DNA of 35,632 nucleotides. Source: a virus. Location: the IMG/VR virus record IMGVR_UViG_3300011114_000234, positions 1-35,632 of that record, one strand, 5' to 3'. The translations under genes and the position numbers were made by a program. The first letter of the stretch is position 1. The number at the start of each line of letters is the position of its first letter. The notes beneath the pieces are model-generated. The model was given only the letters and a program-made list of their open reading frames with translations. It had not been told where the DNA came from and made no database searches. This document shows, piece by piece, positions 1-35,632 of this stretch.

Positions 1-127
1 CGGGTCCAATGAATTTGGCCGAAGCGGCCAACGCTCTCGAGGGAATACTGCCAGTTGATGGAGAACAGTCGCCCGAAGAGACGCAGTTGCCAGAGTCCGA
101 AGAGGATGATGGCGCGGCCTTGAGCGA
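1..127. repeat. Terminal direct repeat, left copy
   Basis: Bases 1-127 are identical to bases 35506-35632 at the other end. The length of exactly 127 equals a common maximum k-mer of de Bruijn assemblers, so this is most likely the overlap signature of a circular contig rather than a biological terminal repeat. The repeat lies wholly inside the scaffold gene, which reads in frame across the join. The non-redundant genome is 35,505 bp. Confidence 0.95.
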
Positions 128-962
128 GGAATCATCAGCGGATGCAGACGCTGCTGATGAGGAAACGCAAGAGGAACAGTCCGAAGAAAATGAGGAATCC
201 GAGGAGCAAGAACAGCCAACCGTCTTCACCGTCAAAGTTGACGGCAAAGAAGTTGAGGTGACGCTGGACGAGCTCCAAAAGGGTTACTCACGGACCCAGG
301 ACTACACACGCAAAACGCAGCAGATCGCTGAGATCAGGAAACAGGTCGAGGCTGAGACTGAGGCAGTGCGTGCCGAACGTGCGCAGTACGCACAGATGTT
401 GGGAGCGTTACAGGCCCAGCTCCAAAATGCTGAACCTCAAGTCGATTGGGACCGTCTTTACCAAGAAGACCCCATCGAGTGGGTGCGGCAAAAAGAGGTG
501 ATGCGCGAGAGACAAGAAAAACTCCAAGCGATTCAATTTGAACAGCAACGGGTGGCTCAACTCTCGCAGCAAGAGCAGCAACAGCATTTTGAGTCGCATT
601 TGAAAGAGCAGCACACAAAGCTGCTCGAGGTCATTCCCGAGTGGAAAGACCCGGCAAAGGCGAAAGCAGAAAAGCAAATGCTGGTCGAATTCGGTCAAAA
701 GACTGGATTCACACCTGAGGAGCTCAAAGCCATTGTGGATCACAGGGCGGTTGTCGCGTTGCGTAAAGCAGCGCTTTACGACCAGATGATGACCAAGCGA
801 AAAGCAATCACCCCCGTGACCAATAACGGTCCACGGCCTGCCAAGCCAGGTGCAGCAGGCCGGGTATCCCAAACAACTGAGGCAACTCGCGCCAAACAGC
901 GTCTCGCAAAGACTGGCCGTGTCGATGATGCGGCCTCCGCAATCTATCAACTTTTGAGGTAA
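1..962 (+). CDS. Capsid scaffold protein, C-terminal portion (gene crosses the contig ends)
   Basis: This is the downstream part of a gene whose true ATG is at 35472. Joined across the 127-bp overlap it encodes about 331 residues. Position 1 is the second base of a codon, so the ATG at 9 is internal (residue 15). The N-terminal third is extremely acidic, with long Glu/Asp/Ser/Gln runs. A compact segment (VFTVKVDGKEVEVTLDEL) followed by a YSRTQDYTRKTQ motif comes next, then a long Gln/Glu/Arg-rich coiled coil and a basic C-terminus. That layout, and the position between portal and major capsid protein, is typical of podovirus scaffolds, which template the procapsid and are removed before DNA entry. 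Family assignment rests on architecture and synteny; no catalytic motif is expected. Stop TAA at 960-962, four bases before the capsid gene. Confidence 0.8.
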   Translation, partial: GPMNLAEAANALEGILPVDGEQSPEETQLPESEEDDGAALSEESSADADAADEETQEEQSEENEESEEQEQPTVFTVKVDGKEVEVTLDELQKGYSRTQDYTRKTQQIAEIRKQVEAETEAVRAERAQYAQMLGALQAQLQNAEPQVDWDRLYQEDPIEWVRQKEVMRERQEKLQAIQFEQQRVAQLSQQEQQQHFESHLKEQHTKLLEVIPEWKDPAKAKAEKQMLVEFGQKTGFTPEELKAIVDHRAVVALRKAALYDQMMTKRKAITPVTNNGPRPAKPGAAGRVSQTTEATRAKQRLAKTGRVDDAASAIYQLLR

Positions 963-966
963 CACC

Positions 967-1929
967 ATGACTATCGTCACCAATACCTTCACGAGCTACT
1001 CTGCAAAGGGTATCCGCGAAGACCTGAGCAATGTGATCACCAACATTGCTCCCGAAGAAACTCCATTCCAATCCAACATTGGCCGCGAAACCATCTCCAA
1101 CACTTTGTTTGAGTGGCAGACCGATACCCTGGCAGATGCCGCAGCAAATGCGCAGCTCGAGGGTGATGACGTTGGATCGTTTGATGCTGTCACCGCCACC
1201 GTGCGTTTGACCAACTATGCTCAGATTTCGCGCAAGACCATCATCTTGTCGAACACTGAGGAAGTGGTCAACAAGGCAGGACGCCGCAGTGAACTAGCTT
1301 ATCAAATCGCGAAACGCGGGAGCGAGCTAAAGCGCGATCAAGAATTCATTTTCTTGAATGGCGGTGTTGCTGTTGCAGGCAATACGACCACTGCTCGCGT
1401 GACTGCCTCTTTGGGCGCATTTGTCAAGACCAACACTGACAAGCAGACCAACGGCGTTGATCCCAGCTACACCACGCTGCCCAACAGTGCTCGCACTGAC
1501 GGCAACGTGCGCACCTTCACTGAGACGATCCTCAAGAACGTCATCCAGAAGGTGTGGACTGCTGGCGGCACTCCAAAGATCCTGATGGTTGGCCCTGTCA
1601 ACAAGCAGCGCGTCTCTGGTTTCTCTGGCATTGCCTCTTCACGTTTCAACATCGATGGCGGTGCAAAACCCGCAACATTGATCGGCGCTGTAGATATTTA
1701 TGTCTCAGATTTCGGAAATGTGAGTACTATAGCCAACAGGTTCCAACGCGAGCGTGATGCATGGGTGATCGACCCCGACTACGCCAAGATGACTGTGCTG
1801 CGTCCTTACCAGCAAGTCGAATTGGCTAAGACTGGTGACGCTGAAAAGCGTATGTTGTTGATTGAGTACGGCTTGAAAGTGCTGGCTGAAAATGCCCACG
1901 GCCTGGCCGCTGACTTGGTCACCTCCTGA
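967..1929 (+). CDS. Major capsid protein, SU10-type HK97 fold
   Basis: A 320-residue protein that forms the icosahedral shell. The N-terminus (TFTSYSAKGIREDLSNVI, then APEETPFQSNIG) and the following segment with YAQISRKTIILSNTEE match the family of phage SU10-like capsid proteins (DUF5309), an HK97-fold group. Length is normal for that family. The C-terminal part contains conserved-looking GPVNKQRVSGF, a VDIYVSDFG strand and RNRFQ/DYAKMTVLRPYQ-like elements. A good ribosome binding site (GAGGT) sits seven bases before the ATG. It lies directly after the scaffold and belongs to the portal-scaffold-capsid transcription unit; as the most abundant virion protein it is probably highly translated. 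A strong RNA hairpin follows its stop codon. Confidence 0.92.
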   Translation: MTIVTNTFTSYSAKGIREDLSNVITNIAPEETPFQSNIGRETISNTLFEWQTDTLADAAANAQLEGDDVGSFDAVTATVRLTNYAQISRKTIILSNTEEVVNKAGRRSELAYQIAKRGSELKRDQEFIFLNGGVAVAGNTTTARVTASLGAFVKTNTDKQTNGVDPSYTTLPNSARTDGNVRTFTETILKNVIQKVWTAGGTPKILMVGPVNKQRVSGFSGIASSRFNIDGGAKPATLIGAVDIYVSDFGNVSTIANRFQRERDAWVIDPDYAKMTVLRPYQQVELAKTGDAEKRMLLIEYGLKVLAENAHGLAADLVTS

Positions 1930-1938
1930 TAACTGACT

Positions 1939-1973
1939 AGGAGACGGGGCCAGGGAAACCTGGCCCCACTTAC
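1939..1973 (+). promoter_or_regulatory. Shine-Dalgarno separated from its start by a strong GAAA-loop hairpin
   Basis: Between the capsid stop and the next ATG (1974) lies AGGAG at 1939-1943, then a perfect 9-bp stem, GGGGCCAGG (1946-1954) and CCTGGCCCC (1959-1967), closed by the stable tetraloop GAAA. The raw spacing from AGGAG to ATG is 30 bases, too long to work. If the 22-base hairpin is looped out, the remaining spacing is 8 bases, which is ideal. There is no U-run after the stem, so it is not a classical intrinsic terminator. It may set translation of the downstream gene or protect the 3' end of capsid mRNA. Confidence 0.6.
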
Positions 1974-2288
1974 ATGGACAAAATAATTCTTGATGTAAGC
2001 CCCGACAAGGGCATCACGCGCACCTGGCATTTCAATCCTGATACCGAAGAAACCACGATCCAAACTTCTCAGGACGTGACGGCAGTGATTGAGGCCAACA
2101 AGCGTGACTTTGCAGCGATTGACAACAGGGCAAACTGGCAAGGCGAATGGCATCACGTTGCCAGCATCCCAGAGGCCTTGTATTACAAGCTCAAGGCTGA
2201 AGGCAAGCTCGATGATGAGGCTTACATGAAGAAGTGGCTTAACGATCCAGACAATCGATTCTTTCGCGTGAGGCCTGGCCAAGTATGA
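1974..2288 (+). CDS. Conserved head-module protein of unknown function
   Basis: A 104-residue acidic protein with no signal or membrane segment. The C-terminal region (WLNDPDNRFFRVRPG) is recognisable as a conserved ending in small proteins found directly after major capsid genes of SU10-type and related podoviruses; I know of no proven function. Position right after the capsid gene suggests a head-stabilising or head-completion role, which is inference. Its start appears to depend on the upstream hairpin (1946-1967), which brings an otherwise distant AGGAG close to the ATG. The stop overlaps the next gene's start as ATGA, so the two are probably translationally coupled. Confidence 0.8.
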   Translation: MDKIILDVSPDKGITRTWHFNPDTEETTIQTSQDVTAVIEANKRDFAAIDNRANWQGEWHHVASIPEALYYKLKAEGKLDDEAYMKKWLNDPDNRFFRVRPGQV

Positions 2289-2938
2289 ATTACATTGCCG
2301 TTTGCACGCCAGCGCGTGACCAGGTACACACCAATTACACATATTGCATGGTCAACATGGTGGCGTATCACACGCTCAACACCACTGATGCCATCAGTCT
2401 GAAACTGTTGCAGGGCACGCTGATTCAGAACCAGCGTGCTGACTTGTGCCTGGATGCGTTGCGTGAAGGCTGCACGCATATCTTGTTCATTGACTCAGAC
2501 ATGACCTTTCCCCAGGACATGATCCAGCGGCTACTGAAACATGACGTTGACCTGGTTGCGGCCAACTGCGCCAGGCGCAGAATGCCCACAGGTCCAACCG
2601 CGCAAAACTATGACGAGAACGGCAAGCGCAAACCGATCTATTCAATGCCAGAATCCACTGGTCTGGAAGAAGTTGGCAGCGTTGGCACCGGCATCATGCT
2701 GATCAAGCGCGGCGTCTTTGAGGGTATGTCAGAACCTTGGTTTGATATGCCTTGGCAGTACGACACCAGGGGCTACATGGGCGAGGACGTGTTCTTTTGC
2801 AAGAAGGCAAAAGAGCTTGGGTTCAAGGTGTATATTGACCATGACGTGAGCAAAGAGATCGGCCACATTGGCACGTTTGAATTCAGACATGAGCACACCT
2901 GGATCGTCAAAGAGGAAATGGAAAAAGAGGCAAGCTGA
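2285..2938 (+). CDS. Glycosyltransferase-like protein, GT-A fold
   Basis: A 217-residue cytosolic protein. The N-terminus begins with a beta-strand (NYIAVCTPARDQV). The segment THILFIDSDMTFP around residues 63-75 supplies the DxD motif that binds metal and nucleotide-sugar in GT-A glycosyltransferases. It is followed by VDLVAANCARR, a GSVGTGIMLIKRGVF segment typical of family-2-like enzymes, and late YMGEDVFFCKKAKELG and HIGTFEF elements that fit the acceptor side and the C-terminal His. Substrate cannot be read from sequence. A glycosyltransferase inside the head module suggests sugar modification of a virion protein or DNA, but this is speculative. Start overlaps the preceding stop (ATGA). 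A second, different GT-like protein lies at 31826-32521. Confidence 0.75.
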   Translation: MNYIAVCTPARDQVHTNYTYCMVNMVAYHTLNTTDAISLKLLQGTLIQNQRADLCLDALREGCTHILFIDSDMTFPQDMIQRLLKHDVDLVAANCARRRMPTGPTAQNYDENGKRKPIYSMPESTGLEEVGSVGTGIMLIKRGVFEGMSEPWFDMPWQYDTRGYMGEDVFFCKKAKELGFKVYIDHDVSKEIGHIGTFEFRHEHTWIVKEEMEKEAS

Positions 2939-3561
2939 TGGCACTCACAACATACACCGAGCTGAAAACATCAGTTGGCGATTGGCTCAACCGCACCGAC
3001 CTGACAACGGTAATACCTGATTTCATCGCGTTGGCCGAGGCCCAGATTGAGCGCCAATTGCGCACCCGGCAGATGATCGTGAGATCCACGGCATCAATCT
3101 CCACCGAGTACAGCGCGGTGCCTGATGATTTCCTGGAGACAAAGTCCATCAAGCTCACCGGCACCAACCCTGTCACGCCTTTGGGGTTTGAGACTGTCGA
3201 TTCACTTGATGCCTTGAGCGTGCAGTACCGATCCAGTGGCGTGCCGATCTTCTTTGGCATTGTTGGCGGCCAGATCCGAGTCCTGCCGATTCCTGACGCT
3301 GCCTATACCGCAGAGCTTGCGTATTACGCCAAGTTGACGAAGTTGTCATCTACCGTGTCAACCAACTGGCTGCTGGCGCAAGCGCCTGACGTTTACCTGT
3401 ACGGCGCATTGCTCCAGGCTGCGCCTTACCTGCAAGATGATGCGAGAATTACGGTGTGGTCATCGTTGTACCAAGCAGGCCTGGATCAGTTGCAGATTGC
3501 AGATGATCGAGGGTCAACCAGTGGCGGTGCATTGCTGACCAGGGCAAAAACATTTGGGTGA
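2938..3561 (+). CDS. Head-tail adaptor protein, SU10 type
   Basis: A 207-residue protein that by family and position forms the ring between portal and tail. The N-terminal helix region (YTELKTSVGDWLNRTDL ... IPDFIALAEAQIERQLR) and the middle VPDDFLETKSIKL segment are characteristic of the SU10-type adaptor family. The C-terminal half is helical (APDVYLYGALLQAAPYLQDD), as in gp4/gp6-like adaptors. Length is typical. The start ATG overlaps the previous stop by one base (TGATG), implying coupled translation within the head operon. No odd features. Confidence 0.8.
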   Translation: MALTTYTELKTSVGDWLNRTDLTTVIPDFIALAEAQIERQLRTRQMIVRSTASISTEYSAVPDDFLETKSIKLTGTNPVTPLGFETVDSLDALSVQYRSSGVPIFFGIVGGQIRVLPIPDAAYTAELAYYAKLTKLSSTVSTNWLLAQAPDVYLYGALLQAAPYLQDDARITVWSSLYQAGLDQLQIADDRGSTSGGALLTRAKTFG

Positions 3562-3565
3562 TTAG

Positions 3566-3751
3566 ATGGTAACGACAACCAAAGGCGAGATGGACGAGTC
3601 ACTGCTGGAAAAGCGTGAGGGGTCTATTGATACTGATACCGAGACAACGAGCTGGGTTGAGTATTGGCATGAGGGTGAGTTGGTGCATCGATCAGTCAAC
3701 ATGGTGCTGAAACGTGGCGTCTTTGCTGACGGCATCAGTCAACAAATTTAA
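3566..3751 (+). CDS. Small acidic protein of unknown function
   Basis: A 61-residue hydrophilic protein without membrane segment or Cys. The first 30 residues are rich in Asp, Glu and Thr; the second half (WVEYWHEGELVHRSVNMVLKR) looks like a small folded strand-rich unit. I do not recognise a family with a known role. It sits in a four-base gap after the adaptor and ten bases before a structural protein, so it is probably co-expressed with virion genes. The start could instead be Met-9 (3590), which has the purine-rich AAAGGCGAG directly upstream. Confidence 0.55.
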   Translation: MVTTTKGEMDESLLEKREGSIDTDTETTSWVEYWHEGELVHRSVNMVLKRGVFADGISQQI

Positions 3752-3761
3752 GAGGTAAATC

Positions 3762-4217
3762 ATGGCGAATACTCAGGCAATGTGTACCAGTTTTAAGGGT
3801 GAGCTGCTTGTCGGCCACCACAACTTTGGCACTGGTGTTGTCCGAGCTGCCACTACGGCAGACACATTCAAGGCTGCCCTGTACCTGGCAAGCGCCACCG
3901 TCAATGCGTCCACCACGGCATACAGCTCAACTGGTGAAGTGACCGGCACCGGATACACGGCTGGTGGCGTCACAGTGACGTTTGGCACGCCTCCAAGCAC
4001 CTCTGGAACCACGGCATTCGTTACCCCCAGCGCCAGCATCAGTTACAGCGCGGTGACCCTCTCAACGGCCTTTGATGCAGTCTTGATCTACAACTCGACC
4101 CAGTCAAACAAGGCAGTCAGCGTCCACACTTTCGGCAGCCAGACCGTGACTGCTGGAACCTTCACGCTGACCATGCCAACCAATGATGCAAGCACCGGCC
4201 TGATCCGGTTGGCTTGA
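3762..4217 (+). CDS. Virion protein, beta-rich Thr/Ser/Ala-rich surface protein
   Basis: A 151-residue protein with many short Thr/Ser/Gly strands and no charged helices. The opening MANTQAMCTSFKGELL, the middle TGEVTGTGYTAGGVTV and the ending FTLTMPTNDASTGLIRLA recur in structural proteins of many environmental podoviruses. Such proteins are likely decoration or tail-associated proteins, but I cannot assign an exact location in the virion. It is preceded by a good AGAGGT binding site eight bases before the ATG and followed by a second beta-repeat protein, consistent with a surface-protein block between adaptor and tail fibre. Confidence 0.75.
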   Translation: MANTQAMCTSFKGELLVGHHNFGTGVVRAATTADTFKAALYLASATVNASTTAYSSTGEVTGTGYTAGGVTVTFGTPPSTSGTTAFVTPSASISYSAVTLSTAFDAVLIYNSTQSNKAVSVHTFGSQTVTAGTFTLTMPTNDASTGLIRLA

Positions 4218-4233
4218 TCTAAGGGGCAGCGCC

Positions 4234-4938
4234 ATGGCTGCTTACGGCACAGGGTACTACGGCCTTGGCGTCTATGGCATAGGCAATGTCGTTATCAGCG
4301 GCAACCAGGCAACTGGTGCCGTTGGCAGCGTCCTAGCCAGCAGATCAATTCAAGAAGATGGCACCATTGCCACCGGCAATGTCGGAACCGTCACTCTCAC
4401 CATCACCATTGCCATCACGGGCAATGCAGCCACGGGTGCCGTTGGCACGCTGGCACCAGACTCATCCAAAGCAGTCACCGGCAATGCGGCCACATTGGCC
4501 GTTGGCACTGTTGCACCTGCTAGGTCAATTGACCTCAACGGCAACGCTGCCACGGGTGCTGTTGACTCTGTTGGGGTTTCTAGGTCCACGGCAACAACTG
4601 GCAACGCTGCCACGGGTGCTGTTGGCACCATGTCGGCAGAGGTGATTTCTTTCCAGGACATTACAGGTGTTTCTGGGACTGGTGAAGTTGGCAGTGCGTC
4701 AAACGTCATCTCAGTTGCGATAATCGGCAATGAGGCGGTTGGATCTGCTGGAGTAATGGTTGGGTTTGGATGGGGTGCAGTACCTGATACATCTGAAACC
4801 TGGACTGACCAGTCAGATACACCAGAGACGTGGTCACCAGTGTCAGACACGGCAGAGACATGGACTCCAGAGTCAGACACCACTGAAACATGGACCGAGA
4901 TCGCAGACAATTCAACATCGTGGCAGCAGGCCGCATAG
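4234..4938 (+). CDS. Repeat-built virion surface protein with two tandem repeat families
   Basis: A 234-residue protein made almost entirely of repeats. From about residue 22 to 175 there are about eight copies of a unit centred on GNAATGAVGTV with a period of about 22 residues; copies differ slightly (for example GNQATGAVGSV, GNAATLAVGTV, GNEAVGSAGVM). A short Gly/Trp linker follows. The tail consists of about five ten-residue units of the form DTxETWTxxS up to residue 230. The N-terminus (AAYGTGYYGLGVYGIG) is Gly/Tyr-rich. Similar repeat proteins occur near tail genes of environmental podoviruses; a tail-spike, fibre-base or capsid-surface role is inferred. Repeat number could vary between relatives. 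The high local GC gives long shadow ORFs on the opposite strand, which I reject. Confidence 0.75.
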   Translation: MAAYGTGYYGLGVYGIGNVVISGNQATGAVGSVLASRSIQEDGTIATGNVGTVTLTITIAITGNAATGAVGTLAPDSSKAVTGNAATLAVGTVAPARSIDLNGNAATGAVDSVGVSRSTATTGNAATGAVGTMSAEVISFQDITGVSGTGEVGSASNVISVAIIGNEAVGSAGVMVGFGWGAVPDTSETWTDQSDTPETWSPVSDTAETWTPESDTTETWTEIADNSTSWQQAA

Positions 4939-4947
4939 GGGTAAAAA

Positions 4948-6273
4948 ATGGCAGATACGACAACGACCAATCTTTTATTGACCAAACCAGAGGTGGGTGC
5001 AAGCACCGACACCTGGGGCACAAAGATCAATACTGACCTTGACACTGTTGACGCAGTATTCAAGGGCGATGGCACTGGCACCAGCGTTGGATTGAATGTT
5101 GGAGCTGGCAAGACGCTGGCAGTTGCTGGGACGTTGACAGTGACTGGATCGGCAACTGTTGAGTTTGCTGATGGGTCTGCCGCATCCCCATCAATTACCA
5201 ATGATGGCGATACCAACACGGGCATCTTGTTCCCCGCTGCTGATACTGTTGCCATTGCTACTGGCGGGACTGAGATCGCAAGATTTGACAGCGCAGGTAA
5301 CTTGGGATTGGGTGTTACGCCTAGTGCTTGGGGAACTGCAAGTGGGCAAAAAGCATTTCAAATTGGAACTAGCGGTTTTGCTTTATCTTCTAGTGGCGCT
5401 GGCTCTGGTGACGGTTCGCTTACATGGAACGGTTACTACAACGGTACAAACTGGATTTACAGTTACACAGGTGGTGCAGCTAGTCGTTTCCGCTTGAATG
5501 AAGCAGGTGCGGCATGGTTTACCGCCCCATCAGGAACAGCAGGTAACGCAATCACCTTCACCCAAGCAATGACGCTTGATGCTAGTGGGAATTTGGGTGT
5601 TAACCAAACATCACCCAGCTTCAAGATTGATGCCATTGGAAGCACGACAAATAGTTCTGGCATTGTTACCACATTGCGTTTAAAGAATGGTGGTACAGCG
5701 GCAAATGATGGCGCAAAGATTCTTTTTACAGCAGGAACATCAACTGATGGCGCTGGTATTGGCTCTGGTGGGCAAGCATTAGATTCTGCTGACTTGCGGT
5801 TTTATGCTGGAGGTAATACAGAGCGTGCCCGTATCGACTCCAGCGGTAACTTGCTGTTGGGGACTACTGCAAACATTACCAGCGCCAAATTTAATTTGGC
5901 ACAAGGCGCATCAAACGGCGTCATGTACCAACTTGCACAGTTCACTGGTGGCTCGGGAACAGGTGGTAATAATGTTGGTGGATTAAAGCGCCAATCTACT
6001 GCATCTGTTGCAAACAGCGCCACAACAATCTTAAGTTCAATGAGTTTTGGAGAATTGATTGTTGTAACAGGAACAGGTTCGGGTGCTATTTTTGCAGACT
6101 TGTTAATGGGAAGCTACAACACAATTGCAGTTATCTCATCAAACACTCAGCAAGGAAGCCCTGCCTCCAGAACTTATTCAGTGTCTTCTGGTGCATTGCA
6201 ATTGACAATGGGAAGTGCTACTGCAATGGCAGTCACGGCGCAATCAATAGTCACTGGCGCTTTAGGAACTTAA
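4948..6273 (+). CDS. Tail fibre or receptor-binding protein
   Basis: A 441-residue protein. The N-terminal segment [20 protein letters not shown] followed by [10 protein letters not shown] is a widely shared phage fibre anchor and collar sequence. The middle consists of short beta-repeats ending in [25 protein letters not shown] and [13 protein letters not shown], about 100 residues apart, typical of trimeric shaft modules. The last 100 residues (after [14 protein letters not shown]) differ in composition and probably form the receptor-binding tip. There is no obvious chaperone domain with a catalytic Ser. From about 5340 to 6270 the DNA is richer in A/T than the upstream genes, which suggests the distal part was exchanged, as is common for host-range genes. 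Confidence 0.8.
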
Positions 6274-6286
6274 AAAGGAGTTAATC

Positions 6287-6580
6287 ATGTCAACAATCGT
6301 TTGGAATATATCTCAACTTGACCGACAAACCTCAGATGGTTTTGTCACAACCGCCCATTGGCAAGCAACTGCAACAGATGGGGATTACTCTGCATCCATT
6401 GTGAACACTTGCTCATGGAGTGATGGTTCTCCAACAGTGCCCTACGCCTCTCTGACACAAGAAACTGTATTGGGATGGATATGGGCCAATGGTGTTGATA
6501 AAGACGCTGTTGAAGAGGCTTTAGCTGCTCAGATTGAGTTGCAGAAAAACCCTGTTAAAGCCACTGGAGTACCTTGGTAA
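6287..6580 (+). CDS. Small conserved protein following the tail fibre
   Basis: A 97-residue protein with no signal or membrane segment. The opening TIVWNISQLDRQTSDGFV and the ...VVTTAHWQATATDGDYSASI-like strand pattern belong to a small family (DUF7936-like) commonly encoded just after tail-fibre genes in environmental phages. The C-terminal half (VLGWIWANGVDKDAVEEALAAQIE) is helical. A fibre assembly or tip-associated role is plausible from position only. It has a strong AAGGAG binding site upstream, and its stop overlaps the next ATG by one base (TAATG). Confidence 0.7.
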   Translation: MSTIVWNISQLDRQTSDGFVTTAHWQATATDGDYSASIVNTCSWSDGSPTVPYASLTQETVLGWIWANGVDKDAVEEALAAQIELQKNPVKATGVPW

Positions 6581-6774
6581 TGGACAGCGTGGAAAAAGAA
6601 TTCGCCATCCACCAGGCCATTTGCGATCAGCGATACAAAGCGATTGAGGAAAAGCTCGAGTCTGGAAAAAGCCGAATGCAAAAGATCGAGATCCAGCTCT
6701 ATATCGTTATCGCTGCCATCTTGTTTGGCCCTGGCGTTGCCGCTGACATTGTGAAAAAACTGCTTGGCATCTAA
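6580..6774 (+). CDS. Small membrane protein at the start of the lysis region
   Basis: A 64-residue protein. The N-terminal half is a charged helix (EKEFAIHQAICDQRYKAIEEKLES) likely to form a coiled coil; residues about 36-55 (QLYIVIAAILFGPGVAADIV) form one membrane helix. I take the ATG at 6580 rather than the in-frame TTG at 6574, because ATG overlaps the preceding stop as TAATG and GGAG lies eleven bases upstream. This architecture (soluble helix, one TM) occurs in haemolysin-XhlA-like lysis accessory proteins, and the position before a lysis cassette supports such a role without proving it. Confidence 0.7.
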   Translation: MDSVEKEFAIHQAICDQRYKAIEEKLESGKSRMQKIEIQLYIVIAAILFGPGVAADIVKKLLGI

Positions 6775-6777
6775 GAT

Positions 6778-7455
6778 GTGGATCCAATCAGCATCCTACT
6801 TATGGCCTCAAGCGCATTCAGCGCCATCAAACAGGGCATTGCAACGTACAAGGATGTTAAGAACACTGCCGGTGACGTTAAGAAGATCGTCAATGAAATT
6901 GCTGGGATGTTTGGGCCAAACCCAACCAAAGAGCAAAAAAAGCAGATCATTGCAGAGCAAAAGCGCGTCCAGGAAGTTGCAGCCTACGACCCCAACCAGG
7001 TCATGGGTGACATTGCAAAGCGCTTGGGTGAATTCATGCGGCATATGCAGCAGATCCAAGACTTCTATAAAGAAGAAGAACGCAAGTCAAAAGAAGAGGT
7101 ATACGAAGGTGTTGACTCTTTGGCCGAGCGTGCCTTGCAGCGTACCCTTGTGCTCACCCAGTTGAGGCAGATGGAGACTGACTTGCGCGAGCAAATGATC
7201 TATCAGTCGCCGCCAGAGTTGGGAGATTTGTGGACGCGGTTCAATGAGATGCGCGAGCAGATTGCAGTTGAGCAAGAGCAAGCCAGGGAAGTGCGTGATC
7301 AGCGTGAGGCGCAGGCAAGATGGCAACGAAGAAGAATGATCGGGGATCTGCAAGACAAAGCAATCTACCTGGCCGCCGCCTTGTTGATAATCGTCTACCT
7401 GAGCGTGTTCTGGTCACTCCTCGTGATGGACAGAAAAGTGCGATGGGGTTTCTGA
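6778..7455 (+). CDS. Coiled-coil protein with C-terminal membrane anchor, GTG start
   Basis: A 225-residue protein starting at GTG three bases after the preceding stop. The N-terminus (PISILLMASSAFSAIKQGI) is a short amphipathic helix. Residues about 55-190 are rich in Gln, Glu, Lys and Arg with heptad patterns, including a long charged helix before the anchor. Residues about 197-216 (IYLAAALLIIVYLSVFW) form a single membrane helix near the end, leaving a short basic tail. I do not recognise a named family. Tail-anchored coiled-coil proteins of this kind between fibre and holin genes may be virion-membrane or lysis-associated; this is inference. Confidence 0.65.
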   Translation: MDPISILLMASSAFSAIKQGIATYKDVKNTAGDVKKIVNEIAGMFGPNPTKEQKKQIIAEQKRVQEVAAYDPNQVMGDIAKRLGEFMRHMQQIQDFYKEEERKSKEEVYEGVDSLAERALQRTLVLTQLRQMETDLREQMIYQSPPELGDLWTRFNEMREQIAVEQEQAREVRDQREAQARWQRRRMIGDLQDKAIYLAAALLIIVYLSVFWSLLVMDRKVRWGF

Positions 7456-7637
7456 TTGCGCTCATCGCAATGGTCTTGGTGTTTTGCTTGATGCTGCCAA
7501 TTGTGGGGATCATGTACTTTGATACCTTGTCAACGCAAAAGGAAAGCAAAGCGCAGATTGAGCGAATGGAGAGATTGCGCAAACAACTTGAGGAAGAACG
7601 CAAGAAGATGGATCAGGCCAACAGGAAGGAAGAGTAA
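7443..7637 (+). CDS. Small single-TM protein with charged coiled-coil tail
   Basis: A 64-residue protein: an N-terminal membrane helix (LIALIAMVLVFCLMLPIVGIMYF, split by a Pro) followed by a highly charged helix (KAQIERMERLRKQLEEERKK). The frame is open upstream to an ATG at 7320, but that version would overlap the previous gene by 136 bases and add a segment read across the previous gene's membrane helix. The ATG at 7443 gives only a 13-base overlap, so I prefer it, although its binding site is weak. The topology (TM then coiled coil outside) resembles lysis-accessory and i-spanin-like proteins; function unknown. Confidence 0.6.
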   Translation: MGFLIALIAMVLVFCLMLPIVGIMYFDTLSTQKESKAQIERMERLRKQLEEERKKMDQANRKEE

Positions 7638-7838
7638 ATGCGAATGCTGCTTTGTCTGACCATCATGGTGCTGGCTGGGTGCGAGGATCGTTATCGCTAC
7701 GTTTGCCAGAACCCAAACAACTTTGAATTGAAAGAGTGCCAAAAACCTCAGTGTCAATTCACGCAGACGTGCCCAGAGTACCTTGTTGCTCCAGTGCTTG
7801 AAAAGAAGGTGGAACCCGATGTTGTCAAGTCAAAATAA
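7638..7838 (+). CDS. Small Cys-rich outer-membrane-type lipoprotein
   Basis: A 66-residue protein with a clear lipoprotein signal: basic start (MRM), hydrophobic stretch, and lipobox VLAGC with the lipidated Cys at residue 15. The mature part has five further Cys residues (VCQNPNN, KECQKPQCQF, TCPEY), suggesting disulphides in the periplasm. It starts immediately after the previous stop. Related small lipoproteins occur in lysis regions of betaproteobacterial phages. It is not the Rz1-type spanin, because a better candidate is nested in the Rz gene at 8488. Superinfection exclusion is another possible role for such proteins; there is no direct evidence. Confidence 0.7.
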   Translation: MRMLLCLTIMVLAGCEDRYRYVCQNPNNFELKECQKPQCQFTQTCPEYLVAPVLEKKVEPDVVKSK

Positions 7839-8295
7839 ATATAGCCCCGAAGAGATCGAGGTCAGGATCTGGGGTTTTGTTGTGGTGATGATCACCATCA
7901 TCTTGTTTGGCATTGTGATCGCCCTGCTATACAGCGTGACGTTTGTGACGCAACCCATCAAGTCAATGGCACCCATTGACCAGGCATACACCAAGATGCT
8001 CAATGACATTGTGTTGCTGATTGTTGGCGGTATCGGCGGCATTGTTGGCAAGCGTGCCGTGGGGGCCGTCAGTCAGGCCGTTACACCTACACCGCCACCT
8101 ACACCTGCCCCGGCTGCACCAGCGCCTTCTATGCCTGTTTCTGCGCCTCCCAGCGGTGCTTTGCCAGTCTGGATCAATCCACCTTTGGATGAGAGCTGGA
8201 CGCCACCGCCTCCACCGACCACGCCACCCGAGCACCTGGAACCAGATCACGTCCGCGAGGAGATCGCGGCAGCAAGACGTGAGGCCGGGCAGTGA
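7819..8295 (+). CDS. Putative holin-like membrane protein with Pro-rich tail
   Basis: A 158-residue protein starting at ATG 7819, inside the end of the lipoprotein gene, with GGTGGA about six bases upstream. It has two membrane segments: residues 17-43 (a long Ile/Val-rich helix) and 63-78 (IVLLIVGGIGGIVG), joined by a short loop. A Pro/Ala-rich linker (about 88-140) and a charged C-terminal helix (HVREEIAAARREAG) follow. Two TM helices plus a charged end, directly upstream of spanins and endolysin, suggest a class II-type holin that permeabilises the inner membrane. The long Pro-rich part is unusual for a holin, so this call is by position and topology only. Confidence 0.55.
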   Translation: MLSSQNKYSPEEIEVRIWGFVVVMITIILFGIVIALLYSVTFVTQPIKSMAPIDQAYTKMLNDIVLLIVGGIGGIVGKRAVGAVSQAVTPTPPPTPAPAAPAPSMPVSAPPSGALPVWINPPLDESWTPPPPPTTPPEHLEPDHVREEIAAARREAGQ

Positions 8296-8759
8296 ATCCA
8301 TACCTGATCATTGCGGCCATGATTGCTGTTGGCAGTGCATACGTTTATGGCCATCACAGTGGATATGCCGACCGTGACGCTGAGATGCAGGCTCATATTG
8401 CCAAGCTCAATGAAGAGTCACGCGCCAAAGAGCAAGAGATGGCAGCGTCTCTCAACAACCAAACAGAAACATTGCGAAAGGCCAAGAATGAGATCAACAA
8501 AAAACAGTCTGACATTAATGCTCTTGTTGATGCTGGCCGGTTGCGCCTCCCGATCCCAGCCGCCACAAGTTGCGTACAAACCACCCCAGATGCCAGCCCT
8601 CCCATCAGAGATCGGGGAGAAGAAAGACCCGACCCTTACCGAGAGGCTATTAAAGCTGTTGTCGCCATCGCCATTGAAGGAGATAGAAACACAGTCCAGC
8701 TCAATGCCTGCATCGACACCTACAACAAAGTGAGGGAGCAGATCAATGGTCAACGCTGA
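8292..8759 (+). CDS. Rz: Rz-like inner-membrane spanin subunit, GTG start
   Basis: A 155-residue protein beginning with GTG in a GTGA overlap with the holin-like gene. An N-terminal membrane helix (YLIIAAMIAVGSAYVYG, residues 4-20) is followed by a long periplasmic coiled coil (AKLNEESRAKEQEMAASLNN ... KNEINKKQSDINAL) and a Cys-containing distal part. This is the classic i-spanin layout. In Gram-negative hosts the Rz/Rz1 complex fuses inner and outer membranes at the last step of lysis. A second reading frame inside it (8488-8733) encodes the matching outer-membrane lipoprotein, which strongly supports the assignment. Confidence 0.85.
   Translation: MNPYLIIAAMIAVGSAYVYGHHSGYADRDAEMQAHIAKLNEESRAKEQEMAASLNNQTETLRKAKNEINKKQSDINALVDAGRLRLPIPAATSCVQTTPDASPPIRDRGEERPDPYREAIKAVVAIAIEGDRNTVQLNACIDTYNKVREQINGQR
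8488..8733 (+). CDS. Rz1: Rz1-like outer-membrane spanin lipoprotein, nested in Rz
   Basis: An 81-residue protein encoded entirely inside the Rz gene in another frame. I choose ATG 8488 because it gives a complete lipoprotein signal (MRSTKNSLTLMLLLMLAGC): basic n-region, hydrophobic core and lipobox LAGC with the lipidated Cys at residue 19. GAAAGG lies about six bases upstream. The mature part is Pro-rich (SQPPQVAYKPPQMPALPS), as in Rz1 proteins, which are lipidated, Pro-rich partners of Rz in the outer membrane. Fully nested Rz1 genes are known from lambda and relatives. Confidence 0.85.
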   Translation: MRSTKNSLTLMLLLMLAGCASRSQPPQVAYKPPQMPALPSEIGEKKDPTLTERLLKLLSPSPLKEIETQSSSMPASTPTTK

Positions 8760-9342
8760 TCAACTCAAAAAGCTGCACATTGGCCCTGAGTGGGTTGATG
8801 CGCTCAATGAAACCTTTGGCCGGTTCAATATATCCACCAAGAGACAGCAGGCCGCATTCATTGGTCAGTGCGGCCATGAATGTGGGAACTTCAAGGTGCT
8901 GCAAGAGAACTTGAATTACCGCGCAGCCACTCTGATGAAGTTGTGGCCCAAGCGTTTCCCCACTCTTGACATTGCCAACCAGTACGCTGGAAACCCAAAG
9001 AAGATCGCCAACATGGTCTATGCCAACCGCATGGGTAATCGTGACGAGGCATCAGGGGATGGGCACCGTTTTTTTGGCAGAGGTTGCATCCAATTGACTG
9101 GATACAGCAATTATTTTCACGCTGGCCAAGCCTTGGGCGTTGACTTTGTCATGCAGCCCGAGCTGGTGGCCACGCCAAAGTACGCTGCCTTAACGGCAGG
9201 CTGGTTCTGGTCAACGCATGACTGCAACCGCCTGGCCGAGGCCGGGGATTGGGCAGCACTCACCAAGAAGATCAACGGTGGGACAATTGGCCTTGAAGAC
9301 CGCATCAAACACACCAATGAGGCTTTGGCAGTCCTGACATGA
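8746..9342 (+). CDS. Endolysin, glycoside hydrolase family 19 type
   Basis: A 198-residue cell-wall hydrolase without signal peptide, so release would need the holin. The segment AFIGQCGHECGNF places the likely catalytic Glu at residue 45, as in GH19 chitinase-like endolysins. Residues around 107-122 (RFFGRGCIQLTGYSNY) carry the GRGxxQLTGxxNY signature of the family, and LEDRIKHTNEALAVL forms the usual C-terminal helix. It would cleave the peptidoglycan sugar backbone. Length is typical for single-domain enzymes of this kind. The start overlaps the Rz stop by 14 bases and is preceded by GGGAG; the stop overlaps the next gene as ATGA. Confidence 0.9.
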   Translation: MVNADQLKKLHIGPEWVDALNETFGRFNISTKRQQAAFIGQCGHECGNFKVLQENLNYRAATLMKLWPKRFPTLDIANQYAGNPKKIANMVYANRMGNRDEASGDGHRFFGRGCIQLTGYSNYFHAGQALGVDFVMQPELVATPKYAALTAGWFWSTHDCNRLAEAGDWAALTKKINGGTIGLEDRIKHTNEALAVLT

Positions 9343-9992
9343 CAAACCTGTATCAGCAGCTCGAAACCCCGGCACCGCCAGATCTGCCCTCACCGGGTCA
9401 GGTCTATGACGAGCGCCTGACTGCGCAAACCCATCGCGGCTTGCTGGTGTACTTTCGCAAGCTGACCAATATCTTGTCAACGGTCCTTGGGCCTCGAGGT
9501 GGCAAGTACTTGAACCTGCCTTATGGCGCGTTTCAAGATGGGACAGACCAGACGGCAGCCAATACGACAACTGCCTACGCCATCACATTTGACACGACAG
9601 ACTATTCAAATGGGATCACTTTGTCAAATTCATCACGTCTGAACGTGTCCCAGGGTGGTTTGTACAACGTGCAATTCAGCGTGCAATTCAAAAACACAAC
9701 AAATGACACGCAAGACGTTGAGGTCTGGTTTCGCAAGAATGGCACTGACATTGCAAAGTCCAACTCAAGGTTTGGTCTATCCCAAAGAAAAAGTGCTGGA
9801 GATCCATCTCACACTGTTGCAGCATTGAATTACTTTGTGGACCTGGCCGAGAACGATTACCTGCAACTCATGTGGCGGCCATCAGACGTTGGTGTGTCCA
9901 TTGAGCAGTACGCTGCCGGGACCAGTCCAACCAGGCCAGCGATTCCATCAGTGATTGCCACCGTGAGTTTTGTATCGAATCTTTCCGCATAA
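9339..9992 (+). CDS. Virion protein with C1q/jelly-roll-like C-terminal domain
   Basis: A 217-residue protein. The N-terminal 60 residues (YDERLTAQTHRGLLVYFRKL) are helical. Residues about 62-215 form an all-beta module (NLPYGAFQDGTDQTAANTTT, then SQGGLYNVQFSVQFKNT and NYFVDLAENDYLQLMW) that resembles C1q/TNF-like jelly-roll domains seen in phage structural proteins. No catalytic motif is visible. It lies between the endolysin and a large tail protein, and its stop is followed closely by the next gene, so it is probably a tail component or a surface protein. Start overlaps the endolysin stop (ATGA). Confidence 0.65.
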   Translation: MTNLYQQLETPAPPDLPSPGQVYDERLTAQTHRGLLVYFRKLTNILSTVLGPRGGKYLNLPYGAFQDGTDQTAANTTTAYAITFDTTDYSNGITLSNSSRLNVSQGGLYNVQFSVQFKNTTNDTQDVEVWFRKNGTDIAKSNSRFGLSQRKSAGDPSHTVAALNYFVDLAENDYLQLMWRPSDVGVSIEQYAAGTSPTRPAIPSVIATVSFVSNLSA

Positions 9993-9999
9993 TCCCATC

Positions 10000-11481
10000 A
10001 TGGCACTCACCGCACTCAGAATCCCCCCAGGCGTGTACCGCAACGGCACTGAATATCAGTCAGCCGGGCGGTGGTTTGACGCCAACCTGGTTCGATGGTT
10101 TGAGGGTACTTTGCGGCCCTGGGGTGGATGGCGCAAGAGATCGAGCAGCCAACTGACCGGGTCATGCCGGGGACTGATCACCTGGCGCGACAACTCAGGG
10201 GACCGCTGGATCGCTGCCGGTACGAATTCCAAGCTCTACGCCATGAATGAGGCTGGCACGCTCAAAGACATTACGCCAACAGGCTTGACTGCCGGTGTTG
10301 CTGATGCCGTCATCAAGACCGGGTATGGGTATTCCACTTATGGAAACTATGCCTATGGTGTAGCAAGGCCTGACACTGGCACCGTGACGCCAGCCACGAC
10401 CTGGAGTCTGGATACCTGGGGCGAGTACCTGGTCGCGTGCTCAGACGCTGATGGCAAGCTCTACGAGTGGCAATTGGGATTTTCAACTCCAACCCTGGCC
10501 GTTGCCATCACCAACGCGCCAACAGGCTGCAATGCCGTGATGACCACGGCAGAGCGCTTTGTATTTGCGCTGGGCGCTGGTGGCAATCCCCGTAAGGTTC
10601 AGTGGTGCGATCAGGAAAATAACACCGTATGGACCCCGGCAGCCACCAACCAGGCAGGGGATTTTGAGCTTGCAACTGTCGGTTCTCTCAAGGCAGGCAA
10701 GCGCGTGCGAGGTGTCAATCTGCTCTTTACAGATGTTGACGTTCACGTTGGCACCTACATTGGCCTGCCATACGTTTACTCATTTGAAAAAGCCGGGTCT
10801 GGCTGCGGGTTGATCTCCACACAGTCTGTGGCGGCCATTGACACAGCAGCGATCTGGATGAGCAAATCAGGTTTCTGGGTTTATGACGGGTATGTCAAGC
10901 CACTGGTTTCTGATGTTGGTGACTACATTTTCCAAAACATCAACTACAACCAGGCCAGCAAGATTTATTGCGTCCACAACTCAAAGTATGGCGAGATCAT
11001 CTGGTTTTACCCGTCAAGCCAGTCAAATGAAAATGACTCATATGTCACCTACAACTACCGCGAGAACCACTGGTCGATTGGCAGTCTGGCTCGCACCGCG
11101 GGAACTGACCGCGGCGTCTACTTGAATCCCTTGATGGTTTCATCTGACGGGTACATTTACGAGCACGAGGTTGGGTTTGCGTATGACTCTGTCGCGCCTT
11201 ACGCCGAGTCTGGCCCGGTGGAGATCGGAACTGGTGAGCAGGTGATGCGGGTGCGTCAAATCATCCCTGACGAGCAAACACTGGGCGAGGTTGTTGTGTC
11301 GTTCAAGACGCGAATGTATCCAACCTCAACTGAGACAACTTACGGACCCTATGCGGCAAGCCAGCCGACAGACGTGCGGTTTACTGGTCGCCAGGTCAAG
11401 GTCAGGTACACAGGGGCGGTGCTCGATGACTGGAGAGTCGGCATCAACCGTTTGGACGTGATCGCCGCTGGCAAGCGTTGA
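10000..11481 (+). CDS. Large tail protein, probably beta-propeller tail nozzle type
   Basis: A 493-residue protein. I take ATG 10000 (MALTALRIPPGVYRNGTEYQ) because the opening LRIPPGVYRNGT is the conserved start of this phage family; ATG 9970 would overlap the preceding gene and add ten unrelated residues. The body contains repeated WxxG and GxW strands (LITWRDNSGDRWIAAGTNSK, WSLDTWGEYLVACSDADGK, AAIWMSKSGFWVYDGYVK), which fit a beta-propeller. Proteins of this size and pattern occupy the place of P22 gp10-like nozzles below the adaptor ring. Position after endolysin and before the ejection proteins fits. Its binding site is weak, so translation may be coupled to the upstream gene. Confidence 0.7.
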   Translation: MALTALRIPPGVYRNGTEYQSAGRWFDANLVRWFEGTLRPWGGWRKRSSSQLTGSCRGLITWRDNSGDRWIAAGTNSKLYAMNEAGTLKDITPTGLTAGVADAVIKTGYGYSTYGNYAYGVARPDTGTVTPATTWSLDTWGEYLVACSDADGKLYEWQLGFSTPTLAVAITNAPTGCNAVMTTAERFVFALGAGGNPRKVQWCDQENNTVWTPAATNQAGDFELATVGSLKAGKRVRGVNLLFTDVDVHVGTYIGLPYVYSFEKAGSGCGLISTQSVAAIDTAAIWMSKSGFWVYDGYVKPLVSDVGDYIFQNINYNQASKIYCVHNSKYGEIIWFYPSSQSNENDSYVTYNYRENHWSIGSLARTAGTDRGVYLNPLMVSSDGYIYEHEVGFAYDSVAPYAESGPVEIGTGEQVMRVRQIIPDEQTLGEVVVSFKTRMYPTSTETTYGPYAASQPTDVRFTGRQVKVRYTGAVLDDWRVGINRLDVIAAGKR

Positions 11482-11497
11482 GGCTTAAAATTTGACC

Positions 11498-11899
11498 ATG
11501 AAAGACATTAGGCAAATCCTCACCGAAGACCTGGCGAAGAACTATGGCGGCTTTGCCATGACGGTTGATGCCTATTTTGATGGTTTGATGAATGCGCCCA
11601 AGACGGGGAACTTTGTTGTGCGTCAGGGTGACACTCTGATCTTGACAAAGAAGATTGAGAAAAACGGCATCGAGTTTCATTGCATCAATGGTGAGCGCGC
11701 AAAAGACCTTGTTGCCAATGTGCAAAAGTACCTTGATGACTTGAAGGAGCATGGGTATGACTATGCCGTCACGTTCTACGACAACCCCCGAATCAATGAC
11801 TTGATTGCACAACTCACTTACCCATCAGAGATCAAGAAGATTGATGATGGATTGTTCAGAACATACGAAGCCACAATGAGGTTCAAATGGGCGCATTAA
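11498..11899 (+). CDS. Small virion-associated protein preceding the ejection proteins
   Basis: A 133-residue protein; ATG 11498 is preferred to an in-frame TTG at 11492. It has an alternating alpha/beta pattern (FVVRQGDTLILTKKIEKNGIEF, then DLKEHGYDYAVTFYDNPRINDLI and a final TYEATMRFKW strand). Size, fold pattern and place at the head of the internal-protein genes recall the small GNAT-like protein gp13 of T7-type phages, but the sequence similarity I can judge by eye is weak. No catalytic residues can be assigned. Its end overlaps the next start by 13 bases, suggesting coupled translation with the first ejection protein. Confidence 0.65.
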   Translation: MKDIRQILTEDLAKNYGGFAMTVDAYFDGLMNAPKTGNFVVRQGDTLILTKKIEKNGIEFHCINGERAKDLVANVQKYLDDLKEHGYDYAVTFYDNPRINDLIAQLTYPSEIKKIDDGLFRTYEATMRFKWAH

Positions 11900-13263
11900 A
11901 TAAATTAGGACAGGCCGCATCCAACTTTGTTGCTGCCCCTGCGGCAAGTATTAGTACTGGTTTCGCAGAGTTGGCAAAGCCAGCAGAGGCAGCCTTAAAA
12001 TTTTCCACAGAAAAGCCGCTAGAGGCTTTGGCTCTGGGGACTGGAGCATACTTTGCAGCTCCATATATTATGGGAGCATTGGGTGGCGCTGGAGCAGGCG
12101 CTGCTGGTGCAGGCGCTGCCGATCTGGCTGCGTATGACGCTATGGCTGGTTTGACTGCTGGTGGCGCAGGCGCTGGCGCTGCTGGCGCTGGCGCTGCTGG
12201 CGCTGGTCTTGCTGGCGGTGCCGCTGCTGGTGCTGGCAGTGCTGCCGGTGGCAGTTTTCTCAGTAATATCACGCCAACCCAGGCAATCATAGGCGCAGGT
12301 CTGGCCGCAAAGGCATTGGGTGGCAGCAGCACGCCGTCATCTTCAACAAGCTCAACGTCCATTGACCCTGACATTAAGGCCGCATATTTGCAGCAGTTAA
12401 CTGACGCCAGAACCGCAGCGGCGGGTCTTGGAACCCGGCAATTTGAGGGTTTTACACCTGGCTATGCAACGGCAGAGCAGCAGCTCACGGCCACCGGCAT
12501 TGGCGGCGCTGGTCAACAGACCACCAACCGGGCTGCCGAGCTGGCACTGGCAGAGGCTGGCTACACACCCCAGCAGATCCAGGCCATGACGGGTGCCCAG
12601 TACATGGGTGCATATCAAAACCCTTACGAGACACAAGTTGTGCAGGGTACGCTGGCAGATATTGAGCGTCAGCGCCAGATTGCCCAGCAGGCCCAGCAGG
12701 TCAAAGCAATTGGGGCTAAAGCATTTGGCGGTTCGCGTCAGGCAGTGGCTGAGTCACTTGCAAACGAGGACTACACGCGCCAGGTAGCAAACATTGCTGC
12801 CCAGTTGCGTGCCCAAGGATTCACCACGGCTGCCGGGCTTGGCCAGACTGATGCTGCCAGGGCCATGGAGGCGGCCAGGGCCAACATTGCCAACCAGATT
12901 GCTGGTGCAGGCATACGCCAGACTGCCGTGGGCCAGTTGGGTGCTTTGGGTGCCCAACAGCAAAACCTTGGCATGACGGGTGCGCAGGCCGTGATGACTG
13001 CCGAGCAGCAGCGCCAGCAGTTGGCCCAGGCGCGGCTTGACGCTGCACGCAACCTGGCTGCCGAGCGCCTTGGCCTGACTGGCAGTGCTTTGGGACAGAA
13101 CGTGCCAAACCTTGGCGGCACGACAACCACGCCGATTTACCGCAATCAGATGGCAAGTGGTCTTGGCGGTGCTCTTGGTGGCGCTCAGTTGGGCAGCATC
13201 TTGGGTGGCAAGGAATACGCTGGTTATGGTGCCATCTTGGGCGGTTTGCTGGGCTTGGGTTAA
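11887..13263 (+). CDS. Internal virion (DNA-ejection) protein A
   Basis: A 458-residue protein. Residues about 60-120 are an almost pure Ala/Gly tract (GAGAAGAGAA units) likely to form a membrane-active segment. The central part is helical and Gln/Ala-rich, with ...YQNPYETQVVQGTLADIERQ and AKAFGGSRQAVAES, motifs that recur in internal or pore-forming proteins of podoviruses. The C-terminus is again Gly/Leu-rich (LGGALGGAQLGSILGG ... ILGGLLGLG). Ejection proteins of podoviruses leave the head with the DNA and build a channel through the envelope; this protein matches that class by composition and position. Confidence 0.7.
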   Translation: MGALNKLGQAASNFVAAPAASISTGFAELAKPAEAALKFSTEKPLEALALGTGAYFAAPYIMGALGGAGAGAAGAGAADLAAYDAMAGLTAGGAGAGAAGAGAAGAGLAGGAAAGAGSAAGGSFLSNITPTQAIIGAGLAAKALGGSSTPSSSTSSTSIDPDIKAAYLQQLTDARTAAAGLGTRQFEGFTPGYATAEQQLTATGIGGAGQQTTNRAAELALAEAGYTPQQIQAMTGAQYMGAYQNPYETQVVQGTLADIERQRQIAQQAQQVKAIGAKAFGGSRQAVAESLANEDYTRQVANIAAQLRAQGFTTAAGLGQTDAARAMEAARANIANQIAGAGIRQTAVGQLGALGAQQQNLGMTGAQAVMTAEQQRQQLAQARLDAARNLAAERLGLTGSALGQNVPNLGGTTTTPIYRNQMASGLGGALGGAQLGSILGGKEYAGYGAILGGLLGLG

Positions 13264-13275
13264 GGGAAAAACATC

Positions 13276-14913
13276 ATGGCAGATTTCAATCTTGGCTTGC
13301 TGGGCGACATTTTTGGCGGCGGCACGTCTGCCCTGAGTGAGTACCTGACGCCTCAACAACAAGAGTCAATGCAGCGCCAAGCGCTGCTGTCCACGGCTGC
13401 GGCCCTGCTCCAAGCAGGTGGCCCATCAACAACCCCCATATCCCTTGGCCAAGCGCTTGGTGCAGGCTTGCAGGCTGGGACTGGCGCATATGGCAAGGCT
13501 CAAGAGGGTGCGATTCAGCAGCTGCTGACACGGCAGAAGTTGGATGAGTACAAGCGCCAGATGACCATGCAAGAAAACATTGCAAAGATTCTTGGTGGCG
13601 GTGGTGCTGCTGCACCGATGCCTGCGCGTGGTGCGCCCATCACGCCCGAGCAGGCCATTGCGATGCCTGGGCTGCCTGCTGGGCCTACGATGCAACGCGC
13701 TGAGATGATCAGGCAACCTGCACCGGCAGCAGCTCCAGTGCCTCAAAACGTCATCAAGGCCAACCAATACCGCCAATTGGCAGACTTGATGGCCGCATCA
13801 GGCAAGGGCGAGGATGCCAAGCGTTACCAAGAAATGGCCGAAAAGTTGGCCCCGACCTTTGAAGAGACTCAAGGCGACATTTACTTCAACGCTCAAGGCG
13901 AGGCAATACAGCGCACCAAGACTGGTGGCTTTAAGGTTGTGCCGTCAGAGTTTGCCCCGATGGACAAGCCAACCGGCACTCCCATGATGATGACTGATGC
14001 TCAAGGCAAACCTGTCCAGGTGCAGCGTTATGAGTCTGGAAAATTACAGGCCATCACTGACTTTGGACCTCCGCGAGAAATTGTGCTTGAGAAGTTGGGT
14101 GACCGAGTCATCGCGGTTGACAAAAACAAAGTCACGGCAGGCCAGCAATTCAATGTCGGCCTTGCGCCTCAAGTGGTTGGCGGTGCTGAGACGGGTTACT
14201 ACGTAGTCGGTGGCGCTGGCCGAGGTGCTGGTCTGGCCGCGCCCATGCCTGCGCCTGCTGGTGCGCCTGGTGCTGTTGTGCCTCCACCTGTTGCTGGAGG
14301 CGCACCTCGAGCACCTGCGGCACCGGCTGCTGGCGCTGCTGCACCTACTGGTCCCCAGCCCATCATTCCTGGAACTGGCAAGGCATTTGGCAACGAGAAA
14401 GATCTGCGCTCTGAATTTACTGCACAGGCAAAACCTTTTGTTGAACTGGCGCAGGCATATCAAAAGATTGAGACTGCCGCAAAGAACAACACAAGTGCTG
14501 GTGACATTGCACTGATTTATGGGTTTATGAAGGTTTTGGATCCCGGCTCAGTTGTGCGTGAGGGTGAATTTGCAACTGCTGCCAATGCCGGCGGCGTTGC
14601 TGATACCGTCAGGAATATGTACAACCGTGCATTAAATGGTCAGCGCATTGGTGAAAACATCAGGAATGATTTTCTGGGTCAGGCTCGCAACATCATTGAG
14701 TCGCAGCGTGTGCTGTCAGATGACATGGTTGCACGTTATACAAGCGTGGCGCAAAACTATAAACTCGACCCCAATCAAGTTGTTTTTGACCCGTTCAAGC
14801 GCATGAAGACGCCTGCTCAGATTGCTGGTGCTGCCGCTGCTGAAAAAACCACTGCGCCTGCACAGTCGGGCAATTTCTACGACAGATTTAACCTTGTTCC
14901 GAGGGCCAAATAA
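13276..14913 (+). CDS. Internal virion (DNA-ejection) protein B
   Basis: A 545-residue protein with no signal peptide. The N-terminal 120 residues are helical (SEYLTPQQQESMQRQALLST, LLTRQKLDEYKRQM). A Pro/Ala/Gly-rich linker covers about residues 118-160 and another about 318-365. The C-terminal domain (FGNEKDLRSEFTAQAKPFVE ... DPGSVVREGEFATAANAGGV) resembles the conserved domain of phage ejection and structural proteins that contains a VREGEFA motif. It sits second in the series of internal proteins, with AAGGGA before the ATG, and its stop overlaps the next ATG by one base. A catalytic function is not evident. Confidence 0.7.
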   Translation: MADFNLGLLGDIFGGGTSALSEYLTPQQQESMQRQALLSTAAALLQAGGPSTTPISLGQALGAGLQAGTGAYGKAQEGAIQQLLTRQKLDEYKRQMTMQENIAKILGGGGAAAPMPARGAPITPEQAIAMPGLPAGPTMQRAEMIRQPAPAAAPVPQNVIKANQYRQLADLMAASGKGEDAKRYQEMAEKLAPTFEETQGDIYFNAQGEAIQRTKTGGFKVVPSEFAPMDKPTGTPMMMTDAQGKPVQVQRYESGKLQAITDFGPPREIVLEKLGDRVIAVDKNKVTAGQQFNVGLAPQVVGGAETGYYVVGGAGRGAGLAAPMPAPAGAPGAVVPPPVAGGAPRAPAAPAAGAAAPTGPQPIIPGTGKAFGNEKDLRSEFTAQAKPFVELAQAYQKIETAAKNNTSAGDIALIYGFMKVLDPGSVVREGEFATAANAGGVADTVRNMYNRALNGQRIGENIRNDFLGQARNIIESQRVLSDDMVARYTSVAQNYKLDPNQVVFDPFKRMKTPAQIAGAAAAEKTTAPAQSGNFYDRFNLVPRAK

Positions 14914-16970
14914 TGGCTACATCTAACATTGAGCGCGTGCAAGAGAACGTGCGCAGAATGCAGGCCCAGAATGCAACTGAGGCCGATGTTGTTGGATACC
15001 TAAAAACTGAGGGTTACACCCCAACACGGTTTGAGTCAGCAGTCGCCAGCGCCAAAAAGGTTGGCGGCCCACCCATTGATGCAGGCTTTGGCCGGTCCTT
15101 ACTTCAAGGCTTGACGTTCAACACTGCTGACGAGATTGAGGCCGCAATGCGTGCCTTAATGTCCAAAGGCATGAGCGCTTTTGATGCCCAGCAGACCTTG
15201 AGTGGTTTGGTGACTGGTCAGGCACCGCAGTCGCAATACGAGAAAGAACTGGCCAGAGTCCGCGCTGGAATCAAGCAGTACGAGGAACAGTACCCTGGCC
15301 GCGCCTTCACGGGTGAGCTTGTCGGCGGTTTGCTGCCTACGGCTGCGGCCTTGATTGCAGCTCCATTCACTGGAGGTGCCACGGCACCCGCTGCCGCTAC
15401 CGGAGCAGCTCGCACGGCTGCTGCTTTGCCGACCCTTGGCTCAATGACTCTCAGAGGTCTGGGCTATGGCGCTGCATCAGGTGCGGCTGCCGGGGCTGGC
15501 GGTGCCACTGGCGGCCCTGAGAGCAGGGTCATGGGTGGACTTGTTGGCGCTGGGTTTGGTGGTGTTCTTGGTGCTGCTGCACCGACAGTGACCAGTGCCA
15601 TTGGTAGTGGTGTAGGTAAATTTACACAGGCCGTTGGCATGACGCAACCTGTTGACGCTGCCACCAAGGCGCGTGAACTGATCGCCAAAAAGTTGGCCCA
15701 AGAGGGTCTTTCACCAGATGAGTTGGCGGCACGCCAGGCTGCCGTGGTGCGTACCCTGGGGGCCAGAGATGAGACGCTGGCTGACATTGGTGGTGAGGCC
15801 ATGCGCCGCCTGGCACGCGGGTCAATGGCAATCCCACAAGGCGCACAGACAGAGGTGCGTCAGATGCTGACCGAGCGTGCAGCAGGCGCTGGGCCGCGCA
15901 TTACTCAAGACATTACTGACTTGACGGCCATTGGTGCGCGTGACATTGGTGAGGTGGCAGATGAGATCATTCAGCGCAGATCTTTGTTGGCCTCTCCACT
16001 GTATAAGCAAGCATATGATGCCGGTCAGATCAATTCATTTGCCATTGACAATTTGCTGAAAAAGTCGAAAGACATTCAGTACGCCATTAGTGAGGCTCGC
16101 AGACTGCCTGAGTATGCAGATCTGCCAGACAACTCAATGCTGATGTTGGATAAGGCTTACAAGTATGTTGGTGGTCTTGCAAACAATGCCAAGTTATCTG
16201 GCAAAACATCACAGGCTGATGATTTAAATAATTTGCGTATATCTTTGCGCAATGCCATCACAGATCAAGTGCCTGTTTACGGCAAAGCTCTGGATACGTT
16301 CTCCAGCGAATCCCTACTCAAAGACGCGCTTGAGCTGGGTTCAAAGAACTTCTTGAAGAAGACCCCGGCAGAGATCAACCGTGAGATCAAGAAATTCCCA
16401 GGGGATGCCGAGCAGCAGATGTATCGCCTTGGCGCGGTTCAGTCTTTGCGTGACGAGATTTATGGGATGCGCGAGACGGCCAACATCGCTGACAAATTCC
16501 TCAACTCGCGTGAGATGCGTGACCGTATGCGCACTGTTTTCAACTCGCAAGGCGAGTACGAGGCATTCATCAAGAACTTGGAGCGTGAGCGCCAGATGGC
16601 CGTGACCAGGGGGAAAATTGAGGGGAATTCAGTTACCACTCCATTGGCTCAAGATGTTGCCGAAATAACTGCTCAGTCACCATCAGAGATGCTGCAAGCC
16701 GGTGCCCAGATGGTTGGTGGCAATATCACTGGTGGTGCTATGAACTTGATGCGCCAACTTGGACCACGTCTGCAAGGCATGAATGAGAATGTGGCAGAGC
16801 AAGTGGCTCGCAGCGTGCTTGACCCGAGGTTCATGCAACAGCAAGAATTCTTGTTGGGCTTGACCCCACTCATGGATCAACTGCGTCAGCGTGCGCTGCA
16901 ACAGCAAACCCGTGCTGCTGGGACCTCCACCAGCGCAGGCCAATTGGTTCCCGGCTTACTGGCAGACTAA
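14913..16970 (+). CDS. Internal virion (DNA-ejection) protein C, large
   Basis: A 685-residue protein, the longest of the ejection series. It begins with a helical segment (IERVQENVRRMQAQNATEAD, VVGYLKTEGYTPTRFES). Around residues 130-230 there are several Gly/Ala-rich hydrophobic stretches (GELVGGLLPTAAALIAAPF, GLVGAGFGGVLGAAAPTV) that could insert in membranes. The remainder is mainly helical and charged (MRRLARGSMAIPQG, SLLKDALELGSKNFLKKTPA). Such a mix is usual for proteins that line the periplasmic channel during podovirus DNA entry. I see no convincing lytic transglycosylase motif, so wall degradation during entry would have to come from elsewhere. Confidence 0.7.
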   Translation: MATSNIERVQENVRRMQAQNATEADVVGYLKTEGYTPTRFESAVASAKKVGGPPIDAGFGRSLLQGLTFNTADEIEAAMRALMSKGMSAFDAQQTLSGLVTGQAPQSQYEKELARVRAGIKQYEEQYPGRAFTGELVGGLLPTAAALIAAPFTGGATAPAAATGAARTAAALPTLGSMTLRGLGYGAASGAAAGAGGATGGPESRVMGGLVGAGFGGVLGAAAPTVTSAIGSGVGKFTQAVGMTQPVDAATKARELIAKKLAQEGLSPDELAARQAAVVRTLGARDETLADIGGEAMRRLARGSMAIPQGAQTEVRQMLTERAAGAGPRITQDITDLTAIGARDIGEVADEIIQRRSLLASPLYKQAYDAGQINSFAIDNLLKKSKDIQYAISEARRLPEYADLPDNSMLMLDKAYKYVGGLANNAKLSGKTSQADDLNNLRISLRNAITDQVPVYGKALDTFSSESLLKDALELGSKNFLKKTPAEINREIKKFPGDAEQQMYRLGAVQSLRDEIYGMRETANIADKFLNSREMRDRMRTVFNSQGEYEAFIKNLERERQMAVTRGKIEGNSVTTPLAQDVAEITAQSPSEMLQAGAQMVGGNITGGAMNLMRQLGPRLQGMNENVAEQVARSVLDPRFMQQQEFLLGLTPLMDQLRQRALQQQTRAAGTSTSAGQLVPGLLAD

Positions 16971-16976
16971 GGTGCA

Positions 16977-18209
16977 ATGATGGCGACAGAGGCATACACA
17001 GGAAACCCGAACATCGCAAGACAGGGTGCCAGAGCGCGTCAGATCGCCCAGGCACGCAATGTTTCAGACATTGCTGACCCGCGCACCTACGGGTTCATGC
17101 AGGGCCTTCTAGGCTCCACGCCTGACGAGTTGGGTTACAGCATATTCGATGACCCAGAGACAAGACGAGCTGCCCAGCAAGCTGCGGAAGTTGGCCTTGT
17201 TGGCGGTGGTCTGCTGCAAGCGATACCAGTCATTGGCCCAGCGTTGAAGGGTTATGGTCGCCTGGCTGCTGGTCAGGTCAACCGGGCCATGATGGGTGAA
17301 GGTGGTTTGCTGGGTCCGATCACGCCGCAGCCAATGTATGTTGTGCCGCCTGGGAAGAGTATTAATCCACTTAATCTGAACAAAGGAATTTACAAACCAG
17401 AGTTAACGATGGAGGAAATGCTCAAGGTCAAAGACATTCCTACTGTTGATCGAGTGAAGCAATCAATTGATTTGGTTGGCGAAAAAGAATTTGAAAAGAT
17501 GGTTAATGCTCAGTATAAAAAATATAAACCATCAGACCAAGATCAAGAGGCAATGCTTGTTGAGTCTGTAACTCTTGACATTCTTGGAAGAGCGCAAAGA
17601 TCCCCCTACCCCCAACAGGCAGCATTAGATCTTGCGCAGCAACGGGCCGCACTGCCTGTCAGTGAAGGTGGTTTAGGTTTGCCAGCGAACAATACGCCTG
17701 AGATGAGAGCGCAGGCGATGGGGTTTGATACCCCTGTTTATCATGCAACTGATGTTAATTTCACTTCAATAAATCCATCTGTCAAAGGAAAATATGGCGC
17801 TGGTGTTTATACAGCTACAACACCAAAATATGCGGAAATATATGCACAAGGTGAAAACGCAAGAACTCTTCCTTTAATGGCAAGAGGAAAATTAGCAAGT
17901 GATGATGAAAGAATTGCAATTGCAGATCAGATGCTTGAACAATATCAAACCAAAGAAGGTATGGATGTTCCTCTTTGGAAAAAAATGACAAAAGAAGAAT
18001 TAGCTAATAGAGGATATACAGGCGTAAGTATTGGAAAAGAAAGATTAATGTTCAACCCATCTGATTTACGCTCACGTTTTGCCGCATTTGACCCATTCCG
18101 CAAAGATGTGGCAACTGCAACGGCAATGGGGGTTGCACTGCCAGATCTGCTGGCAGCAGAACCTACGCCGCAACCTCAATCATCTGGGTTGCTATATCCA
18201 TTCCCATAA
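16977..18209 (+). CDS. Ejection-type protein with C-terminal ADP-ribosyltransferase-like domain
   Basis: A 410-residue protein. Residues about 1-120 (ADPRTYGFMQGLLGSTPDEL, LLQAIPVIGPALKGYG, GEGGLLGPITPQPM) match a family of virion-associated proteins at the end of ejection operons. From about residue 250 (PVYHATDVNFTSINPS, GKYGAGVYTATTPKYAEIYA) to 385 (FNPSDLRSRFAAFDPF) it carries the pattern of ART-type toxin and polyvalent-protein domains: H in YHAT, the G-GVY strand for NAD binding, and the RSRFAAFDP ending. The catalytic Glu is not certain by eye. DNA of about 17345-18060 is clearly richer in A/T than the flanks, suggesting the domain was acquired. If packaged, it could modify host proteins at infection. 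Its last 34 bases overlap the convergent gene at 18176-18568. Start could be Met-2 (16980). Confidence 0.7.
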   Translation: MMATEAYTGNPNIARQGARARQIAQARNVSDIADPRTYGFMQGLLGSTPDELGYSIFDDPETRRAAQQAAEVGLVGGGLLQAIPVIGPALKGYGRLAAGQVNRAMMGEGGLLGPITPQPMYVVPPGKSINPLNLNKGIYKPELTMEEMLKVKDIPTVDRVKQSIDLVGEKEFEKMVNAQYKKYKPSDQDQEAMLVESVTLDILGRAQRSPYPQQAALDLAQQRAALPVSEGGLGLPANNTPEMRAQAMGFDTPVYHATDVNFTSINPSVKGKYGAGVYTATTPKYAEIYAQGENARTLPLMARGKLASDDERIAIADQMLEQYQTKEGMDVPLWKKMTKEELANRGYTGVSIGKERLMFNPSDLRSRFAAFDPFRKDVATATAMGVALPDLLAAEPTPQPQSSGLLYPFP

Positions 18210-18568
18210 AAAGCCGCCACCAGCGGATCACGTTTAATCTTTACTCTGCGGCCACGCTGCCGGGCCATTCTGAATGCCTTGTCATCGAGTGACTCTTTGC
18301 GCCGCCACTTGCGCACTCTGTCTGTTGAGCTGACAGGTGGCTGCCTCACGGCATCAACCCCGATGCCATACCGATAGACGGCCACAGGGTTGTGGTATCC
18401 ATCGAGCTTGACCCACTGCTGGATATGGACCAGGTTATCGTCTCTGAGTCTTTTAACCAGCATCCTGGCCGACCTGGGCGTGCAATAGATCGTCTCAGCA
18501 ATCTCTGTCGTGGTCATGCCAATGTCAGTGATTGCCTTGATGAGACGTGGCAGCCGGGTTGATTTCAT
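18176..18568 (-). CDS. Winged-helix DNA-binding protein, last gene of the early operon
   Basis: A 130-residue basic protein. Residues about 8-60 (LIKAITDIGMTTTEIAETIY, PRSARMLVKRLRDDNLVHI) form a helix-turn-helix with a wing, as in phage MarR/GntR-like regulators. The middle (GYHNPVAVYRYGIG) is a beta hairpin typical of the wing. The C-terminal half is strongly basic (RVRKWRRKESLDD, RQRGRRVKIKRDP), which suggests nucleic-acid binding. It may regulate late or early transcription; no target is visible. Its start overlaps the preceding stop (ATGA). The 3' end runs 34 bases into the opposite-strand ART-domain gene. Confidence 0.75.
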   Translation of the reverse strand: MKSTRLPRLIKAITDIGMTTTEIAETIYCTPRSARMLVKRLRDDNLVHIQQWVKLDGYHNPVAVYRYGIGVDAVRQPPVSSTDRVRKWRRKESLDDKAFRMARQRGRRVKIKRDPLVAAFYGNGYSNPDD

Positions 18569-18834
18569 TTGGCAGCGGCAATGACTTCAAGCTCAAGGTC
18601 TTTGACCCTCTCGCGCAAGAGCTGGTTTTCATGCTCCATGTCCCGGTACTTGCGCTCCATGCGCTCACGGGTGAATGTCTCGCCATGAACGTACCCGATC
18701 AAGGTGCCATTGGTGATGGCCTTGCGAATGAGTTGCTCATACTCATGGCGGTTCAGCATGACCCCTGCCATGCCGCCAGGGGCACGCATCTTGTTGACCT
18801 CGAGGTCGATCTGGTTTTGCATGGATTCGCTCAT
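18565..18834 (-). CDS. Small coiled-coil protein of unknown function
   Basis: An 89-residue cytosolic protein. The N-terminal part (NQIDLEVNKMRAPGGMAGVM) is followed by a helix and a C-terminal heptad-type coiled coil (ERKYRDMEHENQLLRERVKD), which suggests an oligomer. I do not recognise the family. GAGGGAACA precedes the ATG. Both ends overlap neighbours by four bases (ATGA), so it is translated with the small genes on either side, the last of which is a winged-helix protein. Confidence 0.7.
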   Translation of the reverse strand: MSESMQNQIDLEVNKMRAPGGMAGVMLNRHEYEQLIRKAITNGTLIGYVHGETFTRERMERKYRDMEHENQLLRERVKDLELEVIAAAK

Positions 18835-19046
18835 TGTTCCCTCGCTTTCAGCATGGCGTCTGCCATCGCGTATGCGTACTCAGCCGCTTTTTCAACGGGG
18901 CTACCAAGGGCGGTTCCCTGAGACTGAGCAAGCAGCCCTTGCATCGCTTTGGCTGCAAAGTAATCGCGCAAGGTCATGCCTTGAAATGCTGCCGCATGAC
19001 CGGCGCCTGTTTCTGGAAACACTGGAAATGCTGGATCGTTGTTCAT
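18831..19046 (-). CDS. Small conserved phage protein with MTLRDYFAAKAM motif
   Basis: A 71-residue protein. The ATG at 19046 is chosen over one at 19070 because GGAGGG lies seven bases upstream of it and because the family starts with MNND. The central GMTLRDYFAAKAMQGLLA is the hallmark of a small protein family found in many phages and prophages of Burkholderiales and other Proteobacteria, always without known function. A short helix (EKAAEYAYAMADAMLKARE) closes the protein. Family presence supports a proteobacterial host. Ends in ATGA overlap with the next gene; starts two bases after the previous stop. Confidence 0.8.
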   Translation of the reverse strand: MNNDPAFPVFPETGAGHAAAFQGMTLRDYFAAKAMQGLLAQSQGTALGSPVEKAAEYAYAMADAMLKAREQ

Positions 19047-19048
19047 GC

Positions 19049-19234
19049 TTAAACCCTCCAAACCAAACAATCCAATGCCACCACGATCAGGCCAATGAGA
19101 CTGATCACGCGAATGATCTTCTCAGCGGTGCTGCACTCATGGACGTGGATCTCAATGGCCGCGCCATTCTCAAGTGAGTTGGGAAAGGCCTCTGTGAAGG
19201 TCCTGGGGAATTTTCGGGTTGTGTTGTTTTCCAT
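19049..19234 (-). CDS. Small C-tail-anchored membrane protein
   Basis: A 61-residue protein. The ATG at 19234 has AAGGAG seven bases upstream, so the longer in-frame version starting at 19333 is rejected. About 38 soluble residues (RKFPRTFTEAFPNSLENGAA, IEIHVHECSTAEK) precede one membrane helix at the end (IIRVISLIGLIVVALDCLVW). The orientation is probably N-in, with almost no residues outside. The family is unknown to me. Tiny membrane proteins in early operons often interfere with host envelope functions or exclude other phages, but there is no direct evidence here. Confidence 0.7.
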   Translation of the reverse strand: MENNTTRKFPRTFTEAFPNSLENGAAIEIHVHECSTAEKIIRVISLIGLIVVALDCLVWRV

Positions 19235-19263
19235 GATGGGACTCCTTTTGGTTGGTTGCGTGA

Positions 19264-19440
19264 TCAAATGACACCTCTCATTTCTTGAGGCATCACGCCT
19301 CTCATTTCCCAGCCTGCCAGGAAATAATTCCATCTGCCCTGCATGGCGGGATTAGAGTACTTGTCGCCTGTCATGGCCAGGTCGGCCTCGGTGTAGCCTT
19401 TTGATGACATCAGTGCGTGGAAAACTTGTCGTGCTTTCAT
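19264..19440 (-). CDS. Short conserved phage protein, 58 residues
   Basis: A 58-residue protein. It starts MKARQVFHALMSSKGYTEAD, continues with a TGDKYSNPAMQGRWNYFLAG segment and ends PQEMRGVI. The phrase NPAMQGRWNYFLAGWEM gives it a compact, Trp-rich amphipathic middle. It resembles small proteins common in phages of Proteobacteria but I cannot name a function. The ATG overlaps the preceding stop (ATGA), strong support for a real gene despite its size. A 29-base gap separates it from the next gene, which has its own binding site. Confidence 0.7.
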   Translation of the reverse strand: MKARQVFHALMSSKGYTEADLAMTGDKYSNPAMQGRWNYFLAGWEMRGVMPQEMRGVI

Positions 19441-19829
19441 GTGTTTTCCTTTATGCCGTGTGCGGCTTCAATCTGTCGCACCCATGTTTTGCATTGCTCT
19501 TGGCTTAACCAATTGGGGCAGTTCATGTAAATCTGCTCATCTGTCAGCGGCTTGCGCTGTGGTGGGGATGTGTAGAGCGGTTGTGGTTTGCTGTAAATGA
19601 CATTTGGTTTGTTCAGCCACATTAATTCGCCGTGCGTCCCAATACACGCCACAGGCTCTTGCTCAATCTCTTGCCCAAGCCTTTGCACTTCACGCATGGC
19701 GTGTTCTGCCAATGCTTCATTGAGGGCAGACCTTACTTTCGCTCGTAGTTCGGCATATCCGTCATCCGTGTGGTGCATGGTCGCCAAATCAAGCGCCAGC
19801 TTCATGGCATTTAGTTGTTGTGGTGTCAT
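19437..19829 (-). CDS. Modular early protein with a PQRxxLTDEQI-type C-terminal module
   Basis: A 130-residue protein from ATG 19829, which overlaps the previous stop (ATGA); the longer in-frame start at 19862 is rejected. The N-terminal half (TPQQLNAMKLALDLATMHHT, ALNEALAEHAMREVQRLGQE) is helical. The second half carries EPVACIGTHGELMWLN, then PLYTSPPQRKPLTDEQIY and a final helix. Phage and prophage proteins of Burkholderiales often combine an EPVA...PLYT.PPQR segment with LTDEEI-type helices; function unknown. A related module occurs at 20238-20486, so this operon has two family members. Confidence 0.75.
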   Translation of the reverse strand: MTPQQLNAMKLALDLATMHHTDDGYAELRAKVRSALNEALAEHAMREVQRLGQEIEQEPVACIGTHGELMWLNKPNVIYSKPQPLYTSPPQRKPLTDEQIYMNCPNWLSQEQCKTWVRQIEAAHGIKENT

Positions 19830-20095
19830 GCTTGTCCCCTTGCTTCGATTGCCTCTATACACGCCGCAACAGCATGACGCTCCTTAAAACTTGACAATGG
19901 TTGCCCAGTGGCATATTTAGAAGACAAAAAAACTTTGAACAACTTTTTGCACTCTTTCACACACCTCTCACGCTCTATTGCTGTGGCTTTTTCTTCAACC
20001 AATGCGGCAAACTCTTCAGCCGCCTTTAGCCAGTGTGGGTGCTGTATTGGAAAACCAACCTGCTTTGCAAGTGCAATGATTTCATCTTGTGTCAT
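19826..20095 (-). CDS. Small helical early protein of a common phage family
   Basis: An 89-residue soluble protein. The start MTQDEIIALAKQVGF and the helix AAEEFAALVEEKATAIERER followed by CVKECKKLF, and the ending ACIEAIEARGQA, fit a family widespread in betaproteobacterial phages (opening like MTxxEIIxMAREAGF, middle LxxFAxLVxxxERExC). Two conserved Cys (VKECKK region) are present. No function is known. AAGGAG lies seven bases before the ATG, and both ends overlap neighbouring genes by four bases. Confidence 0.75.
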   Translation of the reverse strand: MTQDEIIALAKQVGFPIQHPHWLKAAEEFAALVEEKATAIERERCVKECKKLFKVFLSSKYATGQPLSSFKERHAVAACIEAIEARGQA

Positions 20096-20241
20096 AACTT
20101 CACTCCTTCATACCAACCCTCGACATATGCCTCATGGAATCCCCAAGCGAATAGCCAAGTCCAACTGAGCTTTTCATCGCGGGGGTAAGTAATCTTGGCC
20201 ATCAACAGGCACAAGTCTTTGCTTGGTGGCGGCGCTTTCAT
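20092..20241 (-). CDS. Very small Trp-rich protein, 49 residues
   Basis: A 49-residue protein beginning MKAPPPSKDLCLLMAKITYP, then DEKLSWTWLFAWGFHEAYVE and ending GWYEGVKL. It has five Trp and many aromatic residues but no clear membrane helix; the middle could be an amphipathic or membrane-surface helix. It starts in an ATGA overlap with the previous gene and ends in an ATGA overlap with the next, which is good evidence that it is translated. Family and function are unknown. Confidence 0.65.
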   Translation of the reverse strand: MKAPPPSKDLCLLMAKITYPRDEKLSWTWLFAWGFHEAYVEGWYEGVKL

Positions 20242-20486
20242 TGGTTGCGCTCCTTTAATGCTTGTTCAATGGATCTCGCAAATCGCACTCTAAAGTTTGG
20301 CACTACCCCAACAAAATTTTCGTTTGCGACCTTATCGGCAATGGTTTCAATCTCCTCATCAGTCAGCCCAACCCATGTGCGCTTTAAACACAGAGGCCAC
20401 ACTTGACCAAGCGGGGTGAACAAAGGGCAGTCTCTGTCTGTGCTGACCACGCCATTAGACGGGTCATGCCATGCAATTGGTTTCAT
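20238..20486 (-). CDS. Early protein with LTDEEI-type C-terminal module
   Basis: An 82-residue protein. The ATG at 20486 has AAGGAG nine bases upstream and follows a 38-base gap, so the longer in-frame start at 20573, which would run back into the previous gene, is rejected. The N-terminal part (KPIAWHDPSNGVVSTDRDCP) resembles the EPVAW...-type lead of this family, and the C-terminal module (RTWVGLTDEEIETIADKVAN ... RSIEQALKERN) matches many betaproteobacterial phage proteins. It shares the LTDE-Q/E-I module with the protein at 19437-19829. Function unknown. Confidence 0.75.
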   Translation of the reverse strand: MKPIAWHDPSNGVVSTDRDCPLFTPLGQVWPLCLKRTWVGLTDEEIETIADKVANENFVGVVPNFRVRFARSIEQALKERNQ

Positions 20487-20524
20487 TGATTCTTGCTCCT
20501 TAATTTGTTTCTTGCGCCAGCCAC

Positions 20525-20632
20525 TCACAGCGCGTGATACCCATAAAGGAAAAGCTCCACGGCCACCCGGCACAGGAACCCGATGAATGGCAGCATCACC
20601 GCCAAGAAAACACCAAACCTAAATGCGCTCAT
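20525..20632 (-). CDS. Tiny single-TM protein, 35 residues
   Basis: A 35-residue protein: MSAFRFGVFLAVMLPFIGFL, then CRVAVELFLYGYHAL. Most of it is one hydrophobic helix (residues about 5-30) with two Arg residues positioned at the ends, so it is probably inserted in the inner membrane. AAGGAG is eight bases before the ATG, and the start overlaps the preceding stop (ATGA). Size and hydrophobicity are those of small phage membrane effectors, but I cannot name one. Confidence 0.6.
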   Translation of the reverse strand: MSAFRFGVFLAVMLPFIGFLCRVAVELFLYGYHAL

Positions 20633-20787
20633 TTGCTTTGCTCCTTATGTTTCTGAATTGACTCACGCAGCTGCTGGCGCAGCCAGTTGACGCCGCCAAG
20701 ACGTTTCCATTCAGCATAGTGCGCCGGGATCAGTCTGGCGCTCACCGTGACGGCCACACTTGTCATCTCACTCTTGGGTCTGGGCAT
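20629..20787 (-). CDS. Small basic protein, possible ribbon-helix-helix type
   Basis: A 52-residue basic protein: MPRPKSEMTSVAVTVSARLI, then PAHYAEWKRLGGVNWLRQQL and a charged helix. A short strand (VAVTVSARL) followed by two helices is the pattern of ribbon-helix-helix DNA-binding proteins, and small phage proteins with LGGxxWLR motifs exist; the assignment is tentative. A very strong binding site (GGAGGTGATC) precedes its ATG, only two bases after the previous stop, suggesting high translation. It could act as a regulator of the early operon. Confidence 0.65.
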   Translation of the reverse strand: MPRPKSEMTSVAVTVSARLIPAHYAEWKRLGGVNWLRQQLRESIQKHKEQSK

Positions 20788-20789
20788 GA

Positions 20790-21035
20790 TCACCTCCAGG
20801 CCGCGAGGGCCGTTGCAAGGTCTTTGGTGGACACGATAAGCTGATCAAGGCGCATGGACTCATCACGCACAACAAAGAGTCCAGGTCCTCGCTTGGTGCG
20901 TCCCCAGGCGTCTTTGCGGTTGACGTTTAACAACTCATTCTTGCGCACCGCGTTGTACACCTGATGGGTTGTGAACCCCTCATCGAGGCACTCGCGCATG
21001 GTCCGAGGAACCCGGCAAAAGTCACTGATCGTCAT
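20790..21035 (-). CDS. Small basic protein of unknown function
   Basis: An 81-residue protein from ATG 21035; an ATG three codons earlier (21044) is equally in frame, but AGAGG would then touch the start, whereas it is nine bases from 21035. A helical start (ISDFCRVPRTMRECLDEGFT, THQVYNAVRKNELLN) looks like a helix-turn-helix or anti-repressor-type fold, followed by KDAWGRTKRGPGLFVVRDES and a C-terminal helix. This combination suggests nucleic-acid binding, but I do not recognise the family. Its start overlaps the end of the preceding small acidic gene by 14 bases. Confidence 0.65.
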   Translation of the reverse strand: MTISDFCRVPRTMRECLDEGFTTHQVYNAVRKNELLNVNRKDAWGRTKRGPGLFVVRDESMRLDQLIVSTKDLATALAAWR

Positions 21036-21135
21036 CTTCTTCATCCTCTACTGGGGGTTCATCATCAGGGTTGTAATCTGCGCGGCGGGTGAGGATCTGT
21101 CCCCACCGCCACTCTTCATAATCTTCTTGGTACAT
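21022..21135 (-). CDS. Tiny acidic protein, 37 residues
   Basis: A 37-residue protein: MYQEDYEEWRWGQILTRRAD, then YNPDDEPPVEDEEDDDQ. The last fourteen residues are nearly all acidic. GAGAGG lies six bases before the ATG at 21135, ten bases after the previous stop. The frame is open further upstream to 21411, but that part is a shadow of the 75-residue gene. Short very acidic phage proteins can mimic DNA and block nucleases or RNA polymerase; this one is a candidate by composition only. Confidence 0.55.
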   Translation of the reverse strand: MYQEDYEEWRWGQILTRRADYNPDDEPPVEDEEDDDQ

Positions 21136-21145
21136 GGTTGGCCTC

Positions 21146-21373
21146 TCAGCGAGGCTTTGCACGCGCAATGACGGCACTGTCGATCCAGTCACCCATCTGA
21201 ATGGGCATCCACCCATTCTTTTGCTGACGACCACGGGTGAGGTTTGCCAGATGGCAATAGGTGCTGCCATTGCGCTCCGCGCCGATGCCGACAATGCGCC
21301 ATAACTCACCGGCATACACAATGATGCAGTCAACCTTGCTGCGGTCACCGATGGTTGCTTGTACTTCTGCCAT
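21146..21373 (-). CDS. First gene of the early operon, small conserved protein
   Basis: A 75-residue soluble protein. The ATG at 21373 has AGGAG seven bases upstream; an in-frame ATG at 21415 lies upstream of the expected transcription start and is rejected. The chain has a beta-rich pattern (SKVDCIIVYAGELWRIVGIG, STYCHLANLTRGRQQKNGW) like a small barrel fold, ending WIDSAVIARAKPR. I do not recognise a named family. It is the promoter-proximal gene of the minus-strand operon, about 27 bases downstream of the predicted start of transcription, so likely among the first proteins made. Confidence 0.75.
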   Translation of the reverse strand: MAEVQATIGDRSKVDCIIVYAGELWRIVGIGAERNGSTYCHLANLTRGRQQKNGWMPIQMGDWIDSAVIARAKPR

Positions 21374-21406
21374 TTCGTTTCTCCTGGTTGGGTTGTTGAT
21401 ATGCGG

Positions 21407-21434
21407 ATCATACACCGATTGACTATCTCATCAA
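21407..21434 (-). promoter_or_regulatory. Predicted early promoter for the minus-strand operon
   Basis: On the minus strand TTGATG (complement of 21429-21434) is followed after 16 bases by TATGAT (complement of 21407-21412), a five-of-six match to the sigma-70 -10 box. Transcription would begin near 21400, about 27 bases before the first gene's ATG. A small inverted repeat, TGAT-N6-ATCA, overlaps the -10 region and could be a repressor site. This is the only good promoter upstream of the fourteen-gene operon. Confidence 0.6.
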
Positions 21435-21446
21435 ATCCCCTACGCT
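21419..21446 (+). promoter_or_regulatory. Predicted plus-strand promoter for the candidate control RNA
   Basis: TTGACT at 21419-21424 (five of six to the -35 consensus) is followed by 16 bases and TACGCT at 21441-21446 (weak -10). It overlaps the divergent minus-strand promoter at 21407-21434, so the two would compete for polymerase. Transcription from it would start at about 21453 and meet the hairpins and terminator ending at 21572. Confidence 0.4.
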
Positions 21447-21452
21447 ACACTC

Positions 21453-21572
21453 AACTATTCCACCCGTACAATCAACCCGGCGGGTTCATCCTCCCGCTGA
21501 TTGCACCGGGCACTCCACCCGATGCGGTTGCCACTTAGGGGGCTGGGCAGCGTTGTCTGGCCCCCATTTTTT
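21453..21572 (+). ncRNA. Candidate structured RNA ending in an intrinsic terminator
   Basis: About 120 bases with no good ORF on either strand. Hairpin 1 (21469-21503) pairs CAATCA with TGATTG and, inside, GCGGG with CCCGC. Hairpin 2 (21504-21525) pairs GCACCGGG with CCCGATGC with one mismatch. The last hairpin (21538-21565, GGGGGC with GCCCCC) is followed by six T. A plus-strand promoter lies just upstream. This promoter-hairpins-terminator arrangement between divergent transcription units could be a small RNA or a leader/attenuator for the regulator gene. The family is unknown; it is not a tRNA. Confidence 0.45.
21538..21572 (+). terminator. Intrinsic terminator before the regulator gene
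   Basis: GGGGGC (21538-21543) pairs with GCCCCC (21560-21565) around a 16-base loop that can pair further (CAG with CTG). The run TTTTTT at 21567-21572 follows after one base. It works in the plus direction only. It would end the candidate RNA and shield the regulator promoter at 21580 from upstream transcription. Confidence 0.7.
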
Positions 21573-21579
21573 CATGGTC

Positions 21580-21608
21580 TTGCACAAGTTGTCAATTTGG
21601 GGTTAACA
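21580..21608 (+). promoter_or_regulatory. Predicted promoter of the regulator, giving a leaderless mRNA
   Basis: TTGCAC at 21580-21585, a 17-base spacer and TTAACA at 21603-21608 form a reasonable sigma-70 promoter. Its expected start (21614-21616) lies immediately before the ATG at 21617, and no Shine-Dalgarno is present, so the transcript would be leaderless or nearly so, as is known for lambda cI from PRM. Confidence 0.55.
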
Positions 21609-21616
21609 TCCAAGAC

Positions 21617-21853
21617 ATGAAAACAACCGACAACCCCATCAAAGACGTGCTGGTCAAGGCCAGCGCTGCTGGCTACACAATGGCAGACGTGTGCCGGGTC
21701 GCGCAGATCGACCAGTCCCAGGTCAGTCGCTGGCTCAGTGGCCGCACCAAGCCCCTTTATGACAGCGTCAAGCGCCTCAATGACGCCACTGATGCCTTGG
21801 TAGCGGCCAGGCTTGAAGTGCTCAACAAGGCCATGGATGAGGCGCTCAAATGA
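21617..21853 (+). CDS. Cro/C1-like helix-turn-helix regulator
   Basis: A 78-residue single-domain protein. Residues about 17-45 (GYTMADVCRVAQIDQSQVSR, WLSGRTKP) form an XRE-type helix-turn-helix with the recognition helix around QSQVSRWLSG. A C-terminal helix (ARLEVLNKAMDEALK) may mediate dimerisation. There is no cleavable domain like that of CI repressors, so a Cro-like or control-protein role is more likely. It opens the plus-strand replication operon, faces the minus-strand early operon, and overlaps the next gene's start by four bases. It appears to be translated from a leaderless message. Confidence 0.85.
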   Translation: MKTTDNPIKDVLVKASAAGYTMADVCRVAQIDQSQVSRWLSGRTKPLYDSVKRLNDATDALVAARLEVLNKAMDEALK

Positions 21854-22320
21854 GGCACATTGGCATCGACCCAGGTCTGTCTGGTGCTGTGGCCATCATC
21901 TCTGATGACTCACTCAAGGTCTTTGATATGCCCACCATGACTGTGGACAGAAATGGGAAGGCAAAGCGGCAGGTCAGCGCAAATGAGCTGGCCGAACTGC
22001 TGAACCTGTACGCAGGCAAAGACTGCCATGTTTACGTTGAGCGCGTCTCAGCCATGGCCGGGCAGGGCGTGACAAGTGTCTTTTCGTTTGGCCGGTCATT
22101 CGGGATGATCGAGGGAATCTTGGCAGCGCTCAAGATGCCCGTCACCTTTGTGGCACCTGCCACTTGGGTCAAGGGTGTTGGCCGTGGCCCTGGCAAAGAT
22201 GCCAGCCGGGCCAGGGCAATGGAGCTTTTCCCCAATTACGAATACTTCTTCAAGCGCGTCAAAGATGATGGCCGTGCTGACGCTGCACTCATTGCACATT
22301 GGGGGTGTAAACATGGCTAG
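21850..22320 (+). CDS. RuvC-like Holliday-junction resolvase
   Basis: A 156-residue protein of the RNase H fold. Acidic residues line up with those of RuvC: Asp-7 in HIGIDPGLSGAVAI, Glu-64 in VYVERV, and Asp-140/Asp-144 in DDGRADAALIAHWG. The QGVTSVFSFGRSFGMIEGIL region corresponds to RuvC's DNA-binding helices. It would cut branched DNA made during recombination or concatemer processing before packaging. Length matches phage RuvC-like enzymes, slightly shorter than bacterial RuvC. ATGA overlap with the regulator; the stop lies inside the next gene. Confidence 0.9.
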   Translation: MRHIGIDPGLSGAVAIISDDSLKVFDMPTMTVDRNGKAKRQVSANELAELLNLYAGKDCHVYVERVSAMAGQGVTSVFSFGRSFGMIEGILAALKMPVTFVAPATWVKGVGRGPGKDASRARAMELFPNYEYFFKRVKDDGRADAALIAHWGCKHG

Positions 22321-23143
22321 CCCATTCATCATTGATGGCCCAACTTGCATCAGCTTTAGCGGTGGCAGGACCAGCGCATATATGCTTTGGCGGGTGCTGC
22401 AAGAGCACGGCGGGAAACTGCCAGAGGAGGCCATTGTGTGCTTTGCCAACACTGGCAAAGAGGATGAGGCCACCTTAAGGTTTGTCCAGGCCTGCTCTGA
22501 CAAATGGGGCGTTGAGATCCATTGGGTTGAGTATCGCGATGCAGACCCTGCCTTTGTGCGCGTTGACTTTGAAACCGCCAGCAGAAATGGTGAACCATTC
22601 GAGGCGCTCATTCGCAAGCGTCAGTATCTGCCCAACCCGGTGACAAGATTTTGCACGTCAGAGTTGAAGATTCGCACCATTCACAAGTACTTGAAGTCAA
22701 TTGGCTGGGATGACCATAACGAAACCATGGACTGGGTTGGCATGAGAGCTGACGAGCAAAGACGTGCCGCGAAGATTGCCGACAAGTCAAGGATTCCACT
22801 GGTGACTGCTGGCGTGACAAAAGAGACTGTTGGCGAATTCTGGCGCAATCACTCTTTCGACCTTATGCTGCCAAACAACAATGGCGTGACCATGCATGGG
22901 AACTGTGATCTTTGCTTTTTAAAGGGTGGCGCACAGGTGCTATCTCTAATTGCAGAAAAGCCAGAACGTGGTATCTGGTGGGCCAAAATGGAGGCGTTGG
23001 CGTTGGCGTTGGCGTCCAAGCCAAGCGGTGCGGTGTTTCGTTCCGACCGCCCATCTTATTCCGCAATGATGCAATTCGCATCAGAACAAATTGATATGTT
23101 TGACCCCAATGAAGAAGCCATTGCGTGCTTTTGTGGAGACTGA
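22313..23143 (+). CDS. PAPS-reductase-like PP-loop protein
   Basis: A 276-residue protein from ATG 22313, which overlaps the resolvase stop; the frame is open further upstream, but that part is a shadow of the resolvase. Residues 14-22 (SFSGGRTSA) form the PP-loop that binds nucleotide. RFCTSELKIR around Cys-114 matches the RxCTxxLK motif of phosphoadenosine-phosphosulphate reductase-like proteins. Two Cys pairs, NCDLC (198/201) and CFC near the C-terminus (272/274), could hold a metal or Fe-S cluster. Phage members of this family are common, but their reaction is unproven; sulphur transfer, nucleotide modification or assimilation are options. Position among recombination and replication genes hints at DNA-related use. 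Confidence 0.8.
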   Translation: MASPFIIDGPTCISFSGGRTSAYMLWRVLQEHGGKLPEEAIVCFANTGKEDEATLRFVQACSDKWGVEIHWVEYRDADPAFVRVDFETASRNGEPFEALIRKRQYLPNPVTRFCTSELKIRTIHKYLKSIGWDDHNETMDWVGMRADEQRRAAKIADKSRIPLVTAGVTKETVGEFWRNHSFDLMLPNNNGVTMHGNCDLCFLKGGAQVLSLIAEKPERGIWWAKMEALALALASKPSGAVFRSDRPSYSAMMQFASEQIDMFDPNEEAIACFCGD

Positions 23144-23144
23144 T

Positions 23145-23366
23145 ATGGATGACGCAGAACGCAAAGCCATGAGGGATCAGATCGTCTGGCTCACCCAGGA
23201 ACTCGAGAAGGCCCGGCGCGCCAACCAGGACAAGACGCTGCTGCTGAGTCGGATGCTCAGTCCCGAGGACCTAGGGCACGCAGTCAGCAATGAGGTGCGG
23301 CAATTGATCTACACAATTTTCATCAACGAACAGGATGCAGAAAGAGAATCATGGAGCAAAAAATAA
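23145..23366 (+). CDS. Small coiled-coil protein of unknown function
   Basis: A 73-residue protein; ATG 23145 has GGAG six bases upstream and follows the previous stop by one base, so the longer in-frame start at 23091 is rejected. The N-terminal half (DDAERKAMRDQIVWLTQELE, KARRANQDKTLLLSRM) is a charged coiled coil; the rest (EDLGHAVSNEVRQLIYTIFI) is helical. It lies between the PP-loop protein and the Cas4-like nuclease and overlaps the nuclease start by 16 bases. A structural or accessory role to one of these is possible; nothing is shown. Confidence 0.65.
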   Translation: MDDAERKAMRDQIVWLTQELEKARRANQDKTLLLSRMLSPEDLGHAVSNEVRQLIYTIFINEQDAERESWSKK

Positions 23367-24466
23367 TCCTCAGACCCAGTGCAGCATCGCGCTGGATCGC
23401 CTGCCCGGCCAGCGTGCGCCTGTCCCAAGGCATCGAGCAAGAACCTGCCGGGGAGGCTGCGCAGATTGGCACGGCCATCCATGCCCTGGCTGAGTTGTGT
23501 TTCAAGGCTGGCTCAAACCCCCATGACTATGTCGGCAAGGCGGTGGAAGGTATCACCATGACCCAGGCAAACGCTGACTATGCCCAGCTCCACCTCGATG
23601 AGATCAAGCGCGTGCATGAGGAACTGGGGCACGTCAAGGTTGAGCAGTACGTCACGGTGCTGGACAACGACACGCTCAAGCTGGGTGGGACTGCTGACGT
23701 TGTTGGCATTGGTGCCGGGAAACTCATTGTGTCGGATCTGAAGACGGGCAAGGGCTGGGTGGACGCTGACTCTGATCAGTTGAAGATCTACGCCTTGGGG
23801 GCCATCAGATCGGCCTCAAAGAACGGTATCCCACCGCCTGGGCAGATTGAGCTGCGCATTGTGCAGCCACACCATGGTGACGTGCGCAGCCACTCAATGA
23901 CCTATGAGGAACTCTGGAACTGGTATCAAAACACCTTGCGCCCCGCGGTGCAGGCGGTTTCCAATCCAGACTCTCAACCCCAGCCCAGTGACAAGGCCTG
24001 CCAGTACTGTTTGGCCAAGGTTGTCTGCCCGGCCCAGCAGCAAGGTTTTGCCGTGATGGCAGCCCAGCCTGACCTGACAAAACTGGACAAGGAACAGATC
24101 CAGGCCGTCATGCTGACCCTATCAGTTGAGCAGATCGCTGACCTCTTGGAGCGCGCGCCAGTGGTTGAGAAATTCATTGACGCAGTGCGAGATCACGCAG
24201 TGCAACGCATAAGGAAAGGTGATTCAATTCATGGCTGGCAGATGGTGCCCAAGCGTGCAACACGCAAATGGACTGATGAGGCTGCTGCCTTGCAAGCGCT
24301 CACTGACGCTGGCATCGACAAGTCCAAACTGGTCTTGACAGAGATGGTGACGCCTGCCGTGGCTGAAAAGCTCCTGGGCAAGGACAAAAAAGCCATGGTG
24401 GATGAACTCACCACAAAAGAATCATCGGGTTTGACTCTAGGCCGCGCAGTAGAGTTTGCCCAATAA
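23351..24466 (+). CDS. Cas4/RecB-like PD-(D/E)XK nuclease with Fe-S cluster Cys (DUF2800)
   Basis: A 371-residue protein. Residues 8-18 (RPSAASRWIAC) and 40-46 (GTAIHAL) form the start of the family, with His-44. The catalytic core is Asp-116 in GGTADVV and Asp-129/Lys-131 in VSDLKTGKGW, followed by QLKIYALGA (Gln-143, Tyr-147). Four Cys, 18, 217, 220 and 226 (ACQYCLAKVVC), match the Fe-S cluster arrangement of Cas4/AddB-type nucleases. The C-terminal 120 residues are helical. It would degrade DNA ends in phage recombination. It belongs to the group annotated as DUF2800. It follows the small coiled-coil gene with a 16-base overlap and precedes the SSB-like gene. Confidence 0.88.
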   Translation: MEQKIILRPSAASRWIACPASVRLSQGIEQEPAGEAAQIGTAIHALAELCFKAGSNPHDYVGKAVEGITMTQANADYAQLHLDEIKRVHEELGHVKVEQYVTVLDNDTLKLGGTADVVGIGAGKLIVSDLKTGKGWVDADSDQLKIYALGAIRSASKNGIPPPGQIELRIVQPHHGDVRSHSMTYEELWNWYQNTLRPAVQAVSNPDSQPQPSDKACQYCLAKVVCPAQQQGFAVMAAQPDLTKLDKEQIQAVMLTLSVEQIADLLERAPVVEKFIDAVRDHAVQRIRKGDSIHGWQMVPKRATRKWTDEAAALQALTDAGIDKSKLVLTEMVTPAVAEKLLGKDKKAMVDELTTKESSGLTLGRAVEFAQ

Positions 24467-24482
24467 TCCCATTCCCCCAACC

Positions 24483-24496
24483 GTGTCAATTGACAC
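24483..24496. promoter_or_regulatory. Perfect 14-bp palindrome upstream of the SSB-like gene
   Basis: GTGTCAATTGACAC is a perfect palindrome in the 55-base gap before ATG 24522. It includes TTGACA, a consensus -35 hexamer, but no good -10 follows at a suitable distance. Half of it (TGTCAATT) recurs in the regulator promoter spacer at 21590. It may be an operator for a phage repressor. Confidence 0.4.
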
Positions 24497-24521
24497 ACAA
24501 CCTTGAAAGCGAGAAAGCAAA

Positions 24522-25109
24522 ATGCTAAATCTGTCCTCTGGTGGCGGCTCAGGCTCCTACATTCGTTTTTCCCCCCAGGCCAATGCTTGGACAAATGCCG
24601 ATGGAGAGATCCAATTGGGCAAAGTGGTCTTTGACATTGACAACGTCCAAACAGGCTGGCTCGAGCTGGGAGTCGGCGTGCGTGACTGGCAGCCTGATGT
24701 AGCCCTGGGCAAGAAGGGTCCGCAGCCCAGCGCAAACCATAAACGCGGGTTCAACGTGAAGTTTTATTCCAAGGCATTGGGTACTGTGGAGTGGTCCAGC
24801 AATGGCGTTGGCCCCAACATGGGACTTGAGGCCCTGTACAAGCAATGTGCTGAACAGCGTACTGGTACAAACCTAGACAAGCTCCCGGTGATCGAGTACA
24901 CCGGCTCGCGCATGGAGAAGATCGGTAAGGGCACAACCCGCATTCCGGCATTCACCGTGACGGGTTGGATTGACAGGCCAGCAGGAATGGATGCAGAGGC
25001 TGCTGCACCCGTTGACGAGTTTGATCCATTCCCAGCACCGGCACCTGCACCCGCAAAGGCTGCGCACGCTGCGCCTATCCCCGTTCACTCTGACGAGGAT
25101 CTGTTTTAA
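24522..25109 (+). CDS. Single-stranded DNA-binding-like protein
   Basis: A 195-residue protein. The N-terminal 150 residues are beta-rich (GSYIRFSPQANAWTNADGEI, VVFDIDNVQTGWLELG, HKRGFNVKFYSKALGTVEWS) and resemble phage ssDNA-binding folds. A Pro/Ala-rich flexible linker follows (FDPFPAPAPAPAKAAHAAP). The very end is SDEDLF, an acidic tip with a terminal Phe like DDDIPF of bacterial SSB, which recruits replication proteins. Gene context (recombinase-type nuclease before, primase-helicase after) supports an SSB role. No Walker or catalytic motif. Transcription stops just downstream at a strong terminator. Confidence 0.72.
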   Translation: MLNLSSGGGSGSYIRFSPQANAWTNADGEIQLGKVVFDIDNVQTGWLELGVGVRDWQPDVALGKKGPQPSANHKRGFNVKFYSKALGTVEWSSNGVGPNMGLEALYKQCAEQRTGTNLDKLPVIEYTGSRMEKIGKGTTRIPAFTVTGWIDRPAGMDAEAAAPVDEFDPFPAPAPAPAKAAHAAPIPVHSDEDLF

Positions 25110-25126
25110 GACGTAACGAATTAAGG

Positions 25127-25154
25127 GCCGGGGCTTTGTCCCCGGCTTTTTTTT
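25127..25154 (+). terminator. Strong intrinsic terminator after the SSB-like gene
   Basis: GCCGGGG (25127-25133) and CCCCGGC (25140-25146) form a perfect 7-bp G/C stem with a six-base loop, followed at once by eight T (25147-25154). It closes the regulator-to-SSB operon. The downstream primase gene therefore needs its own promoter, read-through or antitermination. Confidence 0.92.
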
Positions 25155-25159
25155 CCCTC

Positions 25160-25273
25160 ATGGAATCAAAAGAAGAATTCTGGCAACTGCTGGTGCTCAT
25201 GTTGGCACGGCGGGTGTACGAATTAGAAGAACGGCTCAAGAAATTGGAGAAGAAATGCAAGCCGAACAAATAG
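25160..25273 (+). CDS. Possible small coiled-coil protein, 37 residues
   Basis: An ORF directly after the terminator: MESKEEFWQLLVLMLARRVY, then ELEERLKKLEKKCKPNK. Amphipathic and basic, with leucine heptads in its second half. It has no Shine-Dalgarno because the ATG follows the terminator's T-run by five bases, and it overlaps the primase start by 19 bases. Translation is uncertain. It might serve only to couple ribosomes to the primase ATG. Confidence 0.4.
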   Translation: MESKEEFWQLLVLMLARRVYELEERLKKLEKKCKPNK

Positions 25274-27348
25274 CAAAGGCGCTTGGCAACGCAAAGAGAG
25301 TTGGCAAAGGATGGTTGGCAAGTTGCCCATTGCCAGGGCATGGACAGGGCCATGGAGACAAGAACCCGAGTCTTTCCATCAGTGATGGAGATGACGGCAA
25401 ACCCCTCTTTAAGTGCCACTCTGGTTGCGATCAGCATGAAGTGTTTGCGGCCATCAGGGATTACGGGCTGCTGCCAGACATTGAGATACGTGACCCTTTG
25501 GCATCGATCAAGCCACTGCCTGCGCTCCAGGCACCAGTCCTTGAGCATGAGTGGGTTTATGTTGACGAGTATGGGGACCCGCTGTTTGTCAAGCAGAGAT
25601 TTAAGACCAGCACGGCCAAGGGTAAAGATTACAAGCTCATGCGCTGCGTCAAACAGCCAGATGGAACCCATGCCAGGTTTCCAGGGTTCAAAGACACGCG
25701 CCTGGTGCCCTATCGATTCCCCGAACTGCTGAACGCAAAGGCTGCGGGAAGGACCATCTTTTTGACCGAAGGCGAGAAGGCAGCCGATGCCTTGGTATCA
25801 ATTGGAGTCATTGCCACAAGTGCTCATGCGGGATCAGGGTCATGGCCCGAGGAGATCACCCAGTATTTTGCTGGGGCAGTTGTCATCATGGTCCCAGACA
25901 ACGACCTGGCGGGTTGGAAGTACGCCCACAAGGTGGCCGCAGCCTTGGTCCCGGTGGTGAAGTCCTTGAGGATCTTGGACCTGCCAGTTGAAGCGGCAAC
26001 AGATGATGCCTGGGAATGGGTCAACGTCTTGGGCGGCACCAGGCAAGAACTGGTCGAATTGGCAAAGGTCAGCCCATTGGTGACCTCGCAAGATGATGTA
26101 ACGATCCCGGCAAGATTGGTGGCGGCACCGCAAAGCTCAGTTGCAGAACCATTTGCCGAATCTGCCGAACAGGTTGCAGAACCCAAAACCCAGGAACCTT
26201 ACAAACCCTTCAAGATCGAGTCCTGGCAGTCAGTCAAGGATGAACCCGTCAACTGGTTAATCGAAGGCGTGATCCCTGAGAAGTCTTTTGTGGCCCTGTA
26301 TGGGCCGCCAGCGTCATTCAAGTCATTCATTGCCATGGACATTGCCGAGTGCATCGCATCAGGCCGTGACTGGTTGGGAAACAAGATCAACGGCACCGGG
26401 CCAGTCCTATACATTGCCGGCGAAGGTCATGGCGGTATCGGTGCCAGGATTGCAGCCATCAAGCAGCACCACAACACGCCAGATGATGCACAGGTGTACG
26501 TTGTGCGCTCCCAGATCAACCTCAGATCAAGCGTTGATGATTTCTTGGCGCTCATTTCGGCCATCGATGAGCTGGTCAAGGAACTGGGTGTCGACCTGCG
26601 CATGATCATCATCGATACCCTGGCCAGAGCATTTGGCGGGGGAAATGAGAACTCGAGTGATGACATGGGTGCCTTCATCCAGGCCACGGGAAAGATCCAA
26701 AACAGGTACAGGTGCTCACTTATGCTGCTGCACCACGCTGGCAAGGACACGACAAAAGGACTGCGTGGGCACTCCAGTCTGCTGGGTGCCGTGGACACGC
26801 AAATGGAGATCATGCGGTTTCCAGAAACCACCAAAGGCTTGATCCTCATGTCCAAGCAAAAGGACGGTGAGGACGGTCAGAGGTACGGGTTTGAGGCCAT
26901 CACGGTGGACATTGACAGGTCAGATCTGGGCCTGGAGAACGGCTCCAGCCTGGTCATTGAGGCGTCAGAGGTTGGCGAGATGAGGTCAGCAGACGCAGAA
27001 AATAAGCCAGAAAAAGGCAAAGCAATTGGCGCAAAACAGAAGATTGCTGAGAAGTCACTAATTGTTGCAATTAAAACCTTTGGCTCCATTATGGACACGC
27101 CAGAGGGACGCAAAAACACCATCAGTTTGGAGCAGTGGAAGGCCGAATTCACGGCCATGATCGGGTCAGATGTGACCTCAAACCAGCTCGCAACGTACTG
27201 GGGAAGGGCCAAGGATCACGTCATAAAGAGTGGATTCGGGACCATCAGGAACAGCAGCGTTTGGGCAAACCGTAAGGACGTGACCACTGGTTTTGAGGCA
27301 GAGGCGCTGCTGAAAGCCGGGAAACTGGCTGCGTTGGTTGATGAATGA
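25255..27348 (+). CDS. Primase-helicase, zinc ribbon, TOPRIM and RecA-like helicase
   Basis: A 697-residue fused replication protein. An N-terminal zinc ribbon (Cys-24, His-29, Cys-54, Cys-58; KCHSGCDQHE) resembles CHC2 primases. A TOPRIM domain follows, about 165-245 (TIFLTEGEKAADALVSIG, with Glu, and VVIMVPDNDLAGWKYAHKVA with DxD). The C-terminal half is a RecA/RepA-like ATPase: Walker A variant GPPASFKS near residues 350-358 and Walker B MIIIDTLARAF near 450-460, then LLHHAGKDTTKGLRGHS, typical of RepA-like hexameric helicases. It makes primers and unwinds DNA at the fork. GGAG lies five to six bases before the ATG. No DNA polymerase gene is nearby; probably the host polymerase is used. 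Confidence 0.92.
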   Translation: MQAEQIAKALGNAKRVGKGWLASCPLPGHGQGHGDKNPSLSISDGDDGKPLFKCHSGCDQHEVFAAIRDYGLLPDIEIRDPLASIKPLPALQAPVLEHEWVYVDEYGDPLFVKQRFKTSTAKGKDYKLMRCVKQPDGTHARFPGFKDTRLVPYRFPELLNAKAAGRTIFLTEGEKAADALVSIGVIATSAHAGSGSWPEEITQYFAGAVVIMVPDNDLAGWKYAHKVAAALVPVVKSLRILDLPVEAATDDAWEWVNVLGGTRQELVELAKVSPLVTSQDDVTIPARLVAAPQSSVAEPFAESAEQVAEPKTQEPYKPFKIESWQSVKDEPVNWLIEGVIPEKSFVALYGPPASFKSFIAMDIAECIASGRDWLGNKINGTGPVLYIAGEGHGGIGARIAAIKQHHNTPDDAQVYVVRSQINLRSSVDDFLALISAIDELVKELGVDLRMIIIDTLARAFGGGNENSSDDMGAFIQATGKIQNRYRCSLMLLHHAGKDTTKGLRGHSSLLGAVDTQMEIMRFPETTKGLILMSKQKDGEDGQRYGFEAITVDIDRSDLGLENGSSLVIEASEVGEMRSADAENKPEKGKAIGAKQKIAEKSLIVAIKTFGSIMDTPEGRKNTISLEQWKAEFTAMIGSDVTSNQLATYWGRAKDHVIKSGFGTIRNSSVWANRKDVTTGFEAEALLKAGKLAALVDE

Positions 27349-27374
27349 GTCATGCGAACGTTGACAATGTCATC

Positions 27375-27515
27375 CACCACAAACACCACAAACACCACAG
27401 ATGTGGTGAGGTTGTGGTGCCACATTCACCACAAACACCACAAACACCCCTATAAGGGGTTGTTTGTGGTGTGGTGTGTGGTGTGGTGTTTTGTTGGTGT
27501 AGTGTTTAGCAAATT
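27375..27515. repeat. Direct and inverted CACCACAAA repeat array, candidate origin
   Basis: The gap between the primase-helicase and the next gene is filled by one motif in both orientations. CACCACAAA occurs in tandem at 27375 and 27384 and again at 27427 and 27436; the pair is part of a 22-bp exact direct repeat (27375-27396 and 27427-27448). Inverted pairs: CACCACA/TGTGGTG (27393-27408), TTGTGGTG/CACCACAA (27412-27434) and a 16-bp hairpin at 27436-27471 with arms CACCACAAACA/TGTTTGTGGTG plus CCCCT/AGGGG around ATA. More GTGGTG units follow to about 27515. Iterons beside a helicase-primase gene fit a replication origin. Confidence 0.8.
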
Positions 27516-27542
27516 GATGATTAATGGATTGGAGGTAAAAGG

Positions 27543-28241
27543 ATGAGCGCAAAACAGGGTCAGGTGGGTCAGGGCAAAAGTCGGATGCCAGGTCGTGGGG
27601 TCAAGCCAGATTTCCCGGCGACCGATTTTGAGATCAGGCAGGCATCATGGTTGGCTGAAATTGAGCGCGTTAAGGTGGATCAGGATCGAAAATGGGGTAC
27701 TGATAGATTGTGTACTTTAGTTGATCTAGGGTTTCGGGAGAAATTCTGGCAGCAACAGCAAAGGGTTTGGCAGGCTTGTCAGGCCAGGGACAGTGAAAGG
27801 CTTGAGAAGTCAGCAGCAGGCATGGTCAGGGCGTATCAGGCGCTCGAGGCCTGGGCAGTCCAGCACGCAGTGCCTGTGCGGCCTGCCGTGGGCGCGGTTG
27901 AGCACGTTGGCAAAGATGGGAAACTGATGGTGGTGGTCGCAACCAAGCAAGATGCGGTCTGGTATCGCGAGAACCGTCCAGACGTTGAAGGCCAGCACGT
28001 TTGGTCCATGGAGGAGATCGAGCTGCTGATTGAGGCTGAGATCAACCAGGCAGTGGTCGAGGCAAAGATCAGGTACGCTAGGTTTGACCCGGTGGTGGTC
28101 AATGTGGAGAAGTTGGGGGGTGAGACGGGCTTTGATGATTTTGTCAATGACCTGGATCTGTCAGCGCCAACGAAGGCACCTAAAATGTTTGACAGCAAAA
28201 CAGCGGAGAAATTCAAGCATGGACAAAATCAGGCGATTTAA
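27543..28241 (+). CDS. Unknown protein between the repeat array and terminase
   Basis: A 232-residue protein with GGAGG about eleven bases before the ATG. The first 25 residues are Gly/Lys/Arg-rich and flexible (KQGQVGQGKSRMPGRGVKPD). The middle (ASWLAEIERVKVDQDRKWGT, LGFREKFWQQQQRVWQACQA) is helical, then comes a beta segment (HVGKDGKLMVVVATKQDAVW) and an acidic helix (WSMEEIELLIEAEINQAVVE). No catalytic motif. I do not recognise the family. Next to the candidate origin and before terS, it might be an origin-binding or packaging accessory protein. No evidence beyond position. Confidence 0.75.
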   Translation: MSAKQGQVGQGKSRMPGRGVKPDFPATDFEIRQASWLAEIERVKVDQDRKWGTDRLCTLVDLGFREKFWQQQQRVWQACQARDSERLEKSAAGMVRAYQALEAWAVQHAVPVRPAVGAVEHVGKDGKLMVVVATKQDAVWYRENRPDVEGQHVWSMEEIELLIEAEINQAVVEAKIRYARFDPVVVNVEKLGGETGFDDFVNDLDLSAPTKAPKMFDSKTAEKFKHGQNQAI

Positions 28242-28305
28242 GGCACTTTGTGCCAAATGCTGGGGTTGGGTACTTGGGCGCGTAAAAAGCGCTGGAAGGG
28301 GCTAA
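28219..28305 (+). CDS. Possible tiny basic protein, 28 residues
   Basis: ATG 28219 has GGAG ten bases upstream and opens a 28-codon frame (MDKIRRFKALCAKCWGWVLG, then RVKSAGRG) overlapping the previous gene's end by 23 bases and stopping four bases before terS. Basic, with a CAKC pair. It may be a real small gene or chance. Listed with low confidence. Confidence 0.3.
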   Translation: MDKIRRFKALCAKCWGWVLGRVKSAGRG

Positions 28306-28309
28306 AAAC

Positions 28310-28741
28310 ATGGCTGGAAGACCTAAGATGCGCCGCGATCTCGAGCTGCTCGAGGATTTGCCCGAGGATATGGTCTTTGCCATGTTTGAGGCAGGCAAGC
28401 CGATCAGCACAATCTGCTATGAGCTTGGAATCGGGCGCAGGGCGCTTGAGAAGTGGATCGAGGAAAATGACCGCGATGATATGATTGCGCGTGCGCGCGC
28501 CAAGGCCGCCGATGAGCTTGCGTGCGAGACGCTGGCGATAGCGGACAGCGCCGATCCGGAGCACGCCGCGCACGCTCGCGTCCGCATCCAGACGCGCCAG
28601 TGGCTGGCTGAGAAGTGGAAACCAAGCGTTTATGGCACCAAACAGGCAGCGATCCAGGTCAACATTCACTCGATGCGCATGGACGCGCTGCGCCATGCCG
28701 AGGTCATCGAGGCCGAGTTATCCACAGGCGAAGGCAAATAA
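28310..28741 (+). CDS. Terminase small subunit-like protein
   Basis: A 143-residue protein. The N-terminal helix-turn-helix (FEAGKPISTICYELGIGRRA, LEKWIEEN) is typical of DNA-recognition domains in phage small terminases. The middle is helical (RARAKAADELACETLAIADS, RVRIQTRQWLAEKWKP), ending with a charged tail. It would recognise the packaging site and regulate the large subunit. AAGGGG precedes the ATG. Position 318 bases upstream of terL supports the call. A DnaA box (28718-28726) lies inside its 3' end, so gene and origin-like element overlap. Confidence 0.8.
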   Translation: MAGRPKMRRDLELLEDLPEDMVFAMFEAGKPISTICYELGIGRRALEKWIEENDRDDMIARARAKAADELACETLAIADSADPEHAAHARVRIQTRQWLAEKWKPSVYGTKQAAIQVNIHSMRMDALRHAEVIEAELSTGEGK

Positions 28742-28803
28742 GTGACAACTTATCCACAGATCAGCACTGGTTGCCTGTGGATAACTGTCATTTCTGTGCA
28801 TAA
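28718..28803. promoter_or_regulatory. Cluster of four perfect DnaA boxes, candidate origin
   Basis: TTATCCACA at 28718-28726 and 28750-28758 (plus), and its complement TGTGGATAA at 28776-28784 and TGTGCATAA at 28795-28803 (minus), all fit the consensus TTATNCACA exactly. Boxes 2 and 3 form a 10-bp inverted repeat with a 15-base loop. Downstream (28820-28870) is A/T-rich, with a GTAACGAT direct repeat at 28845 and 28863. Four boxes in 86 bases is the density of bacterial and plasmid origins that use host DnaA. Confidence 0.8.
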
Positions 28804-29059
28804 CTGCCAGAGCACGCATGGAATAACTTAACATAATGGACAATGTAACGATTAGGCTTTTGGTAACGATCAGCAGATTCCAGCATCCATGCCGCATTGC
28901 ACGCAAGCAGTCACTAACCAGCAATTCACAGGCGCGTGCAAGTTGCGCACAGGCTGCTGGCCGCGGTGGCGCTGACCCTGGCCAGCCTGGCCGCGCCGAA
29001 CCCCCCCTTCGCGCTCGCGGCGGGGGCAGGCTGACGCAGCACCTTGAGAAACACCGACC
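28742..29059. other. Intergenic region between terS and terL with GC-rich island
   Basis: No convincing gene in 318 bases. The left half holds three of the DnaA boxes and an A/T-rich stretch. The right half (about 28930-29040) is very GC-rich, with a run of seven C, a GGGGG run, and the inverted pair GCCGCG/CGCGGC. One frame here (GTG 28936 to stop 29034) reads like a signal peptide (RLLAAVALTLASLAA) but has no binding site. Another frame (28836-29063) ends in an ATGA overlap with terL but looks random. The region is a candidate packaging (cos or pac) site. Confidence 0.5.
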
Positions 29060-30544
29060 ATGACCCACCCCCCTACCCCAACCCCCATCGCGCCCAGCGT
29101 CCCAAAAAAAATTAAAAAAATTGAGACAACGCTCGACCCAAACCAGAACCCGTTTGTCGAATTCGTAAGACTCTACAAGAACAACCCTGTAAGGTTTGTG
29201 CAAGAAGTGCTGGGCGTCACGCCTGACCCGTGGCAGGCTGAATTTCTGATGCACATTGCCAAGGGCAACCGCCGCATCTCTGTCAGGTCTGGACACGGCG
29301 TTGGCAAATCAACCGCTGGCGCTTGGGCCATGCTTTGGTATTTGCACTTACGGTTCCCGGTCAAGATTGTGGTCACGGCCCCCACCAGCAGCCAGTTGTA
29401 TGACGCCTTGTTTGCGGAACTCAAGCGCTGGATCAAGGCCATGCCGCAGCTCTTGCAGGATCAGCTCGAGGTCAAACAAGACCGCATCGAGGTCAAGGAT
29501 GCCGCCACCGAGGCCTTCATTTCAGCGAGAACATCCAGAGCCGAGCAGCCCGAGGCCTTGCAAGGCGTGCACAGCGACAACGTGATGCTGGTGGGAGATG
29601 AGGCATCGGGTATTCCAGAACAGGTATTCGAGGCCGCTGGTGGCTCCATGTCTGGACACAATGCTGTCACCTTGCTGCTGGGCAACCCGGTGCGCAGCTC
29701 AGGATTTTTCTACGACACCCACAACAGACTTGCTGATGACTGGGTGACTATGAAGGTAGCGTGCGCTGACTCACCTCAAGTCAGCGAGGCCTACATTGAG
29801 GAGATGAAGGCGCGTTACAGTGAAGAGTCCAATGCTTACCGCATTCGCGTCTTGGGTGAATTCCCGCGCAGTGACGATGACACGGTGATCCCCATGGAGT
29901 TGCTGGAGATGGCCTCCAATCGGGATGTTGAGGCGAGTCAGCACGCCAGGATGGTGTGGGGCTTGGACGTTGCCAGGTTTGGTTCTGATAAGTCAGCCTT
30001 GTGTAAGAGGCAGGGCAATGCTGTCACTGAACCCATCAGGACGTGGAAGAACTTGGATTTGATGCAACTCACGGGTGCCATTGTGGCTGAGTGGGAAGTC
30101 TTGATGCCAAGCGCCAGGCCGCAAGAGATCTTGGTTGACTCGATTGGTTTGGGCGCTGGGGTTGTTGACCGGCTGCGGGAGTTGGGGTTACCGGCTCGCG
30201 GGATCAATGTGGCCGAGAGTCCTGCCATGGGCAATACTTACAGGAATCTGAAAGCTGAACTCTGGCACAAGGCCAAGGCTTGGCTTGAGGCGCGGGATTG
30301 TCGGATGCCCAAAGATGAGGCGTTGATCGCTGAGTTGGCCACAGTGCGGTATTCGTTCACGTCCAGCGGCAAGATCCAGATTGAGGGCAAAGACGAGATC
30401 AGAAAGCGCGGCCTGCCATCCCCTGACCGGGCAGATGCGTTTTGTTTGACCTTTGCGTCTGACGCCGTTGTGGGGATGTACGGGTCGGCTGGGTCTGCCA
30501 AGTGGTCGCAGCCTTTGCGCCGCAACCTGCCAAGGGTTGCATAA
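29060..30544 (+). CDS. terL: Terminase large subunit, ATPase and nuclease
   Basis: A 494-residue motor protein that packages DNA into the prohead. The N-terminal ATPase has Walker A SGHGVGKSTAGAW (about residues 76-88), a following VVTAPTSSQLYDALF segment, and Walker B VMLVGDEASGIP (about 175-186). The C-terminal RNase H-like nuclease has its acidic residues in WGLDVARFGSDKSA (about 302), ILVDSIGLGAGVVDRL (about 359) and PDRADAFCLTFA (about 457). Length is typical. The first 35 residues are Pro/Lys-rich and probably flexible. It is followed by a structured intergenic region, then small genes and the portal. The ATG binding site is weak. Confidence 0.95.
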   Translation: MTHPPTPTPIAPSVPKKIKKIETTLDPNQNPFVEFVRLYKNNPVRFVQEVLGVTPDPWQAEFLMHIAKGNRRISVRSGHGVGKSTAGAWAMLWYLHLRFPVKIVVTAPTSSQLYDALFAELKRWIKAMPQLLQDQLEVKQDRIEVKDAATEAFISARTSRAEQPEALQGVHSDNVMLVGDEASGIPEQVFEAAGGSMSGHNAVTLLLGNPVRSSGFFYDTHNRLADDWVTMKVACADSPQVSEAYIEEMKARYSEESNAYRIRVLGEFPRSDDDTVIPMELLEMASNRDVEASQHARMVWGLDVARFGSDKSALCKRQGNAVTEPIRTWKNLDLMQLTGAIVAEWEVLMPSARPQEILVDSIGLGAGVVDRLRELGLPARGINVAESPAMGNTYRNLKAELWHKAKAWLEARDCRMPKDEALIAELATVRYSFTSSGKIQIEGKDEIRKRGLPSPDRADAFCLTFASDAVVGMYGSAGSAKWSQPLRRNLPRVA

Positions 30545-30555
30545 TTGGGGGGCGT

Positions 30556-30645
30556 CAACACGCATGGGGATTGCAAGGCTAACCATTTCCGACCTGCCGG
30601 AGCCCGAGAGGTTAGCTGTAAGCAGGACAGTCCCCAGCCGTGTTG
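30556..30645 (+). ncRNA. Candidate long structured RNA element after terL
   Basis: Three nested helices with small internal loops: CAACACG (30556-30562) with CGTGTTG (30639-30645); TGGGGA (30565-30570) with TCCCCA (30631-30636); GCTAACC (30578-30584) with GGTTAGC (30610-30616). The first two are joined by a symmetric 2x2 loop, and a short CCG/CGG pair sits in the apical loop. There is no U-run. It lies in the 184-base gap between terL and a small gene. It could be a regulatory leader or a trans-acting RNA; it does not match a tRNA or a riboswitch I know. Confidence 0.45.
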
Positions 30646-30728
30646 GTTGGCCTTACCCGTTCACAGAAACTGCGGATAGACGCTACGGCTGATGGATACG
30701 TCAACCAACAAACTATTTTCAAGGAGCA

Positions 30729-30899
30729 ATGACTGTGAAGATGACCAAAGCGCAAAAGAAGGTTGGCAAGGTGATGGGCGAGTACAAGTCTGGGACTTTG
30801 CATTCAGGCAAGGGCGGCAAGGTTGTGAAAAACCCCAAGCAAGCCATTGCCATTGCGTTGTCCGAGGCCAAGATCAAGCCCAAGAAGGCGATGAAATGA
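30729..30899 (+). CDS. Small basic protein, DUF6496-like
   Basis: A 56-residue Lys-rich protein (KAQKKVGKVMGEYKSGTLHS, GKGGKVVKNPKQAIAIALSE). The pattern KVMGEYKxGxLxSGxGxxVKxxKQAIAIALSEA is that of DUF6496 proteins found in many phages and bacteria; no function is proven. AAGGAG is only two bases from the ATG at 30729 but eight from an in-frame GTG at 30735, so GTG may be the true start. Its stop overlaps the next ATG (ATGA). Basic composition suggests nucleic-acid binding or packaging with DNA. Confidence 0.75.
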   Translation: MTVKMTKAQKKVGKVMGEYKSGTLHSGKGGKVVKNPKQAIAIALSEAKIKPKKAMK

Positions 30900-31051
30900 A
30901 GGCCGGTTTGTACGCCAATATCCACGCCAAGCAGGCACGCATTGCGGCTGGCTCCAAAGAGAAGATGAGAAAGCCTGGCTCGCCAGGCGCTCCCACTGCC
31001 AAGGCTTTCAAGCAGGCAGCCAAGACGGCCAAAGTGGCCAAGAAGAAATGA
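30896..31051 (+). CDS. Small basic conserved phage protein
   Basis: A 51-residue protein: MKAGLYANIHAKQARIAAGS, then KEKMRKPGSPGAPTAKAFKQ and a Lys/Ala tail. The GLYANIHAKxxRIxxGSxEKMRKPGxxGAPT pattern recurs in small genes between terminase and portal of environmental phages. Function unknown; very basic (pI high), possibly DNA-associated. ATGA overlaps at both ends tie it to the two flanking small genes. Confidence 0.8.
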   Translation: MKAGLYANIHAKQARIAAGSKEKMRKPGSPGAPTAKAFKQAAKTAKVAKKK

Positions 31052-31299
31052 TCAAGCGCGGATCTGAGACGTTCTCAGGCTACAACACGCCCAAGCGCAC
31101 GCCTGGCCACAAGACCAAGAGTCATGCGGTGCTGGCGAAGTCTGGGGACGAGGTCAAGCTCATCAGGTTTGGGCAGCAGGGTGTGACTGGGTCCCCTGAT
31201 GGGTCCAAGAGAAACGAGGCCTTCAAGGCCAGGCACGCGAAGAACATTGCCAAGGGCAAGATGAGCGCGGCATACTGGGCAGACCGCGTTAAGTGGTGA
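31048..31299 (+). CDS. Small basic conserved phage protein (RFGQQGxxGSP family)
   Basis: An 83-residue basic protein. Motifs GYNTPKRTPGHKTKSHAVLA, LIRFGQQGVTGSPDGSKRNE and FKARHAKNIAKGKMSAAYWA followed by DRVKW are strongly conserved in proteins of environmental tailed phages encoded near terminase and portal. No activity is known to me. The KARHxKNIxKGxMSxAYWADxVKW ending looks like a compact nucleic-acid-binding helix pair. Start overlaps the previous stop (ATGA). Confidence 0.8.
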   Translation: MIKRGSETFSGYNTPKRTPGHKTKSHAVLAKSGDEVKLIRFGQQGVTGSPDGSKRNEAFKARHAKNIAKGKMSAAYWADRVKW

Positions 31300-31322
31300 A
31301 TAAATTGAAATGGTGAGGACAT

Positions 31323-31829
31323 ATGGCAACTAAAGACTATGAACGCGCAGCCGAGCAGATGATGAAGGCCAACGGCGCCAAGTGCCCGGTGGCTACTCAA
31401 GACATTACGGTGAACTTGAAGAACCGTGGCAAGGCCATCAATTCGGCAGAGTACGGCCCTGAGAACCCGGCACTGCCAAATAAGCAGTTTTGGATGAAAA
31501 AGGCAAACACCTGGGAAGTGAGCGAGAAAGACGCTAAGACCTGTCTTTGCGGTAACTGCGCCGCATTCAATCAAGAGAAGTCAATGCTTGACTGCATCGC
31601 CAAGGGCATTGGGGATGAGGGTGACCCTTGGGCCATGATCGAGGCCGGGGACCTGGGTTACTGCGAGATCTTTGACTTCAAGTGCGCATCGAGTCGTACT
31701 TGTGATGCCTGGGTTGCTGGTGGTGACCAGGCTGACGGTGAAGACAATGGCCAAGAGTACGGTGGAAACGACATGGGTTCTGCCGGTATGGGGTCGCTGA
31801 TCACGATCAATGTTGAGGGTAAGGATTGA
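31323..31829 (+). CDS. Cys-rich protein of unknown function
   Basis: A 168-residue protein with eight Cys at positions 21, 74, 76, 79, 91, 114, 121 and 127. The central cluster TCLCGNCAAFNQEKSMLDC and the later LGYCEIFDFKCASSRTCDAW could bind metal or an Fe-S cluster. The final 40 residues are acidic and Gly-rich. Similar Cys-rich proteins occur between terminase and portal in environmental phages; function is unknown. Its stop overlaps the following TTG start. Because there is no signal peptide, disulphides are unlikely and metal binding is more probable. Confidence 0.7.
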   Translation: MATKDYERAAEQMMKANGAKCPVATQDITVNLKNRGKAINSAEYGPENPALPNKQFWMKKANTWEVSEKDAKTCLCGNCAAFNQEKSMLDCIAKGIGDEGDPWAMIEAGDLGYCEIFDFKCASSRTCDAWVAGGDQADGEDNGQEYGGNDMGSAGMGSLITINVEGKD

Positions 31830-32521
31830 TCGCACCCATCGCTGTTGCCACGGTCAAGGGCAAGTGCTTGCGCATGATGATGATGAGTGTGCGCGAGTAC
31901 GCCAGCGAAGTGCCCATTTATTTGCGCGGCCCTGAGTCAGTCATTGGCCCACATGATGCCGATCACCAGATCCACGGCCAACCGTCTACGTTTGGCGAGT
32001 GCTACAACGAGGTGATTGATGCCGTCTTTGCTGACGGGTTTGATTCTGTCGTTGTGGCCAATGATGACATTGTGCTCACGCCCACAAGTTACCAAGTACT
32101 GATGGATGACGTGGCGCTGCTCAAGAAAGAGGTGCCCAAGCTGGGCTGGGTGGCCGCTAGGTGTGATGCGTCCAGGGCTACGCAAAACATCAGGTCTAAC
32201 CCGTTTGGTGAGGATCTGTACTACTTCAAGCACCCCTGGGAAGATCACATCATGCCCATGGAGTGCCCATCTCCCATCTTTGCCTGGATCTCGCGTGAGG
32301 CCTGGGAAGTGGCCAAGTATCCACCGCTGAATTGGTACTCTGATGACGTGCAATGCACAGATTTGCTGGCCGCCGGGTTCCAGCACTACTTGTCCAGGTC
32401 ATATGTGCATCACGTTGGCAGCCAGACAATTGGCCTTGATGGCGCCAAGTTGATTCAGCAGGCAACGCCATGGTTGAGAAAGAACCGACCCGAATATGCC
32501 AAGCAATGGTTTGACACTTAA
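31826..32521 (+). CDS. Glycosyltransferase-like protein, TTG start
   Basis: A 231-residue protein. The TTG start overlaps the previous stop (TTGA) and has GAGGGTAAGGA just upstream; no better ATG is near. A strand-acidic motif SVVVANDDIVLTP (about residues 72-85) fits the nucleotide-sugar site of GT-A enzymes; ECPSPIFAWISREAWEVAKY and WYSDDVQCTDLLAAGFQHYL resemble their acceptor region with a catalytic Asp, and SYVHHVGSQT supplies the late His. The encoded order GT-methyltransferase-portal suggests modification of a virion component or surface structure. Substrate unknown. It differs from the GT at 2285-2938. Confidence 0.65.
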   Translation: MIAPIAVATVKGKCLRMMMMSVREYASEVPIYLRGPESVIGPHDADHQIHGQPSTFGECYNEVIDAVFADGFDSVVVANDDIVLTPTSYQVLMDDVALLKKEVPKLGWVAARCDASRATQNIRSNPFGEDLYYFKHPWEDHIMPMECPSPIFAWISREAWEVAKYPPLNWYSDDVQCTDLLAAGFQHYLSRSYVHHVGSQTIGLDGAKLIQQATPWLRKNRPEYAKQWFDT

Positions 32522-33029
32522 CCTGGGATCTGGCCGGGACCGGCGCACTGAGTGCGTGAACGCTGATATTCGCGCCGATGTTGGCGCTGACTGGATCGTT
32601 GACATTTCCAAATTGTCATATGGTGAGGTGGTTCAGTCGCCAATTGATTTGGTGACTATTCGGCCAGGGATGTTTTCAAAGATCATCGCCATTGACGTGC
32701 TCGAGCATATCCATGACCTGGTCGCGGCCATGACCAATTGCCGGGATCTGCTGGAGATGGGTGGCGAGATGCACATATCAGTACCCTATGACCTGAGTCT
32801 GGGTGCTTGGCAAGACCCCACCCATGTGCGTGCATTCAACGAGAACTCATGGGTTTATTACTGTGCATGGGCTTGGTACTTGGGTTGGACGGGTTCAAGG
32901 TTCAACATGGAGCACCTGGAGTTTAGATTTAGCCCAGGCACAGACTTAGAATTGCCGCAAGATCAATTGCTGCGCACGCCCAGGGCGGTTGAGTCCATGT
33001 ATGTGGTTTTGAAGAAAGTCAAAATATGA
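32496..33029 (+). CDS. SAM-dependent methyltransferase, class I
   Basis: A 177-residue protein. Motif I is LTLNLGSGRDRRTECVNADI (Gly-rich SAM loop and acidic end of strand 2), and IIAIDVLEHIHDLVAAM is the motif typical of small UbiE/SAM-type methyltransferases (DVLEHI). GGEMHISVPYDLSLGAWQDP forms the later strand. Such phage enzymes often act with glycosyltransferases on sugars; the neighbouring GT (26-base overlap) suggests they modify the same substrate. DNA methylation is less likely because the DPPY/NPPY motif is absent. ATGA overlap links it to the portal. Confidence 0.8.
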   Translation: MPSNGLTLNLGSGRDRRTECVNADIRADVGADWIVDISKLSYGEVVQSPIDLVTIRPGMFSKIIAIDVLEHIHDLVAAMTNCRDLLEMGGEMHISVPYDLSLGAWQDPTHVRAFNENSWVYYCAWAWYLGWTGSRFNMEHLEFRFSPGTDLELPQDQLLRTPRAVESMYVVLKKVKI

Positions 33030-35218
33030 TCAACGATCTGGAAATTAGCACCGACATTGCGTCCACCGAGCAGATGGACGACAGCGAGCTGCAAGGCATC
33101 ATCACGTCTGACCTCGAGGACGCGATCAGCTACATCGATTCGGACCTGAGTCCCATTCGCGCCAAGGGCACCGAGTACTACCGTGGCGACCCCTTTGGCA
33201 ATGAGGAAGAGGGGCGCTCCCAGGTTGTGGCCATGGAGGTGCGCGACACGGTGAGCGCCATGATGCCAAGCCTCATGCGCGTGTTTTTCAGCACCGAGAA
33301 TGTTGTTGAGTACATCCCCCGTGGACCAGAGGACGTAAAGGGTGCGCAGCAGGCAACTGACTATGCCAACCTGATCTTCACGTCTGACAACAACGGGTTT
33401 ATGACCACCTATGCCTTGTTCAAAGACGCATTGGTGCGCAAATGCGGCATCGCAAAGTACTGGTGGGAAGAAGAGGAAAAGGTCCGCATTGAAGAGTATT
33501 CGGGCCTGGATGACCAGACCCTGCAAATCTTGTCCCAGGAAAATGCCGAGGTCAAGATTGTTGTGTCTTACCCTGACCCGTCAATTTCCCAGGAAATGAT
33601 CGACCAGGTCAACGCGCAGGCAATGGCAGCAGGCCAGCCAGCACCGCCCGTGCCCATGATCCATGACGTGCAGATCAAGCGCGTGATCAAAGATGGGCGC
33701 GTGCGGATCATGGCCGTGCCGCCAGAGGAGCTGGTGATTGATCGCCGGGCACGGTCCTTTGAGGATGCTGCCATCATTGCGCACCGCCAGATGTTGACCG
33801 TGGCCGATCTGATCGCCATGGGCTATGACGAGGATGAGGTGCGCGACAACCTGACCTCAAACGACCTGGACTCCAACGAGGAGTTTTTGGCGCGACAGCC
33901 TTTGAACAACATCACGGGCAACAACAACACGACCAACCCTATGATGCAGCGCGTTTTGTACGTTGAGGCGTACTCTCGGGTGGACTATGACGGGGACGGC
34001 ATCCCCGAGCTGCGCAAGATCTGCTGCATGGGGTCTGGCTACAACATTGTGCGCAACCTGCCTGCCAGTTATATCCCCTTTGTGGACTTTCCCTGCGATC
34101 CAGAACCCCACACCTCGCCCCTGGAGTCCATGTCGATTTTCGATATCACGCATGATTTGCAAGAGATCAAGTCTGAGATTTTGCGCAACACGCTGGACTC
34201 TTTGGCCCAGTCGATCCACCCCAGGACCGCGATTGTTGAGGGCCAGGTCAACATCGATGACGTGCTCAACAACGAAACGGGTGCCGTGATCAGGATGCGT
34301 GCTCCCGGCATGGTGCAGCCATTCAACACCCCCTTTGTGGGCCAGGCCGCATTTCCCATGCTGGACTATGTGGACCAGATCAAGGAAGACCGCACCGGCA
34401 TGAGCAAGGCCGCCATGGGTTTGAACGCTGACGCCTTGCAGTCGAGCACCAAGGCAGCGGTGGCCGCCACCATCAGCGCAAGCCAAGGCCGCATTGAGCT
34501 GACCTCGCGCATCTTGGCCGAGGGCATGAAAAAGCTCTTTAAGGGAATCTTGTTCTTGATCACCACCCACCAGGACAAACCCCGCATGGTGCGGCTGCGC
34601 AACGAGTGGGTGCAGATCGACCCCCGCGCCTGGGACAACTCCATGGACGTGTCGATCAACATTGGTCTGGGCCAGGGTGACGTGAACGAGCGCTTGCAGG
34701 GTCTGATGATGATCTTGCAAAAGCAAGAGCAGGCCTTGAGCACCATGGGTGCCGATAACCCATTTGTGACCATGACCCAGTTTTCGCGCACGCTGCGCAA
34801 GATTGTGGAATTGTCCGGGTTCAAGGATGCCAGCCAGTACTTCAAGGACGTGCCCGAGGGCTATATGCCGCCTCAGAAACCCGAGCGCCCAACACCAGAA
34901 CAGGTGCTGGCCCAGGTTCAGGCCGAGTCCATCCAGGCCGATATTCAGAAAAAGGCTGCCGAGCTTGAATTGAAGCGTGATCAGATGATTCGGGATGATG
35001 ATTATCGAAGAGATCAACTCGCCCAGGACTTAATGCTCAAGAAGTACGAGCTTGAGTTAAAGTACGGGGTGCAGATTAGCACTGCCGAGATTGAAGCCCG
35101 GCAGGCTATGGACAGAGAGGCACTGATCCAGCAGTCAGCTCTCATGGCCCAGGCCATGCAGCAGCCGACCCAGGCACCAGTGCCGCCCATCAACCCTAAT
35201 AGTGGAATGGTTCAATGA
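33026..35218 (+). CDS. Portal protein, P22-like
   Basis: A 730-residue protein forming the dodecameric ring at the capsid vertex through which DNA passes. The N-terminus (IISDLEDAISYIDSDLSPIR-like segment, EYYRGDPFGNEEEGRSQVVA, VRDTVSAMMPSLMRVFF) and the central NLPASYIPFVDFPCDPEP and ITHDLQEIKSEILRNTLDSL segments are characteristic of the P22-type portal family in podoviruses. The C-terminal 120 residues form a long, charged coiled coil (ADIQKKAAELELKRDQMIRD), as in the P22 barrel. Length agrees with the family. ATGA overlaps tie it to the methyltransferase before and a small protein after. Confidence 0.93.
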   Translation: MINDLEISTDIASTEQMDDSELQGIITSDLEDAISYIDSDLSPIRAKGTEYYRGDPFGNEEEGRSQVVAMEVRDTVSAMMPSLMRVFFSTENVVEYIPRGPEDVKGAQQATDYANLIFTSDNNGFMTTYALFKDALVRKCGIAKYWWEEEEKVRIEEYSGLDDQTLQILSQENAEVKIVVSYPDPSISQEMIDQVNAQAMAAGQPAPPVPMIHDVQIKRVIKDGRVRIMAVPPEELVIDRRARSFEDAAIIAHRQMLTVADLIAMGYDEDEVRDNLTSNDLDSNEEFLARQPLNNITGNNNTTNPMMQRVLYVEAYSRVDYDGDGIPELRKICCMGSGYNIVRNLPASYIPFVDFPCDPEPHTSPLESMSIFDITHDLQEIKSEILRNTLDSLAQSIHPRTAIVEGQVNIDDVLNNETGAVIRMRAPGMVQPFNTPFVGQAAFPMLDYVDQIKEDRTGMSKAAMGLNADALQSSTKAAVAATISASQGRIELTSRILAEGMKKLFKGILFLITTHQDKPRMVRLRNEWVQIDPRAWDNSMDVSINIGLGQGDVNERLQGLMMILQKQEQALSTMGADNPFVTMTQFSRTLRKIVELSGFKDASQYFKDVPEGYMPPQKPERPTPEQVLAQVQAESIQADIQKKAAELELKRDQMIRDDDYRRDQLAQDLMLKKYELELKYGVQISTAEIEARQAMDREALIQQSALMAQAMQQPTQAPVPPINPNSGMVQ

Positions 35219-35475
35219 ACGAAGATCAAGTGCGTAAGGGCCGCAAGGCCGAGCAGTTGCTGCAAGACGAGGTCTTTGCGGCTGCGCTGGAAAAGCTCGA
35301 AAACGAGCAGTTGTGGGCATTCAAGGGCAGCAAGCCTGAGGAGGCCGACAAGCGCGAACAAGCATACGCAATGATCAAGGCCATTGAGTTGTTCAAGACC
35401 GAAGTCACCAAGATGGTGGACAACGGCAAACTGGCGCAGCGAGCAATTGAACGCGCCCAGAAAGTCACCGTATGA
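35215..35475 (+). CDS. Small helical protein between portal and scaffold
   Basis: An 86-residue soluble helical protein (QVRKGRKAEQLLQDEVFAAA, LEKLENEQLWAFKGSKPEEA, IKAIELFKTEVTKMVDNGKL). Small proteins with a GRKAxxLLxDxVF start and an NGKLA ending are often found between portal and scaffold genes in podoviruses; their role is unknown, possibly in procapsid assembly. Its start overlaps the portal stop (ATGA) and its stop overlaps the scaffold ATG at 35472 (ATGA). Confidence 0.8.
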   Translation: MNEDQVRKGRKAEQLLQDEVFAAALEKLENEQLWAFKGSKPEEADKREQAYAMIKAIELFKTEVTKMVDNGKLAQRAIERAQKVTV

Positions 35476-35632
35476 GCACGCAGGCAGCACAAGTAAGCGC
35501 CCCTGCGGGTCCAATGAATTTGGCCGAAGCGGCCAACGCTCTCGAGGGAATACTGCCAGTTGATGGAGAACAGTCGCCCGAAGAGACGCAGTTGCCAGAG
35601 TCCGAAGAGGATGATGGCGCGGCCTTGAGCGA
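35472..35632 (+). CDS. Capsid scaffold protein, N-terminal portion (continues at position 1)
   Basis: True start of the scaffold gene: ATG 35472 overlaps the preceding stop (ATGA) and adds 14 residues (MSTQAAQVSAPAGP) before the ATG at 35514, which is identical to position 9. It then reads without a break into the 127-bp terminal repeat and continues at position 1 to 962. See the main entry at 1-962 for domains. Confidence 0.9.
   Translation, partial: MSTQAAQVSAPAGPMNLAEAANALEGILPVDGEQSPEETQLPESEEDDGAALS
35506..35632. repeat. Terminal direct repeat, right copy
   Basis: Identical to bases 1-127. Removing one copy gives a closed circle of 35,505 bp with the scaffold gene intact. Confidence 0.95.

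Follow-up and report, generated by a model that had tools for sequence, protein, structure and literature searches.

Among the closest described counterparts of the locus analysed here are the recombination sites cer of ColE1, which works with ArgR and PepA, and psi of pSC101, which works with ArcA and PepA. Both have accessory sites of roughly 100–200 bp by their core, and in both these accessory sequences are found on the XerC side. In phage P1, the loxP-Cre recombination site is near the packaging start and serves cyclisation as well as dimer resolution. Chromosomal dif sites have been tabulated for proteobacteria, the dif of Rhodoferax ferrireducens being printed as ACTTGATACGATGTATATTATGTTAAGT in Table 1 of Carnoy and Roten 2009 (PMC2731167). 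PMC5357621 and PMC9765430 deal with IMEX sites, and a figure legend of the former also names cer and psi.

Here, we analyse a stretch of phage DNA of 35,632 bp, which we call the window and always take at its full length. The assembly is circular, its two ends overlapping exactly over 127 bp, and its phage genes include portal, scaffold, capsid, terS, terL and a RepA-like primase-helicase. The 232-aa protein encoded upstream of terS (Table 1) matches no PHROG or Pfam family. A phosphoadenosine phosphosulfate reductase-like gene (phrog_424) is found at 22148–23143. Our main reading, to which we give a probability of roughly 0.5, is that the DnaA boxes at the terS-terL boundary would form the upstream half of a composite site for host factors, the other half being a host-XerCD site, with DnaA as an accessory protein.

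Table 1. Positions of the features discussed in the text, in window coordinates
Feature	Position	Strand	Remarks
Primase-helicase (RepA-like, AAA_25)	25255..27348	+	profile matches
Iteron array	27362..27490		between primase-helicase and 232-aa gene
232-aa protein	27543..28241	+	candidate initiator by position alone; adjoins iterons
terS, terminase small subunit	28310..28741	+	phrog_1482, Sf6_terminase
DnaA box 1	28718..28726	+	TTATCCACA; slot -110; inside terS codons L-S-T (TTA TCC ACA)
DnaA box 2	28750..28758	+	TTATCCACA; slot -78
DnaA box 3	28776..28784	-	TTATCCACA; slot -52
DnaA box 4	28795..28803	-	TTATGCACA; slot -33
Weak-duplex AT-rich stretch	28821..28860		overlies dif-like site
XerD-arm-like half site	28826..28836	-	bottom strand TTATGTTAAGT; 18.7 bits
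6-bp central region	28837..28842		TGGACA, between the two arms
XerC-arm-like half site	28843..28853	-	top strand ATGTAACGATT, degenerate; -7.0 bits
G+C-rich inverted repeat	28983..29033		C-run and G-run, before terL; found in aligned relatives
terL, terminase large subunit	29060..30544	+	phrog_2, phrog_5902

DnaA boxes at the terS-terL boundary

The initial annotation reported four perfect DnaA boxes, two per strand within 86 bases, and all of them are exactly where it had put them. Beyond these four, TTATNCACA does not occur anywhere in the 35,632-bp record. Simulated genomes (300 first-order Markov runs) contain a mean of 0.79 such sites each, with a maximum of one per 86 bp. Box 1 belongs to the 3' end of terS, and boxes 2–4 occupy the terS-terL gap.

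To follow the boxes among relatives, we used public viral contigs, taking the best 80 and the best 49 of the matches listed. This gave 126 sequences (125 loci and the window, duplicates counted), 103 of which have terS followed by terL. Each gap was taken from the final 60 bases of terS up to terL, and removal of identical gaps, including the window copies L001–L003, left 75 unique ones. A lack of conservation in relatives was one half of what the annotation had named as refuting its reading, and the boxes are in fact conserved: 73/75 unique gaps have at least one exact TTATNCACA, the exceptions being L037 and L116. The window's four box positions are all kept in 26 of the 75 (A or G allowed at position 3), and the arrangement of boxes varies from clade to clade.

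Conservation can also be read at the level of codons, given that box 1 is part of a reading frame. Among 70 terS genes (five of the 75 were dropped from this test), the codons of box 1 are TTA in 65/66, TCC in 65/68 and ACA in 69/69. TTA makes up 5.8% of the leucine codons in 26 ORFs of the window. The ACA column is the sole one with a single codon among 54 conserved terS columns; in the other columns printed, the commonest codon has a share of 0.51 to 0.99. At the fixed slots described below, the 9-mers of relatives depart from TTATCCACA mostly at position 5 (24 cases) and position 3 (19), with 14 departures at position 6 and 5 to 8 at each remaining position (counted over 59 distinct slot variants, empty slots among them). 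The DnaA box consensus leaves freedom at the positions where these 9-mers vary, so the pattern fits that of a DnaA box. Nucleotide-level conservation within terS codons, together with variation concentrated at positions 3 and 5, gives the boxes the appearance of functional DnaA sites.

A dif-like site next to the boxes

Downstream of the boxes, at 28826–28853, there is a dif-like XerCD site that the initial annotation had overlooked. We scored it with a matrix of 32 dif sites typed from the table of PMC2731167, which omits alpha- and epsilon-proteobacterial sites, Desulfotalea and a Yersinia duplicate. The site ranks first of the window's 71,210 28-mers, with 13.6 bits against 5.7 for the runner-up. 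Its XerD arm, TTATGTTAAGT, is identical to the XerD arm printed for the Rhodoferax ferrireducens dif in that table (PMC2731167). From this arm one might guess at a Comamonadaceae-like host. In a collection of 399 genomes (order of Paraburkholderia oxyphila), five have a site within two mismatches of the Rhodoferax type.

The XerD side is also what relatives share. The core TT[A/G]ACATAAT is found in 73/75 unique gaps, L036 and L041 having TAAACATAAT instead, and all 75 have the core within one mismatch. In the gap alignments, TTAACATAAT is among the most constant elements between terS and terL. The XerC arm is far less uniform, with scores of -7.0 bits in the window and -13.1 in L015, and of +8.4, +7.2 and +4.4 in L061, L280 and L116. 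As whole sites, L061 (28.2 bits) and L116 (25.0) score as the true dif sites of the matrix do (minimum 22.2), and low scores are found in L276 (7.3), L044 (7.6), L057 (10.7) and L015 (10.8). The low-scoring modules are on a par with the highest-scoring chance site in phage MW202898 (10.2 bits). In the comparison phages DSL-LC05, MW202483, MW202879 and MW202898, TT[A/G]ACATAAT is absent and the best dif scores range from 2.4 to 10.2 bits; it is thus the XerD core that marks off the modules from these four. The sequence supports a site of XerCD type, and recombination there by XerC and XerD is predicted.

The same stretch includes the first copy of a direct repeat, GTAACGAT, described in the initial annotation. 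The repeat is present as reported, with copies at 28845 and 28863, but its exact form varies in relatives: of the 75 unique gaps, 9 have GTAACGATTAG as the first copy, 13 have GTAGCGATTAG and the others have different words. In the window, the first copy of GTAACGAT falls within the XerC arm just described.

Boxes and Xer site as one module in several phage types

The association of boxes and site extends beyond the window's family. A search with the Xer-site pattern alone, in which no box was demanded, yielded at least 117 new loci, and 110 of these show two or more boxes within the upstream 250 bp. The other seven comprise three that are truncated by a contig end and four without boxes. The latter (L165, L183, L229 and L249) have the same Xer-like site, which in L165 directly follows a gene with an O-like replication match.

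Altogether, modules with two or more boxes amount to 216 unique copies in three terminase types. Against the window's TerL, that of type C is 30% identical and that of type B gives a local match only (27%); the primase-helicase of type B is 49% identical to the window's. Type D has a TerL that is 74% identical to that of B, together with a primase whose comparison with the window's gives a 27% match only. The carriers thus fall into three terminase types, with mosaic replication genes. Types E and F and the loci L266 and L282 were fetched by a pattern of box plus arm, may therefore be due to chance and are not counted as main lineages, while those of their modules with two or more boxes are included in the pooled 216. 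In six AT-rich loci (L270, L272, L273, L274, L275 and L279), an inverted pair of boxes is 7–8 bp from a TTAACATAATG arm. A plasmid search turned up nothing beyond two weak Streptomyces matches.

Loci chosen by their TerL protein provide a view in which neither part of the module was demanded. These samples hold the best 80 loci per type and hence close relatives. Among the best 80, the module is present in 55/55 B-type loci with at least 1.3 kb upstream, in 11/48 C-type loci with at least 2.7 kb upstream and, as both parts, in 3/68 D-type loci with at least 0.7 kb upstream. The remaining C-type loci comprise 25 with neither part, 7 with a box cluster only and 5 with the arm only; for type D the figures are 58, 3 and 4, respectively (Fisher p 0.012). 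L341, classed as box-only in type D, has a one-mismatch arm, TTTACATAAT, in place.

With slots numbered from the first T of TTAACATAAT (28828), the boxes fall at -110/-111, -99 to -101, -76 to -78, -57, -46 and -15 on the plus strand and at -61/-62, -52, -33 and -21 on the minus strand. These ten slots contain 607 of the 618 boxes in the 216 unique modules (a hand count from the table), with the slots set after the data had been viewed, the modules not independent of one another and some loci picked by patterns that contain a box.

The spacers tell how far such agreement could be a matter of shared sequence. Those of A and C are related (53/98 bases identical). D and A4 are unrelated (17/87), and B vs A4 (31/97) and D vs B (27/79) are near chance. 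Taking one hand-picked representative per type, 4/5 boxes of A4 and B match a D box within 1 bp and on the same strand (p ~1.5e-4), as do 2/3 of A3, 1/4 of A1 (the window's type) and 0/3 of A2. When these five types are pooled, 7/15 boxes coincide with D, a result never reached in 20,000 simulations; D had been found by a pattern demanding one box at about -34 to -64, which fixes its -57 slot only. Given the shared module sequence of A and C and the related primase-helicase of A and B, the slot agreement may in part reflect descent or transfer. Phasing at the 10.5-bp helical repeat is not significant over all slots (plus strand p 0.375, minus strand p 0.675); the A–D slots taken by themselves seem more regular at 10.5 bp, as a subset picked afterwards.

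Two roles for DnaA that leave recombination aside can be weighed against this geometry. In the first, DnaA represses or activates the transcription of terL or times packaging, in line with the position of the type A module between terS and terL. However, C-type modules are inverted with respect to terL in 11/11 cases, B-type modules are ~0.7–1.3 kb upstream of it, and the slots are keyed to the Xer arm and to no gene start. We regard this role as very improbable, and the idea of the initial annotation that DnaA is a sensor in terL transcription or packaging is disfavoured by the C-type inversion and the B-type distance. In the second, host DnaA is titrated by the boxes, which slows replication of the host, and the Xer arm is there by coincidence. 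In its favour, boxes clustered away from any Xer arm are found in Klebsiella phage FBKp16 (MW394389; L290, about 2505–2664, minus strand), where six copies of TTATCCACA are found in ~160 bp without annotated genes and with no XerD core nearby. In the modules, by contrast, there are few boxes per genome and their slots are fixed to the Xer arm, and we give titration hardly any credence.

Recombinase genes and integration

A phage with a dif-like site could use it in different ways. The tyrosine-recombinase domain PF00589 was found in 0/22 and 0/19 records of two overlapping sets, and the serine resolvase PF00239 and ParA PF13614 in 0/19, some of the records being fragments. In the set of 19, carriage of the module is established for all but three. 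In phage MW202879, a relative without the Xer core, a gene that lies between terS and terL (L320, 966–1634) is annotated as gamma-delta resolvase, which fits a resolution function at this place in that phage.

The lack of a tyrosine-recombinase domain in 22 of 22 records, together with the dif-like site, would suit a temperate phage without an integrase that integrates at the host dif through XerCD, in the manner of an IMEX, with the site as attP and the boxes in a regulatory part. The centre TGGACA and the TATACA of dif agree in their XerC-side half, only 4/28 positions differ between L116 and the Rhodoferax dif, and the window encodes an HTH_3 protein at 21617–21853. Against integration, no integrated arrangement was seen: terS is upstream of terL in 69/69 TerL-chosen loci that extend 400 bp or more in that direction, and there is no other flank. 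Moreover, the site centres differ between lineages on both halves. In the 399 genomes (order of Paraburkholderia oxyphila), the A2/B/C-type site pattern occurs in none, a pattern that misses the window's own site and fits 20/75 unique gaps. A scan of the genome collection, which picks up close relatives only, gave one TerL relative at 58%; three more distant TerL relatives in genomes match at 33–37%, and none of the four has the module or the arm. We consider an attP improbable. Since neither recombinase genes nor an integrated arrangement were seen in the records and loci covered, resolution or circularisation of free phage DNA by host XerCD is favoured over integration.

Genome ends near terL

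In phiM5, a TerL relative, a 357-bp terminal repeat adjoins terL. Among the window's relatives, 11/34 contig right ends are no more than 400 bp from the terS end, and 8/65 left ends fall in the stretch from 66 bp before the terL start to 76 bp inside the gene; right and left ends overlap. We considered a packaging terminus at terS/terL and did not retain it; the clustered contig ends may reflect genome termini or an assembly break. Of three contigs with exact end overlaps, G010 has its break inside terS, and the window and G002 have theirs elsewhere. A 69,407-bp contig (G001; L309–L311), in which the window genome and that of another, related phage are fused through a common 127-mer, is probably an assembly chimera.

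The G+C-rich inverted repeat before terL has a parallel in type D, where G-runs are found at a similar place. An RNA hairpin in this stretch was tried and rejected, its fold being no stronger than that of shuffled sequences, and an Rfam scan gave no family reaching the gathering score.

Replication origin

The initial annotation saw in this region the composition of a DnaA-dependent origin. Part of this stands. The box cluster is real, and so is the A/T-rich stretch that follows it: the weakest 40-bp duplex of 28741–28920 starts at 28821 and is at the 0.21 percentile of the genome (1.21 with 80-bp windows). On the other hand, the stretch coincides with a conserved dif-like partner site, and a better origin candidate is at hand. 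At least four copies of one 8-mer per 150 bp are found 1.4–0.3 kb upstream of terS in 65/74 relatives, against 1/58 and 3/67 in control regions, the four-copy threshold having been fixed after the relatives' repeats were viewed. These arrays are mostly ~0.95 kb upstream of terS. Their place is conserved and their sequence is not, the repeated 8-mer changing between clades, which is what iterons co-evolving with an initiator would do. The iteron array is thus the likelier origin candidate. GC skew, a check that the annotation had proposed, gives no clear origin.

Several lineages add a further component known from origins. The IHF consensus is WATCAANNNNTTR, with a chance expectation of about 0.013 per 120 bp. 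It is found, on the side of the Xer site away from the boxes, at +59 in 33/44 modules of A2/C and 15/17 of A4, at +60 in 22/34 of A3 and at +69/70 in 6/6 of B, as well as in 3/14 unclassed modules. It is absent from the window's type, A1 (0/25), and from D (0/6).

These features would also suit an oriC-like origin, at which host DnaA would bind the box cluster and open the AT-rich stretch over the Xer arm, and the Xer site would resolve replication dimers. The box cluster, the IHF consensus in most lineages and the weak duplex at 28821 all speak for it, and the module is ~0.7–1.5 kb downstream of the primase-helicase gene in the window and in examples of B and D. In addition, MW202879 has no Xer site but a pair of boxes near repA, separated by 120 bp. 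Yet the conserved 8-mer array upstream of terS competes with the module, and its end at 27500 is likewise a weak duplex; the two rank tenth and ninth in the window, with eight loci weaker. Furthermore, the weak stretch of the module coincides with sequence that scores as dif, and the phage encodes its own primase-helicase. We therefore judge an oriC-like origin unlikely, though still a serious contender.

A possible function for the module

In the composite host-factor site that we propose, host DnaA on the boxes would help to build or gate a synapse in which XerCD pairs two copies of the site on phage DNA, in the way that ArgR/PepA act at cer and ArcA/PepA at psi. Such a synapse could circularise terminally redundant incoming DNA, or turn multimers into monomers. 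The recombinase would be the host's XerCD, a phage-coded recombinase for the module not having been found. That the slots keep their distance from the XerD arm would be explained most simply by DnaA acting as an accessory. Phages that combine boxes at fixed distances with a dif look-alike suggest that both host proteins are borrowed for DNA handling. We put at somewhat under even odds the broader proposal that tailed phages with different terminases share a DnaA-accessory XerCD module, in which genome joining or separating would be gated by the initiator.

Several observations weigh against this DnaA/XerCD reading. The window has a poor XerC arm, some modules score low, and the IHF consensus is missing in A1 and D. 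There are arm-only and box-only loci, and the matches of A2 (0/3) and A1 (1/4) to the boxes of D are few. If the reading is right, DnaA would be a partner of a recombinase, a job beyond initiation and transcription, and tailed phages that encode no recombinase would use that of the host to circularise or monomerise their DNA. Coupling between the state of DnaA and recombination is directly testable, and the fixed box slots offer a ready set of mutants. In the open-access literature, as covered by titles and the starts of abstracts among the matches listed, no paper connects a phage Xer site with DnaA boxes, and DnaA is absent from the main text of PMC12195039 on Limnohabitans phages.

Comparison with known systems

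Bacterial oriC and DnaA-dependent plasmid origins resemble the module in having a box cluster, an AT-rich stretch and, in many lineages, the IHF consensus. They differ in that the AT-rich stretch of the phage holds a dif-like site and separate iterons are nearby. With proteobacterial dif sites, as given in the table of PMC2731167, the phage site shares the order of XerD arm, 6-bp centre and XerC arm, whereas its centre is TGGACA instead of TATACA, the window's XerC arm is degenerate and DnaA boxes adjoin it. The attP of IMEX such as CTXphi, VGJphi and TLCphi (PMC5357621) similarly imitates dif and belongs to phages that have no integrase of their own; the present module differs by its tailed-phage genes, its DnaA boxes and the lack of an integrated copy within the limits searched.

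P1 loxP-Cre provides a parallel of position, namely a site for site-specific recombination near the start of packaging. P1 encodes Cre, however, whereas the phage module would use a recombinase of the host. The likeness to cer and psi is one of architecture: an XerCD core beside sites for host DNA-binding proteins on extrachromosomal DNA, with binding in the phage predicted from sequence. Here DnaA boxes take the place of the ArgR or ArcA sites, their position on the XerD side of the core counts against the parallel, and the carrier is a tailed phage.
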